NCBI GenBank assembly: GCA_002774355.1
Contig: PEYN01000025.1
Location: forward strand, 1 to 52,226
Direction of reading: 5' to 3'
From: Candidatus Marinimicrobia bacterium CG08_land_8_20_14_0_20_45_22
Lineage (GTDB): Bacteria; Fidelibacterota; UBA2242
Length of the DNA: 52,226 nt
Shown here: one piece after another, positions 1 through 52,226 of the stretch
Layout: each line of letters opens with the position of its first letter
Position numbering within the stretch: the stretch's first letter is position 1
Notes under the pieces: model-generated
Told to the model about the DNA's origin: nothing
The model's database searches: none
What the model saw: only the letters and a program-made list of their open reading frames with translations
Translations under genes and position numbers: made by a program

Positions 1-2123
1 CCGGCGTTTTTCTGAATTTCCAGCGTGCGCGCTTGTCTTTCACCATCAAGATTCAACATGCGGATGTCATTCTCGATGCCTTCTAAGCCTTTACCCGTGC
101 CGAGTTGGATGGTTTTCTTATCATCAAATGGATTTTCCCATTTCGCTATCAACCATGTCGTATCATCAATTTTCTCATCGGAAAAATCAATCCTGATCCA
201 GATATCCTGCGCAATATCACGATACTTTAACGAATTGAACAGCAATTCCTGAAAATATCCCTGAAGTAAGGCTTCGGCATAGCCATCCCGTCGCAAACGG
301 ATGGATTTCCAGAGCGGACTGAGCGTATATTCTATCTGACCAAGGTTGGCGCTGGCCCATTCGATGGCACTGCGATTGGGATTGAAGAAGACATTCTCTT
401 CAAAATCCGCTTTCAGTTGGTCTAAAGTCGTTCCCCACCGGGCGCAGATTTGCACGCGAATCAGTTCCAGTTTCCGGTCATCGGCGTTCAGGAAGCGGGC
501 GATGATGCGCTGAACGGAACCGTTCAGGATTTCCTCAATGCCAATGGCCTTTTCCTGAGCATCTTCCGGCAGACGATCACCGCGGATCAAACGCTGAAAT
601 TCCGCTGGATTGCCGGTATTACGTGCCTGCAGAAGCAAACCCTGATTGCGAATAATTGTCTCGGCAAGGTAAGCGTCGGTCAAAATGCGAGCGTCGCGAC
701 GGAATTCGATGTGACTCTTTAGGCGATTAGCTACCTCATAAATCGCATTCGGATAAAGCGTATTCGCTAATGTATGCGAATACTGCTGGATCATACGCTC
801 TTTTTCGCGACGATGATTTGCTTCTTGTTCAAGCTTATCTTTATTCTCTATCGCACTGATATTTTCCTGAAGAAGCTTATTCATATTCCGGCTAAGACCA
901 TAAAGGCAATTGATCGCGTAATTATTCTGATAAGATTTGATGACTTCTAAAGCAGATTGTTCTAGTTCTGAAATGAACTCTCCTTTATTATTTTTAAAAT
1001 CACTTATCAGATTTACTAGATAACCAGATAATAATTCGAAAAGGAAATTGATAATGATTGTTTTCAGACGTAAGTCATATAAAGGATTCTCTCTGACTTT
1101 TTCAAAATTCCGAATAGCCTCCTGTATATCGGGTACCAACTTTGGTTTCTTCGATTTAATTTTCTGGTTGTTTTCCGTTACTGCATCCAATTCTGACATT
1201 GATATAGAGTGGTCAATAGGACTAATTCGTAATTTTTCATTAAGCTCTTGGTTAAATATGGCATTTGTAAGTTCGGGAAATTCTTTAAGCACTGAATAGA
1301 ACCGACCATTTTGAATTACAAATCTGGTTAATCTTTTTTTATCTATTATGTCTTTATCTACTTCTGAAGATAGACTCTTAAGAAAATTTAAACAGCTCCT
1401 CAAAGTTGGAGATTTTTCCAAATTATCCTTGAGTGTGAAAACGATATCCAAAACCGGGAGTAAATGACGAATACTGATTTGATCGATTATATCTGCCACG
1501 CTTGAACTGTAGAAATTCTGGATTTCTTTGAGATTTGAGTATGCCTTTACGTCGTCACCTGTTTTGAAATAAAGGCAAACCAATTCATGCCATGGATAAA
1601 AAATATCCGCCCACCTCCCCTCGCCCTTCCCATATATTAATTGTTGAGGAAATCTTTCTGGATGCCAAATTGAAGTTTCCTCCGAACAGGTTATCATAGA
1701 TTTGAGTTTTTCAAAACATAATATAGCCTTCCGGTAATTGCCGTTTTTCTTGAAGTAATCTCCTAACTCACTAAAGTCGTATTCATACCAACTTTTAGCA
1801 GGAGTCTTTTCTCCCTTGAATAATAGATATTTATCATTTCCAAGCAAGTCAGTTTTTATTAAATCCTCAAAGGATTCATCTAATTTTCCAATTTTTTGAT
1901 ATGCATTACTTCTTTCATGATAAATTTTCCATAGCTGAGGAGAATTGGGTATGTTTTGAATAACAGTAGAGTAATCATCTATCGCTTTTTGATATTCTTC
2001 TAAAACTCGGAATAACAGTCCCCGTTCCCAGTAAAGATCTGCTGAATCCTGATTTTGTTCAATCCGGTCGGTTAGCGTCTTGATTTTATCTATTATTTTA
2101 TTTTTGTCTTCTGTCTTTGTCAT
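1..2123 (-). CDS. TPR-containing histidine-kinase-type ATPase, partial (C-terminus beyond left edge)
   Basis: Reading the minus strand from the ATG at 2123-2121 gives one uninterrupted frame of about 707 codons that reaches base 1 without a stop, so the gene is cut by the window edge. The first 200 residues or so contain TPR-like helical pairs (ADLYWERGLLF...YQKAIDDYS). A long central helical part without a recognised domain follows, then a coiled segment with a histidine in the context QQYSHTLANTLYP, resembling a phospho-acceptor H-box. Close to the edge an N-box-like LLFNSLKYRD and a G2-like GTGKGLEGI point to a HATPase_c (GHKL) fold. No membrane segment is seen, so a cytoplasmic ATPase or kinase is likely. 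The ribosome site AGGAAAC lies in the 10-base gap after the upstream helicase, so the two genes are probably co-translated. The N-terminal part is clearly more AT-rich than the ATPase end. Function and substrate are unknown. Confidence 0.75.
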   Translation of the reverse strand, partial: MTKTEDKNKIIDKIKTLTDRIEQNQDSADLYWERGLLFRVLEEYQKAIDDYSTVIQNIPNSPQLWKIYHERSNAYQKIGKLDESFEDLIKTDLLGNDKYLLFKGEKTPAKSWYEYDFSELGDYFKKNGNYRKAILCFEKLKSMITCSEETSIWHPERFPQQLIYGKGEGRWADIFYPWHELVCLYFKTGDDVKAYSNLKEIQNFYSSSVADIIDQISIRHLLPVLDIVFTLKDNLEKSPTLRSCLNFLKSLSSEVDKDIIDKKRLTRFVIQNGRFYSVLKEFPELTNAIFNQELNEKLRISPIDHSISMSELDAVTENNQKIKSKKPKLVPDIQEAIRNFEKVRENPLYDLRLKTIIINFLFELLSGYLVNLISDFKNNKGEFISELEQSALEVIKSYQNNYAINCLYGLSRNMNKLLQENISAIENKDKLEQEANHRREKERMIQQYSHTLANTLYPNAIYEVANRLKSHIEFRRDARILTDAYLAETIIRNQGLLLQARNTGNPAEFQRLIRGDRLPEDAQEKAIGIEEILNGSVQRIIARFLNADDRKLELIRVQICARWGTTLDQLKADFEENVFFNPNRSAIEWASANLGQIEYTLSPLWKSIRLRRDGYAEALLQGYFQELLFNSLKYRDIAQDIWIRIDFSDEKIDDTTWLIAKWENPFDDKKTIQLGTGKGLEGIENDIRMLNLDGERQARTLEIQKNA

Positions 2124-2133
2124 TGTTTCCTCA

Positions 2134-3666
2134 TTACTGAAGTGACTCAGCTTTCCTGGTAAAATTGGGTTGACTTAAACTATATACTTTTTTCTGAGCT
2201 CTTGTCAACGCTGTATAAGCCCACCTGAAATAAAATGGTGTATTGCGATTAAAGTTGGAACGGAAATCGACGATGACCTGTTCCCATTCGCCGCCTTGTG
2301 CTTTATGACACGTGATGGCATAGCCGTATTTGATGCGCAGACAGTTAAAATAGGAGTCGTGTTCAATCGCTTCTTTGAACTCCGGCGTATTTGGTTTCAA
2401 GTCGCGGTTGCGCTGTTTAAAGTCCACATACAAAGCTTGCAATTCCTCCGTTGTCAATTTCGGTTCGGCAGAGTTTAAAAGATTCATCAAAATTTTACAA
2501 TGAATATCTTTTGTAGTTCCGTTTTCAGATTCAAACCGAAGCGATACATTCCTGAAATAGAGAAGGATTTCAATTGGTTCACTGTTTTTCAAGATAGATA
2601 CTTTCCGTGATTCATTCTGTGGCGAGACATTGATAACTATCCCGAATTCGCCGTTCATCAGTTCAATTTCATGACTGTAATTGTTCTGCACGACGATGAT
2701 TCTGTCGCCAGTACATATTTCTTTTTCGTACCCCCAAAAACGATTTCTAACTGCTTGGTTATAATTGTTTACTGAGTAGTTCGTCAAAGTGATGATGATC
2801 GCATTGAATTTTTTTAAACCGTTGGTCAGTTCAATATACTTTGGTGCAACTGATGCTGTGGAAATTGGTAGGATATCCCTTTCGTTGGGAACAACCGACA
2901 GATCATAGAAATGTTGTTGATTGATATTTTCACGAATATGGGTAGCCGTTGCGAGGATACCGCTATCCTGGCATTGCCTTACCACTTCGCGCATTTCAAA
3001 TTCCTCTACCTGAGAGTGACAGGGCAAAGCTTCCAGATAATTTTTATCCAGTGCAGGGGACGTTTCCATATTTACCGGTGGAAGTTGAGCCGGGTCTCCA
3101 ATGAAAATAATCTTTCGCTTATTTCGGTTTCCTACATACTCTAAAAAATCATTCAGAAGAAATCCGGACCCATAGCGAAGGTAGCCACCATTGGCATATA
3201 GATTGGAAATCATCGATGCCTCATCCACTAAATAAACTGTGTCACCGGAATCTTCGCTTCTTCTGAGCGAATAGAAATATTTAATGCACTCAATTCCCAG
3301 CACATCCTGAGATTTATATTCACGCAGGTCAGCACGGGAGTAAATACTTTTATGAATCGTGTGTGCTGGAAGTCCCGTTTTTTCGGCAATGATTTTTGCG
3401 GCTCGCCCGGTTGGCACCATACATATAAAAGAAGTGCGGTTTTCATTCAGGTACTTGGATAATCCTTTTAACAATGTCGTTTTACCGGTACCGGCATAAC
3501 CTTTCAGGATAAAAATGTTGTTATCACTTTTTAAAAAAGATAGGAGATGACGAAATGCTTCTATCTGCGTGTTATTCAACCGAAAATCAAAGAAACGGGT
3601 GTTTTCCTGGCGAGACTGAACTTGGTTGAATTTGGTCGAATCGTTTTTCATACGCTCAATGAACAT
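2134..3666 (-). CDS. RecD-like superfamily 1 DNA helicase
   Basis: A 510-residue ATP-dependent helicase of the RecD/AAA_30 plus UvrD_C_2 type. Visible motifs are Walker A GYAGTGKTT (about residues 57-65), Walker B VDEAS (147-151), motif III GDPAQLPPV (about 190), the C-terminal CHKAQGGEW near 450 and YTALTRAQ near 490, which fits SF1B helicases that move 5'-3' on single strands. It lacks RecBCD partners and the long N-terminal OB/HhH region of RecD2. It is the first gene of a leftward two-gene operon with the TPR/HATPase gene 10 bases downstream. The pairing with a signalling-type ATPase suggests a special rather than housekeeping job, possibly defence or stress related, but this is inference. 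It starts about 260 bases from the divergent RHH gene. Confidence 0.88.
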   Translation of the reverse strand: MFIERMKNDSTKFNQVQSRQENTRFFDFRLNNTQIEAFRHLLSFLKSDNNIFILKGYAGTGKTTLLKGLSKYLNENRTSFICMVPTGRAAKIIAEKTGLPAHTIHKSIYSRADLREYKSQDVLGIECIKYFYSLRRSEDSGDTVYLVDEASMISNLYANGGYLRYGSGFLLNDFLEYVGNRNKRKIIFIGDPAQLPPVNMETSPALDKNYLEALPCHSQVEEFEMREVVRQCQDSGILATATHIRENINQQHFYDLSVVPNERDILPISTASVAPKYIELTNGLKKFNAIIITLTNYSVNNYNQAVRNRFWGYEKEICTGDRIIVVQNNYSHEIELMNGEFGIVINVSPQNESRKVSILKNSEPIEILLYFRNVSLRFESENGTTKDIHCKILMNLLNSAEPKLTTEELQALYVDFKQRNRDLKPNTPEFKEAIEHDSYFNCLRIKYGYAITCHKAQGGEWEQVIVDFRSNFNRNTPFYFRWAYTALTRAQKKVYSLSQPNFTRKAESLQ

Positions 3667-3806
3667 GCAGAGGAAGTGCCAAGAGTAAAAGAAAGGTAAA
3701 ATTTGAGTCGATTGTCGTCATGAATCAAACATAGATGAATGATAGTTAGAAATTCACATAGCATAAAGATCTTTACATCAGGAAATCAAAAACCTTACTC
3801 TTTCCT

Positions 3807-3847
3807 AACCTTGCAAATCGAAAGATAGCCTTTCAATTTGCAAGGTT
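3807..3847. repeat. 18-bp inverted repeat (hairpin) upstream of the RHH gene
   Basis: Bases 3807-3824 and 3830-3847 are complementary at 17 of 18 positions around a 5-base centre. Each arm begins with AACCTTGCAAAT. It lies between the divergent helicase and RHH genes, 83 bases before the RHH ATG. The right arm is followed by AATTTT, so it could be a terminator or attenuator; it could also be an operator for the adjacent DNA-binding protein, or a remnant of a small mobile element. Confidence 0.8.
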
Positions 3848-3929
3848 AATTTTCCAGAGGAACAGTCGTTCTATGCTTGGTGGGAAATCGGAAAGACCGT
3901 ATTTTCTAATCGTTTATACTGGAGAAAAG

Positions 3930-4142
3930 ATGAAAACCATAACTTTTAAAATTAGTGACGATTTATTCAGTGATATCAAATCATTAGCCCGGGAACTGGG
4001 CGAAAATCGCAGTTCTGTGATCCGTAGAGCCGTAAGATTTTATATTGATAGATATGATGAAGCCATCACAAAAATCAGGCTGGAAGACCCGGAAAGGATC
4101 ATGATCCCGCATGAAACGGTTTTGAAAGAATTTGGTCTCTGA
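3930..4142 (+). CDS. Ribbon-helix-helix DNA-binding protein (CopG/antitoxin-like)
   Basis: A 70-residue protein. I start it at the ATG at 3930 rather than at 3873, because GGAG lies 5 bases upstream and because the N-terminus then begins directly with the expected beta strand (MKTITFKISDDLF). A helix-turn-helix-like pair (LARELGENRSSVIRRAVRFYI) follows, as in CopG/NikR/antitoxin RHH proteins. These bind DNA as dimers, usually at palindromes, and often repress their own operon. No toxin gene is adjacent: the next gene converges on it. It may be an orphan antitoxin or a stand-alone regulator acting on the large inverted repeat just upstream. Confidence 0.75.
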   Translation: MKTITFKISDDLFSDIKSLARELGENRSSVIRRAVRFYIDRYDEAITKIRLEDPERIMIPHETVLKEFGL

Positions 4143-4171
4143 TTTTTAGCCGGTTTGTCACCGACAAGATT

Positions 4172-5632
4172 TTAATTTGTCTTGATTCCCAATTTTCGCA
4201 GTCGGGCGCGGAAGGTCGCGGGCGGAATGCCAATCAATTGCGCGGCGGCGGTGGCATTGCCATTAGTCTGTTTGAGCGCCGCGCGGTAATAGTCCGGAAT
4301 TAATCCATTATCGAAATCGATTCCCTCGGCAGGAATGATAATTCCCACCGGTGAATCGGTCAGTTCAACGATGTGCAAATGCTCGGCGGTTATTTCTTCG
4401 CCAGGATAGACGAACGCGGCGGAGATGGAACTTTTCAACTGTCGGACATTACCAGGCCATTGATATGCCTGAATCTTGGCAATTGCCGACTGCATCAGGT
4501 TTTTGCGCTTGTCCTGTATGTGATTGAGTGAATCCACTATGTGTTGAGCGATCAATATTTTATCTTCACCGCGTTCGCGCAATGGCGGAAGATAAATTTC
4601 CGTCTGAACCAACCGAAAGAACAGGTCTTTACGGAATTGATGGTCTTTGACCAATTGACGGAGGTCGCGATTGGTAGCAGAAATGATACGAACGTCCACC
4701 TTTTCTTCCTTACCGCCGACGACCTGAATCGTTCCTTGATCCAAAAAGCGGAGCAATTTGACCTGCATATCGGGCGGCAGATCGCCAATTTCATCGAGAA
4801 AAATGGAACCACCATCAGCGAGTTTGAATTTGCCTTCCTTATCCGAAATTGCACCGGTAAAACTGCCCTTCTTGTGTCCGAAAAATTCACTCTCGAACAA
4901 CTGCGGACTAATCGCGCCACAGTTAATTCTGATAAATGGTTGTTTATTGCGCGGACTATTAAAATGAATAGCGCCTGCGACAAGTTCTTTGCCGACGCCG
5001 GTTTCACCGCTGATAAAAATCGGTAAGTCGCTCTCAGCAAACAGGCGAATTTGTTCCTTGACTTTTCGGATTGCCACCGATTCGCCAATGATTGCATTCA
5101 AACTGGTTGAAACCTGTCGGCGGAGCAGTTTATTTTCGCGGGTGAGTTGTGTTAACGCGGCTTTTGCTTCGGTGACATTTTGGATTTTCGGAAAGTCATC
5201 CAAATTGAAATTGATCTCTGAGAGTCCTGTTTCACGATGGATTTGAATTAATTTTGCATTGATGACGCCACCCTGTTGCAGGAAAATCCAGCAGGCGTGC
5301 ATGGTTGGTGTCCCGGAAGTTACCGAAATGGTAAATTCGGCGTCGGGATTCTCTTTGACAATCAATTTAACTGCCTGATACATTGCCGGATAAACAGTGT
5401 TATAGTCAGTTGGATTGACGGAGAGTGCTGGTTGATAACGAACTTGTATAGCAGGAAAACGCTGACGGCAATATTCCAGAATAGCAGAAGCCGGTTTTAA
5501 ATAGGATTCGTCGTTGTACAGCAGATAAAGGCAATTAAAAATCCGCTCATGCAAAGCGGCGATGATCGCTCCGGGCTTTTCGGGCAGTTGGCAGTCATTA
5601 TTTCCAACAAAGGATAACAAGACACGATTCAT
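4172..5632 (-). CDS. CARF-domain sigma54-dependent activator (RtcR-like)
   Basis: A 486-residue regulator. The N-terminal 150 residues look like a CARF-type Rossmann sensor: SFVGNND at the start and VTSGTPTMHACWIFL at about 104-118, matching the layout of the RtcR N-terminus. A short helical linker follows, then a complete AAA+ sigma54-activator domain: Walker A GETGVGKE (209-216), GSFTGA loop (256-261), Walker B FLDE (278-281) and arginine-rich sensor segments. The end (about 447-486) is a Fis-type helix-turn-helix (NGNATAAAQLIGIPPATFRARL). RtcR activates RNA-repair genes (rtcBA) when its CARF domain senses RNA-derived ligands, and CARF domains elsewhere sense cyclic oligonucleotides. No rtcA, rtcB, Cas gene or CRISPR array lies in this window, so its targets are unknown. 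It converges with the RHH gene. Confidence 0.88.
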   Translation of the reverse strand: MNRVLLSFVGNNDCQLPEKPGAIIAALHERIFNCLYLLYNDESYLKPASAILEYCRQRFPAIQVRYQPALSVNPTDYNTVYPAMYQAVKLIVKENPDAEFTISVTSGTPTMHACWIFLQQGGVINAKLIQIHRETGLSEINFNLDDFPKIQNVTEAKAALTQLTRENKLLRRQVSTSLNAIIGESVAIRKVKEQIRLFAESDLPIFISGETGVGKELVAGAIHFNSPRNKQPFIRINCGAISPQLFESEFFGHKKGSFTGAISDKEGKFKLADGGSIFLDEIGDLPPDMQVKLLRFLDQGTIQVVGGKEEKVDVRIISATNRDLRQLVKDHQFRKDLFFRLVQTEIYLPPLRERGEDKILIAQHIVDSLNHIQDKRKNLMQSAIAKIQAYQWPGNVRQLKSSISAAFVYPGEEITAEHLHIVELTDSPVGIIIPAEGIDFDNGLIPDYYRAALKQTNGNATAAAQLIGIPPATFRARLRKLGIKTN

Positions 5633-5783
5633 GCCAAAACTTACGGTAAACCGGCGTTTAGAAAAAAGATTTATTCGGCATTTTTATTAGGTGTCCGATC
5701 TGTCTCCCCTTCGATTTTCACCCGCTCTTGCCGCTCTGCAAAATTTACATTAAGTTTCTTCTGATTATTTTTCAGGAGAAGGA

Positions 5784-6737
5784 ATGGCTATTTTAGTTAC
5801 CGGCGCCGCCGGATTCATCGGTTTTCATCTAGCAAAACGACTAATTGACGACGGACAAGAAGTCATCGGTTATGATAACGTCAATGATTACTACGATCCG
5901 GCTCTCAAGTATGCGCGACTCGAAATCCTGAAAAAATCCGATCGGTTTCAGTTCTTCCAAAACGATCTCTGCGATTTACCAGCATTAGAATCGGTTTTTC
6001 AACGGCACTCGATTCAAAAAGTCATTCATTTAGCGGCGCAGGCGGGCGTCCGCTATTCGCTTATCAATCCGTTTGCCTATCAGAAATCCAATCTGGAAGG
6101 TTTTCTGAATATCATCGAACTGTCCAAGCGGGCAAGCGTGAAAAATTTCATCTATGCCTCAAGTTCCAGCGTCTATGGCAACAACACGAAACTGCCGTTC
6201 GCCGTCGAAGATAACGTCGATCATCCGATTTCGCTTTACGCCGCTACGAAAAAATCCGACGAGCTCATCGCTCACACTTACGCGCATCTGTACCAACTGC
6301 CGTGCACAGGCTTCCGTTTTTTCACCGTTTACGGGCCTTATGGTCGGCCGGACATGGCGCTTTTCATTTTCACGAAAAATATCCTCGAAGGAAAACCCAT
6401 CGACGTCTATAATTTCGGCAAGATGAAACGCGATTTTACTTATGTTGATGACATCGTTTCAGGGTTGATCTCCGCGCTGACCAAGCCTTTTTCTTATGAA
6501 ATTTTCAATCTCGGCAATCACAAGAGCGAAAATCTGATGGACTTCATTCGACTGATCGAAGATTATCTCGGCAAGAAAGCAACGATTAATTTTCTGCCGA
6601 TTCAGCCGGGCGACGTTCCGGAAACCTTTGCAGATATTTCCGCCACGACCGAAAAACTTGGATTTTTTCCGACAACGTCGATCGATGTCGGCGTTCGGAA
6701 GTTTTTAGATTGGTATATGGAGTTTTATAGAAAATAA
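5784..6737 (+). CDS. NAD-dependent nucleotide-sugar epimerase (UDP-glucuronate 4-epimerase type)
   Basis: A 317-residue extended short-chain dehydrogenase. The NAD-binding glycine motif TGAAGFIG is at residues 6-13. The catalytic serine region ASSSSVYG and the YAATKK (YxxxK) pair sit near residues 125-155. The segment IGYDNVNDYYDPALKYARL after the second strand is typical of UDP-glucuronate/UDP-galacturonate 4-epimerases (capsule or LPS sugar supply). AGGAGAAGG lies just before the ATG. It is followed after 9 bases by the heptose kinase gene, which fits a surface-polysaccharide role. Exact substrate cannot be told from sequence alone. Confidence 0.87.
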   Translation: MAILVTGAAGFIGFHLAKRLIDDGQEVIGYDNVNDYYDPALKYARLEILKKSDRFQFFQNDLCDLPALESVFQRHSIQKVIHLAAQAGVRYSLINPFAYQKSNLEGFLNIIELSKRASVKNFIYASSSSVYGNNTKLPFAVEDNVDHPISLYAATKKSDELIAHTYAHLYQLPCTGFRFFTVYGPYGRPDMALFIFTKNILEGKPIDVYNFGKMKRDFTYVDDIVSGLISALTKPFSYEIFNLGNHKSENLMDFIRLIEDYLGKKATINFLPIQPGDVPETFADISATTEKLGFFPTTSIDVGVRKFLDWYMEFYRK

Positions 6738-6746
6738 CCTGAAAAT

Positions 6747-7712
6747 ATGACTATGAAAGAACTCTTTCAAAATTTTAAAAAACTCAACATACTTGTTGTT
6801 GGCGACCTGATCCTCGATAACTACATTTGGGGAAGCGTCAAACGGATTTCGCCCGAAGCGCCAGTCCCGATCGTCACCGTCAATCGTCGGGAAAACCGAA
6901 TCGGCGGCGCGGGGAATGTCGCGGCGAATCTCGCTTCGCTGAAAGTCAACGTGACTATAGCCGGTGTCTGCGGCGAAGACAAAAACGCCGAAATCCTTTC
7001 GGATTTATTCGATCAGGAAAAAATTCGCCCGTTCCTGATCCAGACGCCAAGCCGGAAAACGACGACAAAATCCCGCGTCATCGCACAGCGTCAACAACTG
7101 CTCCGCATCGACGAAGAAGACACGGAACCGGTCAAGAAAGATGTTGCCCGGAAACTGATTTCACAGATTTCTTCGGTCAAGGAAAATTTTGACGGCGTCA
7201 TCCTCTCGGATTACGCTAAAGGATTATTGTCGGAAGATTTCATTCAGGAAATGCTGAATCTGTTCAAAAACAAGCCGGTTATCATCGATCCGAAGGGCTT
7301 TAATTATCGGAAATATCACGGCGCGACGACAATCAAACCAAATTTTCGAGAATTCGCCGCCGCCATTCGCCATCCCGAATTGACCCAAGACGAGATGGAC
7401 GACTATGCGCGAAAACTCGTGAAAGACCTAAACTTGAAAGGAATCGTCGTCACGCTCGGCGAAGACGGTGTTTACATTTTGAACGACAAATCCGAAAGCC
7501 TCCGGATTCCGACGAAAGCCAAAGAAGTCTATGATGTCAGCGGCGCGGGCGACACATTCATCGCCTCATTTACCGCCGGACTGATTTTATCCGGCGATTG
7601 GTTCACCGCCGCCAAAGCGGGAAATCTCGCTTCCGGAGTTGTCGTTGGAAAAATCGGCACGGCAACAACCACCATCGAAGAGATGTTCAATCATATCGAT
7701 TTATACGGTTAG
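6747..7712 (+). CDS. hldA: D-glycero-beta-D-manno-heptose-7-phosphate kinase (RfaE domain I)
   Basis: A 321-residue PfkB-family sugar kinase corresponding to the first domain of HldE. Family marks are VVGDLILDNYIWG near the start, RISPEAPVPIV, the glycine-rich GGAGNVAANLA (about 53-63) and the C-terminal signature DVSGAGDTF (about 264-272) with the catalytic Asp. It phosphorylates heptose-7-phosphate at C1 in ADP-heptose synthesis for LPS inner core. The adenylyltransferase half (HldC) is not fused and is not in the window. The ATG at 6747 and a second at 6753 are both possible; neither has a strong ribosome site. It converges with glgA. Confidence 0.88.
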   Translation: MTMKELFQNFKKLNILVVGDLILDNYIWGSVKRISPEAPVPIVTVNRRENRIGGAGNVAANLASLKVNVTIAGVCGEDKNAEILSDLFDQEKIRPFLIQTPSRKTTTKSRVIAQRQQLLRIDEEDTEPVKKDVARKLISQISSVKENFDGVILSDYAKGLLSEDFIQEMLNLFKNKPVIIDPKGFNYRKYHGATTIKPNFREFAAAIRHPELTQDEMDDYARKLVKDLNLKGIVVTLGEDGVYILNDKSESLRIPTKAKEVYDVSGAGDTFIASFTAGLILSGDWFTAAKAGNLASGVVVGKIGTATTTIEEMFNHIDLYG

Positions 7713-7734
7713 GATTCTGCGTTTATTATCGTCG

Positions 7735-9195
7735 TCAGGCTTTTAGAATATCTTCGTAAACTTTCAGATATTCATCCGAAGATTTATCCCACGAGAAATC
7801 CTCGGTCATTCCGTTCGTCATGAGCGTTTTCCAGTCGGATTTATTCCGAAAAACGCCCAGCGCATTTCCAAGCGACGCCAATAGCGAATCGACAGAATAA
7901 TCATCGAATAAGAAACCGTTTCCAGTCTGACCATTCCACGGTTTAATCGTATCAGCAAGCCCGCCGGTTTTATGAACGACGGGAACCGCGCCGTACTTTA
8001 GCGCCAACATCTGTGTGATTCCGCAGGGTTCATAACGGGACGGCATCAGAAAAACGTCAGATCCCGCAAGGATTTTGTGACACATCGTATTGTTGTATCC
8101 GAAATTGACGGAAACTCTGCCGGGAAATCGCGCGGCAATGTCTTTGAAAGCAGTATGATATTTTTCCTCGCCGCTTCCCAAAAGGATCAGACCGACATCC
8201 ATCGCCATCATTCGATTGATGCCTTCGAGAATCAGGTCAATCCCTTTCTGCTCGACAAGCCGTGAGACAATGCCGATCAATGGTTTTTCGATCATGAAAT
8301 TCTTTAAGTCCGTTTCAAGAATTAACGTTTGTTTATTCTTCCGTCGTCCGGCAAGATTTTTAGGGCTGTAATTGATGACGATTTCCGGGTCGAAAGCCGG
8401 ATTCCATGTCGAATAATCCACGCCGTTCAGAATTCCGACAACCGGTTTCTTTCGACTTACCAACACGCCTTTCAAACCAGCGCTAATCGTGAAGTTTGTC
8501 ATCAGTTCCTGCGCATGCGTTTGGCTAACCGTCGTGACGACATCGGCAAAGATGATTCCGGCTTTTAAAGGATTGATCTGATCGTACCATTCCATCGGTT
8601 CGGCCGGCGCAAAGAGGTAACTTGGAAGACCAAAAACATATTTTTTATCGAAGGAAGTAACGCTTTGATAAGCGATATTGTGAATCGTCAAAACCGTTTT
8701 AATGGATTGATAAATCGGTTCTTCCGCATAGAGCGTTTTTAAATAGACCGGAATCAGTGCGGCGTGATTGTCATGGCAGTGAATGATGTCAGGAATCCAA
8801 TTAAGTTCCGTAATCAGTTTCAGCGCGCATTTCTGTAGAAGTACAAATCGTTCCGGATTATTAATGTAAGGATTTCCGCGTTGATTGGTATAAATACCTT
8901 TACAGGAGTAAAATTCCTCATTTTCGACAAAATATAATTCGAGATTATTTTGCTCAGGAGGATTCCATTTCAGCAGAGAACATTTCGTCGGGATACCTCC
9001 GATTTCGATTTCGAATGTCACCGAGGTTTCCTGAAAAGTAAATTTTGTCCGGTCAATAGCGCCATAAGCAGGCGAGACGACTTTAACCGAGACGCCTTTT
9101 TCAACCAAAGCCAACGGCAACGCGCCGATGACATCGCCGAGTCCGCCAACTTTCGAGAACGGACTGACTTCCGCCGCAACAAACAGAACGTTCAT
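7735..9195 (-). CDS. glgA: Glycogen synthase (ADP-glucose type)
   Basis: A 486-residue GT5 glycosyltransferase of normal family length. The N-terminus carries the ADP-glucose/acceptor motif KVGGLGD (residues 15-21). The C-terminal half has the GT-B signature MPSRYEPCGITQMLALKYG, where the Glu residues contact the nucleotide sugar. It elongates alpha-1,4-glucan chains in the cytoplasm. It lies 15 bases downstream of the GH57 branching-enzyme gene on the same strand, giving a compact glycogen operon. glgC is not in this window. Confidence 0.93.
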   Translation of the reverse strand: MNVLFVAAEVSPFSKVGGLGDVIGALPLALVEKGVSVKVVSPAYGAIDRTKFTFQETSVTFEIEIGGIPTKCSLLKWNPPEQNNLELYFVENEEFYSCKGIYTNQRGNPYINNPERFVLLQKCALKLITELNWIPDIIHCHDNHAALIPVYLKTLYAEEPIYQSIKTVLTIHNIAYQSVTSFDKKYVFGLPSYLFAPAEPMEWYDQINPLKAGIIFADVVTTVSQTHAQELMTNFTISAGLKGVLVSRKKPVVGILNGVDYSTWNPAFDPEIVINYSPKNLAGRRKNKQTLILETDLKNFMIEKPLIGIVSRLVEQKGIDLILEGINRMMAMDVGLILLGSGEEKYHTAFKDIAARFPGRVSVNFGYNNTMCHKILAGSDVFLMPSRYEPCGITQMLALKYGAVPVVHKTGGLADTIKPWNGQTGNGFLFDDYSVDSLLASLGNALGVFRNKSDWKTLMTNGMTEDFSWDKSSDEYLKVYEDILKA

Positions 9196-9210
9196 CGCTA
9201 TCTACTTTCT

Positions 9211-10938
9211 CTACTTTGTGTCTTCTCGCGCTTTCAACGAGCGCCAGTAAGTAAAATCGATATCCGGGAAAACATCGTCAACTCCTTCAATCTTCGCCAG
9301 ATAAACCTGCTCTTGCTCCGTAAGAAGTTTACTCTGATCGTAGCTATCTAAAATATTCGCAAGACGTTTGATATGTTCAGAGTGAACCGTCAGACGGCCT
9401 TCAGCATAATCGCGCGCACTCCAAGTGCTGATCAGAAATTGCCAATCGGAACTCTCAATGAGTAAAACCTCCCGCGCCAATTGATTCAATATGCGGCGAA
9501 TGACTTCATCTTGGGTCTCGGCATATTTATTCGCCAGTTCGACCATTTGATCTTCGGCGGCATAGACATGCTTCCATGTCCATTCGGTCCATTCATTGAG
9601 CCAGATATAGTGAAATCCGCCTTGTCCCCACGAACCCTCAGGCATTGAAATGATCGTTTGAGGACGATTTTTTTCCAAGTGATTTCCGAGGGTAATAACT
9701 TTTATACTGTCGTTTTGGTTTAATTTTCTCAGCACTTTCCCAATGAAGCGTGGTCCTTCAAACCACCAATGACCGAACAATTCCGTATCGAAGGGCGTCG
9801 TCAGGATTCCTTCTTTTCCGCTTTCCCTGTGGTAATTATCAATGTAGGAATCGAGCAATTCAACGAAGTGAGCCGCCTGATTTTCCAGCGCATCTTCGAC
9901 GTCTTCGGGATAATATTCCTGTTTATCGGCCAGATCGGCTTTGGCGCTGGTTACCCGCCAGTAGCGATGCCCGCCCGGGAAATGCTTCTTGTGAAATTCT
10001 AAGTAGCGGCCGTCGCCCGGATAGCCCCATTCGCCGCTCCAGACCTGCAGGGCGGATTCCTCGTGCCGCCCGTACGCGACCGCCACGCGGCTGGTTCCCG
10101 TCGATGAAACAAGATAATTTTCATAGATTGATCTCTCTTTTTCCTCTTCGAGCGGCTTCCAATTCTTTTCGAATTGTTTCCAGAGCACTTTGAGCGAATC
10201 GAACCGATCCAAATAGACGCCTCGGTTTTTTCCACCAAGAATTAAATGTTTATCGACGATAAAATACTGGATGTCATATTTAAACAGAAATTCTTCGACG
10301 CCTCTCCGGTAAAATTTCTTCGGATATTCAGCAATCGGCGACGACCATTCATAACTTGGACGGTAGGCGCATTCCGGCAACCAAATTCCTTTCGGATCGC
10401 GCCCAAAATGTCTGCGGTAGGTTTCCTTTCCGACGCGAACCTGTGCATCGATGGATTCGTCCGTTCCCAGCAATGGAAAATAGCCGTGAGTGGCGCCACA
10501 GGTGATGATTTCGATATATCCGCCGTTCTGCATTTTTTTAAAAGCCGTAATGATGTTTCGATCAATTTGCGACAAAAAATAGGATTTGGTCTCGTTATAC
10601 TTGGCTTTCCACATGTCAGCCAAATGCTTGAGATGTCCCTGTCCTTGGTTGTCGAATTCGGCGAGATTCTCCTCAGCGGCGGCAATCTTCTGATCAAGAT
10701 AATGAATAAATCCGTGCTTAAACTTCTCGGAAGCCAGTTGTTCCGTTAAAATTGGCGTCAATCCGATTGTCACATTCGGGGAAATTCCTTCTGAAATGAG
10801 CGACTGAAATTCGATTAACAAAGGAACATACGCTTCGGCGGCGGCTTCATACAGCCAATCCATTCCATGCGGCCATTCGCCATGGTTGATGACGTACGGC
10901 AAGTGACTGTGAAGGACAAAACTAAAATATCCTTTCAT
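9211..10938 (-). CDS. GH57 family 1,4-alpha-glucan branching enzyme
   Basis: A 575-residue GH57 protein with the DUF1957-type C-terminal helical domain. HSHLPYV at residues 10-16 is the family opening. WLPECAY (186-192) carries the presumed nucleophile Glu189, and TPFDTELFGHWWFEGP (from 381) the presumed acid/base Asp384; both match the characterised Thermotoga and Thermococcus branching enzymes. It should introduce alpha-1,6 branches into the glucan made by the adjacent GlgA, replacing the usual GH13 GlgB. No signal peptide, so cytoplasmic. An RRM-protein gene lies upstream on the same strand, separated by a terminator, so this operon probably has its own promoter in 10939-11040. Confidence 0.88.
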   Translation of the reverse strand: MKGYFSFVLHSHLPYVINHGEWPHGMDWLYEAAAEAYVPLLIEFQSLISEGISPNVTIGLTPILTEQLASEKFKHGFIHYLDQKIAAAEENLAEFDNQGQGHLKHLADMWKAKYNETKSYFLSQIDRNIITAFKKMQNGGYIEIITCGATHGYFPLLGTDESIDAQVRVGKETYRRHFGRDPKGIWLPECAYRPSYEWSSPIAEYPKKFYRRGVEEFLFKYDIQYFIVDKHLILGGKNRGVYLDRFDSLKVLWKQFEKNWKPLEEEKERSIYENYLVSSTGTSRVAVAYGRHEESALQVWSGEWGYPGDGRYLEFHKKHFPGGHRYWRVTSAKADLADKQEYYPEDVEDALENQAAHFVELLDSYIDNYHRESGKEGILTTPFDTELFGHWWFEGPRFIGKVLRKLNQNDSIKVITLGNHLEKNRPQTIISMPEGSWGQGGFHYIWLNEWTEWTWKHVYAAEDQMVELANKYAETQDEVIRRILNQLAREVLLIESSDWQFLISTWSARDYAEGRLTVHSEHIKRLANILDSYDQSKLLTEQEQVYLAKIEGVDDVFPDIDFTYWRSLKAREDTK

Positions 10939-11042
10939 ATTAGAATCCTCGTATTATTTTCTCTTAAGTACACATAAACAAAATACGACAACGCTGGAAA
11001 ATTTCAAACGCTTAAAAAATCCAATATGACCCATTAAAACTC

Positions 11043-11074
11043 AAACGGGACAGTCCCTAAGGATTGTCCCGTTT
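11043..11074 (-). terminator. Rho-independent terminator of the RRM gene
   Basis: Arms 11043-11056 and 11061-11074 pair over 14 positions with one mismatch or wobble around a 4-base loop; the stem contains the GC block CGGGACA. On the minus strand it is followed by GAGTTTTAAT. It lies 34 bases after the RRM stop and separates that gene from the GH57-glgA pair. Confidence 0.8.
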
Positions 11075-11107
11075 TGTTTATATAGGCGTTAATTTCGTCG
11101 AAACGAC

Positions 11108-11464
11108 TTAGAAACGACCGCCGCGTCTGGGCCCGCTTGAGCTTCTGTAGCCGCCGCCACTGGGACGACCGCCACCGAAACCACCGCCAAAACTTCTGCC
11201 ACCGCCGCTATGACCGCCTTCACTGCGCGGACGAGCTTCATTGACAGAAAGAGCGCGATTGCTGAGCTCTTTACCATTCAGACTGCTGATTGCCGCCTGC
11301 GCTTCGGCAGTTGTCGGCATTTCAACAAATGCAAATCCTCTCGGATCTCCGGAAAATTTGTCTTTAATGATTGATACGGTTGAGACCTGTCCAAACGCTT
11401 CGAAAGCGCTTCTCAGTTCTTCTTCACTGACGTTGGGCGATAAGTTCCCTACATAGATATTCAT
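11108..11464 (-). CDS. RRM-type RNA-binding protein with glycine-rich tail
   Basis: A 118-residue protein with a single RRM: RNP2 IYVGNL at residues 3-8 and RNP1 RGFAFVEM at 42-49. A low-complexity Gly/Arg/Ser tail (about 83-118) ends in RRGGRF. This is the architecture of bacterial cold-inducible RRM proteins, which act as RNA chaperones. A very strong ribosome site (AGGAGGT) precedes the ATG, suggesting high expression. It is monocistronic, with its own terminator, and has a long upstream region shared with the divergent GH16 gene. Confidence 0.92.
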   Translation of the reverse strand: MNIYVGNLSPNVSEEELRSAFEAFGQVSTVSIIKDKFSGDPRGFAFVEMPTTAEAQAAISSLNGKELSNRALSVNEARPRSEGGHSGGGRSFGGGFGGGRPSGGGYRSSSGPRRGGRF

Positions 11465-11841
11465 GTTGACCTCCTTTTGTGATCTTGAACATTTTTCTTA
11501 CTCTTACTAAAACCTGGGCTAAATTGCCAATCGCCATCCGGGGCTCCATGTCCAACACCCAAAAGAAAGTCCTACATGTCTTCACGCTGATTCAGAGAAT
11601 CGCGCGGTTTTGAGAATTTCTCAGGCGGAATGTTTCCTTGCCGATTAGTTTCCACTGGTTAAGTCACTTATCAAATAACTATGCTATAACCTACTTGAAC
11701 TTTTCTGATTAAACAAGATTTAATTTCCAAACGTTTTTAATTTTAATCATTCAGCCTGTTGATTTTCATTACTTACAAATTTGAATCTCACCGACAAATG
11801 TGTAACTTTTCTTTGTCATGTTGTTTTGAAAGGAAATTATC
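11465..11841. other. Divergent intergenic region between RRM and GH16 genes
   Basis: 377 bases without a credible gene. It must hold the promoters of both divergent genes and is AT-rich toward the GH16 side. GAAAGGA lies just before the GH16 ATG and AGGAGGT before the RRM ATG. I see no clear -35/-10 pair, riboswitch or tRNA. A long leader for the RRM gene would fit cold-shock regulation, but that is inference. Confidence 0.5.
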
Positions 11842-12684
11842 ATGATAATTAAAAAGTCATTCCTATTACTATTCAGTTTTTCCGTGGCAATTGTTGCACC
11901 ATCTTTCGGAGAAAAGCCGCCGACGCGTTCCGGCTGGAAACTCATCTGGCATGACGAATTTCATGGTACGTCAATCGACCCGAACAATTGGAATATTCTC
12001 CTTCGTGAAACCAGTAAACACGGCGAACTCCAATATTACCTTCCGGACGAAGTCTATATTGAAAACGACTGCCTCAGAATCCGAAGCCGCGTCCGGAACT
12101 TCGGCTCACAAAAATTCACCAGCGGCAGAGTGGATACACAGGGAAAATGCGCGCCGGTTTACGGCCGTTTCGAGATTCGCGCCAAACTACCCGTCGGTCA
12201 AGGACTCTGGCCGGCTCATTGGCTATATCCGCAAAACCGCAACTGGGAAATGGAGCAGATCATGACTGCCGCCGTAGCAAATGGCAGAGAACGAACCATT
12301 CCCGAAGAGCGACCTTGGTACAGCGAGATCGACATCATGGAATTTCTCGGTCACGAACCGAACACCGTTTATGGAACGCTTCATTTTTATACTTTCGACG
12401 GACAAAAACGAACGAGTTCGGGAACGTGGAGAGGCGACTGCGATTATTCAAAAGATTTTCATTTCTACGCGCTGGAGTGGGAGCCGGATTCGATTCGCTG
12501 GTATATCGATGATAAACTGATCCATGCCAGCACGGTCGGCATACCGCATACACCGCATTACCTGATCCTGAATACGGCCATCGGCGGCAGTTGGCCGGGC
12601 AACCCGGACTCGACGAACGCATTTCCGCAGTACCACGACATAGATTACGTGCGCATTTACCAACGCGACGGATATTTCAAGTAG
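11842..12684 (+). CDS. Secreted GH16 beta-glucanase (laminarinase-like)
   Basis: A 280-residue protein with a signal peptide (lysines at 4-5, hydrophobic core to about residue 20, cleavage near SFGEK). The mature part is a GH16 beta-jelly-roll. WKLIWHDEF opens the domain, and the catalytic SEIDIMEF at 161-168 gives nucleophile Glu162, Asp164 and acid/base Glu167. WHLYAxEW- and IDDK-type strands and the C-terminal DYVRIYQ are also typical. Family members hydrolyse beta-1,3 or mixed beta-1,3/1,4 glucans outside the cell. No SusC/D pair or other polysaccharide gene surrounds it, so it is a stand-alone enzyme here. Confidence 0.92.
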   Translation: MIIKKSFLLLFSFSVAIVAPSFGEKPPTRSGWKLIWHDEFHGTSIDPNNWNILLRETSKHGELQYYLPDEVYIENDCLRIRSRVRNFGSQKFTSGRVDTQGKCAPVYGRFEIRAKLPVGQGLWPAHWLYPQNRNWEMEQIMTAAVANGRERTIPEERPWYSEIDIMEFLGHEPNTVYGTLHFYTFDGQKRTSSGTWRGDCDYSKDFHFYALEWEPDSIRWYIDDKLIHASTVGIPHTPHYLILNTAIGGSWPGNPDSTNAFPQYHDIDYVRIYQRDGYFK

Positions 12685-12755
12685 CCAGGCAATAAAAATC
12701 TATTGATATTGCCCTCGTTCCGGGGCTCCGCTCTGGGACGAACGGACACGCACTG

Positions 12756-12780
12756 CGCTACGGAGCACAGCCCCGTAGCG
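12756..12780 (-). terminator. Hairpin between convergent GH16 and acyltransferase genes
   Basis: CGCTACGG (12756-12763) pairs with CCGTAGCG (12773-12780) around a 9-base loop, 10 bases after the stop of the minus-strand gene and 72 after the GH16 stop. No T-run follows on either strand, so termination is only probable. Another weak inverted repeat (CGTTC/GAACG) sits just left of it in the same GC-rich patch. Confidence 0.4.
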
Positions 12781-12790
12781 AGAGTTATTC

Positions 12791-15250
12791 TTACCCAATT
12801 TCCGCCGCCAGTTGATTATAGACTGCGTTTGATAGCGATTCGTAATCCAAATTTCCCGGATAAATAGGTCGGTGGAATTTCACCCGGATTTTTTTCCACG
12901 GACGCGGGAAAAGCGATCCACTGGGCAACGCTTCGAAAGCGCCTTTAATCGAAACCGGCACGACAGGGACGTTGAGTTCCCAGCTTAAAATGGCAAATGA
13001 TTTTTTAAATTCCCTCAATTTACCGGTATGCGTCCTCGTACCTTCCGGGAAGATAATGATGTTTTTTCCGTCTCTCAAAACGGCCGCGAGTTTCTGAAGC
13101 GACTGCTTTAAATCGCGGTTAATATCGAGGATAATGACGTTGTTACGGTTAGCAAAAGCCCGCACGAAACGGTTGCGGACATGCTTTTCCTTGGCATAAA
13201 AATAGGTATTTTTGAAAACCTTCCGTTTGAGAAAAGCCGCCACGAAGAGACCATCGATAAAACTCTGGTGATTCGACGCGATGATGAACGGACCGTTCGG
13301 GATATTCTCCGTACCTTCGCCCTTAAACCGAAAATAAAGTTTGAACAAGAATTTCGACATATCCTTCAGAAGACACTGGGTAAACCAACTGCGCGGGAGT
13401 TTCAGATCGACTTTCTCGCGAAAAATCTCTGCCCACTTAACTGCTTCGACCGTCAGTTTATTTTTCTTTTCCTTCATATATTGCGAAAGTTTCTCAACGG
13501 TCGGATAATTGAGCAGAATGTCTTCCTTGATGTTAATGCCGAAAGTTGTCTGTAAAAACGTCTGGAAACTGATCTTGTCCAAAGAATCCAGCACCAGATC
13601 GATCTCGAAATGGTCGTCCGGATGAACGGCTTCTTTCGTTTGTTCGCTCAGATAGTCGTGGATGACATGATATTCTTCGTAATCCGGCTCGGCCTGATGT
13701 TCCTCCCGACGCTTGTAACCGAAATCTGCCTGTAAAGCAAGTTTATAGCGCTGAACTTTCCCGAGTCGCGTCTTAGGCAGTTCTTCCTTCACGAGAAAGA
13801 ATTTTGTTATTTTTTTAGACGATGCAACCCCGCGGTTGTACTTGTCGATGACTTCCCATCGAAACAATTCATCGATAGCAACGATTCCGCGGTCGGACAT
13901 TTTCTTGAAATCCGGTAAAATGCAAGCCATGAGCGTGTCATTTTTTGCGAAAACGCCGACCTCAGCCACCAGATCGGAAAGTCCGTAAATCTTCTTTTCG
14001 ATCTCTTCGGGATTGATATTTTCCCCGTTTGACAGAACTATAATTTCTTTGATGCGTCCCGTGATATAAACGAATCCCTTTCTACTAATATTGCCGAGAT
14101 CGCCGGTGTGCAACCAGCCTTCCCAAAGAACTTCGTTTGTCTCCTCCGGTCGGTGATAATATCCTTGCATGATGTTACGTCCGCGAGCCACAATTTCACC
14201 ATCGAGAATTTTGACCTCGCAACTAGGCATCGGCTGTCCGGCGGATCCGATTTTCCAGTGTCCCGGACGGGTAAAAGTGATCATCGGCGCGGCTTCTGTC
14301 ATTCCAAAACCTTCCAGCATTTCAAATCCAAGCGTTTTGAAATCTTTTGCGACGTCTTCATCTAATTTCGCGCCGCCGCTTACCAAATATTCGATTTTTC
14401 CGCCAAATCCCTGATGCACCTTCTTAAATATCGTTTTCGAAAATGCGCGCGAATGCACGAGTTTCGCCAGTTTGAACATCGTCCGGGCGGCAAAACTTTT
14501 GTTGACCTTTTCCATAACGCCTGCGCGGATCGCGGCGTACAATCTCGGAACGCCAATGATGATTCCAACACCGTTTTGATTCAGTGTTGTGATGATATCC
14601 TGCGAAACCATCGACGGGGAAAAGGCAATTTTTGCGCCTACGTACAACGGCGCGATCAGCGAGCCCAATAACGGAAAGACATGATGAAATGGCAGTAATG
14701 CCAAAACAGTTCGGTCGGGTGTAAAAATCGGGATTTCTTTCGAAACGGCATGGATATTCGCCAGCATGTTGTCGAAAGAAAGCATCACGCCTTTCGGCGA
14801 GCCGGTCGTACCAGACGTATAAATAATAGCCGCCGTTTCAGACATTTCGAGCGGATCAATTTCTTCCGGAGAATAATCGGCGAGATCGTAACGTTGTTCT
14901 TCAAAAACAAAAACGCGAACTTCATGGCTCACTTTTTCGAGAGCCTGATTCAAAACATCTCGCGTCTCCGCCGCACAAAAAACGACTTCCGGTTGGCAAT
15001 CATTTAAAATGTATGCCACTTCATCCGGCGAGGAGAGATAATCGATCGGCACGGCGATGCAGTGATTTTTCCACGCGGCGTAAAAAACGTACACCCATTC
15101 AGGACGATTGGGAGAGAAAATCGCCACTTTACCGGATTTTTTATCATGGAAAAGCGACGCGAAAAAATGGATGTGGCTCAGGAGATCGCGGTAACTGACA
15201 CGTAAGTCGCGCCAGACAATAGCGGTTTTTTCAGAATTATTAATAAACAA
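12791..15250 (-). CDS. Acyl-CoA/ACP synthetase - carrier domain - PlsC acyltransferase fusion
   Basis: An 819-residue three-domain protein. Residues 1 to about 520 form an AMP-dependent acyl ligase, with the P-loop-like YTSGTTGSPKG near 145 and the hinge/adenylation motif GWLHTGDLG near 380. About 530-600 is an acyl-carrier-like domain with LVLDSLDKI, where the Ser is the likely phosphopantetheine site. About 620-819 is a PlsC/LPLAT acyltransferase with NHQSFID (NHx4D) and FPEGTR. It could activate a fatty acid, hold it on its own carrier and pass it to a lysophospholipid. The order is opposite to that of E. coli Aas, which has PlsC first. The start is TTG at 15250, supported by AAGGAG six bases upstream. 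No membrane segments are obvious. Confidence 0.88.
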   Translation of the reverse strand: MFINNSEKTAIVWRDLRVSYRDLLSHIHFFASLFHDKKSGKVAIFSPNRPEWVYVFYAAWKNHCIAVPIDYLSSPDEVAYILNDCQPEVVFCAAETRDVLNQALEKVSHEVRVFVFEEQRYDLADYSPEEIDPLEMSETAAIIYTSGTTGSPKGVMLSFDNMLANIHAVSKEIPIFTPDRTVLALLPFHHVFPLLGSLIAPLYVGAKIAFSPSMVSQDIITTLNQNGVGIIIGVPRLYAAIRAGVMEKVNKSFAARTMFKLAKLVHSRAFSKTIFKKVHQGFGGKIEYLVSGGAKLDEDVAKDFKTLGFEMLEGFGMTEAAPMITFTRPGHWKIGSAGQPMPSCEVKILDGEIVARGRNIMQGYYHRPEETNEVLWEGWLHTGDLGNISRKGFVYITGRIKEIIVLSNGENINPEEIEKKIYGLSDLVAEVGVFAKNDTLMACILPDFKKMSDRGIVAIDELFRWEVIDKYNRGVASSKKITKFFLVKEELPKTRLGKVQRYKLALQADFGYKRREEHQAEPDYEEYHVIHDYLSEQTKEAVHPDDHFEIDLVLDSLDKISFQTFLQTTFGINIKEDILLNYPTVEKLSQYMKEKKNKLTVEAVKWAEIFREKVDLKLPRSWFTQCLLKDMSKFLFKLYFRFKGEGTENIPNGPFIIASNHQSFIDGLFVAAFLKRKVFKNTYFYAKEKHVRNRFVRAFANRNNVIILDINRDLKQSLQKLAAVLRDGKNIIIFPEGTRTHTGKLREFKKSFAILSWELNVPVVPVSIKGAFEALPSGSLFPRPWKKIRVKFHRPIYPGNLDYESLSNAVYNQLAAEIG

Positions 15251-15609
15251 TCAAGACTCCTTCCATTGACTGAATGAATTATACGAAAATTTTGGAGAAA
15301 ATGCAAAAAAGTAAGTTACCGCGGATTTAGCAATAATCTGTTTTTACAACGGCAAATTGTTGAATAGGAGATCGAGTTTCAGGCACGTCCGCCTCCGGTG
15401 GATTTCGGGTTTCAATCCTCGCCTCGATGCTCTGCATAGAAACGCCTTTATGGCAATATCACCTTTATCGACTCGAATAAGCCTAATCAATCTGCCGGTG
15501 GCGGACAAGCCCAATCCGATCCTTCCACACGTCCGTCATTTTGATTGTTTATTTATCCATCGGAAACTAAATTTCATGGTTTAAAAATGGTGGTTAAAGT
15601 TAAGGTTTT
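15251..15609. other. Divergent intergenic region before mtnP
   Basis: 359 bases without a convincing gene; a 75-codon frame here has no ribosome site or recognisable domain. It should contain promoters for the fusion gene and mtnP. A GTCCGCC near 15388 and a GGCGGAC near 15504 are inverted copies of the same heptamer and also occur as a compact hairpin at 40448-40464. I see no RNA gene. Confidence 0.4.
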
Positions 15610-16467
15610 ATGCAATATAAATTAGGAATCATTGGCGGAACGGGAATATACGACTTGGAAGGCATCAAGGTCCGAGAGCGCGTCTTGCCCGACACGCCTT
15701 ACGGAAAAGCGTCCGGCGAATTTATCATCGGCGAACTGTACGGCAAAGAAGTCGTCTTCCTCCCGCGCCACGGAAAAGGGCATCACATTGCGCCGACGTT
15801 TATCAATTACCGCGCGAATATTTACGGAATGAAACGCCTTGGGGTTACACATCTGATTTCCATTTCGGCGGTCGGAAGTTTTAAGGACGAGTTGAATCCC
15901 GGCTCGATTGTCTTTGTCGATCAGTACGTTGACCGGACGAAGGAGCGCGTTCACGACACATTTTTCGATGAAGGCGTCGCGGTTCACATCGCATTCGCCG
16001 ATCCGGTTTGCCCATCGCTTCATGCAAAACTGATTGAAATCGCAAAAGAACTTGGCATTGATTATGCGCCATGGGGAACTTATCTGAACATCGAAGGACC
16101 GGCATTTTCAACGCGTGCCGAATCCCGGCTTTACCGCTCGTGGGGAATGGATGTAATCGGCATGACAAGTCTTTATGAGGCGAAATTAGCAAGAGAAGCC
16201 GAAATGCATTTTGCGCCGATAGCGCAGGTGACGGATTGCGACAGTTGGAAGGAAGAATCCGTCGATGTCGCCGTCGTTTTGGGTAATTTGGGAAAGGCAT
16301 TAACGATCACGCGTGCGGTCATCAGAAAATTTATCGAAGAATTTCCCTATCCGGCAAGTTCCTGCGCCTGCGAAACCGCTTTGCGGGGAGCGCTCGTCAC
16401 CGATCCGGCGGTCATTCCCGATTTGCTAAAAAAGAAATACGAATTATTGTTGAATAAATATCTTTAA
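15610..16467 (+). CDS. mtnP: S-methyl-5'-thioadenosine phosphorylase
   Basis: A 285-residue PNP/MTAP family 2 phosphorylase. The phosphate-binding start IIGGTGIYD (8-16), the RHGKGH motif near 54-59 (PNP proteins also show RHG..H), NIEGPAFSTRAE and GMTSLYEAKLARE are all family marks. It splits MTA into adenine and methylthioribose-1-phosphate in the methionine salvage route; some relatives prefer other purine nucleosides. metK and ahcY lie 8-9 kb downstream, giving the region an S-adenosylmethionine theme. Start at ATG 15610, with AAGG a few bases upstream. Confidence 0.9.
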   Translation: MQYKLGIIGGTGIYDLEGIKVRERVLPDTPYGKASGEFIIGELYGKEVVFLPRHGKGHHIAPTFINYRANIYGMKRLGVTHLISISAVGSFKDELNPGSIVFVDQYVDRTKERVHDTFFDEGVAVHIAFADPVCPSLHAKLIEIAKELGIDYAPWGTYLNIEGPAFSTRAESRLYRSWGMDVIGMTSLYEAKLAREAEMHFAPIAQVTDCDSWKEESVDVAVVLGNLGKALTITRAVIRKFIEEFPYPASSCACETALRGALVTDPAVIPDLLKKKYELLLNKYL

Positions 16468-16523
16468 ATCATGTCTGGTTACGAAGGTATTTTTCCGCGT
16501 TTACGAACAGGAGGTTTTGTTAA

Positions 16524-19500
16524 GTGATCAAGAAGGTTCCGCCAACGGTTGACTTTATCGCGTTGGAACATGAAATGCTCGATTTTTGGGAAAAAAATCG
16601 AGTTTTCGACAAATTGGTCAATCAGAATTCGAACGCAGATCGGTGGTCTTTCATCGACGGACCGATCACCGCAAACAATCCGATGGGCGTTCATCATGCG
16701 TGGGGACGAACGCTGAAAGATATTTTTCACCGCTACAAAGCGATGAACGGTTTCCGCACACGCTATCAAAATGGCTTTGACTGTCAGGGATTATGGGTCG
16801 AGGTCGAAGTCGAGAAGGAACTTGGATTCAAATCCAAACGCGATATCGAAACTTACGGCATCGAAAATTTCGTCAATAAATGCAAAGAACGGGTACGGAA
16901 ATATTCCAAAATCCAGACCGAACAATCAATCCGGTTGGGTTATTGGATGGATTGGGATAATTCGTACTACACCATGTCCGACGAAAACAACTATACGATC
17001 TGGTTATTCTTAAAAAAATGCCACGAGAACGGATGGATTTATAAAGGACATGATGTGATGCCATGGTGCACGCGTTGCGGTGCCGCGCTTTCCGAACACG
17101 AAATCGCCACCGAAGGCTACAAGGAAATAACGCACACCAGCGTCACTGTCCGATTTCCGCTGATGAATCGCGAAAACGAATATCTGTTAGTCTGGACGAC
17201 AACACCATGGACGCTGACATCGAATACCGCCGCCGCGGTTCACCCAGAAATAATTTACCTAAAAGTTCGTCAGGGAACGGATTTTTATTACCTAATCGAA
17301 GGTCGCGAAAAAGAGGTGATGAAAGGTGAATTTTCTATCGAAGCCAAAATCACCGGCAAAGAAATGCTCGGCTGGAAATTCCACGGACCATTCGACGAAT
17401 TGCCCGCTCAAAAAAACGTCCAGCATGTCGTCATCCCGTGGGAAGAAGTGACTGAAACCGAAGGCACCGGCATTGTCCATATCGCACCCGGATGCGGCCA
17501 GGAAGACCACGCGCTCGGCGTTCAGTTTAACCTTTCCACGATTGCGCCGCTCGATGAATTCGGTAATTACATCGAAGGCTTCGACTGGTTGACCGGCAGA
17601 AACGTCGATTCGATTACCAAGGATATTTTGAAGGACCTTGACCAAAAAGGAATTAAATACCGCGCCGATGCTTACACGCACCGCTATCCGATTTGCTGGC
17701 GCCACGGAACAGAACTGATCTTCCGTCTGGTTGATGAATGGTTCATTTCAATGGATGGCGCCCGGCAGGACATGATCGACGTTACGAAGAAAATCCGCTG
17801 GATTCCCGAATACGGTTTGACGCACGAACTCGACTGGCTGAAAAACATGCACGATTGGATGATCTCTAAAAAAAGATATTGGGGTTTGGCGCTTCCGATC
17901 TATGAATGTCCTTCCTGCAAACATGTCACAGTCATCGGGAGCCAAGAAGAATTGAAAGAACGCGCCGTTGAAGGTTGGGCGGAATTTGAAGGTCATTCGC
18001 CGCATCGTCCGTGGATTGATGCCGTGAAAATCAGATGCGAAAAGTGCGGCGAAATCGTCAGCCGAATTCCCGACGTTGGAAATCCATGGTTAGACGCCGG
18101 AATCGTTCCATATTCAACGCTTCATTATACGACGAATCGTTCTTATTGGGAAGAATGGTTTCCCGCCGATTTTATCTGCGAATCCCTGCCGGGACAGTTC
18201 CGGAACTGGTTCTATTCAATTTTGGCAATGAGCACGGTTCTGGAAAAACGCGAGCCTTTCCGCACAATTCTCGGTCATGCGCTGGTCAAAGATGAGCAGG
18301 GCAAAGACATGCACAAGAGCGCTGGCAATGCGATCTGGTTCGAGGAAGCCGCCGAGAAAATGGGCGTAGATGTCATGCGATGGCTTTACGCCGATCATAA
18401 TCCAGTCAATAATTTGAACTTTGGTTATCATATTGCGCAGGATTTTCGGAAACACATCATCACGCTCTGGAATTCCTACTCGTTTTTTGCGACTTACGCG
18501 GAACTCGATCATTTTTCACCCGAGAAAAACCGTGTAGAAATAAAAGATTTGAGCGAACTCGACCGCTGGCTGTTGGCGCGGTTGAATTTACTGATCCGCG
18601 ACGCCCGAAGAGAATTCGATAATTTCGCGACGCAGAAAGTCATGGCGACCATCGACGAATTTCTGGAAGTTTTATCCAACTGGTACATTCGCAGAAGCCG
18701 CCGCAGATTCTGGAAATCGGAAGACGATAAAGATAAATGGGCGGCTTATCAAACGCTCTATCAGGCGCTGAAAGGTTTGATTCTTGTGTTGGCGCCGGTC
18801 ATTCCGTTCGTTACGGAATCCATCTATCAGAATTTGGTGCGCGGACTCGAACCGTCGGCTCCTGAAAGCATTCATCTTGACAAATTTCCTGTTGCCGACG
18901 AATCGTTGATCGACGATAACCTGCTTTGCAAAATTGATTCGGTTGTCAAAATCGTCGAGATGGGACGCGCCGCCCGCAATAAAGCGAATTTAAAAGTCCG
19001 CCAACCACTACAAAAAATTATTGTTAAATTGCCGAAAAGCGTGTCGCCAGATGAAATTCTCCTGCTATCAGGGCAGATTCTTGAAGAATTGAACATCAAA
19101 GCCGTCGAATTAACGCAAAATGACAGCGCGCTTTTTATTGTCACCATCAAACCCAATTTTGCATCACTGGGCGTGAAGTACGGAAAGTCGATGGAAGAAA
19201 TCCAGACAGCCATCCGGGCGCTGAATCCGGACGAGACATACAAAAAGGTAGAAAGCGGCATTCCGATTGAACTTAAACTGTCTGATCGTATAATCACGCT
19301 CACGAAAGACGAATTGATCGTTGAAAGAAAAGACGTCGAAGGATTTTCAGGCGTTGCCGATGGCGAATATTCCGTTGGCATCGATACGCGGTTGACAGAA
19401 GACTTGATCCAAGAAGGCTTGGTGCGCGATTTTATACGCCACGTCCAAACGATGCGTAAAGAAGCCGATTTTCGAGTAGAAGATCGCATCCGGATCACAT

Positions 19501-19667
19501 TTTCTGCCCCGGAAGAGATCGGCATCGCACTGGCGGAATTTGAAGAATATCTGAAAAATGAGACTCTTGCTAATCAAGTCCAAAGTACGTATTTTCAGGG
19601 TGAATTTGAGAAGGAATTGAAAATTGGAAATCATGTAGTTCACATTTCGATCAGTCGGTTGAACTAA
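16524..19667 (+). CDS. ileS: Isoleucyl-tRNA synthetase
   Basis: A 1047-residue class I synthetase; it starts with GTG preceded by AGGAGG at 16509-16514. Order: catalytic domain with the HIGH-equivalent MGVHHAWG (54-61), zinc-type cysteine pairs (CTRCG; CPSC...CEKCG), editing CP1 insert, KMSKS-equivalent DMHKSAGN near 595, and an anticodon-binding domain with LDRWLLARL followed by a long C-terminal extension. The length and extension resemble type-2 (eukaryote-like) IleRS, which is often mupirocin-tolerant. Both signature motifs deviate from the textbook forms (HHAW for HIGH, MHKS for KMSKS). The DksA-type gene follows 18 bases downstream. Confidence 0.95.
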   Translation: MIKKVPPTVDFIALEHEMLDFWEKNRVFDKLVNQNSNADRWSFIDGPITANNPMGVHHAWGRTLKDIFHRYKAMNGFRTRYQNGFDCQGLWVEVEVEKELGFKSKRDIETYGIENFVNKCKERVRKYSKIQTEQSIRLGYWMDWDNSYYTMSDENNYTIWLFLKKCHENGWIYKGHDVMPWCTRCGAALSEHEIATEGYKEITHTSVTVRFPLMNRENEYLLVWTTTPWTLTSNTAAAVHPEIIYLKVRQGTDFYYLIEGREKEVMKGEFSIEAKITGKEMLGWKFHGPFDELPAQKNVQHVVIPWEEVTETEGTGIVHIAPGCGQEDHALGVQFNLSTIAPLDEFGNYIEGFDWLTGRNVDSITKDILKDLDQKGIKYRADAYTHRYPICWRHGTELIFRLVDEWFISMDGARQDMIDVTKKIRWIPEYGLTHELDWLKNMHDWMISKKRYWGLALPIYECPSCKHVTVIGSQEELKERAVEGWAEFEGHSPHRPWIDAVKIRCEKCGEIVSRIPDVGNPWLDAGIVPYSTLHYTTNRSYWEEWFPADFICESLPGQFRNWFYSILAMSTVLEKREPFRTILGHALVKDEQGKDMHKSAGNAIWFEEAAEKMGVDVMRWLYADHNPVNNLNFGYHIAQDFRKHIITLWNSYSFFATYAELDHFSPEKNRVEIKDLSELDRWLLARLNLLIRDARREFDNFATQKVMATIDEFLEVLSNWYIRRSRRRFWKSEDDKDKWAAYQTLYQALKGLILVLAPVIPFVTESIYQNLVRGLEPSAPESIHLDKFPVADESLIDDNLLCKIDSVVKIVEMGRAARNKANLKVRQPLQKIIVKLPKSVSPDEILLLSGQILEELNIKAVELTQNDSALFIVTIKPNFASLGVKYGKSMEEIQTAIRALNPDETYKKVESGIPIELKLSDRIITLTKDELIVERKDVEGFSGVADGEYSVGIDTRLTEDLIQEGLVRDFIRHVQTMRKEADFRVEDRIRITFSAPEEIGIALAEFEEYLKNETLANQVQSTYFQGEFEKELKIGNHVVHISISRLN

Positions 19668-19685
19668 GGATTCTGGAGACAAAAT

Positions 19686-20084
19686 ATGCAGGAGAATGTA
19701 AAAGTGAACAAATGGGGTCAAGAAGACCTCGATTATTTTAAAGCGTTGATTCTGAGAAAACGGGAAGAAACGATCAAGGAAATAAAACGGCTGGAATCTA
19801 CTACGGTCAATGATAATACGCGGCAGGACAGCACAACGCTTGACTCGACCTATTCATATCATATGGCGGATGTCGGGACCGACTCGGATGAACGCGAAAA
19901 AGCCTTTCTCTGGCTCTCTCGCGCAAACAAGTATCTGACCTATTTGAATCAGGCGTTGGAACGCATCAAAAACGGCGAGTACGGCGTCTGTATTGAATGT
20001 GGCGAATTGATCCCGAAGGAACGTCTCGAGGAAGTTCCTCACACTCAGCACTGCGTCAAATGCAAAAATAAACCCAAGGGTTAA
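19686..20084 (+). CDS. DksA/TraR family zinc-finger protein
   Basis: A 132-residue protein with an N-terminal coiled-coil hairpin (about residues 10-95) and a C-terminal C4 zinc finger, CIECG...CVKCK (about 102-128). The family binds the RNA polymerase secondary channel and tunes transcription, often with ppGpp. The finger retains all four cysteines. The placement after ileS and before rluD resembles the common ileS-dksA-lspA-rluD order, but lspA is missing here. It may be co-transcribed with ileS. Confidence 0.9.
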   Translation: MQENVKVNKWGQEDLDYFKALILRKREETIKEIKRLESTTVNDNTRQDSTTLDSTYSYHMADVGTDSDEREKAFLWLSRANKYLTYLNQALERIKNGEYGVCIECGELIPKERLEEVPHTQHCVKCKNKPKG

Positions 20085-20496
20085 TACCGGCTCGCATCCT
20101 CTCGCCTGAAAATACCTTTATTTAACCATTAATGAACACTCATAAACGCAAATTCCGAAGTTACGGGATTCTCAATAAAATCGAGATTATTAGCGTCCAT
20201 TCACAGTTTCTTCAAAGGATCTCTAAGGTCCGGGACTTTCTTAGACCGATTTGCCAGTATGTAGGTTTCATTAAAAAATTTCAGTGGACAATCACACCGT
20301 TTTTATTTACCTTATTTCTGAATGAAGAGGTTAATTCGGAAATCGAAACACCCAAAAACAAGAGTTAACAATCAGACAATCACGCTCAGAACAGGCTTAT
20401 CATAGCGGTAAGACGAATGATCATGTTCTTGGAACCAAGTCATTTTTTCAAAAGAAAGATCAGGACTCAGACATATCAAGAAATGTATCGAATCAG
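20085..20496 (+). other. Gap where lspA would be expected
   Basis: 412 bases between the DksA-type gene and rluD. The only frame of note (20132-20368, 78 codons) has no ribosome site, no membrane segments and no resemblance to signal peptidase II, so I do not call it a gene. The gap is too short for intact lspA (about 450-500 bases). I see no tRNA or clear terminator. Confidence 0.5.
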
Positions 20497-21447
20497 TTGC
20501 GGACGTTTGTTGTTGCACAGGAATCAGATACGCGACTGGACATTTTTCTTTCCGATCGTATCCAAACGTTAAGCCGGTCGAAGATTTCCAACTTAATTCG
20601 CACCGGTTTGGTGACGGTCAATCGGGCAACTGTAAAGTCGGGCTATTCATTGCGAGGCGGCGATGAAATCAACGTCGTCCTCCCAACACCCGAACCGAGT
20701 GAAATTCCACCGGAAAATATCCCAATCCGAGTTTTATATGAAGACGAATATTTTATCGCAGTTGATAAAGCGCCGGGAATGGTTGTTCATCCTGGAGCCG
20801 GCGTTTTTCTGGGAACGCTAACCGGCGCGCTCCGGAATTATACGGATCGCCTAAGCATGGTAAATGGTCCTCTGAAGCCCGGATTAGTACACCGGTTAGA
20901 TAAAGACACGAGCGGTGTCATTATTGCCGCCAAAAGCGATGAATCATACTGGAAAATTGCACGACTGTTTGCTGACAGGGAAATCTACAAAGAATACCGT
21001 GCGCTGGTTTGGGGAACACCTGAACCGCATATCGGTTTGATCGACGCGCCGATCGGAAGAAGTCAGAATAACCGGAAAAAATTTACCGTGACGCAATCGG
21101 GAAGAAATGCGCGGACGCGTTATGAAATCTTGCAAGATTTCGATATCATGTCGTTTCTTCAAGTGATTTTGGAAACCGGACGCACTCACCAGATCCGCGT
21201 CCATTTCGCACACGTCGGTCACCCAGTCGTCGGCGATCCGATCTACGGCGGCGGCATTAAATATCTGCTCCGCCACACGAAAGCAGAAAACGATCTGGGA
21301 AACCGCGTAATGACTTTAGTCCAACGCCAAATGCTCCACGCGCACCGGATTCGGTTTATCCACCCAATAACTGGCGTGGAAATCGAAATCGTGGCGCCGA
21401 TTCCCGAAGATTTTATAGCCATTGAAAAAGTATTGTCGAAAAAATGA
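20497..21447 (+). CDS. rluD: RluD-type 23S rRNA pseudouridine synthase
   Basis: A 316-residue protein with an N-terminal S4 RNA-binding domain (about 1-60; RLDIFLSDRI...SRSKISNLIRTGLVTVN) and a RluA-type catalytic domain with HRLDKDTSG near 132-140, where the first Asp is the catalytic residue. GRTHQIRVHFAHVGHPVVGD is the second family mark. No ATG is available upstream in frame before a long gap. The TTG at 20497 places the S4 domain start exactly where relatives begin, so I use it. It modifies helix 69 uridines in the classical case. The last four bases overlap the recombinase start (ATGA). Confidence 0.9.
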   Translation: MRTFVVAQESDTRLDIFLSDRIQTLSRSKISNLIRTGLVTVNRATVKSGYSLRGGDEINVVLPTPEPSEIPPENIPIRVLYEDEYFIAVDKAPGMVVHPGAGVFLGTLTGALRNYTDRLSMVNGPLKPGLVHRLDKDTSGVIIAAKSDESYWKIARLFADREIYKEYRALVWGTPEPHIGLIDAPIGRSQNNRKKFTVTQSGRNARTRYEILQDFDIMSFLQVILETGRTHQIRVHFAHVGHPVVGDPIYGGGIKYLLRHTKAENDLGNRVMTLVQRQMLHAHRIRFIHPITGVEIEIVAPIPEDFIAIEKVLSKK

Positions 21448-22361
21448 GCGAAGAATTGACGACTCAGGAATTGCTATCGCGGTTCACCCGCTATCTTAAA
21501 CAGGAACGCGGTTATTCGGCACACACGATTGAAGCCTACGAATGCGATATCAATCAGTTTTTTCTGTTTTTTGCCGAATATTCAAACACAGTCCCGATTC
21601 AAATCAATGACATTGGGAAAATCGCAGTTCGTCATTATCTCGGAATGCTTTCGGAAGCGGGTCTGGAAATGACGTCTATATCACGCAAGCTGGCATCTCT
21701 CAAGTCGTTTTTCAAATTTTTAACGATCCAAAAAATTATTCCGAGAAATCCGGCTTCTATGGTCAAATCACCAAAGACGAAAAAACGTCTGCCCATCGTC
21801 ATTTCCGAAGAGCAGATCACCCGCGTGATGGAAATCCCGGATTCCGATACGTTCATCGGGCAACGCAACCGCGCAATTATGGAACTATTTTACAGTAGCG
21901 GTATCCGTCTGAACGAATTGCTGTCGCTCAACATCGGTGACATCAATTTTTATAACCTAACGATCCGCGTTTTAGGAAAAGGTTCCAAGGAGCGAATCGT
22001 TCCGTTCACAAAACGCGCAAATAACGCACTGGAATCGTATCTGAAATTCCGGAAAGAAGAGTTTGGAGACCTGAAGTTGGAAAGTCCGCTGTTCATCAGC
22101 AGTCTTAGCAGACGGATTTCAAGACCCTGGGTTCAGAAGATCGTCACCGCGCTTCTCAAATCAGTTTCCGAGCAGGATCATCTTAGTCCGCATACATTGC
22201 GGCATTCGTTCGCATCGCATCTGCTCGACAAAGGCGCGGATTTGAATGCCGTGAAAGATATGCTTGGGCATAGCAGTCTCAGCACGACACAACTTTATAC
22301 GCACATTCAAATTGGAAAACTTAAGGAAGTCTACAAACAGGCTCATCCGCATGGTGAATAA
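21444..22361 (+). CDS. XerC/XerD tyrosine recombinase
   Basis: A 305-residue site-specific recombinase of full length. The N-terminal SAM-like core-binding domain spans 1-100. The catalytic domain has SGIRLNELLSL (Arg near 153), GKGSKERIVP (Lys), HTLRHSFASHLL (His and Arg near 250-253), LGHSSLSTTQLYTHI (His and nucleophile Tyr near 275-285). It acts with a partner at dif to resolve chromosome dimers. XerC versus XerD cannot be told without alignment. Translationally coupled to rluD by a 4-base overlap. Confidence 0.93.
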   Translation: MSEELTTQELLSRFTRYLKQERGYSAHTIEAYECDINQFFLFFAEYSNTVPIQINDIGKIAVRHYLGMLSEAGLEMTSISRKLASLKSFFKFLTIQKIIPRNPASMVKSPKTKKRLPIVISEEQITRVMEIPDSDTFIGQRNRAIMELFYSSGIRLNELLSLNIGDINFYNLTIRVLGKGSKERIVPFTKRANNALESYLKFRKEEFGDLKLESPLFISSLSRRISRPWVQKIVTALLKSVSEQDHLSPHTLRHSFASHLLDKGADLNAVKDMLGHSSLSTTQLYTHIQIGKLKEVYKQAHPHGE

Positions 22362-22384
22362 TCAATAAAAGAAGGAGTATTTTT

Positions 22385-22672
22385 ATGAACATCGAACTGA
22401 CATCGAGACACTATGAACCTTCTGACCGCGTGAAGGAACACGTCAACAAAGAACTCACTAACCTCAGTGAATTCGAGAATCTGATTTCCAAATGCAAGGT
22501 CATTCTTGAAAAAACCAAAGACGGAGAAACGATTACGCTCACACTTCATGTTTCGGGCAAGGACATGATCTCTACGGAATGCACTGATGACATGGTGAAG
22601 TCAATCGACTCCGCCGTAGAAAAAATGGGGCGGCAGTTACGTAAATTCAAAGATAAAAGGATTTCCCATTGA
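22385..22672 (+). CDS. hpf: Short ribosome hibernation-promoting factor
   Basis: A 95-residue HPF/RaiA (S30AE) domain protein: MNIELTSRHYEPSDRVKEHV at the start and a C-terminal basic helix. It lacks the C-terminal dimerisation domain of long HPF, so it is the short form. It binds the 30S subunit in the resting state. GAAGGAG lies 8 bases before the ATG. Its stop codon shares the A with the ATG of hprK, giving tight coupling. Confidence 0.92.
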   Translation: MNIELTSRHYEPSDRVKEHVNKELTNLSEFENLISKCKVILEKTKDGETITLTLHVSGKDMISTECTDDMVKSIDSAVEKMGRQLRKFKDKRISH

Positions 22673-23652
22673 TGGAAAACTATTTGACAGTCGAAAATCT
22701 TTTCAAAGATAATCGCAAGAAACTGCGACTTAGCCGGATTAACGACGGCGTAGGTCAGGAACGGTTGATCAAATCGTCGAAAATGAATCGACCGGGACTC
22801 GAGCTTTCCGGATTCTGGGATTATTTCGACAAAGCCCGCATTCAGTTATTCGGAATGAAGGAGAAAAAATATCTCGATACTCTCTCCGAAGATGGACGTA
22901 TCTCCATTTTTACTAAACTGTTTTCAACGGAAATTCCAGCCGCGATTTTCGCGCACGGTACAAAACCGTTTCCGGAAGCGATTTCTTTCGCCAACACACA
23001 TAATATCTCGCTAATGTCCACACCGCTGACAACCAGCCACATCGTTTCACAGATGATGGATTATTTGGACTGGCATCTGGCGCCAACGACAGTCATTCAT
23101 GGTTCTCTGGTCGATGTCTATGGCGTCGGTATTCTGTTTACGGGACGAAGCGGGATCGGAAAGAGTGAGATCACACTCGATCTTGTCGAGCGAGGACAGC
23201 GGCTCGTTGCTGACGACCTTGTCAAGATCATTCGCCGCGCCGACAACGTCATCATTGGAACTGGATTAGAAAACCATGAACATTTGCTCGAAATCCGCGG
23301 ATTGGGAATCGTTGATGTGAAGAGCGTATTCGGAATCCGTGCGATTCGCCAACAGAAGCGCATCGAAGTGCTCGTCGAACTTCTGGACTGGGATGAGAAC
23401 ATGGCTTATGAACGAGTCGGAGCGACACAGAAAAGCACGAAAATTCTGGGCGTTGCGGCGTCATACATTAAACTACCAATTTATCCCGGAAAAAATATCA
23501 CCGTCATCGCAGAAGTCATCGCCCTCAACCACATTCTAAATTTCATGGGCAAAAACGCCGCAAAGGAATTTCAGAAGAAACTGTTGGCGACCATTCGGAA
23601 AAAGACCCAGCAAAACGATCTCGAATCTTACCTAAAAAAGGATTATGAATAA
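22672..23652 (+). CDS. hprK: HPr kinase/phosphorylase
   Basis: A 326-residue protein when started at ATG 22672, which overlaps the hpf stop by one base; a TTG three bases earlier is less likely. N-terminal domain about 1-130, then a C-terminal kinase domain with the P-loop GRSGIGKSE near 158-166, the DDLVKI segment, and the HprK signature LEIRGLGIVDVKSVFG near 205. It phosphorylates and dephosphorylates Ser46 of HPr to link sugar supply to metabolism. No ptsH lies in this window. The hpf-hprK pairing is a known conserved arrangement in Gram-negative bacteria. Confidence 0.93.
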   Translation: MENYLTVENLFKDNRKKLRLSRINDGVGQERLIKSSKMNRPGLELSGFWDYFDKARIQLFGMKEKKYLDTLSEDGRISIFTKLFSTEIPAAIFAHGTKPFPEAISFANTHNISLMSTPLTTSHIVSQMMDYLDWHLAPTTVIHGSLVDVYGVGILFTGRSGIGKSEITLDLVERGQRLVADDLVKIIRRADNVIIGTGLENHEHLLEIRGLGIVDVKSVFGIRAIRQQKRIEVLVELLDWDENMAYERVGATQKSTKILGVAASYIKLPIYPGKNITVIAEVIALNHILNFMGKNAAKEFQKKLLATIRKKTQQNDLESYLKKDYE

Positions 23653-23667
23653 ACGGAGAAACTCGAA

Positions 23668-24642
23668 ATGAGAGCCATCATTCCGGCGGCAGGCGTCGGC
23701 GAACGACTCAGACCGCTGACATTGACCAAACCAAAAGTTCTGTTGCCTGTCGCCGACAAACCAATTCTCGGTCATATTTATGATCGGATCATCTTGTCCG
23801 GAATCCGGGACGCAACTGTTATCGTCGGCTACAAATCCCAACAGGTGATCGATTACTCGAAGTCGAACTTCGATCTGAACTTCCGATTCATCCACCAAAC
23901 CGAACGGCGTGGCTTAGGTCATGCGGTTGGCTTGGGACTTGAAAACATCGATGAACCGGTTTTAATTTTGCTCGGCGATACAATTCTTGATTTGAATTTC
24001 TCCGAATTCACTAAAAGTAGAGAGAATGTCATCGGCGTCATGAAAGTCGACGATCCTCGACGGTTTGGCATGGTTGAACTCAAAGACGGATGGATAACCC
24101 GACTTGTCGAAAAGCCAAAGAAATTTGACGGCGATCTCGCCATTGCCGGGATTTACCTCATTCAAAATCAATCCAAGCTGAAGAGCGCTGTTGATCAGAT
24201 CATTGCGGAAAATATCACGACCAAAGGCGAGTTTCAACTAACGGACGCTCTCCAGATGATGCTTTCTCGCGGAGAGAAAATTAAAACCGAAATGATCGCG
24301 GCATGTCATGATTGTGGCACGCGGGAAACATTGCTAAAAGCCAACCGCATTCTGCTCGCAAACCTTAAACAAAATGGAAGACAATACCCGGACACGACGA
24401 TCATTCCCCCGGTTTACATTCATCCGGATGCGATCATTCGCGAATCAACTATCGGTCCATACGTCAGCATCGGCGCCGGAGCGGAATTGACTCGAACAGT
24501 CGTTACCGATTCAATCGTTTCCGAAAAAGCCATTTTGCAAGACGCAATTTTGAATAACAGCCTCATCGGCGCGAACGCCGAAGTCAAGGGCGCCAGCGGA
24601 GTTTTTGATCTGGGCGACTTTTCTCGACAGAATTTGAGTTGA
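23668..24642 (+). CDS. Sugar-1-phosphate nucleotidyltransferase with left-handed beta-helix
   Basis: A 324-residue protein. Residues 1-235 are an NTP-transferase (GT-A-like) domain with the activation loop GVGERLRPLTLTKPKVLLPV at 9-28, and residues 255-320 contain hexapeptide-type repeats (IRESTIGPYVSIGAGAE). It resembles glucose-1-phosphate thymidylyl- or mannose-1-phosphate guanylyltransferases that make activated sugars for surface glycans; the exact sugar and nucleotide are unclear. It follows hprK by 15 bases on the same strand. Confidence 0.87.
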   Translation: MRAIIPAAGVGERLRPLTLTKPKVLLPVADKPILGHIYDRIILSGIRDATVIVGYKSQQVIDYSKSNFDLNFRFIHQTERRGLGHAVGLGLENIDEPVLILLGDTILDLNFSEFTKSRENVIGVMKVDDPRRFGMVELKDGWITRLVEKPKKFDGDLAIAGIYLIQNQSKLKSAVDQIIAENITTKGEFQLTDALQMMLSRGEKIKTEMIAACHDCGTRETLLKANRILLANLKQNGRQYPDTTIIPPVYIHPDAIIRESTIGPYVSIGAGAELTRTVVTDSIVSEKAILQDAILNNSLIGANAEVKGASGVFDLGDFSRQNLS

Positions 24643-24694
24643 TTTTATAATCGATGTTGATTAGTTTTACAAGATTTTTTTAAAAAGGAGTTAT

Positions 24695-25855
24695 ATGAAA
24701 AAATATTTATTTACATCTGAATCCGTAACCGAAGGACATCCCGATAAAGTCTGCGATCAGGTTTCTGACGCAATTCTCGATGCTCTAATTGTAAAAGACC
24801 CAGAAAGCCGCGTCGCTTGTGAAACGCTCACGACGACAGGTTTGGTCATGGTTGCCGGCGAAATTTCCACGAAAATTTGGGTCGATATTCCCACCGTCGT
24901 CCGGCAAACGCTCGAAAAGATCGGCTACACCGATCCGCATTTCGGGCTCGATTGTCGGAGCTGCTCGGTCATCACCGCAATTCATGAACAAAGCGAGAAT
25001 ATCGCACTGGGCGTAAATGAAACAGAAAACCACGAGCAGGGCGCCGGAGATCAAGGCTTGATGTTTGGTTATGCGTGCGATGAAACACCGGAATTGATGC
25101 CATTGCCGATCAGCCTCGCCAATAAAATCACCATGCGTCTCGCGGAAGTTCGGAAAAAAGGCATCCTGAACTGGGTGCGCCCGGACGGAAAATCGCAAGT
25201 AACTGTAGAATATATCGACGGCGTACCTCAACGCGTTACCAGCGTCGTCGTTGCCGTTCATCACAATCCGGAAGTCTCGCACGAGAAGATCGTTGCCGAC
25301 GTCCGTAAGTATGTCATCCAGCCGGTTTGTCAAGAATATTTGACTCCTGAAACGAAATATTACATCAACGCGACCGGTATTTTCACAGTCGGCGGACCGG
25401 AAGCGGATACCGGCGTAACCGGACGCAAGATTATCGTCGATACCTACGGCGGAATGGGTCGTCACGGCGGCGGTGCATTTTCCGGAAAAGATCCATCAAA
25501 AGTCGATCGATCCGCATCGTATATGGCGCGTTACGTCGCCAAGAATATCGTCGCTTCGGGGTTGGCTTCCCGCTGTGAAGTTCAATTGGCATATTCGATC
25601 GGCGTCGCCGATCCGGTTTCGGTTCGTGTCGATACGTTTGGAACCGGAAAAGTTGATGATGACGAAATCGCGACAGCGATTTGGAAAGTCTTTCCGCTCA
25701 AACCGGCGCAGATCATCAAACATTTGAATTTAAAACGCCCGATTTACATGAAAACAGCGGCTTATGGTCACTTCGGCCGCGAAGACGATGATTTTACATG
25801 GGAAAAGAAGGATAAAGCTGAAGAATTGAAAAATTATTTTGGAGATAAAAAATGA
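24695..25855 (+). CDS. metK: S-adenosylmethionine synthetase
   Basis: A 386-residue MAT of normal length. Signatures are [16 protein letters not shown] at 7-22, [12 protein letters not shown] near 115-126 and [16 protein letters not shown] near 260-275. It makes SAM from methionine and ATP. AAAAAGGAG precedes the ATG. Only 52 bases separate it from the upstream gene, too little for a SAM riboswitch. Its last four bases overlap ahcY, so supply and recycling of SAM are made together. Confidence 0.97.
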
Positions 25856-27105
25856 TTGGAAAGATCAAAGACATTAAGCTCGCCGACGCTGGGCGGCTGA
25901 AAATTGAATGGGCAGAAGCGCACATGCCTGTTTTAATGGCGCTGAAAAAAAAATACATCGAAACGAAACCGCTCGCCGGGATGCGCATCAGCGGTTGTCT
26001 GCACGTCACCAAAGAAACGGCGGTCTTAATAAAAACACTCATCGCCGCAGGAGCGGAGGTAGCCTGGAGCGGTTGCAATCCATTAAGCACTCAGGACGAT
26101 GTCGCCGCGGCTCTTTATGCCGATGGCGTTCCGATCTGGGCATGGCGCGGATTAAACACCGAAGAATTTTACTGGTGTATCGAGCAAACTCTTCAACAAA
26201 AACCAACGGCAACGCTTGATGACGGCGCCGACCTCGTTTTTACGATCCACAACAAACACCCTGAATTAGCCAAACAGGTGCTGGGCGGCTCGGAAGAAAC
26301 GACCACCGGCGTGCATCGTCTCAGAGCAATGGGTAACGCCGGGAAACTTCTCTATCCGATCGTCGCTGTCAACGATGCCGAAACGAAGTGGGATTTCGAT
26401 AACGTGTATGGAACCGGTCAATCGTCTATCGATGGAATTCTTCGGGCAACTTCCATTTTACTCGCCGGAAAGACATTCGTAGTCGCCGGCTACGGACATT
26501 GCGGCAAGGGCGTCGCTATGCGCGCTAAAGGGATGGGCGCAGATGTAATCGCAACCGAAGTCAAACCGACCGCCGCCTTGAAGTCAATTCTCGATGGTGT
26601 TCGCGTAATGAAGATGGACGAAGCCGCCAAGATCGGAGACATTTTCATCACCGCCACCGGTATGAAAGAAGTAATCGTCAAACGGCATTTCGAGGCAATG
26701 AAAGACGGCGCAATCGTTTGCAATACCGGGCATTACGACTGTGAACTTGATTTGAAAGAACTCGAAACGATAACGGTTTCCAAGAACGAAGTTCGTCCGA
26801 ATTGCGTTCAATATACTCTGAAAAACGGAAAACGTATTTTCGTTCTTGCCGAAGGGCGTTTAGTCAACCTCGCCGCCGCCGAAGGGCATCCGTCCGAAGT
26901 CATGGATATGTCGTTCGCCAACCAGTTTATGGCGGTGTTATTTATCGCCCAAAAGGGCGCCCATCTGGAAAAGAAAGTGTACGACATTACCGAGGAGCAG
27001 GATCAGGAAATCGCCCAACTGAAATTGGAAACAATGAGTGTTTCCATCGACAAACTGACCGAATCACAGATTCGTTATCAGACCGCGTACAACGAAGGAA
27101 CCTGA
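25852..27105 (+). CDS. ahcY: Adenosylhomocysteinase
   Basis: A 417-residue SAH hydrolase. It shows the N-terminal [17 protein letters not shown] start, the NAD-binding [18 protein letters not shown] segment near 212-229 and the C-terminal ending [10 protein letters not shown]. It converts S-adenosylhomocysteine to adenosine and homocysteine, relieving product inhibition of methyltransferases. It lacks the roughly 40-residue insert found in plant and some bacterial forms, so it is the short type. It overlaps metK by four bases. Confidence 0.96.
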
Positions 27106-27114
27106 GTATTCCGG

Positions 27115-27150
27115 CTTCTCAGAAGGGAATTTCCCATAGGAATTGAGAAG
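27115..27150 (+). promoter_or_regulatory. Inverted repeat enclosing the ribosome site of the first lipoprotein gene
   Basis: CTTCTCA (27115-27121) can pair with TGAGAAG (27144-27150). The loop contains the palindrome GGGAATTTCCC and the AGGA ribosome site, and the right arm ends at the GTG start. It could modulate translation of the downstream gene or be a weak terminator for ahcY. Confidence 0.35.
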
Positions 27151-28829
27151 TGAAAAAAGTCTTACTCTATCTGAATATCCTCGCTCTCTGCGGGATATGG
27201 AGTTGTGAGTTTGACTTTCCTACTCTGCCAAAACTTCCCGGAAAATGGGACTCCAAGGTCATTATTCCCGCGTTAAATCAGTCTTATAGCGTTTCAGATC
27301 TGATTTACAATTCCTCGAAGAATTTTGGGAATCCAATTTTCGCTGACACCTCCGGAAATCTGTTTCACTTTGCAGTCGATTCGTTTCCAAACGCTATCTC
27401 CATGGCGGACAGTTTTTGGACATTGCCTTCATCCGAAGACTCCTCGGCAATCGAGATGTCCAAACACGTCCGGATCAATCCGAATCAAAGCATCAAGACG
27501 TTTCAGTTCTCGATTCGCCATAAAACCGACGACTCAAAAGCCCTGATTAAAACCGGTTTAATCGACAATCAAAGCGGCGCGGATGTCAATCGTTTGTTTC
27601 TATCTGTTTCGCTCAGCGATACATTTCCAAACGACGTTCGCGTAATTGTTGCTTGCAGAAATTTTGAAAATGCCGCAGACGGAACAATGCTTCGAGATAC
27701 TTTAACGCTGGCGGTCGATTCCCTTTTCCAAGAAACCGAGATCGATGTTTCAAGCGATTCGCTTGTCAGAATAAGCAATCATTCAACCATCGATTCTCTT
27801 CAATTCGACGTCACGGTCGAAGTTCAGGGAACGCTCATAGTACCCGTTTCTTCGCTGAGTCAACATCTTTCGGTGAAAATTGGAATCTCGCCGATCCATT
27901 TGGATAATTTCTACGGAACTGTTTTTGCCACCGGACAACACGCCACGCAACTTTTCTATAACAGTCCTGCAGGCGCTGAAGATATCATATTCGATTCGAC
28001 GAGCGTTCGACTCATTATCGATGATCCGAGAAACGATTTCACTCAAATCCAAACAACGATTACGGGCGAAAAATTCGGAGAACCCGACTCTTCGCTGGAC
28101 TCGGTTTTCACGTTGAGTGCCGATACATTTTACGTACAAATTTCAGACGTGATTTCTAATCTACCCGATAGCGTTCGATTCCGCGTTAAAGCTTCCCTGC
28201 CAAACGGCTGGTTCAACGCCGGACAGGTTCTGAACCAGAACATCCTAGTCAAATATGAAATTTCGGCGCCGCTGATTTTTACATTACCGCCGGTTGTTTT
28301 CCTCGCCGCCGCCGATCCGACGACGTTTTTCATCACCGACAGTTCGACTCGCTCAAATATCACTAAAGCGCAAAACGGCGCGGAAATGGACATTTTCATC
28401 GAAAACCGATCACCATTTCATGGGAACTTATTCATTCTGATTGGAAACTTTCCGTTCTTCCCGACAGACTCTACGCAAACCAAGGCAGGTTTTAGTTGGG
28501 AAAACAACTCGTGGTTTCACTTCGGAACCGACACGCAGATCGTCATGGTTGATACGTTGGCAGCTATGGGATTTACGGAAGCGACTTATAAGGACGGCGA
28601 ATTGGTTCGAGCCGGCAAATCTTCGCAGGTTTATTTATCAAGCCCGACCGCCATTGCATTGATGGAAGATTCCTGTTACATCGAGCCTATTTTTCAGTTC
28701 ATCAATTCAGAATCTGTTAAAACCGGATTGAAAAATAATCAGTCGATTCACCTAAAGACCTATTTGAATTTGCTTTTCGACCCTGTCGCAATTTCGCGGT
28801 CATGGAAGGACACGGCAAACACGGAATGA
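27150..28829 (+). CDS. Lipoprotein of the paired lipoprotein/barrel system, copy 1
   Basis: A 559-residue exported protein of unknown function. The GTG start is followed by a lipoprotein signal with a probable lipid-anchored Cys at residue 19 (GIWSC). The mature part is beta-rich, with many DSTS/DTFY-type Ser/Thr/Asp strands, and has no catalytic motif I can recognise. It shares the layout of the lipoprotein at 30277: a Cys then F/P-rich linker, LP.LP/P..PDMPKF, and an opening beta domain. It overlaps the next gene, an outer-membrane barrel protein, by four bases. The two probably form a lipoprotein-barrel complex at the outer membrane; this is inference from coupling and duplication. Confidence 0.7.
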   Translation: MKKVLLYLNILALCGIWSCEFDFPTLPKLPGKWDSKVIIPALNQSYSVSDLIYNSSKNFGNPIFADTSGNLFHFAVDSFPNAISMADSFWTLPSSEDSSAIEMSKHVRINPNQSIKTFQFSIRHKTDDSKALIKTGLIDNQSGADVNRLFLSVSLSDTFPNDVRVIVACRNFENAADGTMLRDTLTLAVDSLFQETEIDVSSDSLVRISNHSTIDSLQFDVTVEVQGTLIVPVSSLSQHLSVKIGISPIHLDNFYGTVFATGQHATQLFYNSPAGAEDIIFDSTSVRLIIDDPRNDFTQIQTTITGEKFGEPDSSLDSVFTLSADTFYVQISDVISNLPDSVRFRVKASLPNGWFNAGQVLNQNILVKYEISAPLIFTLPPVVFLAAADPTTFFITDSSTRSNITKAQNGAEMDIFIENRSPFHGNLFILIGNFPFFPTDSTQTKAGFSWENNSWFHFGTDTQIVMVDTLAAMGFTEATYKDGELVRAGKSSQVYLSSPTAIALMEDSCYIEPIFQFINSESVKTGLKNNQSIHLKTYLNLLFDPVAISRSWKDTANTE

Positions 28830-30241
28830 AATCTATCGATAAAATATCAAAACCAATGCGCAGATCGTTGATGACAGCCGTATTGGTTTTTATCATTGCA
28901 GGCGAGGCATCGGCTCAATCATACGACAACGCAAGATCCAATTCGCTCGGCGGTTCTTTTACGGCAATTTCGCGAGGCGTGTTCAGCGTCGGATTCAACC
29001 CAGCAAATCTGGCTCTGCCGTCCCAGTATAAATCTTATTTCACGTTGTTTGGGATCAACAGCTACGCTACCAACAATTTCTACTCGCTGACGACGAGCGC
29101 GAAATATGGCGGAAAAGATCTGACAGCCGACAATCAAAAACTTCAGAAGGAATTTTTATCTGAATTGCCTACAGACGGTTGGCGTTCTTCTATGGGTCTC
29201 AATATGCCCGCGCCGTTAGTTAGTTTTTCATCTGGAAACAAGGCGTTTACCGCAAATTTATTATACGTCACCGACTACTACGTTTCCAAACCGGCGCTGG
29301 ATTTGATTTTCGGAAATTTGCAGAAAGGAATCGATTATCAGTTGGATTTAAGATGCGACGCGTTGACGGCTCTCGAATACGCTTACTCGATGGGAATTCC
29401 GTATGAAAAAATGGCGTTCGGTTTTTCTATCAAATATTATCAGGGCTTAGGTTATTACGGACTCGATCCCGATCATCGAACCGGTTCCGTCATGGTCGAT
29501 ACCGCCAATTTCATCTTAAAAGGCTCTGGCGATTACATTTTTAGGCAATCGACGCAGGGGCGCGGATTTGGTTTCGATTTCGGCATCGCTTTTCAAGATT
29601 TAAACGGTTGGCAATTAGGAATCAGCCTGATCAATGTCGGCTCGAGCATCTGCTGGAACTCCGAAACGCTGGTTTCCAAAACGCTGAAAGATTGGCCTCT
29701 GGGCTTGATGGGCTGGATGATCAAAGACGGCTATATGAAGAACAGCGACATCGATCTGGATTTTGACGGCGAATCGTATCAATATTCTTTTGAAATAAAA
29801 GACGTCAATCGGGACAATTTTCTCGAAGGCGACAGTTCATACGGCGACTATCTTGTCAGTCATCGAAAAATCACAACCGATACAACCGTTTTCATCACGC
29901 ATCTGCCACTGGTTTTACGCATCGGATTGGCGAGACAGGTCAATCCGGACTTGCTGGTAGCGGCGGACTTTGCGGCATCCTTTCAGGAAAGTTTGAATTA
30001 CTGGAAAGGCTGGCGAACTTCGGTCGGCGTCGAGTATTCTTACTTTAAAAAATTCCCGTTCCGCATGGGATTTGCGTTGGGCGGTTTGAGTGGATATGAA
30101 ATTGATCTCGGAACAGGATTGAGTCTTGGTTTTGCACATCTCGATTGGTCGATCGGATTTCATCGCGGAATCTGGATTCATACGGCGCAGGGGCTGAATT
30201 TTTCACTCGGCGTTTATTTTACTGGCAAAACAAAGAAGTAA
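28826..30241 (+). CDS. Outer-membrane beta-barrel protein (DUF5723-like), copy 1
   Basis: I start this at ATG 28826, which overlaps the upstream stop (ATGA), rather than at 28802; the protein is then 471 residues. A signal peptide ends near GEASAQS. The mature start has ARSNSLGGSFTAISRGVFSVGFNPANLAL, a pattern seen in FadL/PorV-like and DUF5723 barrels of the FCB group, and the rest is alternating aromatic beta strands ending in FSLGVYFTG. Clearly homologous to the protein at 32534 (shared GG...SRG.F...NPANLA...YKSY and a C-terminal LDWSIGFHRGIW-like block). Role unknown, possibly transport or surface assembly. Confidence 0.75.
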   Translation: MKSIDKISKPMRRSLMTAVLVFIIAGEASAQSYDNARSNSLGGSFTAISRGVFSVGFNPANLALPSQYKSYFTLFGINSYATNNFYSLTTSAKYGGKDLTADNQKLQKEFLSELPTDGWRSSMGLNMPAPLVSFSSGNKAFTANLLYVTDYYVSKPALDLIFGNLQKGIDYQLDLRCDALTALEYAYSMGIPYEKMAFGFSIKYYQGLGYYGLDPDHRTGSVMVDTANFILKGSGDYIFRQSTQGRGFGFDFGIAFQDLNGWQLGISLINVGSSICWNSETLVSKTLKDWPLGLMGWMIKDGYMKNSDIDLDFDGESYQYSFEIKDVNRDNFLEGDSSYGDYLVSHRKITTDTTVFITHLPLVLRIGLARQVNPDLLVAADFAASFQESLNYWKGWRTSVGVEYSYFKKFPFRMGFALGGLSGYEIDLGTGLSLGFAHLDWSIGFHRGIWIHTAQGLNFSLGVYFTGKTKK

Positions 30242-30276
30242 AATTTTTAACACTTTGACGGATAACCATTAGCCAA

Positions 30277-32526
30277 TTGCTTAATCACAGACAAATTTCC
30301 CGAATTTTACCCATAATTATCGTCGTCGGCATTTCGGTTAGTTGTACCTACGATCCGTTTCCTTCGCCGGATATGCCAAAATTCTATCAAACTCTGAATA
30401 TACCATTGGCAGAAATTTCATTGCCGATTTCCGGACTGGTGGATTCGACCAACTTTATTTTCGGCGATTCTTCCGCCGACATGATCTATTTTAAGTTCGG
30501 CGGGTTGCTCGACACTGTGACGCTGACCGAAAACATTTTCGTAATTCCGGCAGGCGATCCCGTCAATATGCGGCAAGATTTTTCACAGATTTCTTCGGCG
30601 AACAATCCGATCGACATTTCAATTTCCCGGCAAATCAAACTTTCCGAACAATTCGGACTGCCGCTCCCCCAAGCGCAAGATGTCATCCTGCCTTCTATCG
30701 AACGAACAACATTTCCCGAATCCGAAAGTTCTTATCAAATTTTTGACCGATACGGCGTTCCCTATTTCGAACGGGTAGATTATATCACGGTCGGTCGCGG
30801 CACATTTAGCACCGAAATCGAAAACCAATTGCTGGTTGATCTGGATTCCGTCAAACTACAACTGCTGAACCGGAACGATGAAGTGCTGGTCACTTCGTTC
30901 TATGAATCGATTCCGAGTGGACAGACGCGTTCTAACCGCGTTCCAGGAAATCTTGACGGAAAACGGCTTCAGGATTCTATTCGGGTCGTCTATACAGCCA
31001 TCATCGCCGGAAGTAACGGTCAGCCTGTTATGATTCCCGCCGGCACCGATCCGTACATGCGCATTGGTGCGCGTTTCGAGGTCAATGAGATCGAAAGTTG
31101 CACCGGCATTCCTAAACCTATTGAGATTACCGAAAGCGAAGCGATTCCGCCGTCAAATAACACGATTATCCGAGGATTCATCGGACAAACGATAACCGGA
31201 ACGCTCGACACGAACATCATCGCCTTATCGTTAAACAACCAAACGCCACTCAATGTTGGAATGCGGATCAACTTCAATAATTTTTTTGGCGAGACCGGCG
31301 TGCTTTCGGTCGATACCGTCATGAATGCCATGCAGTCGGGGACGACTTACGAACGATTCGATCTCGATACGCTTCGAAATCCGGATGGCGTTTCCATCGC
31401 CGATTCGTTCACGGTTTCGACGCAAATTCTCCTTCTGCCCGATCCCGGAGACACGGTCGTAACCATTCCGCTGAACATGACTGATGACGACTACCTGGAC
31501 GTCTCGATCGGAATTTCCGCCATCAAATTCAACCAGATCGATGGTTTCTTCAACGAAACATTCCAGATTCCGCCGATGACGATTCGGAACGTTCCAAAAG
31601 GATTCGGCAATGTTGATTTCGATCAGGTCTTGCTGAACTTAACATTTTTTAACGAGATTCAAGCGCAAACAAACCTGAGTTTTTCCATTCAAGGGTTCCG
31701 TACTGGAATGAATCCCGAACTGGTCTCTGCCGATGGAGAAATTTCTAAAGCAACCGATCAAAAACCTGTGGCTAAATCCGAACTGGACATCGACATCGCG
31801 CCGGTTTTCAACATGGTTCCCGATTCGATTATCGTTTCCGGCGAAGCGGCGATTCCGGCGAGCGACACATCTAAACTTCAGGTCAATAAAAGTTTCTGGG
31901 GCGAATATGAGATCGTCGTTCCTTTCCGACTGAAAATGAATCCGATGACTTTCATTCCCGCGAACTCCAACAAAATCTCACCCATGGATAAAAAGACGCG
32001 CCACCAGATTCGATCGGGTCTCATTGAGGCATCTATTTTAACGGATGTGGAAAACGACTTTCCGATGACCGGAAGTCTGGAAATTCTCATCGCAAATTAT
32101 GATTATTTTCCATTAAGCATCGATTCACTGGATTCGGGATATTTTCAAATTAACGATTCATTGTTCACCATGACCGACACCGGTTGGGTTCATATCGAAT
32201 ATGACACATTAATGCGAATCGATCTGCCAATGCCGTTAAAGATGGACGACGAAGGGCGCGTCGTCATTCCCGGATACCGGCGCCATACAGCCGAACTGGA
32301 TTCATCGCGGCTGGAATTTCTCATGAGCGATCAGACGCATTACATCCGTCCGAGAATTCATTTAGATGGAACGGATGATTTTGTCACCATCGGATTTTTC
32401 GACAAAGTGAATGTCATGTCGCTGATGTCGCTGACGCTTGACGCAGGTGAATTTTTCTCGGAAGATGAGGAAGATTCTTTAACAAAACCAATTATTCAAC
32501 CCAAACAACTACCTAAGAGAAAATGA
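30277..32526 (+). CDS. Lipoprotein of the paired lipoprotein/barrel system, copy 2
   Basis: A 749-residue protein. The only in-frame start after the preceding stop is TTG 30277, which gives a good lipoprotein signal with Cys23 (SVSC). The mature part is an extended series of beta-rich segments with repeated T/D/S strands and no catalytic motif. It is longer than copy 1 by about 190 residues but shares its beginning and general make-up. It is followed after 7 bases by the second barrel protein. Function unknown; see copy 1. Confidence 0.7.
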   Translation: MLNHRQISRILPIIIVVGISVSCTYDPFPSPDMPKFYQTLNIPLAEISLPISGLVDSTNFIFGDSSADMIYFKFGGLLDTVTLTENIFVIPAGDPVNMRQDFSQISSANNPIDISISRQIKLSEQFGLPLPQAQDVILPSIERTTFPESESSYQIFDRYGVPYFERVDYITVGRGTFSTEIENQLLVDLDSVKLQLLNRNDEVLVTSFYESIPSGQTRSNRVPGNLDGKRLQDSIRVVYTAIIAGSNGQPVMIPAGTDPYMRIGARFEVNEIESCTGIPKPIEITESEAIPPSNNTIIRGFIGQTITGTLDTNIIALSLNNQTPLNVGMRINFNNFFGETGVLSVDTVMNAMQSGTTYERFDLDTLRNPDGVSIADSFTVSTQILLLPDPGDTVVTIPLNMTDDDYLDVSIGISAIKFNQIDGFFNETFQIPPMTIRNVPKGFGNVDFDQVLLNLTFFNEIQAQTNLSFSIQGFRTGMNPELVSADGEISKATDQKPVAKSELDIDIAPVFNMVPDSIIVSGEAAIPASDTSKLQVNKSFWGEYEIVVPFRLKMNPMTFIPANSNKISPMDKKTRHQIRSGLIEASILTDVENDFPMTGSLEILIANYDYFPLSIDSLDSGYFQINDSLFTMTDTGWVHIEYDTLMRIDLPMPLKMDDEGRVVIPGYRRHTAELDSSRLEFLMSDQTHYIRPRIHLDGTDDFVTIGFFDKVNVMSLMSLTLDAGEFFSEDEEDSLTKPIIQPKQLPKRK

Positions 32527-32533
32527 GCCAGCG

Positions 32534-33871
32534 ATGCATACGCGAGTGATCGTCTCGTATTTACTTTTTGGCTTGGCGTTGGTAACGACGATTGATGGGC
32601 AGACGCGCCGGGATCCGCGCGCGGTGGCAATGGGCGGAGCTTACGGCTCCGTTTCACGAGGCATTTTCTGCATCGATTACAATCCGGCGAATCTCGCCAT
32701 CGAGCATCAATACAAATCCTACCGCATCTGGACGGGATTAAATATGAGCCTTTCGAGCAATTTTCTGTCGCTGAACGGATATAAAAAATACAACGGAAAA
32801 AATCTGGAAGCCAACGACGGCGCATTAAAACAGGAATTCCTCGATGAAATCCCGGCCGACGGATGGCGGTTCTTCACCGATACGCACATCGCTCTTCCAT
32901 TCATCAATTATTCATATGATAATAAGGCAATTACTTCTGACTTGATCGCTATTGGCGATCTCGGTCTGCCGCGCGGACTTGTCCGTTTCATTTTCAACGG
33001 AAATCCGATCGGCGAGAATCTGGACATCAAATTTTCCGAAGAATTTCTGTTGATGTCTCAGTGGAGTTATTCCATGGCATTTCCCGTGAAGGATTTCTTG
33101 CTCGGTTTCACGTTCAAATACCTGCAAGGCATCGGCTATATCGGTCTGAATCCGGATTCTTCATACGGCTACATCAACACATATTTCGAGCAAGGAAAAG
33201 ATTACATCGACGGCGAGGCGAAATATCTGTTCCAGCAATCGCTCGGCGGACGCGGTTTTGCCATGGATTTAGGTTTCTCGACAAAGGAAATAGACGGTTA
33301 CCGGTTTGGCTTGTCGCTGACGAATCTTTTCGGAAGAATCTACTGGGGAAAACGAACGCTATTCTCGCGAATCGCCGACCCGGAAAAAATTCTTCCCTGG
33401 AATGGGAATTATTTTCAATACGAATTCCAGATCAACGAGGCGAGTTTCGACAAGTTCTTCGAAGAAGACGCCTATAAGAAAATCTTTCCGGGAAAGGGAA
33501 AACCCATCGAAGACTCAACCAAATTCTCGATCAGTTATCCGACATTGGCGCGTTTCAGCGTCTCGAAACAATTCGATGAAAAGACACTTGTCTCCAGCGA
33601 TTTCGTGACCGGATTTGAGAACAGGCTCTTCTCGTTCGGCGCATGGAAATGGTGCCTCGGCGCCGAGATCACCCGATCTCCCAAATGGCCGGTGCGGGTT
33701 GGCGTCTCTCTCGGCGGAAGAGATCACAGGGAATTATCATTCGGTAGCGGTTATCACACGGGCTTTTTGCATCTCGATTGGGCAATCGGACTGAATCACG
33801 GTCTTTGGATAACATCCGCCAAAGGCTTGAATTTTAGTTTCTCCGCTTATACAACCGGCAAACGCAAATAA
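32534..33871 (+). CDS. Outer-membrane beta-barrel protein (DUF5723-like), copy 2
   Basis: A 445-residue protein with a signal peptide (LLFGLALVTTIDGQ). The mature N-terminus DPRAVAMGGAYGSVSRGIFCIDYNPANLAI parallels copy 1 almost position for position, as does DEIPADGWRF (copy 1 SELPTDGWRS), LQGIGYIGLNPD (QGLGYYGLDPD) and the C-terminal LDWAIGLNHGLWI...KGLNFSFS. A terminal hydrophobic strand fits outer-membrane insertion. The clear paralogy to 28826-30241 shows the lipoprotein-barrel pair was duplicated in tandem. Confidence 0.75.
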   Translation: MHTRVIVSYLLFGLALVTTIDGQTRRDPRAVAMGGAYGSVSRGIFCIDYNPANLAIEHQYKSYRIWTGLNMSLSSNFLSLNGYKKYNGKNLEANDGALKQEFLDEIPADGWRFFTDTHIALPFINYSYDNKAITSDLIAIGDLGLPRGLVRFIFNGNPIGENLDIKFSEEFLLMSQWSYSMAFPVKDFLLGFTFKYLQGIGYIGLNPDSSYGYINTYFEQGKDYIDGEAKYLFQQSLGGRGFAMDLGFSTKEIDGYRFGLSLTNLFGRIYWGKRTLFSRIADPEKILPWNGNYFQYEFQINEASFDKFFEEDAYKKIFPGKGKPIEDSTKFSISYPTLARFSVSKQFDEKTLVSSDFVTGFENRLFSFGAWKWCLGAEITRSPKWPVRVGVSLGGRDHRELSFGSGYHTGFLHLDWAIGLNHGLWITSAKGLNFSFSAYTTGKRK

Positions 33872-34022
33872 TCAAAACAGTGAAAACTCATCGGGTTTCT
33901 GTTCAATAATTTGATTCTTTTTTAACTTTCAATCAGGAAAATAAATCATTCAACAGAATTTTTTATTTCCTAAATTCCGTTTTTATTATTATTGATTGTT
34001 TTAGATAGAATGAGGTTATTAA

Positions 34023-35147
34023 ATGAGTATTGAGATACGTGAAGTTAAAACACGGCAGGAACTGAAGAAATTCATCCGGTTTCCGCATTCCATTTACAAG
34101 GGAAACGCCTATTGGGTGCCCGGATTGGACTTCGATGAAATGAACACCCTGAGCAGAAACAAGAATCCAGCATTCGAGGTCTGCGAGGCACGCTACTGGT
34201 TAGCCTACAAAGATGGCAAGATCGCCGGCCGCATCGCCGGCATTTTAAATCATGCCTACATCGAAAAATGGAAAAACCGTTATATTCGGTTTGGTTGGAT
34301 CGATTTTATCGACGACGAAGAGGTTTCAAAGGCGCTTTTACAAGCCGTCGAAAACTGGGCAAAGGAAATCGGAATGACCGCCGTTCACGGTCCACTCGGT
34401 TTCACCGACCTGGATTATGAAGGGATGTTGGTCGAAGGATTTGACAAACTCGGAACGATGGCGACGATTTACAACCATCCGTACTATCCAGTTCATCTCG
34501 AAAAACTCGGCTATCGAAAGGACGTCGATTGGGTGGAGTATGAATCATCGGTTCCCACGGAAATCCCCGCAAGGATCGAAGAGATTGCCGCCAATGTTCG
34601 TGAAAAACTGAATCTTCGAACACTGAAAGTAAAAAAGGCGAAAGAATTATTGCCTTATGCGCCACGTATTTTTGAGGTTGTTGATGCATCTTATTCCGGA
34701 CTTTACGGCACCGTTCCGCTAACTAAAAAACAAGTGGAAGCTTACACAAAACAATACTTCGGATTCATCCGCCCGGATTTCGTGTCCGTCGTGGTTGATG
34801 GAAATGACCGCGTGATTGGTTTCGGTATCACGATGCCATCGCTATCTAAAGCGCTCCAAAAATCGCGCGGCAAGCTTTTTCCGTTCGGCTTCATTCACCT
34901 GCTTCGCGCCCTGAAAAAGAACGACATGGCTGATATGTATCTGATCGGGATTCTACCCGAATATCAGGGTAAAGGCGTTAACGCGCTGATCCTGTGCGAA
35001 ATCGGCAAGACGTTCATCCAAAACGGCATCGTCCACGTGGAAACCAATCCGGAACTCGAACAAAATCTGAAAGTTCAGGCGCAATGGAAATTCTTCGACA
35101 CACGCCAGCATAAACGTCGTCGGGTTTTTATCAAACAGATTGCCTGA
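34023..35147 (+). CDS. GNAT-superfamily acetyltransferase-like protein
   Basis: A 374-residue cytoplasmic protein. The C-terminal half carries a GNAT-like acetyl-CoA-binding pattern (DMADMYLIGILPEYQGKGVNALIL near 300-323, with QGKG). The N-terminal half has a second GNAT-like fold (VHGPLGFTDLDYEGMLVEG). Proteins of this two-lobed type are common in Bacteroidetes-like genomes and have no assigned substrate. GAGG lies upstream of the ATG. It is a single gene with 150-base gaps on both sides. Confidence 0.72.
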   Translation: MSIEIREVKTRQELKKFIRFPHSIYKGNAYWVPGLDFDEMNTLSRNKNPAFEVCEARYWLAYKDGKIAGRIAGILNHAYIEKWKNRYIRFGWIDFIDDEEVSKALLQAVENWAKEIGMTAVHGPLGFTDLDYEGMLVEGFDKLGTMATIYNHPYYPVHLEKLGYRKDVDWVEYESSVPTEIPARIEEIAANVREKLNLRTLKVKKAKELLPYAPRIFEVVDASYSGLYGTVPLTKKQVEAYTKQYFGFIRPDFVSVVVDGNDRVIGFGITMPSLSKALQKSRGKLFPFGFIHLLRALKKNDMADMYLIGILPEYQGKGVNALILCEIGKTFIQNGIVHVETNPELEQNLKVQAQWKFFDTRQHKRRRVFIKQIA

Positions 35148-35300
35148 TGCACTTCATCCCAAACCGATTCCGGTGGGAACTGGCAAAGCGCTCTCGTTTG
35201 AATGATTCGTTAACTCAGATACTCTATACAGCCGTCCCATTAATGTTACAAATAGCGAAACCATATAAATCCTGGTTTTATTCGAAAGCAGAAAAAGAAA

Positions 35301-36641
35301 TTGAAAGAAAATAATCATATCTTAGCCGGCGACCGCATCGGAAAATTGTTGGTACAATTGTCTTTTCCGGCGATGATCGGAATGGTTGTCCAATCACTGT
35401 ACAACGTCGTGGATTCGATTTTCGTCGGACGCGGTGTCGGCATGCTGGGAATTGCGGGAATCGCCATCGTTTTCCCGATCCAGATGGTTATGAGCGCGGT
35501 CGCGCAAATGCTGGGAATCGGCGGCGCATCGCTTATTTCGCGCAGTCTCGGCGAAGGAAACCTGCCGCGCGCCAACCGAACTTTCGGCAACGTTCTGACG
35601 GGAGTCATCGTGATCGGCGCGATTTTTGCGACGTTGGGCAACATCTTTATCGACGAACTGCTGAAACTGTTCGGCGCGACTGACTCGATCCTTCCGTACG
35701 CTAAAGATTACGCCAGCATCATCCTTTTCGGGTCAGTCCTTTTTTCTTTTGCTATGGCAACAAACGGAACCATTCGCGCCGAAGGCAAGGCGAAGGTCGC
35801 CATGACGACGATGCTGATTTCTGCCGGGCTGAATACGATCCTCGATCCGATTTTCATTTTCTGGTTCGGCTGGGGAATCAAAGGCGCCGCCTGGGCAACG
35901 GTTCTTTCTCAGGCCGTGACCGTCGTCTATCTCGTTTATTATTTTTGGGCGGGCAAAAGCATTCTGAAATTGTCCCGGCAGGATTTTATGATCGACCTGA
36001 AAATCATGCGCGAAATCGTCGCCGTCGGTTCCGCTTCATTTTTCAGGATGGTGTCATCGAGTTTCATCGCCGTCGTCGCGAATCACTCTTTGAAATTTTA
36101 CGGCGGCGATGTGTATATCGCTATTTTTGGTATCATCAACCGGTTGGTGGCATTTGTGATGATGCCAATGTTGGGCATTTCCATGGGCGTCCAACCGATC
36201 GCCGGTTACAATTTCGGCGCGAAACGTTATGACAAAGCCCGACGAGCCGTTCATCTCGGAAACAAAGCCGCGACCGGTATTTCAATTCTCGGTTTTCTCG
36301 TGCTGTTTCTGTTTCCAAAAGCTCTCCTGAGTCTTTTTACAACCGACCAACAGTTGATCGAACACGGCGTTCCGGCAATGCGCATTTTCGTATCATCGCT
36401 TCCACTGCTTGGTTTTATCATCACCGGAGGCACACTTTTTCAGTCTATCGGAAAAGCCAAACAAGCGCTTTACCTTGCCGTATTCCGGCAGATTTGTCTC
36501 ATCCCGTTACTGCTAATTCTTCCACCATTGTTCCGAACGACAGGAATCTGGCTTTCATTTCCGATCACAGACGTGATTTTCTTCTTTGTAACATGGGAAA
36601 TGTATCAGCGGCAAATGAAGGACTTATCCCTCAAAACCTAA
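35301..36641 (+). CDS. MATE family multidrug exporter
   Basis: A 446-residue inner-membrane protein with about 12 hydrophobic segments and a typical MATE start (GDRIGKLLVQLSFPAMIGMVVQSLYNVVDSIFVG). The second repeat half begins near residue 230. MATE proteins use sodium or proton gradients to expel cationic drugs. The start is TTG 35301. Codons 43-59 (GRGVGMLGIAGIAIVFP) recur almost exactly, with mainly synonymous changes, at 37298-37348 (see the fragment entry). It converges with the truncated permease gene. Confidence 0.92.
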   Translation: MKENNHILAGDRIGKLLVQLSFPAMIGMVVQSLYNVVDSIFVGRGVGMLGIAGIAIVFPIQMVMSAVAQMLGIGGASLISRSLGEGNLPRANRTFGNVLTGVIVIGAIFATLGNIFIDELLKLFGATDSILPYAKDYASIILFGSVLFSFAMATNGTIRAEGKAKVAMTTMLISAGLNTILDPIFIFWFGWGIKGAAWATVLSQAVTVVYLVYYFWAGKSILKLSRQDFMIDLKIMREIVAVGSASFFRMVSSSFIAVVANHSLKFYGGDVYIAIFGIINRLVAFVMMPMLGISMGVQPIAGYNFGAKRYDKARRAVHLGNKAATGISILGFLVLFLFPKALLSLFTTDQQLIEHGVPAMRIFVSSLPLLGFIITGGTLFQSIGKAKQALYLAVFRQICLIPLLLILPPLFRTTGIWLSFPITDVIFFFVTWEMYQRQMKDLSLKT

Positions 36642-36649
36642 CGTTGATA

Positions 36650-37297
36650 TCATTCGTACTTCAATGCTTCAACCGGATTAGACGTCGCGGCGCGAATCGC
36701 CTGTTGACTGACAGTTCCAATGGCGATAATGAACGCCACGAATCCGGCTAGAAAGAACGAACCAAAATCGTACGGAATCCGATAAGCGAAGTTCAGAAAA
36801 ATGCTTCTGACGGACGCGCCGAGCGCTTTCCGGATGCCGATCTCTTTCGTGCGCTGAACAATGGTAAACGACGCGAGTCCGAAAAGTCCCAGGCAGGCGA
36901 TGAAAATCCCCAACCCGGAAAAGATCGTAACGATTTTCCGCGTGTCCTGTTCGGAGCGATAAAGTTGCGCGAAATCCTCATCGAAAAAGACATACTCGAA
37001 CGCCTGATCGCTTGCAAATTCTTTCCAGGTTTTCTCCATATAAGCGATGGTTTCCCGGACATTTTCCGGCTTGACGCGCACGGAAACGCAACGCCTCAAC
37101 TGCCCGCGCTGGAAGAGTTCGATTGCCAGCGGACAAATTTCATGATGAAGCGATTGATAATGAAAATCCTTGACGACACCGATGATTTCATGACGAATGT
37201 CGCCGCGCTCCGGCGGTCCGTATTCCATTATCCCTTTTCCGACAACCGGTTCTTCGATCCCAAAGGCTTTGACAGCCGATTCATTCATAACCACAGC
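36650..37297 (-). pseudogene. Truncated FtsX/MacB-type ABC permease
   Basis: A minus-strand frame runs from 37411 to 36650, but permease homology begins only near 37297 (PAVVMNESAVKAFG). About the first half or more of a normal 400-800-residue permease is gone; the frame's first 35-40 codons are antisense to other sequence. From there it continues through the periplasmic domain (IIGVVKDFHYQSLH) to the FtsX membrane core (IFIACLGLFGLASFTI, RTKEIGIRKALGAS) and the normal ending NPVEALKYE. Between GASVRSIF and NFAYRI the usual 30-35 residues, including one membrane segment, are missing in frame. It is almost certainly non-functional. Its broken end abuts the MATE fragment and the integron array. 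Confidence 0.82.
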
Positions 37298-37348
37298 GGG
37301 CGCGGCGTCGGAATGCTGGGAATTGCGGGAATTGCCGTTGTTTTTCCT
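37298..37348 (+). pseudogene. 17-codon fragment of a second MATE exporter gene
   Basis: Seventeen codons on the plus strand encode GRGVGMLGIAGIAVVFP, identical to codons 43-59 of the MATE gene at 35301 except Ile to Val. The DNA differs at about 8 of 51 positions, nearly all third bases, so this derives from a diverged MATE paralogue that evolved under protein-level selection, not a recent copy. It lies between the truncated permease and the outermost attC-like site, ending at CCT, which is shared with the attC core CCTAAC. Confidence 0.75.
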
Positions 37349-37418
37349 AACGGTCTCGGGCTTTACGATGTGCGAAGCATTTAAGCGAACGGAGTGAGCC
37401 GCAAAACCCATGTTAGGT
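37345..37418 (-). repeat. attC-like site of cassette 1 (outermost)
   Basis: On the minus strand it runs from ACCTAAC (matching RYYYAAC) to GTTAGGA (core GTTAGG). The inner arms pair imperfectly (CCTAAC.GG..GGG.TTT.CG with its mirror), length about 74 bases. It begins 12 bases after the cassette 1 stop, as in integron cassettes. Confidence 0.72.
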
Positions 37419-37429
37419 GCAGTATTGTG

Positions 37430-38026
37430 TCATTCAGGTTCTTTGTTTAATAATGTTCTCCAAACGGTCGCTCTGTAATTTTCCTTGCTAATTTGTTGAC
37501 CGTAATGCATTACTTTCTCAATTTTGTATTTCTGTCCAAAATGCTTGTTAAGTATGTCGTATGTAATATTTCCAAAGGCAATTATTAATGGGTCTGAACA
37601 TTTTAAGTCTATGATTTCCTGTTCAAATAATATTACGTTTTTTAATTCAAATTCTTTGTTGTTTTTAAGATACATTAGAACGTTTCCCGAAATTTTCTCT
37701 TCAAAGTCTTTAATTATATCAGTCATATAGGCACCATAAAATTCTGTGTCACGGAATGCATATCGTATTTTGTAATCTTGTCCTTGTGGTCTTTTGTCGT
37801 GAAAGTTTACAAATGCTTTCCTTTCAATTGTCCTTGAAAAATTCAACCCTACCATTACCACATCGGGCTTAAGCGTCTCAAGTAATTTTGAGTTTTTATC
37901 TAAATCAAATATGCTCATATCACCAATGTTCGATTTGGGTTTTACGTCTTCATTCTCCCAAACTGCCCAGCTTGCAAATTCTCCGTATTTGTCCGCAATC
38001 CCTATGAAATGTTCCTTTGTTATCAT
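37430..38026 (-). CDS. Integron cassette 1 protein, possibly uracil-DNA-glycosylase-like
   Basis: A 198-residue soluble protein. VVMVGLNFS near residue 56 and DPLIIAFGNITYDILNKHFG...HYGQQ toward the end recall the strand-loop layout of the uracil-DNA glycosylase superfamily, but the catalytic motifs are not clear, so the call is tentative. It is AT-rich with many Asn, Lys and Phe, unlike the surrounding genes, which suggests recent acquisition. The ATG lies 22 bases after the preceding attC core and the stop 12 bases before its own attC, so almost nothing but the gene fills the cassette. Confidence 0.65.
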   Translation of the reverse strand: MITKEHFIGIADKYGEFASWAVWENEDVKPKSNIGDMSIFDLDKNSKLLETLKPDVVMVGLNFSRTIERKAFVNFHDKRPQGQDYKIRYAFRDTEFYGAYMTDIIKDFEEKISGNVLMYLKNNKEFELKNVILFEQEIIDLKCSDPLIIAFGNITYDILNKHFGQKYKIEKVMHYGQQISKENYRATVWRTLLNKEPE

Positions 38027-38042
38027 TGTCGTTTAATATTGC

Positions 38043-38174
38043 ACCTAACTGTTGGCGGTATGAAAAGTTGCCGATTGCGGGCGATTTCCTGTCAAGTTAC
38101 ACGAAAAGTTGAAGCGGGCTGTGAACTTCGAAATCAGCACGGAAACGGCAATTGACATATAGTTTTTGTTATGC
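38043..38174 (-). repeat. attC-like site of cassette 2
   Basis: On the minus strand it runs from GCATAAC to GTTAGGT (a perfect GTTRRRY), 132 bases. The outer arms, containing TATATGTCAATTGCCG and the mirror of CGGCAACTTTTCATA, form a long imperfect stem with mismatches typical of attC; a shared CCCGC/GCGGG-containing middle gives the variable terminal structure. Confidence 0.72.
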
Positions 38175-38181
38175 ACCGTTT

Positions 38182-38784
38182 TCATTTCTGTTTATAGTTT
38201 GTTGGAAATTTTTCTTTTCCATAAATCCATAAAAACTTGTCAATTTGTTTCAAATCGTGGTCTGTCAGTTTGTAAAACTGTTTAAAATCCAGAACAATTT
38301 CCTTGAATTTTATAAAGTCCTTGAGATCCTTCTCCATAAAAGTAGAGAAATTGTCTTGACGCTTATAAGCAATCAAGACCTTATTTACAAAACTGTCATA
38401 AATGGCGTAATTATCTCGATTGTGCCAATTACAATACTTTGTCGCAAAAGAGTAAAAGTTTATTTCTTTGTTGTTCTTTTTTGAAATAATTCCGTGTCCT
38501 GATGAAATTTCATTTACTAAAAGTGGGGCACCTTGCTTTAGTCTGCCGTCGATGTCAAGCTGTTGAATATGTTTGGCCATTTTGAAAGTCCCAAGAATGT
38601 TTGTGCTATACAAATCATTTATAACACTAATTTTCAAAATAATATGTTCTAAACATTTGTTTTCCGGGAAAGCCTCAAATAGACTTATAATAGCTTTGTC
38701 CGCAAGATAATATCGTTCGTCATTGTTAAATTTGTCAATGTACTCGTCAAGTAACTTGTTTGTCGGAGTCTGAAGGTCAGTCAT
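38182..38784 (-). CDS. Integron cassette 2 protein, unknown function
   Basis: A 200-residue soluble, mainly helical protein. I do not recognise its family. A compact conserved-looking motif FYSFATKYCNWHNRDNYAIYDS (about 112-133) with Cys, Trp, His and paired Tyr-Asp residues is the most likely functional core. No signal peptide or membrane segment. It is strongly AT-rich, like the other two cassette genes. Its stop lies 8 bases before the attC of the same cassette. Confidence 0.7.
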   Translation of the reverse strand: MTDLQTPTNKLLDEYIDKFNNDERYYLADKAIISLFEAFPENKCLEHIILKISVINDLYSTNILGTFKMAKHIQQLDIDGRLKQGAPLLVNEISSGHGIISKKNNKEINFYSFATKYCNWHNRDNYAIYDSFVNKVLIAYKRQDNFSTFMEKDLKDFIKFKEIVLDFKQFYKLTDHDLKQIDKFLWIYGKEKFPTNYKQK

Positions 38785-38828
38785 GTAAATGTATTTTAGT
38801 AGTCATTGTTGAGTACCGTTTAAATGGT

Positions 38829-38958
38829 GCCTAACGTTTGAGGCTATATGCAGTAAGGGATTGCGGGCTATTTTCATGTCCGCCTACACCGAAGTTTGAG
38901 CGAGGCAGAATGTTTGAATTACCATTGAAACCCTTATTGCATATACACTTTGTTAGCG
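38829..38958 (-). repeat. attC-like site of cassette 3
   Basis: On the minus strand it runs from CGCTAAC to GTTAGGC (perfect GTTRRRY), 130 bases. GTGTATATGCAATAAGGG near one end pairs with the mirror of CCCTTACTGCATATAGCC near the other, giving an 18-position stem with only 3-4 mismatches. This is the clearest attC-like palindrome of the three. Confidence 0.78.
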
Positions 38959-39001
38959 TTTCGGGCTTTTTATCTTCGTTACGAATTAAATCAGTTGTCA
39001 T

Positions 39002-39841
39002 TTAGTTTTTGTTGTATCCAAATTGTCCACGTGTTAATAATACTTCTTTCCAATAAGATTCACGGTTTCTTATCTCATTGTCGTCAATTCTCATTGAACG
39101 GTATTCTAATAAACTGAATCTAAAATTACGTCTTGCATAGTCAATTCCATTCTCTGATATCAATTTAGTCAGTTCGTCATTAAACCCATGTCCAGTCCCA
39201 ACGTAAACAGCCCACCTTGACCAAATACCAAAATCTCCGTATGCAGAACCAACATATTTCTTTCCGTTTGATTTGTCAGCAATAACATAAACACCTTTTA
39301 CATTTTCCAATGCACCTTTCCAGTCGTTCTTTTGATATTTAAAAACTGTCTCCAATTCAGGGAAGTCAACGTTTATGTTTTCGTAACCTGGAAAATTAAT
39401 TCCGTCAAATGACTTTTTTAATATTTCTGAAACAACAAAGTCCTTATAGTAACCTTCAAGCAAAAATGATCGTCCTCGCATACCTTGATAGCGGGGAAAA
39501 TCAATTACCAAACGCCCGATTAACTCTTTATGCAAGTCAACCAATTCAAGTTCATATCCGATTTCGGTGTCTGCCCAGTCATCAAGTCTTTTTACTACTC
39601 GGAAAATGCCTCCGAATAGCCATTTGTTGGATTCGTGGTAAAATTGAATTAAACAGAAAATGTATCCTCTATTAAAGTCATTTTTATTACCACGCCATTC
39701 ATTCCAACCTACCCAATTGTCCCACCCTTGCAAATAAACATTCAATGGTTGTTCGTGTCCGTTCCAGCAAGCGAGATGCAACTTGTAATGTTCCAAGTCG
39801 TTCGCTGAAAGTTTTAATATGTTCTCTACTTTTATTGTCAT
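39002..39841 (-). CDS. Integron cassette 3 protein: GIY-YIG nuclease-like
   Basis: A 279-residue protein. The first 170 residues are an unrecognised domain rich in Trp (ACWNGHEQPLNVYLQGWDNWVGWNEW). The rest is a GIY-YIG-type domain: GVYVIADKSNGKKYVGSA near 183-200 gives the GVY and YVG pair, followed by W..Y, a Glu-containing helix (RNRESYWKEVLLTR) and GYNKN at the end. GIY-YIG proteins cut nucleic acids, and this two-part type is often found in environmental integron cassettes (from memory). It is the integrase-proximal cassette and AT-rich. Confidence 0.8.
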   Translation of the reverse strand: MTIKVENILKLSANDLEHYKLHLACWNGHEQPLNVYLQGWDNWVGWNEWRGNKNDFNRGYIFCLIQFYHESNKWLFGGIFRVVKRLDDWADTEIGYELELVDLHKELIGRLVIDFPRYQGMRGRSFLLEGYYKDFVVSEILKKSFDGINFPGYENINVDFPELETVFKYQKNDWKGALENVKGVYVIADKSNGKKYVGSAYGDFGIWSRWAVYVGTGHGFNDELTKLISENGIDYARRNFRFSLLEYRSMRIDDNEIRNRESYWKEVLLTRGQFGYNKN

Positions 39842-39874
39842 TCTTTATTTATTGTCGGTAGTCTTGTCTTTTAG

Positions 39875-39955
39875 CCTGAACGCTAACTACTGTAATTGCG
39901 CCATTATGGCGGTTATCAACCCGATTTAGTATGGATATACGCCATGTCATGTCGT
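39875..39955 (-). other. attI-like region next to the integrase gene
   Basis: Between the integrase stop and cassette 3 there is a GTTAGCG core (39887-39881 on the minus strand), where cassette 3 begins. Beside it lies the palindrome CGCCAT-T-ATGGCG (39899-39911). The position between intI and the first cassette is that of attI. No proof of recombination activity can be read from sequence. Confidence 0.6.
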
Positions 39956-40330
39956 TTATTTCGTTCCTGTCTGAAGCGCTCCTTGCGGAGTCAAATGTTT
40001 GATCTGATCCAGTGGACTGCGAATCCTACCAAGTGATTTTTGACTGACATGGGTGTAGATTTCAGTCGTCTTTGAACTGGCATGCCCCAGTAACTCCTGT
40101 ATAAAACGATGACCTGTTAATTCCCGCGGATGACGGGGCGCAAAGTACCAGACAAACGACCGCAGAAAACTAAGGTAGGCTTTTACGGTCTTCTGACTAT
40201 AATTCCTCAGCCGCATTTCCCGGCGAATGGTCTCAAAAAATCCTGCCCGTCTATGTGAAATAGTCGGGTAGGCGGATAAAACTCTTCCCTCTGAACTCTG
40301 GCTTTTCACTTTAGGAGTAATCTGATTCAT
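39956..40330 (-). pseudogene. intI: Integron integrase with large in-frame internal deletion
   Basis: A 124-codon frame. Residues 31-72 match the N-terminal DNA-binding part of integron integrases (FFETIRREMRLRNYSQKTV, then SFLRSFVWYFAPRHPREL). At about residue 73 it jumps directly to the extreme C-terminus, HRFIQELLGHASSKTTEIYTHVS followed by RSPLD, which is diagnostic for IntI. Normal IntI is about 320-340 residues, so some 200 residues are missing, including the catalytic Arg, Lys, the HxxR pair and the IntI-specific insert; only His83 and nucleophile Tyr92 remain. The frame is kept, so a short protein may still be made, but recombination should be lost. It points the same way as the cassettes. 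Confidence 0.85.
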
Positions 40331-40802
40331 CTGGGTGAATTGTAAGCAGTTTTACGAGTAATATCAAGAAGAAATTTACGGCATTCTCTCTGATATGGAG
40401 ACATGGGTTCCACCTCACCGGTTTATTTAATCCTGATATTTGGACTTGTCCGCCAGAGGCGGACTTATTCGCGTTAATTCGCGGTTCCTTCCTCTGTGTC
40501 CATTCACACGTTCCGTCAGATTCTTAGACCTGACGGCTGTATCTTCCGTGTCAGGTGTAATCAGATGAAGCAACGGGAAACAGTCTTGAACTATGATTGG
40601 AATGCTGTCTCGAACTATGATTGAAATGATTGAATGAAAACTATGATTAAGATGGAATCATAGTCCATCAGTGAATCAGTAAAATCATAGTGCAGACAAC
40701 TGGTTTTGGTTACCCCGTTAATTTTCTTGCTGAAATTCTCTATAACCAATAGATTTTCACGTTATTGCTCGTGTTATATGACATTAAACAAACAGGTGAA
40801 TT
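40331..40802. other. Intergenic region with repeat remnants
   Basis: 472 bases without a gene between the integrase remnant and the flavodoxin gene. It holds the compact hairpin GTCCGCC-AGA-GGCGGAC (40448-40464), a further inverted repeat around 40531-40556 (ACCTGACGG and CCGTGTCAGGT), and the repeat cluster listed separately. It may be worn mobile-element DNA. Confidence 0.5.
40588..40691. repeat. Cluster of direct and inverted AACTATGATT repeats
   Basis: AACTATGATT occurs in direct orientation at 40589, 40613 and 40639 and in inverted form (AATCATAGT) at 40656-40664 and 40683-40691, so three copies face two. The cluster can fold into alternative hairpins. It sits upstream of the flavodoxin gene. 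I do not know its function. Confidence 0.75.
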
Positions 40803-41279
40803 ATGAAAACATTGATCGTTTTTGCCACAGGCAAGGGCACAACGGAAAAGTGCGCGAATTTATTAGCGGAAAAACTGACCGCCACGAAAGAAATCGTCAA
40901 TCTGAAAAAGGGCTTTCCGGCGGATTATGATACGATCGTCATCGGCGGATCGATTCACGCGGGGAAAATTCAAGGCATCGTTCACAAATTTATCGATAGT
41001 AACCGCGAGACATTGATGAAAAAACGCGTCGGGCTGTTTCTATGCTGTCTGGAAGAAGTCGAAGCCGAACTTGATAAATATTTCACTACTTCTTTCCCGC
41101 AGGATTTGCGCGATCACGCTTTTACCAAAGGTTTCTTCGGTGGCGAACTCGTTTTTTCAAGCCTGAATCCGCTGATACGATTCATGATGAAAAAAATTGC
41201 CAAAACCGATCAAGATATTCACAGAATCCACGAAGACGCCATTGACCGATTTGCGGAAATAATCAATCAGCCTCTCTGA
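40803..41279 (+). CDS. Flavodoxin-domain protein (HemG-like)
   Basis: A 158-residue flavodoxin-like protein. The FMN phosphate loop is FATGKGTTEKCA (about 7-18). GGSIHAGKI near 48-56 and LCCLEE near 78-83 are typical of the protoporphyrinogen-oxidase HemG/flavodoxin_5 branch. The usual short HemG tail is present, but a heme role is not supported by neighbours. The next gene, 16 bases downstream, is an FMN-binding lipoprotein, so both may serve one electron-transfer pathway. Confidence 0.82.
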   Translation: MKTLIVFATGKGTTEKCANLLAEKLTATKEIVNLKKGFPADYDTIVIGGSIHAGKIQGIVHKFIDSNRETLMKKRVGLFLCCLEEVEAELDKYFTTSFPQDLRDHAFTKGFFGGELVFSSLNPLIRFMMKKIAKTDQDIHRIHEDAIDRFAEIINQPL

Positions 41280-41295
41280 TTTTGAAAGGAAAACC

Positions 41296-41688
41296 ATGAA
41301 GAAATTTCATTTAACTCGACAGACGGTTGTTATTCTGGCGATTTTGACGCTCAGCCTGACCGGTTGTAAAAAACTGGATAATTTTCGCAAACAGATCGCC
41401 TTAATTGAAATCGAAAACATCGACCTTTCTCAAGTTAAAGATGGCGAATATGCCGGCGATTACAATACGACCTTCCTCAAAGTAAGCGTACTGGTGAAAG
41501 TGAAAGATCATCGCATCGAAAGCATTGATCTGGTTAAACACGAGAATGGACGCGGAAAAAAGGCGGAGGTGATTCCGTCTCTCGTCGTCGAAAAACAATC
41601 GCTGAAAGTCGATACAATTTCCGGAGCGACTTACAGCAGTTTGGTCATTCTTGAAGCCATTGAACTGGCGCTGAAAAAAGGAATGTAA
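41296..41688 (+). CDS. FMN-binding lipoprotein
   Basis: A 130-residue protein with a lipoprotein signal (lipobox LTGC, Cys24) and one FMN-binding domain (Pfam FMN_bind type). SGATYSS at 109-115 is the flavinylation motif in which the Thr carries covalent FMN, added by ApbE in related proteins. It is probably exposed at the periplasmic face. AAGGAAAA precedes the ATG. Pairing with the flavodoxin suggests electron transfer across the envelope, e.g. in an Rnf/NqrC-like or flavin-based reductase role; this is inference. Confidence 0.85.
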   Translation: MKKFHLTRQTVVILAILTLSLTGCKKLDNFRKQIALIEIENIDLSQVKDGEYAGDYNTTFLKVSVLVKVKDHRIESIDLVKHENGRGKKAEVIPSLVVEKQSLKVDTISGATYSSLVILEAIELALKKGM

Positions 41689-41843
41689 AGACAGGAGACC
41701 TCTTCAAGCGATGAGAACGGAAAACTTTCGGATAACCTCGTTATAACATCCCGTTGATACGGAGCAAATCCATCGAGCATTCCGGCTTTTCCAGTCCAGA
41801 CTTTTCATCTGATCGGTCGAAAAAGGCAACTTGAAATAATTCC

Positions 41844-41886
41844 TTGTCCAATGTTTATCTAAGTTATAAATTAACCGGTTGGTTAA
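41844..41886 (+). promoter_or_regulatory. Promoter and TetR operator of the efflux operon
   Basis: TTAACC-GGTT-GGTTAA (41871-41886) is a perfect 6-bp inverted repeat, as bound by TetR dimers. It directly follows a -10-like TATAAA (41865-41870), with a weak -35-like TTGTCC (41844-41849) 15 bases upstream. The TetR ATG follows 44 bases later, so autorepression of the whole operon is likely. Confidence 0.55.
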
Positions 41887-41929
41887 ACCGAAAGGATAAA
41901 CCGAGGAGTTAAGTCAAAAGGAGCAAATC

Positions 41930-42541
41930 ATGAGCGGAAATGAAAAAAATACCGAACAACTCATTCTCGACGCCGCCCGAAACGTGTTCATCGAAAAGGG
42001 CTTCGACGGCGCTCGGATGCAGGAAATCGCTGACACCGCGGGAATCAACAAAGCGCTTCTTCACTACTACTACCGAAGTAAAGACCAACTTTTCGAATCG
42101 GTTTTCCGTGAATCGCTCAGCACCTTTTTCCCCCGCATCTTTGAAGTCATGAGTTTCCCGATCGAACTTTCCGAAAAAATTAAACTTTTCATCGATAGTT
42201 ACATCGACATCATTCTGCAAAATCCGCACATTCCGGCTTTCATCTTGCATGAACTGAACCGAAATCCGGCACGCATTACGGATATTTTACCGTTTACCGA
42301 AAAAACCATGAGCGGATTGCTCTCATCTCTATCTCAAGAAATCAAAACTGCCGGCTTTATCGAAATCTCACCCGAACAGTTGGTAACCAATATGATCAGC
42401 CTTTGTATTTTTCCCTTCATTGCCAGACCGATCATTCAGCCTATCTTTTTGGGCAACGACGCCGACCGCTTTGACGAATTTATCCAAAACCGCAAAACAG
42501 AAGTAACTCAATTCATCCTTAATGCACTGACGAAAAAATGA
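41930..42541 (+). CDS. TetR family transcriptional repressor
   Basis: A 203-residue regulator. The N-terminal helix-turn-helix (residues about 8-55: ILDAARNVFIEKGFDGARMQEIADTAGINKALLHYYYRSKDQLF) is classical TetR; the rest is a helical ligand-binding domain. AAAGGAG lies 8 bases before the ATG. Its last four bases overlap the TolC-like gene, making it the first gene of the efflux operon it presumably controls through the palindrome just upstream. Confidence 0.93.
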   Translation: MSGNEKNTEQLILDAARNVFIEKGFDGARMQEIADTAGINKALLHYYYRSKDQLFESVFRESLSTFFPRIFEVMSFPIELSEKIKLFIDSYIDIILQNPHIPAFILHELNRNPARITDILPFTEKTMSGLLSSLSQEIKTAGFIEISPEQLVTNMISLCIFPFIARPIIQPIFLGNDADRFDEFIQNRKTEVTQFILNALTKK

Positions 42542-43809
42542 AGAAACAAGCATTTCTCTGCACGATCATTTTAACCGGCATTTTGTTAGCGCAAACGCCG
42601 GATACACTGACGCTGGATATTTGCCAAAGAAAGGCGCGTGAAAATTATCCGCTTTCCCGCCAGTCGGAACTTTTGGAGTCGGCTTCCAACCTTAAAATGC
42701 ACAATTTGACTTCCAACTGGTTTCCGCAATTATCCTTCGCCGGTCAAACTTCTTATCAATCAGACGTGACATCAATCGATATTCCGATTCCAGGCGTCAC
42801 GATTCCCGAAATTGAAAAAGACACTTACAAGTTGACGATGGACATCTCGAACACGCTTTACGACGGCGGCGCGACGCGCAAGCAAAAACGGATGGAACAA
42901 GCGGCTCTCAACGTCGATCGCCAAAACGTCGAAATTAGTCTTTATCAGTTAAAAGAGCGCGTGAATCAGATTTACATGTCCGCTCTTCTTTTGCAGGAGA
43001 ACGAAAAAATCCTGCGGCTTGTATACAACGAAGTAAAATCCCGACTGGCAAGCGTCGAATCCGGCGTCCGAAACGGCGTTTTATTGCCGATGAATGCCGA
43101 CGCTTTGCGCGCCGAAATCGCCAAGCTCGAACAACAGGTTCTCGAATTATCGCTTGGCAGAGAATCGGCGTTCGCCGTTCTTTCCGAATATCTCAATCTT
43201 CCTTTGTCACCATTAACTCCGCTCGCGATTCCGGAAATCGAAGTTAGCCAAGCAATTTCACTGGAGAACAGACCGGAAATCCGGCTCTTCGATTTTCAGA
43301 AGGAAAAACTCGACATCGGGAAGTCACTGCTGACCGTCCGCCAGATGCCGAAACTTTCCGCATTCGCGCAAATCGGTTACGGTCGCCCCGGATTGAACAT
43401 GCTGTTGAATGAGTTCGACAACTTTTGGATGATTGGAATGAGATTGAGCTGGTCGCCATGGAACTGGAATCAGATGAAAAACGACAGCCGTTGGTTCGAC
43501 ATACAAAAAAACATCGTGCTCTCGCAGAAAGAAACACTGGAAAAAAACCTGCGTATCCTACTTCAAAATAACCGCATGGAAATTCAAAAATATGAAGCGC
43601 TGATCGCCAAAGATGACGAGATCATCGCCCTTCGAACTAACGTTAAACGATCCGCCGCATCTCAATTAGAAAACGGCGTTATCACGGCGACCGATTATCT
43701 CGCCGAACTCAACGCCGAAACGCAGGCAAAATTGAATCAACAACTGCACCGAATCCGGTTGGCTGGCGCAAAAATTAGTTATCAATACGACTCTGGAAAA
43801 ATGGAATGA
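42538..43809 (+). CDS. TolC-like outer-membrane efflux protein
   Basis: A 423-residue OEP family protein with a signal peptide (residues 1-19, cleaved near LLAQT). It contains the two long helical repeats of TolC-type channels (e.g. LKERVNQIYMSALLLQENEK and the mirrored LEKNLRILLQNNRMEIQKYEAL). It forms the trimeric outer-membrane exit duct for the inner-membrane pump encoded downstream. It overlaps the TetR gene by four bases and is followed after 3 bases by the adaptor gene. Confidence 0.9.
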   Translation: MKKQAFLCTIILTGILLAQTPDTLTLDICQRKARENYPLSRQSELLESASNLKMHNLTSNWFPQLSFAGQTSYQSDVTSIDIPIPGVTIPEIEKDTYKLTMDISNTLYDGGATRKQKRMEQAALNVDRQNVEISLYQLKERVNQIYMSALLLQENEKILRLVYNEVKSRLASVESGVRNGVLLPMNADALRAEIAKLEQQVLELSLGRESAFAVLSEYLNLPLSPLTPLAIPEIEVSQAISLENRPEIRLFDFQKEKLDIGKSLLTVRQMPKLSAFAQIGYGRPGLNMLLNEFDNFWMIGMRLSWSPWNWNQMKNDSRWFDIQKNIVLSQKETLEKNLRILLQNNRMEIQKYEALIAKDDEIIALRTNVKRSAASQLENGVITATDYLAELNAETQAKLNQQLHRIRLAGAKISYQYDSGKME

Positions 43810-43812
43810 TCT

Positions 43813-44736
43813 ATGAAAACAATTCACAATCAACCTAAACAAATCACACTGGCAATTCTTGCAGGATTTTTCTTACTGACGATCGCCGGTTGTTCGAAGA
43901 ATGGCCGCATTTCAGATGCTTATGGCAATTTTGAAGCAGTGGAAATCACCATTTCCACCGAAGCTAATGGTAAGATTCTGTAATTTGACGCAGAAGAAGG
44001 TCAAACACTGGAGGCGGGCGCAGTCGTTGGAATGATCGACCCAAGCGATCTGAATATCCGCAAGGCGCAATTTCTTGCCCAGCGCGACGCGGTCGAAAGT
44101 AAAATAGCGACAATTCAGTCGCAGATCGACGTTCAATTGCAACAGCAGGAAAATCTGTCAATAGAGAAAACGCGCGTCGAAAAACTCCTGAAAGATAACG
44201 CCGCCACACCGAAGCAAATGGACGACATCGTCGCAAATCTGCGTCTAATCGCCAAACAAATCAAATCCACAAAAACACAGGTCAATTCCGCCAAAAAAGA
44301 GATTGCCGTTATCGATAGACAGATCGATCAGGTCGATGAAAATATCCAGAATTGCCGAATCATGAATCCGATTTGTGGAACCGTTCTGAATCGATTTGCC
44401 GAAGCCGGTGAAATCACGGCTTATGGAAAACCGCTGTACAATATAGCCGATTTATCGACAATGGATTTGCGTGTTTATGTCAGCGGCGCTCAACTCTCTC
44501 AAATAACCGTCGGTCAGGAAGTCGAAGTTCTGATCGATGAGGATAAAAAGACCGATCAAAATCTGACGGGGACGATTGGCTGGATTTCATCGACCGCCGA
44601 GTTCACGCCGAAAACGATTCAGACAAAGGAAGAGCGCGTTAATCTCGTTTACGCCGTCAAGGCGAAAGTGAAAAACGACGGCTCGCTGAAAATCGGCATG
44701 CCGGGCGAAATAAACTTTTCACCAATCGACAAATAA
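43813..44736 (+). pseudogene. HlyD-like membrane fusion protein interrupted by an in-frame stop
   Basis: Reading from ATG 43813 gives a lipoprotein-like signal (LLTIAGC) and the start of an adaptor protein (GNFEAVEITISTEANGKIL). Codon 57, TAA at 43981-43983, then interrupts; the same frame goes on at once with FDAEEGQTLEAGAVVGMID, the second part of the lipoyl-type domain, followed by a coiled-coil hairpin and a beta-barrel (to 44736). A single C-to-T change (CAA to TAA) explains it: GKILQFDAEEGQ would be normal. An internal ATG at 44032 could give a 234-residue product without signal and with a half lipoyl domain. Either a true pseudogene, a strain variant or a sequencing error. Everything else in the operon is intact. 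Confidence 0.85.
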
Positions 44737-44749
44737 GCGAAAAGCCGTC

Positions 44750-45688
44750 GTGATTTCCATTTCAGCTGAACATCTTGACAAATCCTACAAGCGTACTCGC
44801 GCGCTGGAAGATGTTTCATTTCACATCGACAAAGGCGAACTGTTTGGATTTATCGGCCCGGACGGTTCCGGCAAGACGACGCTTATTCGAATTCTCACGA
44901 CGCTTATTGTTCCCAACGCTGGATACGCTACAGTAGAAAGTCTTGACGTCGTGAAAGATTACAAGAAATTGCGGACGATTCTTGGTTACATGCCGGGCAG
45001 ATTCTCGCTATATCCTGATTTGACAGTTGAGGAAAACCTAGAATTTTACGCCTCGATATTTGACACGACGATCCATGAAAATTATCATCTGATTCGTGAC
45101 ATATACTTACAAATCGAACCGTTTAAAAACCGGTTAGCGGGAAAACTTTCCGGCGGAATGAAACAGAAACTCGCTCTTTCTTGTGCGATGATCCACAAAC
45201 CGACCGTTTTAGTGCTGGACGAGCCAACGACCGGTGTCGATGCGGTTTCTCGCGTCGAGTTTTGGGAAATGCTGAAAAAATTGAAATCCGAAGGCGTGAC
45301 AATCGTCGTCTCGACCCCCTACATGGAAGAAGCGGGATTGTGCGACCGAGTTGCTTTGATGCAGTTTGGAAAAATCATGAAAATCGCTCCGCCCCGGCAA
45401 ATCATCGACGAATACCGCAGAAATCTCTTTTCTGTTAAAGCGGAAAATACTTATAAACTGATCGAAGACCTGCAACGTTTTCCGGAAACAGGAAGCGCGT
45501 TTCCCTTCGGTCAAAGTGTTCATTTCACGCCGAATTCGTCGGCGTTCCTCCCGAAAAGTTTGATTGATTTTCTCATTCTAAACGGTCACCAAAATCCGGA
45601 TGTTCACCCGATCGAACCCAGCATCGAAGATTGTTTTATGGAACTGATGAGCGACTCGACTAACACCGGAGACATTTCAAAACCATGA
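44750..45688 (+). CDS. ABC-2 exporter ATPase, first subunit
   Basis: A 312-residue ABC ATPase with Walker A GPDGSGKTT (about 36-44), signature LSGGMKQKLA near 134-143, and Walker B VLVLDEPTTGVD near 154-165, so catalytically complete. The last 80 residues are an extra domain of the YbhF/DrrA type. GTG start. It overlaps the second ATPase gene by four bases. Together the two correspond to the two fused halves of YbhF. Confidence 0.9.
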   Translation: MISISAEHLDKSYKRTRALEDVSFHIDKGELFGFIGPDGSGKTTLIRILTTLIVPNAGYATVESLDVVKDYKKLRTILGYMPGRFSLYPDLTVEENLEFYASIFDTTIHENYHLIRDIYLQIEPFKNRLAGKLSGGMKQKLALSCAMIHKPTVLVLDEPTTGVDAVSRVEFWEMLKKLKSEGVTIVVSTPYMEEAGLCDRVALMQFGKIMKIAPPRQIIDEYRRNLFSVKAENTYKLIEDLQRFPETGSAFPFGQSVHFTPNSSAFLPKSLIDFLILNGHQNPDVHPIEPSIEDCFMELMSDSTNTGDISKP

Positions 45689-46440
45689 ATCATTCCACAC
45701 CAATCATCCGCGTTCGAAATCTGGTCAAAAAGTTCGGAGACTTCATCGCAAACGATAGTCTGACGTTCGATGTTTTCAGCGGCGAGATTTTCGGATTCCT
45801 CGGAGCAAACGGCGCTGGAAAAACGACGGCAATCCGCATTTTGTCAGGTCTCTCTAAGCCGACTTCAGGAGAAATTTCCGTCGCCGGTTTCGACATTTAC
45901 CATCAGACTGAACAGATCAAGCGGAGCATCGGCTACATGAGTCAGAAATTTTCGCTGTACGAAGATTTAACGATCACCGAAAACATTCACTTTTACGGAG
46001 GGATTTACGGATTGAAACGCAAAGAAATCAAAGCGCAGACAACAATTCTTTTGGAAAAACTCGGCATGAACGATTACAAGAATCAGTTAATCCGCGATCT
46101 CCCGCTTGGCTGGCAACAAAAATTGGCGTTTTCCGTTGCCATCTTTCACAATCCTAAAATCGTCTTTCTGGACGAACCGACCAGCGGCGTCGATCCGATC
46201 ACACGGCGTCAATTTTGGAATCTGATCTACGAAGCGGCGCACGATGGAATTACCGTTTTTGTGACGACACATTACATGGATGAAGCCGAATATTGCGACC
46301 GGGTTTCCATGATGGTGGACGGACGGATTATCGCGCTTGATTCGCCTGAAAAATTGGTTCGGACAAACGGCGTCGCAAACATGAACGAAGTTTTCCTGAA
46401 ACTGGCACGTTCTTCCACATTGGAGGTACAAGCCACATGA
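45685..46440 (+). CDS. ABC-2 exporter ATPase, second subunit
   Basis: A 251-residue ABC ATPase with Walker A GANGAGKTT (about 37-45) and Walker B IVFLDEPTSGVD (about 154-165). The signature is LPLGWQQKLA instead of LSGG, a degenerate form that also occurs in the second ATPase half of YbhF-type transporters. Such asymmetric pairs usually keep one functional ATP site. It overlaps both neighbours by four bases (ATGA). Confidence 0.9.
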   Translation: MNHSTPIIRVRNLVKKFGDFIANDSLTFDVFSGEIFGFLGANGAGKTTAIRILSGLSKPTSGEISVAGFDIYHQTEQIKRSIGYMSQKFSLYEDLTITENIHFYGGIYGLKRKEIKAQTTILLEKLGMNDYKNQLIRDLPLGWQQKLAFSVAIFHNPKIVFLDEPTSGVDPITRRQFWNLIYEAAHDGITVFVTTHYMDEAEYCDRVSMMVDGRIIALDSPEKLVRTNGVANMNEVFLKLARSSTLEVQAT

Positions 46441-47543
46441 ACCGTTTTGGGGGATTCGTCCGAAAGGAATTCCATCACATCTTCCGAGATAAACAGACGC
46501 TACTGATTTTGTTTGGCATACCAATCGCCCAAATGCTGATCTTTGGATTTGTCATCAGCAATGAAATCCGGAATGTCGGCATCGCCGTCTTTGACCAATC
46601 ACACGACGAAGTTACCCTGAAAATCACCGAAAAAATCCTTTCCTCCGGCTATTTTTTACTGGAATATGACATTCATAACCCCAATGAAATCGCTAAAGCC
46701 TTTCGCGGCGGCAAGGTTAAGGAAGTCATCATTTTTGAAGGTGAATTTGCTAAAAATCTGGAAAAAACCGGAACGGCAAGTGTTCAGATCATCGCAGATG
46801 CGAGCGACGCCAATCTGGCAAATCTAATCACCATTTATACGACTGGAATCATTCAGGATTACGTCAGCAAGTCCAACTCGCAAAGTTCGCCACCAATGCA
46901 GATCATTCCCAAAGTTCGGATGCTTTATAACGAACAGATGAAAAGCGCGTTTATGTTCGTTCCGGGAATTATGGCGCTGATTCTGGTGATGATCTCTGCT
47001 CAAATGACTGCCATTTCAATCGCACGCGAAAAGGAAATGAGGACGATGGAAGTCCTGCTCGTTTCGCCACTCAAACCGATACAGATCATCGTCGGAAAAG
47101 TCGTGCCGTACGTTGCACTGTTATTTACTAACGCTGTGACGATTCTTCTTCTCGGATTTTTCGTTTTCGGCGTGCCGCTTCACGGAAGCGTCGTCCTGTT
47201 GCTGGCGGAATGTATATTATATATCTTGCTGGCGCTTTCGCTGGGTATTCTTATTTCCAGCATCACGGATAATCAATTGGTGGCAATGATCATGTCGGCG
47301 TTTGCATTGATGTTGCCAGTGATATTGTTGTCCGGTTTCATTTTTCCCATCGAGAATATGCCGAAGATTTTGCAATGGCTTTGCCAGATGATGCCGCCGA
47401 AATATTTCATCATCATCGTTAAGAACATTATGCTGAAAAATACAGGATTTCTGTACGTTTGGAAAGAAACGCTTGTCCTTTGCGGTTTCACCGCTCTGTT
47501 TATCCTGCTCAGCGTGAAAAAATTCAAAATCCGGTTGGAATAG
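46437..47543 (+). CDS. ABC-2 type permease, first subunit
   Basis: A 368-residue membrane protein of the YbhS/YbhR type. One N-terminal membrane segment (QTLLILFGIPIAQMLIFGFVI) precedes a 130-residue periplasmic domain, then about five C-terminal membrane segments. The characteristic REKEMRTMEVLLVSPLKP motif is near 200. With the next gene it forms the heterodimeric inner-membrane part of the exporter. Translationally coupled to the ATPase. Confidence 0.9.
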   Translation: MNRFGGFVRKEFHHIFRDKQTLLILFGIPIAQMLIFGFVISNEIRNVGIAVFDQSHDEVTLKITEKILSSGYFLLEYDIHNPNEIAKAFRGGKVKEVIIFEGEFAKNLEKTGTASVQIIADASDANLANLITIYTTGIIQDYVSKSNSQSSPPMQIIPKVRMLYNEQMKSAFMFVPGIMALILVMISAQMTAISIAREKEMRTMEVLLVSPLKPIQIIVGKVVPYVALLFTNAVTILLLGFFVFGVPLHGSVVLLLAECILYILLALSLGILISSITDNQLVAMIMSAFALMLPVILLSGFIFPIENMPKILQWLCQMMPPKYFIIIVKNIMLKNTGFLYVWKETLVLCGFTALFILLSVKKFKIRLE

Positions 47544-48665
47544 ATGCGCACAATCCTATTCGTTCTGCAAAAAGAATTTCTCCAGATTTTCCGCAACCGG
47601 ATGATGTTGCCAATCATTTTCGTCCTTCCGCTCGTCCAAATGCTCATTCTCGTCAATGCCGCGACGATGGAAATGAAGAATCTGAACATATTCGTCGTCG
47701 ATTGCGATTATTCCACGACTTCGCGGCAATTGGTCGGGAAATTCGCCGCGTCGCCGTTTTTCCGGATAACGGGTCAATCCACGACCTTGTCCGACGCCGA
47801 ATCCAGCATGAAACGCGGCAAGACCGACATTATTTTAAAAATTCCATCAAATTTTGAGAAACGGTTGGTCAAGGAGAATCGCGCCGAAATCCAGTTTCTG
47901 ATCAATGCAATCAACGGCACAGTCGCAGGAATCGGTTATGCGTATGCCGCTTCGATCACAAACGGTTTCAACCGGGAAATCATCTCGGAATGGCAAACGA
48001 TTCCGACCGGCACAATCGGCGCGCAGAACATTCAGGTCAAACCATCTTTCTGGTACAATCCGGAATTGAATTACAAAGTCTTCATGGTTCCGGCAGTATT
48101 GGCGATACTTGTAACGATCATCGGCGCATTTTTGTCGGGTCTAAACATCGTTCGCGAAAAAGAAATCGGCACGATTGAACAGATCAATGTCACGCCGATT
48201 CGAAAATATCAATTCGTCATTGGAAAGTTAACGCCGTTTCTCATCATTGCGTTGTTGGAATTGGGTTTCGGGCTGACGCTCGGAAAATTAGTATTTGATA
48301 TACCTATCACGGGTTCACTGGTTTTGCTGTTCTTTACGGCGGCGATTTATTTGTCGGTCGTTCTCGGGTTTGGTTTATTGGTCTCGACGATGGCAAAGAC
48401 GCAACAGCAGGCAATTTTTATCAACTACTTCTTCATGATCGTTTTTATGATGATGAGCGGGCTCTTTACTTCGACGGAAAGCATGCCGGACTGGGCACAA
48501 AGATTAAATGTGCTTAATCCCATCGCCTATTTTATGCGACTCGTGCGGACGATTTTACTGAAGGGTTCCGGAATCTCCGACATTTACCGCGATGTCATTT
48601 CGTTGGCTATTTATGGCGTTGCCATGCTGAGTCTAGCGACGTGGCGCTACCGGAAAACCGTGTAA
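47544..48665 (+). CDS. ABC-2 type permease, second subunit
   Basis: A 373-residue paralogue of the preceding permease with the same layout; REKEIGTIEQINVTPIRK near 207 is the matching motif, and LNPIAYFMRLVRTILLKG lies near the C-terminus. Its ATG follows the preceding TAG directly. It is the last gene of the operon. Confidence 0.9.
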   Translation: MRTILFVLQKEFLQIFRNRMMLPIIFVLPLVQMLILVNAATMEMKNLNIFVVDCDYSTTSRQLVGKFAASPFFRITGQSTTLSDAESSMKRGKTDIILKIPSNFEKRLVKENRAEIQFLINAINGTVAGIGYAYAASITNGFNREIISEWQTIPTGTIGAQNIQVKPSFWYNPELNYKVFMVPAVLAILVTIIGAFLSGLNIVREKEIGTIEQINVTPIRKYQFVIGKLTPFLIIALLELGFGLTLGKLVFDIPITGSLVLLFFTAAIYLSVVLGFGLLVSTMAKTQQQAIFINYFFMIVFMMMSGLFTSTESMPDWAQRLNVLNPIAYFMRLVRTILLKGSGISDIYRDVISLAIYGVAMLSLATWRYRKTV

Positions 48666-49345
48666 CAAAAAATCATCAGGCATTCTCCGCCGTTGGAGGA
48701 TTCTGGAATTGGTCGTTGAGGTATTTTAGTTGGCTTGACACTTACTATTCAGACAGTCATTCTAATCCACAGAAAGAAAACAGTCTGAATCGCTGATTAA
48801 ACGGATTGCGCCAGCCTTTAGTCAGGGGAAAAAACCTCTTACGCCAAATGAAAATTAGAAAATCGACTTCAACTATCTAAGATTCCCCACAAGCGGGATT
48901 TCCACTTCGTTCCAGCTTCGCCACGGTTATTGTATCAGCACTAATCCATAGTGTCAATTCCTGCTTGATTTATTCTTTCTTTTTTAGTCAGTTCATGTAG
49001 CTCAGAATGACAGCGTTAAGAGGAATCTTCTTCGTACGCCGCTTAATCTTAAACTTCTGCTTTTGCCTTTACTTTATCTCTGCATCCTCTGCACCCATTT
49101 GGTTAATACTCTCTATTCATTCTACCCTCTTTCTTTTCAGATGAATTTTCTGTATTTTTGTAATGTGCAAACGGAATGAGTAAAAAATCACTTAAAATAT
49201 TGAACCCTCATTATCACTTCAGCGCTGAAAGTTCACATCGAACCGCCATCTGGATTGTGAAGACAGCGAAAAAAACAACCTCGTACGCCAAATTGATTCC
49301 GATTCATCAGGCAAATTTCATCACAATTCAACGTTCGGAGGAATC
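48666..49345. other. Long intergenic region between exporter operon and pgi
   Basis: 680 bases without a credible gene or RNA. An imperfect inverted repeat (ATTCAGACAGT 48747-48757 and ACAGTCTGAAT 48780-48790) lies 80 bases after the operon but lacks a T-run. A TTGACA at 48735-48740 has no good -10 partner. A diverged direct repeat around TACGCCAAAT occurs near 48839 and 49283. The pgi promoter is presumably in the last 200 bases. Confidence 0.45.
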
Positions 49346-50998
49346 ATGATTCCAAAAATCAACGCCACACAGACACGCGCCTGGCACCATTTATCCATTC
49401 ACTATATGGGCACAAAAAAGACGCCGATCCGCAACTATTTTAAAAACGATCCGGACCGATTTCGGAAATTTTCGATCCAATTTGAGGATATTCTCGTCGA
49501 TTATTCCAAGAACCATTACAGCGACGAGACAATCCCGGTGATGCTTGCGCTGGCTAAGGAAACGCAATTAGCGGAAGCGATCCGGTTGATGTTCAGCGGC
49601 GGTACGATCAACGAGACAGAAAATCGGCCGGCGCTTCATATCGCATTAAGAAACCGTTCCAACACGCCGATTTTCGTTAACGGCAAAGACGTCATGCCGG
49701 AAGTCAACGCCGTTCTGAAACAGATGGAGAAATTCTCGAATGCCGTACTATCCGGGGAATGGAAAGGATTCACCGGAAAACCGATTACTGACATTGTTAA
49801 CATCGGCATTGGCGGAAGCGATCTCGGTCCCGTTATGGTAACGGAAGCGCTTCGCCCGTACTGGAAACACATTTACCCGCATTTTGTATCGAACATCGAT
49901 GGAACAGACATCGCCGAAACGCTGAAGAAAGTCCAGCCGGAGACAACACTTTTTATCATTTCATCGAAAACATTCGTGACGCAGGAAACGATGGCAAACG
50001 CCCAAACGGCGCGCAAATGGTTTTTGGAATATGTCAAAGATGAATCAGCGGTAGCGTCTCACTTTGTCGCTGTTTCGACAAACGAAGCAGCAGTTCAAAA
50101 ATTCGGTATCGCTACTGAAAACATGTTCCGGTTCTGGGATTGGGTTGGCGGACGATTTTCGCTCTGGTCAGCGATAGGCCTTTCTATTGCCTGCACAATC
50201 GGTTATAAGAATTTCTGTGAATTGCTCGACGGCGCGCATGCAATGGACAAACATTTCCGCGAGATGCCGATCGAGAAAAATATTCCCGCGATTCTAGGAT
50301 TTCTCGGCATTTGGTATCGGAATTTTTACAAATATGAGGCACAGGCGATTCTACCCTACGATCAGTATTTACATCGCCTGCCTGCTTATCTTCAGCAATT
50401 GGATATGGAGAGCAACGGGAAAAATGTCGATCGGAACGGTGCTCCCATTAAGTACCAAACCGGGCCGTTGATTTTCGGCGAGCCGGGAACGAATGGTCAG
50501 CACGCCTTTTATCAGCTTCTGCATCAAGGAACCAGCATCGTTCCATGCGATTTTCTCGCACCTGCAATCAGCCAGAATCCGATAGACGATCATCACCGGA
50601 TTCTGTTATCCAATTTTTTTGCTCAAACCGAAGCGCTGATGAATGGTAAATCGGAAGACGATGTCTATAGAGAATTACTGGATAGCGGCAAGAATGACGA
50701 AGAAATCCAAAAACTTCTGCCGTTCAAGGTTTTCACAGGAAATCGTCCGACGACATCCATTTTATATAAAAAAATGACACCTCGTACGCTCGGCAGTTTA
50801 ATCGCGATGTACGAACACAAAATCTTCGTCCAAGGGTTTTACTGGAATATTTACAGTTTCGACCAATGGGGCGTGGAACTTGGCAAACAACTGGCGTTTA
50901 AAATCCTGCCGGAATTGTCGGACGATTCGGTTGTTATCGCTCATGATTCCTCGACAAATGGATTGATTAACACTTATAAGGAATTTATTAAGTCATGA
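49346..50998 (+). CDS. pgi: Glucose-6-phosphate isomerase
   Basis: A 550-residue PGI, close to the length of the E. coli enzyme. Signature 1 ([16 protein letters not shown] near 150), [16 protein letters not shown] near 266, the catalytic [16 protein letters not shown] near 385-400 and the C-terminal [14 protein letters not shown] are all intact. It interconverts glucose-6-P and fructose-6-P. GGAGGA precedes the ATG. It is monocistronic here. Confidence 0.96.
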
Positions 50999-51254
50999 AT
51001 GAGACTTTCGCCGAATGACTCAGACAATTTAGGCGGGTTTATCTTAGGGATAATTCCGTGAGTCGGGCTGGAGTAAGTATATCGTGAAAAAAGAATTGTT
51101 TATATTGTGATTATTATCACAACGAATGCCTGATAATACTATTAAAATATATTTGGAGAGAGAAATGATCCATCAAGAAGTTATTTTGGAGAGTTGTTAC
51201 GACAAAACAGCAATTTGAAAAAAAAACAGAAATCAACATCCTAAGGAGGTTAAA

Positions 51255-52226
51255 ATGCGTAAAAGTACAGTGATTTTAATGTGCGTATTGTTGCTTTTCA
51301 GTTTCGCTCTGGGCGCGAACCGCGACGCGGTGCAAAACGTATCGAAGTTGCGAATGATGAAAACATTGACCGCGAAAAAAACCGAAACGCCGGTTGTAAA
51401 GAGCGTCGCGATACCAACACGGACGATCGTGAACGAAAGTCGTCAATTGAATCGCTTCATGGACACACAATCAGCGATCTCGAATCGTCCGGCGGCTGTC
51501 AAACTCAACTGGAAAGAAATGTTTACAGTCAATGGCGGGCAGGAAAATGCCAAGATTATGATAGAGGCTCCTGATACGTTATTAATGACTTACGGTGCGA
51601 CGGATTCCATCGCGTACGTCGCAGGCGCGACGTTTTATTTCGCAGTTCCTGCACCGGATACGGTCTTTTTTGACATTCTCTTTGATGATGGCGACAGCAT
51701 CTTGACCGAAAACGATCCTTCAATCAGTGAAATTTCTGGTGAAAAATTAATTCTCCTGGATGGCCAGGAACCTGACATGACACCGGCCGGCGATGGCATT
51801 GTCGCTTTCGCGATGACTACAAACATGTTGGACGATGTCATCGCGTTTTTCGGAGTACAGGATTCCCGCCTATTCCTGACCGCTAAACTTCGGACTGTTC
51901 CGGACCCGGCCATCGGCATTATCGATATACTCGCTCCCGATGAGAACACGAGTATTTCCGGGTACGTAACGTATGGACAGACTCCTCTTCAGTATATCGC
52001 CGTATGGGCTGCGTTCTTAGGCGATACCACGAGGCCGACAAAAGAAGATAACATGATAGGTTTTCTGGCTGCTACCGATGTAAACGGCGCCTATACAATT
52101 GAAATACCAGATGCATATCACGGATTTTACGTCGTAGGAGCACAAGATATTTGGGGATTCTATCCGGGTATGTACGCGCCCCAGATGCAGGAGCCAATTT
52201 ATGTAAATACCGATATAACGGGTATC
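51255..52226 (+). CDS. Secreted protein, partial (continues past right edge)
   Basis: From ATG 51255, with AAGGAGG 6 bases upstream, the frame stays open to the last base (324 codons), so the gene is cut by the window edge. The signal peptide (residues 1-20, KSTVILMCVLLLFSFALGA) is clear. A Lys/Thr-rich linker is followed by a beta-rich region (PDTVFFDILFDDGDSIL). From about 235 there is a carboxypeptidase-regulatory-like segment (SISGYVTYGQTPLQYIAVWA...DVNGAYTIEIPD). Such proteins are often large secreted or T9SS-type surface proteins in FCB bacteria, but no C-terminal signal can be seen. Function unknown. Confidence 0.8.
   Translation, partial: MRKSTVILMCVLLLFSFALGANRDAVQNVSKLRMMKTLTAKKTETPVVKSVAIPTRTIVNESRQLNRFMDTQSAISNRPAAVKLNWKEMFTVNGGQENAKIMIEAPDTLLMTYGATDSIAYVAGATFYFAVPAPDTVFFDILFDDGDSILTENDPSISEISGEKLILLDGQEPDMTPAGDGIVAFAMTTNMLDDVIAFFGVQDSRLFLTAKLRTVPDPAIGIIDILAPDENTSISGYVTYGQTPLQYIAVWAAFLGDTTRPTKEDNMIGFLAATDVNGAYTIEIPDAYHGFYVVGAQDIWGFYPGMYAPQMQEPIYVNTDITGI

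Follow-up and report, generated by a model that had tools for sequence, protein, structure and literature searches.

Sigma-54 activators with a CARF domain are known from the head of defence operons. RtcR-like CARF activators accompany R-M systems (PMC4012209) and head the CoCoNuT superoperons, where RNA fragments with a cyclic phosphate were suggested as the ligand (PMC11090510). The CARF domain of RtcR binds tRNA halves with a 2',3'-cyclic phosphate, and bacterial RtcR responds to tRNA halves associated with DNA damage (PMC7790460). In PADLOC, the helicase family PDC-M16A is a candidate phage-defence family, the A component of PDC-M16 (helicase A and partner B). Detocs is reportedly a defensive two-component system that combines a kinase with a receiver-domain effector and is said to use a PNP effector and a phosphate-sink receiver. 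A figure of predicted systems from DefensePredictor lists the domains TPR, HATPase and REC. Here we describe a locus in which a CARF activator precedes a helicase and a TPR-GHKL protein; while activators of this type at the head of defence operons are already known, we could not find such a cargo described in the literature searched.

The window analysed (G000:C25:1-52226; 52,226 nucleotides) is a whole contig from the phylum Candidatus Neomarinimicrobiota, which leaves no room for the leftward extension proposed in an earlier note. Both cargo genes are on the minus strand at the left edge of the contig, the helicase gene at 2134-3666 and the TPR-GHKL gene at 3-2123, separated by a gap of 10 bases. 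That note, made from the sequence alone, had reported this gap and a second gene running off the contig, and the ORF is indeed open at the contig end. The note omitted the activator gene at 4172-5632 (minus strand), the sigma-54 promoter at 3682-3666 and the operator at 3762-3799; the functional unit is predicted to reach to about 5632. The GC content is 39.6% in the cargo, 46.5% in the activator and 45.6% in the remaining window. The note had also proposed looking for a defence island, and here the outcome was unfavourable: the neighbouring ORFs in the window are housekeeping-like (sugar epimerase, kinase, glycogen synthase) with no evident defence island, which counts against a defence reading.

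The activator belongs to the RtcR_PspF2 family and matches the PADLOC model PDLC01995 over its full length (428 bits, 2-481/481). Pfam recognises Sigma54_activat (7e-65) and HTH_8, a profile of the CARF region finds Csm6 structures (6tug, E=8e-10), and all three domains (CARF, sigma54 AAA+ and HTH) are found in one chain. The architecture and the sigma-54 control are those of RtcR of the rtcBA RNA-repair operon, but neither rtcA nor rtcB is present among the adjoining ORFs and the score to the NCBIfam RtcR model, 286 bits, falls short of its cut-off of 650. As in the defence superoperons headed by RtcR homologues and associated with CoCoNuT or R-M (PMC11090510, PMC4012209), the CARF-AAA-HTH activator comes first and defence-type cargo follows in the same direction, whereas the cargo of the window is a PDC-M16A helicase with a TPR-GHKL protein and includes no McrBC/CoCoNuT or R-M genes. 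The G000 genome encodes RpoN.

The helicase proved to be RecD-like, as the earlier note had claimed: its SF1B motifs are intact by reading and alignment, Pfam detects AAA_30 (5e-26) and UvrD_C_2 (3e-14), and the RecD2 model scores 144 bits, under the cut-off of 500 of that equivalog. PADLOC identifies it as a strong PDC-M16A member (616 bits). The idea of an uncharacterised system for defence or DNA damage holds up. The helicase alone is not new, because PADLOC already lists PDC-M16A among candidate defence genes. The gene had been assigned a start at 3666; the ATG at 3651 is probably the true one, because 3666 falls inside the -12 element of the putative sigma-54 promoter and the homologue in G221 (L008:6294-8447) begins at the equivalent codon. 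The helicase family also pairs with PDC-M16B, tightly so in L010 by PADLOC, and a similar layout suggests PDC-M16-type pairing in L053. The window differs from PDC-M16 in its partner protein, in the attached CARF activator and in the helicase itself, which in alignment lacks the C-terminal extension of ~210 aa found in its relatives.

The second gene encodes a cytoplasmic TPR and DHp/GHKL (histidine-kinase-like) protein, of which 707 aa are readable and, by comparison with L008, the C-terminal ~45 residues are lost at the contig end. Its N-terminal TPR repeats exceed the Pfam cut-offs; the H-box/GHKL region gave no Pfam match, HATPase included, and is backed by invariant residues, a profile alignment and a low-confidence model. 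Three diverged homologues share the invariant positions H450, E626-L627, N630 and K633 of the N-box and G675-x-G-x-G679-L of the G-box, within the common motifs QQYxHTLxNTLxPN, ExLxFNxLKY (N-box) and GxGKGL or GxGLGL (G-box). The GHKL core is 57% identical to the G221 homologue. Related proteins of G219 and G211 match HisKA and HATPase_c_5 weakly, both below cut-off, and profile comparison aligns the His, N-box and G-box of these kinases collinearly with the window family (E=0.0012, with a probability of only 19%). The AlphaFold model is shallow and of low confidence (mean pLDDT 43, ~70-80 across much of 530-660), and its best PDB matches, mostly DHp-CA histidine kinases, reach E=0.0066 at best with none below E=0.001. 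From sequence and model, we read the product as a soluble histidine-kinase-like protein. The GHKL profile had no hits among PDB sequences, the family had no match in the viral contigs, plasmids or phages searched, and the protein had no PADLOC hit and hence none to PDC-M16B. Scanning the genome contigs with the GHKL profile gave only two loci, both already known, and the helicase protein search of the genome contig collection returned no loci; the scan of the all-species collection was pattern-based and distant relatives may escape it. Where TPRs would stand, the G221 GHKL protein instead has EYDxIMKD units, nearly identical and arrayed over a long stretch (L008:8575-9009).

Between the activator and the helicase, the minus strand carries a putative sigma-54 -24/-12 promoter, TTGGCACTTCCTCTGCA, at 3666-3682 (reading 3682-3666), 14 nt upstream of the ATG at 3651. 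Of all sigma-54 matches on the two strands of the window, it is the best, and 0/300 shuffles of the region matched. Sigma-54-like promoters were also found between the activator and the first cargo gene in L009 (0/300 shuffles), L050 (p 0.013) and, weakly, L008 (p 0.09), the last with a promoter-to-ATG spacing, read by eye, of 15 nt against the 14 nt of the window. A candidate enhancer or operator (UAS) is located at 3762-3799 on the same strand and consists of a 16-bp palindrome at 3762-3777 and a degenerate copy 22 bp away. In the relatives L008, L050, L052 and L017, two 16-bp palindromes CGTAAAnATnTTTACG lie 22 bp apart ahead of the cargo. The exact pattern, with no mismatch allowed, is absent from G000, and because the copy in the window departs from the consensus at two positions the operator claim rests on matrix ranking. 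The matrix, derived from eight palindrome copies of these four loci with the window excluded, gave 3762 the top score of the 52 kb, 16.7 bits with 13.7 for the runner-up, and for the 22-bp pair the window site was far first (21.9 bits, next 9.4). An exact-pattern search of whole genomes returned few sites, the G219, G221 and G211 loci among them. We predict that 3762-3799 and 3682-3666 are the operator and the sigma-54 promoter controlling the helicase-kinase operon. Antisense between activator and cargo, a ribbon-helix-helix gene of CopG type (3873-4142, plus strand; RHH_1, 3e-7) has a homologue in L017 and none in L008, L050 or L052; it may encode a regulator or be what is left of an antitoxin. 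Some 25 bases upstream of its start, a near-perfect 19-bp inverted repeat with a 5-nt loop (3806-3848), whose sole mismatch reads as G-U in the minus strand, may serve as its operator or form a hairpin; the repeat is partly kept in L017, and the homology between the window and L017 ends inside it.

The locus was compared across 245 Neomarinimicrobiota genomes, which are fragmented MAGs, so that missing downstream genes mean little. CARF domains are present in 11 of these genomes. GHKL loci of the window type occur in three and of the L050 type in two, and all five adjoin the activator on the same strand. The earlier note held that its reading would fail if helicase and kinase were not conserved together; the pair does recur, in G221 (L008), with the same activator, the same order and a gap of 8 bases, and it was seen in these two genomes only. 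Elsewhere the activator is followed by a 282-aa protein, GHKL and a receiver-like gene with no helicase (G183, L009), by TPR-GHKL and a receiver-like gene (G219, L050), by a membrane protein, TPR-GHKL and a broken receiver-like gene (G211, L052), or by a TPR gene that the contig end truncates (G212, L017); G111 (L081) instead has three genes, recognised by reading, one of them PIN-type and toxin-like. Hence the pair remains an operon but is not the core of the system: the GHKL protein occurs without the helicase in L009, the helicase occurs with M16B in L010 and, judging by the layout, in L053, and the CARF-sigma54 activator is constant. The activator with the GHKL kinase is a stronger unit than the helicase-kinase pair.

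The loci of G221 and G219 (L008 and L050) are 90.4% identical in DNA over 5.65 kb up to the activator 3' end, beyond which the alignment is limited to ~59 bp, the operator region (79.7%), and the genes are wholly different, helicase and kinase in G221, TPR-kinase and receiver in G219. Because near-identity to the end of the activator gives way to different cargo with only the operator in common, the cargo appears swappable, and the loci are most simply read as a conserved switch of activator and operator with exchanged payloads. L052 and L050 have in common the operator and activator (87%) and, the TPR part excluded, the kinase C-terminus with the receiver start (94%), and the window and L017 share the activator and the RHH gene (73%), with homology ending at 3811. 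G221 and G219 thus amount to a natural swap experiment with a single switch and two payloads, and two copies of CGTAAAnATnTTTACG 22 bp apart offer a handle for finding more cargo of the CARF switch. For the RtcR-headed type, operator and cargo swapping are worked out in the present analysis.

In L050 and L009 the kinase gene is immediately followed by a receiver-like gene, as it is in L052, where that gene is broken. By reading, the receiver-like proteins have an acidic pair, a central Asp and a Thr (in L050 also a Lys), and Pfam calls none of them. Searching G000 with the L050 receiver found nothing, the L050 and L009 receivers themselves being very different, and a PDB sequence search with the receiver also found nothing. 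For the receiver-like protein of 517 aa, a structure model was set aside (mean pLDDT 38), and no HEPN RNase tail is claimed for the receiver protein of L009, as RNWTSH is a short-motif resemblance only. Past the receiver-like gene and two small genes, L009:1-2970 encodes a histidine-kinase-like protein that contains repeats and an ABC/SMC-like ATPase that weakly matches several defence ATPases.

We favour, with some confidence, an inducible cassette, probably of an anti-phage or nucleic-acid-damage response, in which cargo is exchanged between genomes on a conserved platform of activator and operator; its likeliest purpose would be defence. By analogy with RtcR, the CARF domain would bind an RNA-damage or oligonucleotide ligand made during infection and the AAA+ domain would then oligomerise. 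Bound to the tandem palindrome, a site found ~80 bp upstream, the activator would open the promoter at 3682-3666 and switch on the helicase-kinase operon. The helicase may engage foreign or damaged DNA ends, sensing or processing DNA, while the soluble TPR-GHKL protein, triggered via its TPR domain, may phosphorylate a receiver-domain effector. From L050 and L009, the effector gene is expected beyond the contig end, and because the contig ends there it was not seen at the locus. More tentatively, and with doubt prevailing, this may be a new infection-induced two-component immunity in which the CARF-sigma54 switch and tandem operator serve as a plug-in platform for exchangeable cargo and a soluble TPR kinase, either alone or alongside a helicase sensor, phosphorylates a receiver effector that stops infected cells. 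The logic of kinase and receiver effector, as it may exist in L050 and L009, is that of Detocs; compared by description, not sequence, the locus differs in that no purine nucleoside phosphorylase effector was seen and in that a CARF activator and a helicase are present. One transcriptional circuit would join CARF ligand sensing and histidine-kinase signalling, ideas usually kept apart, and if defence is confirmed the kinase-based alarm would be synthesised only after a damage signal.

The main rival is a stress regulon for DNA or RNA damage, in which CARF senses host tRNA or RNA damage like RtcR, and helicase and kinase repair or signal irrespective of phage. The response of bacterial RtcR to DNA-damage-associated tRNA halves (PMC7790460) and the suitability of a RecD2-like helicase for repair speak for it. 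We nevertheless consider it rather unlikely, as the activator family is tied to restriction or conflict operons on plasmids and in published work (PMC11090510, PMC4012209), the cargo is patchy and swapped, unlike core repair, and rtcA/rtcB were not seen in the ORFs beside the activator. The pairing of helicase and TPR-GHKL protein could alternatively be a PDC-M16 variant, the GHKL protein merely replacing PDC-M16B and its kinase being a degenerate ATPase without phosphotransfer. The score of 616 bits to PDC-M16A, the tight pair with M16B in L010, the like layout of L053 and the TPR repeats of the window partner are what such a variant would have, but that partner has no M16B hit, its family also occurs without a helicase beside a receiver-like gene (L009) and His450 is invariant, so that this account is improbable. 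That activator, helicase and kinase are chance neighbours with no functional link is very improbable because of the operator and adjacency data: operator and sigma-54 promoter are correctly placed, G221 keeps the same order, and 5/5 GHKL loci adjoin an activator that only 11/245 genomes have, against which stand the antisense RHH gene between activator and helicase and the presence of the exact trio in two genomes only.

The activator also has relatives on plasmids, the closest of which share 32-36% identity with it. Those of L054, L055 and L058 precede type I R-M operons, as does that of L059 with an apparently broken one, and those of L056 and L057 precede vWA-PP2C-kinase-AAA operons. Sigma-54-like promoters lie in the corresponding position in L054, L055, L056 and L058 (p ≤0.003). 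On an Aureispira plasmid (L060), a CARF-sigma54 activator gene and a neighbouring type III-B (Cmr) CRISPR operon point in opposite, divergent directions, and unknown genes lie downstream. Furthermore, a similar palindrome, AGTAAAAATAGTTACG, lies just 5' of the Vibrio plasmid activator gene (L058:8970-8985), which possibly reflects autoregulation.
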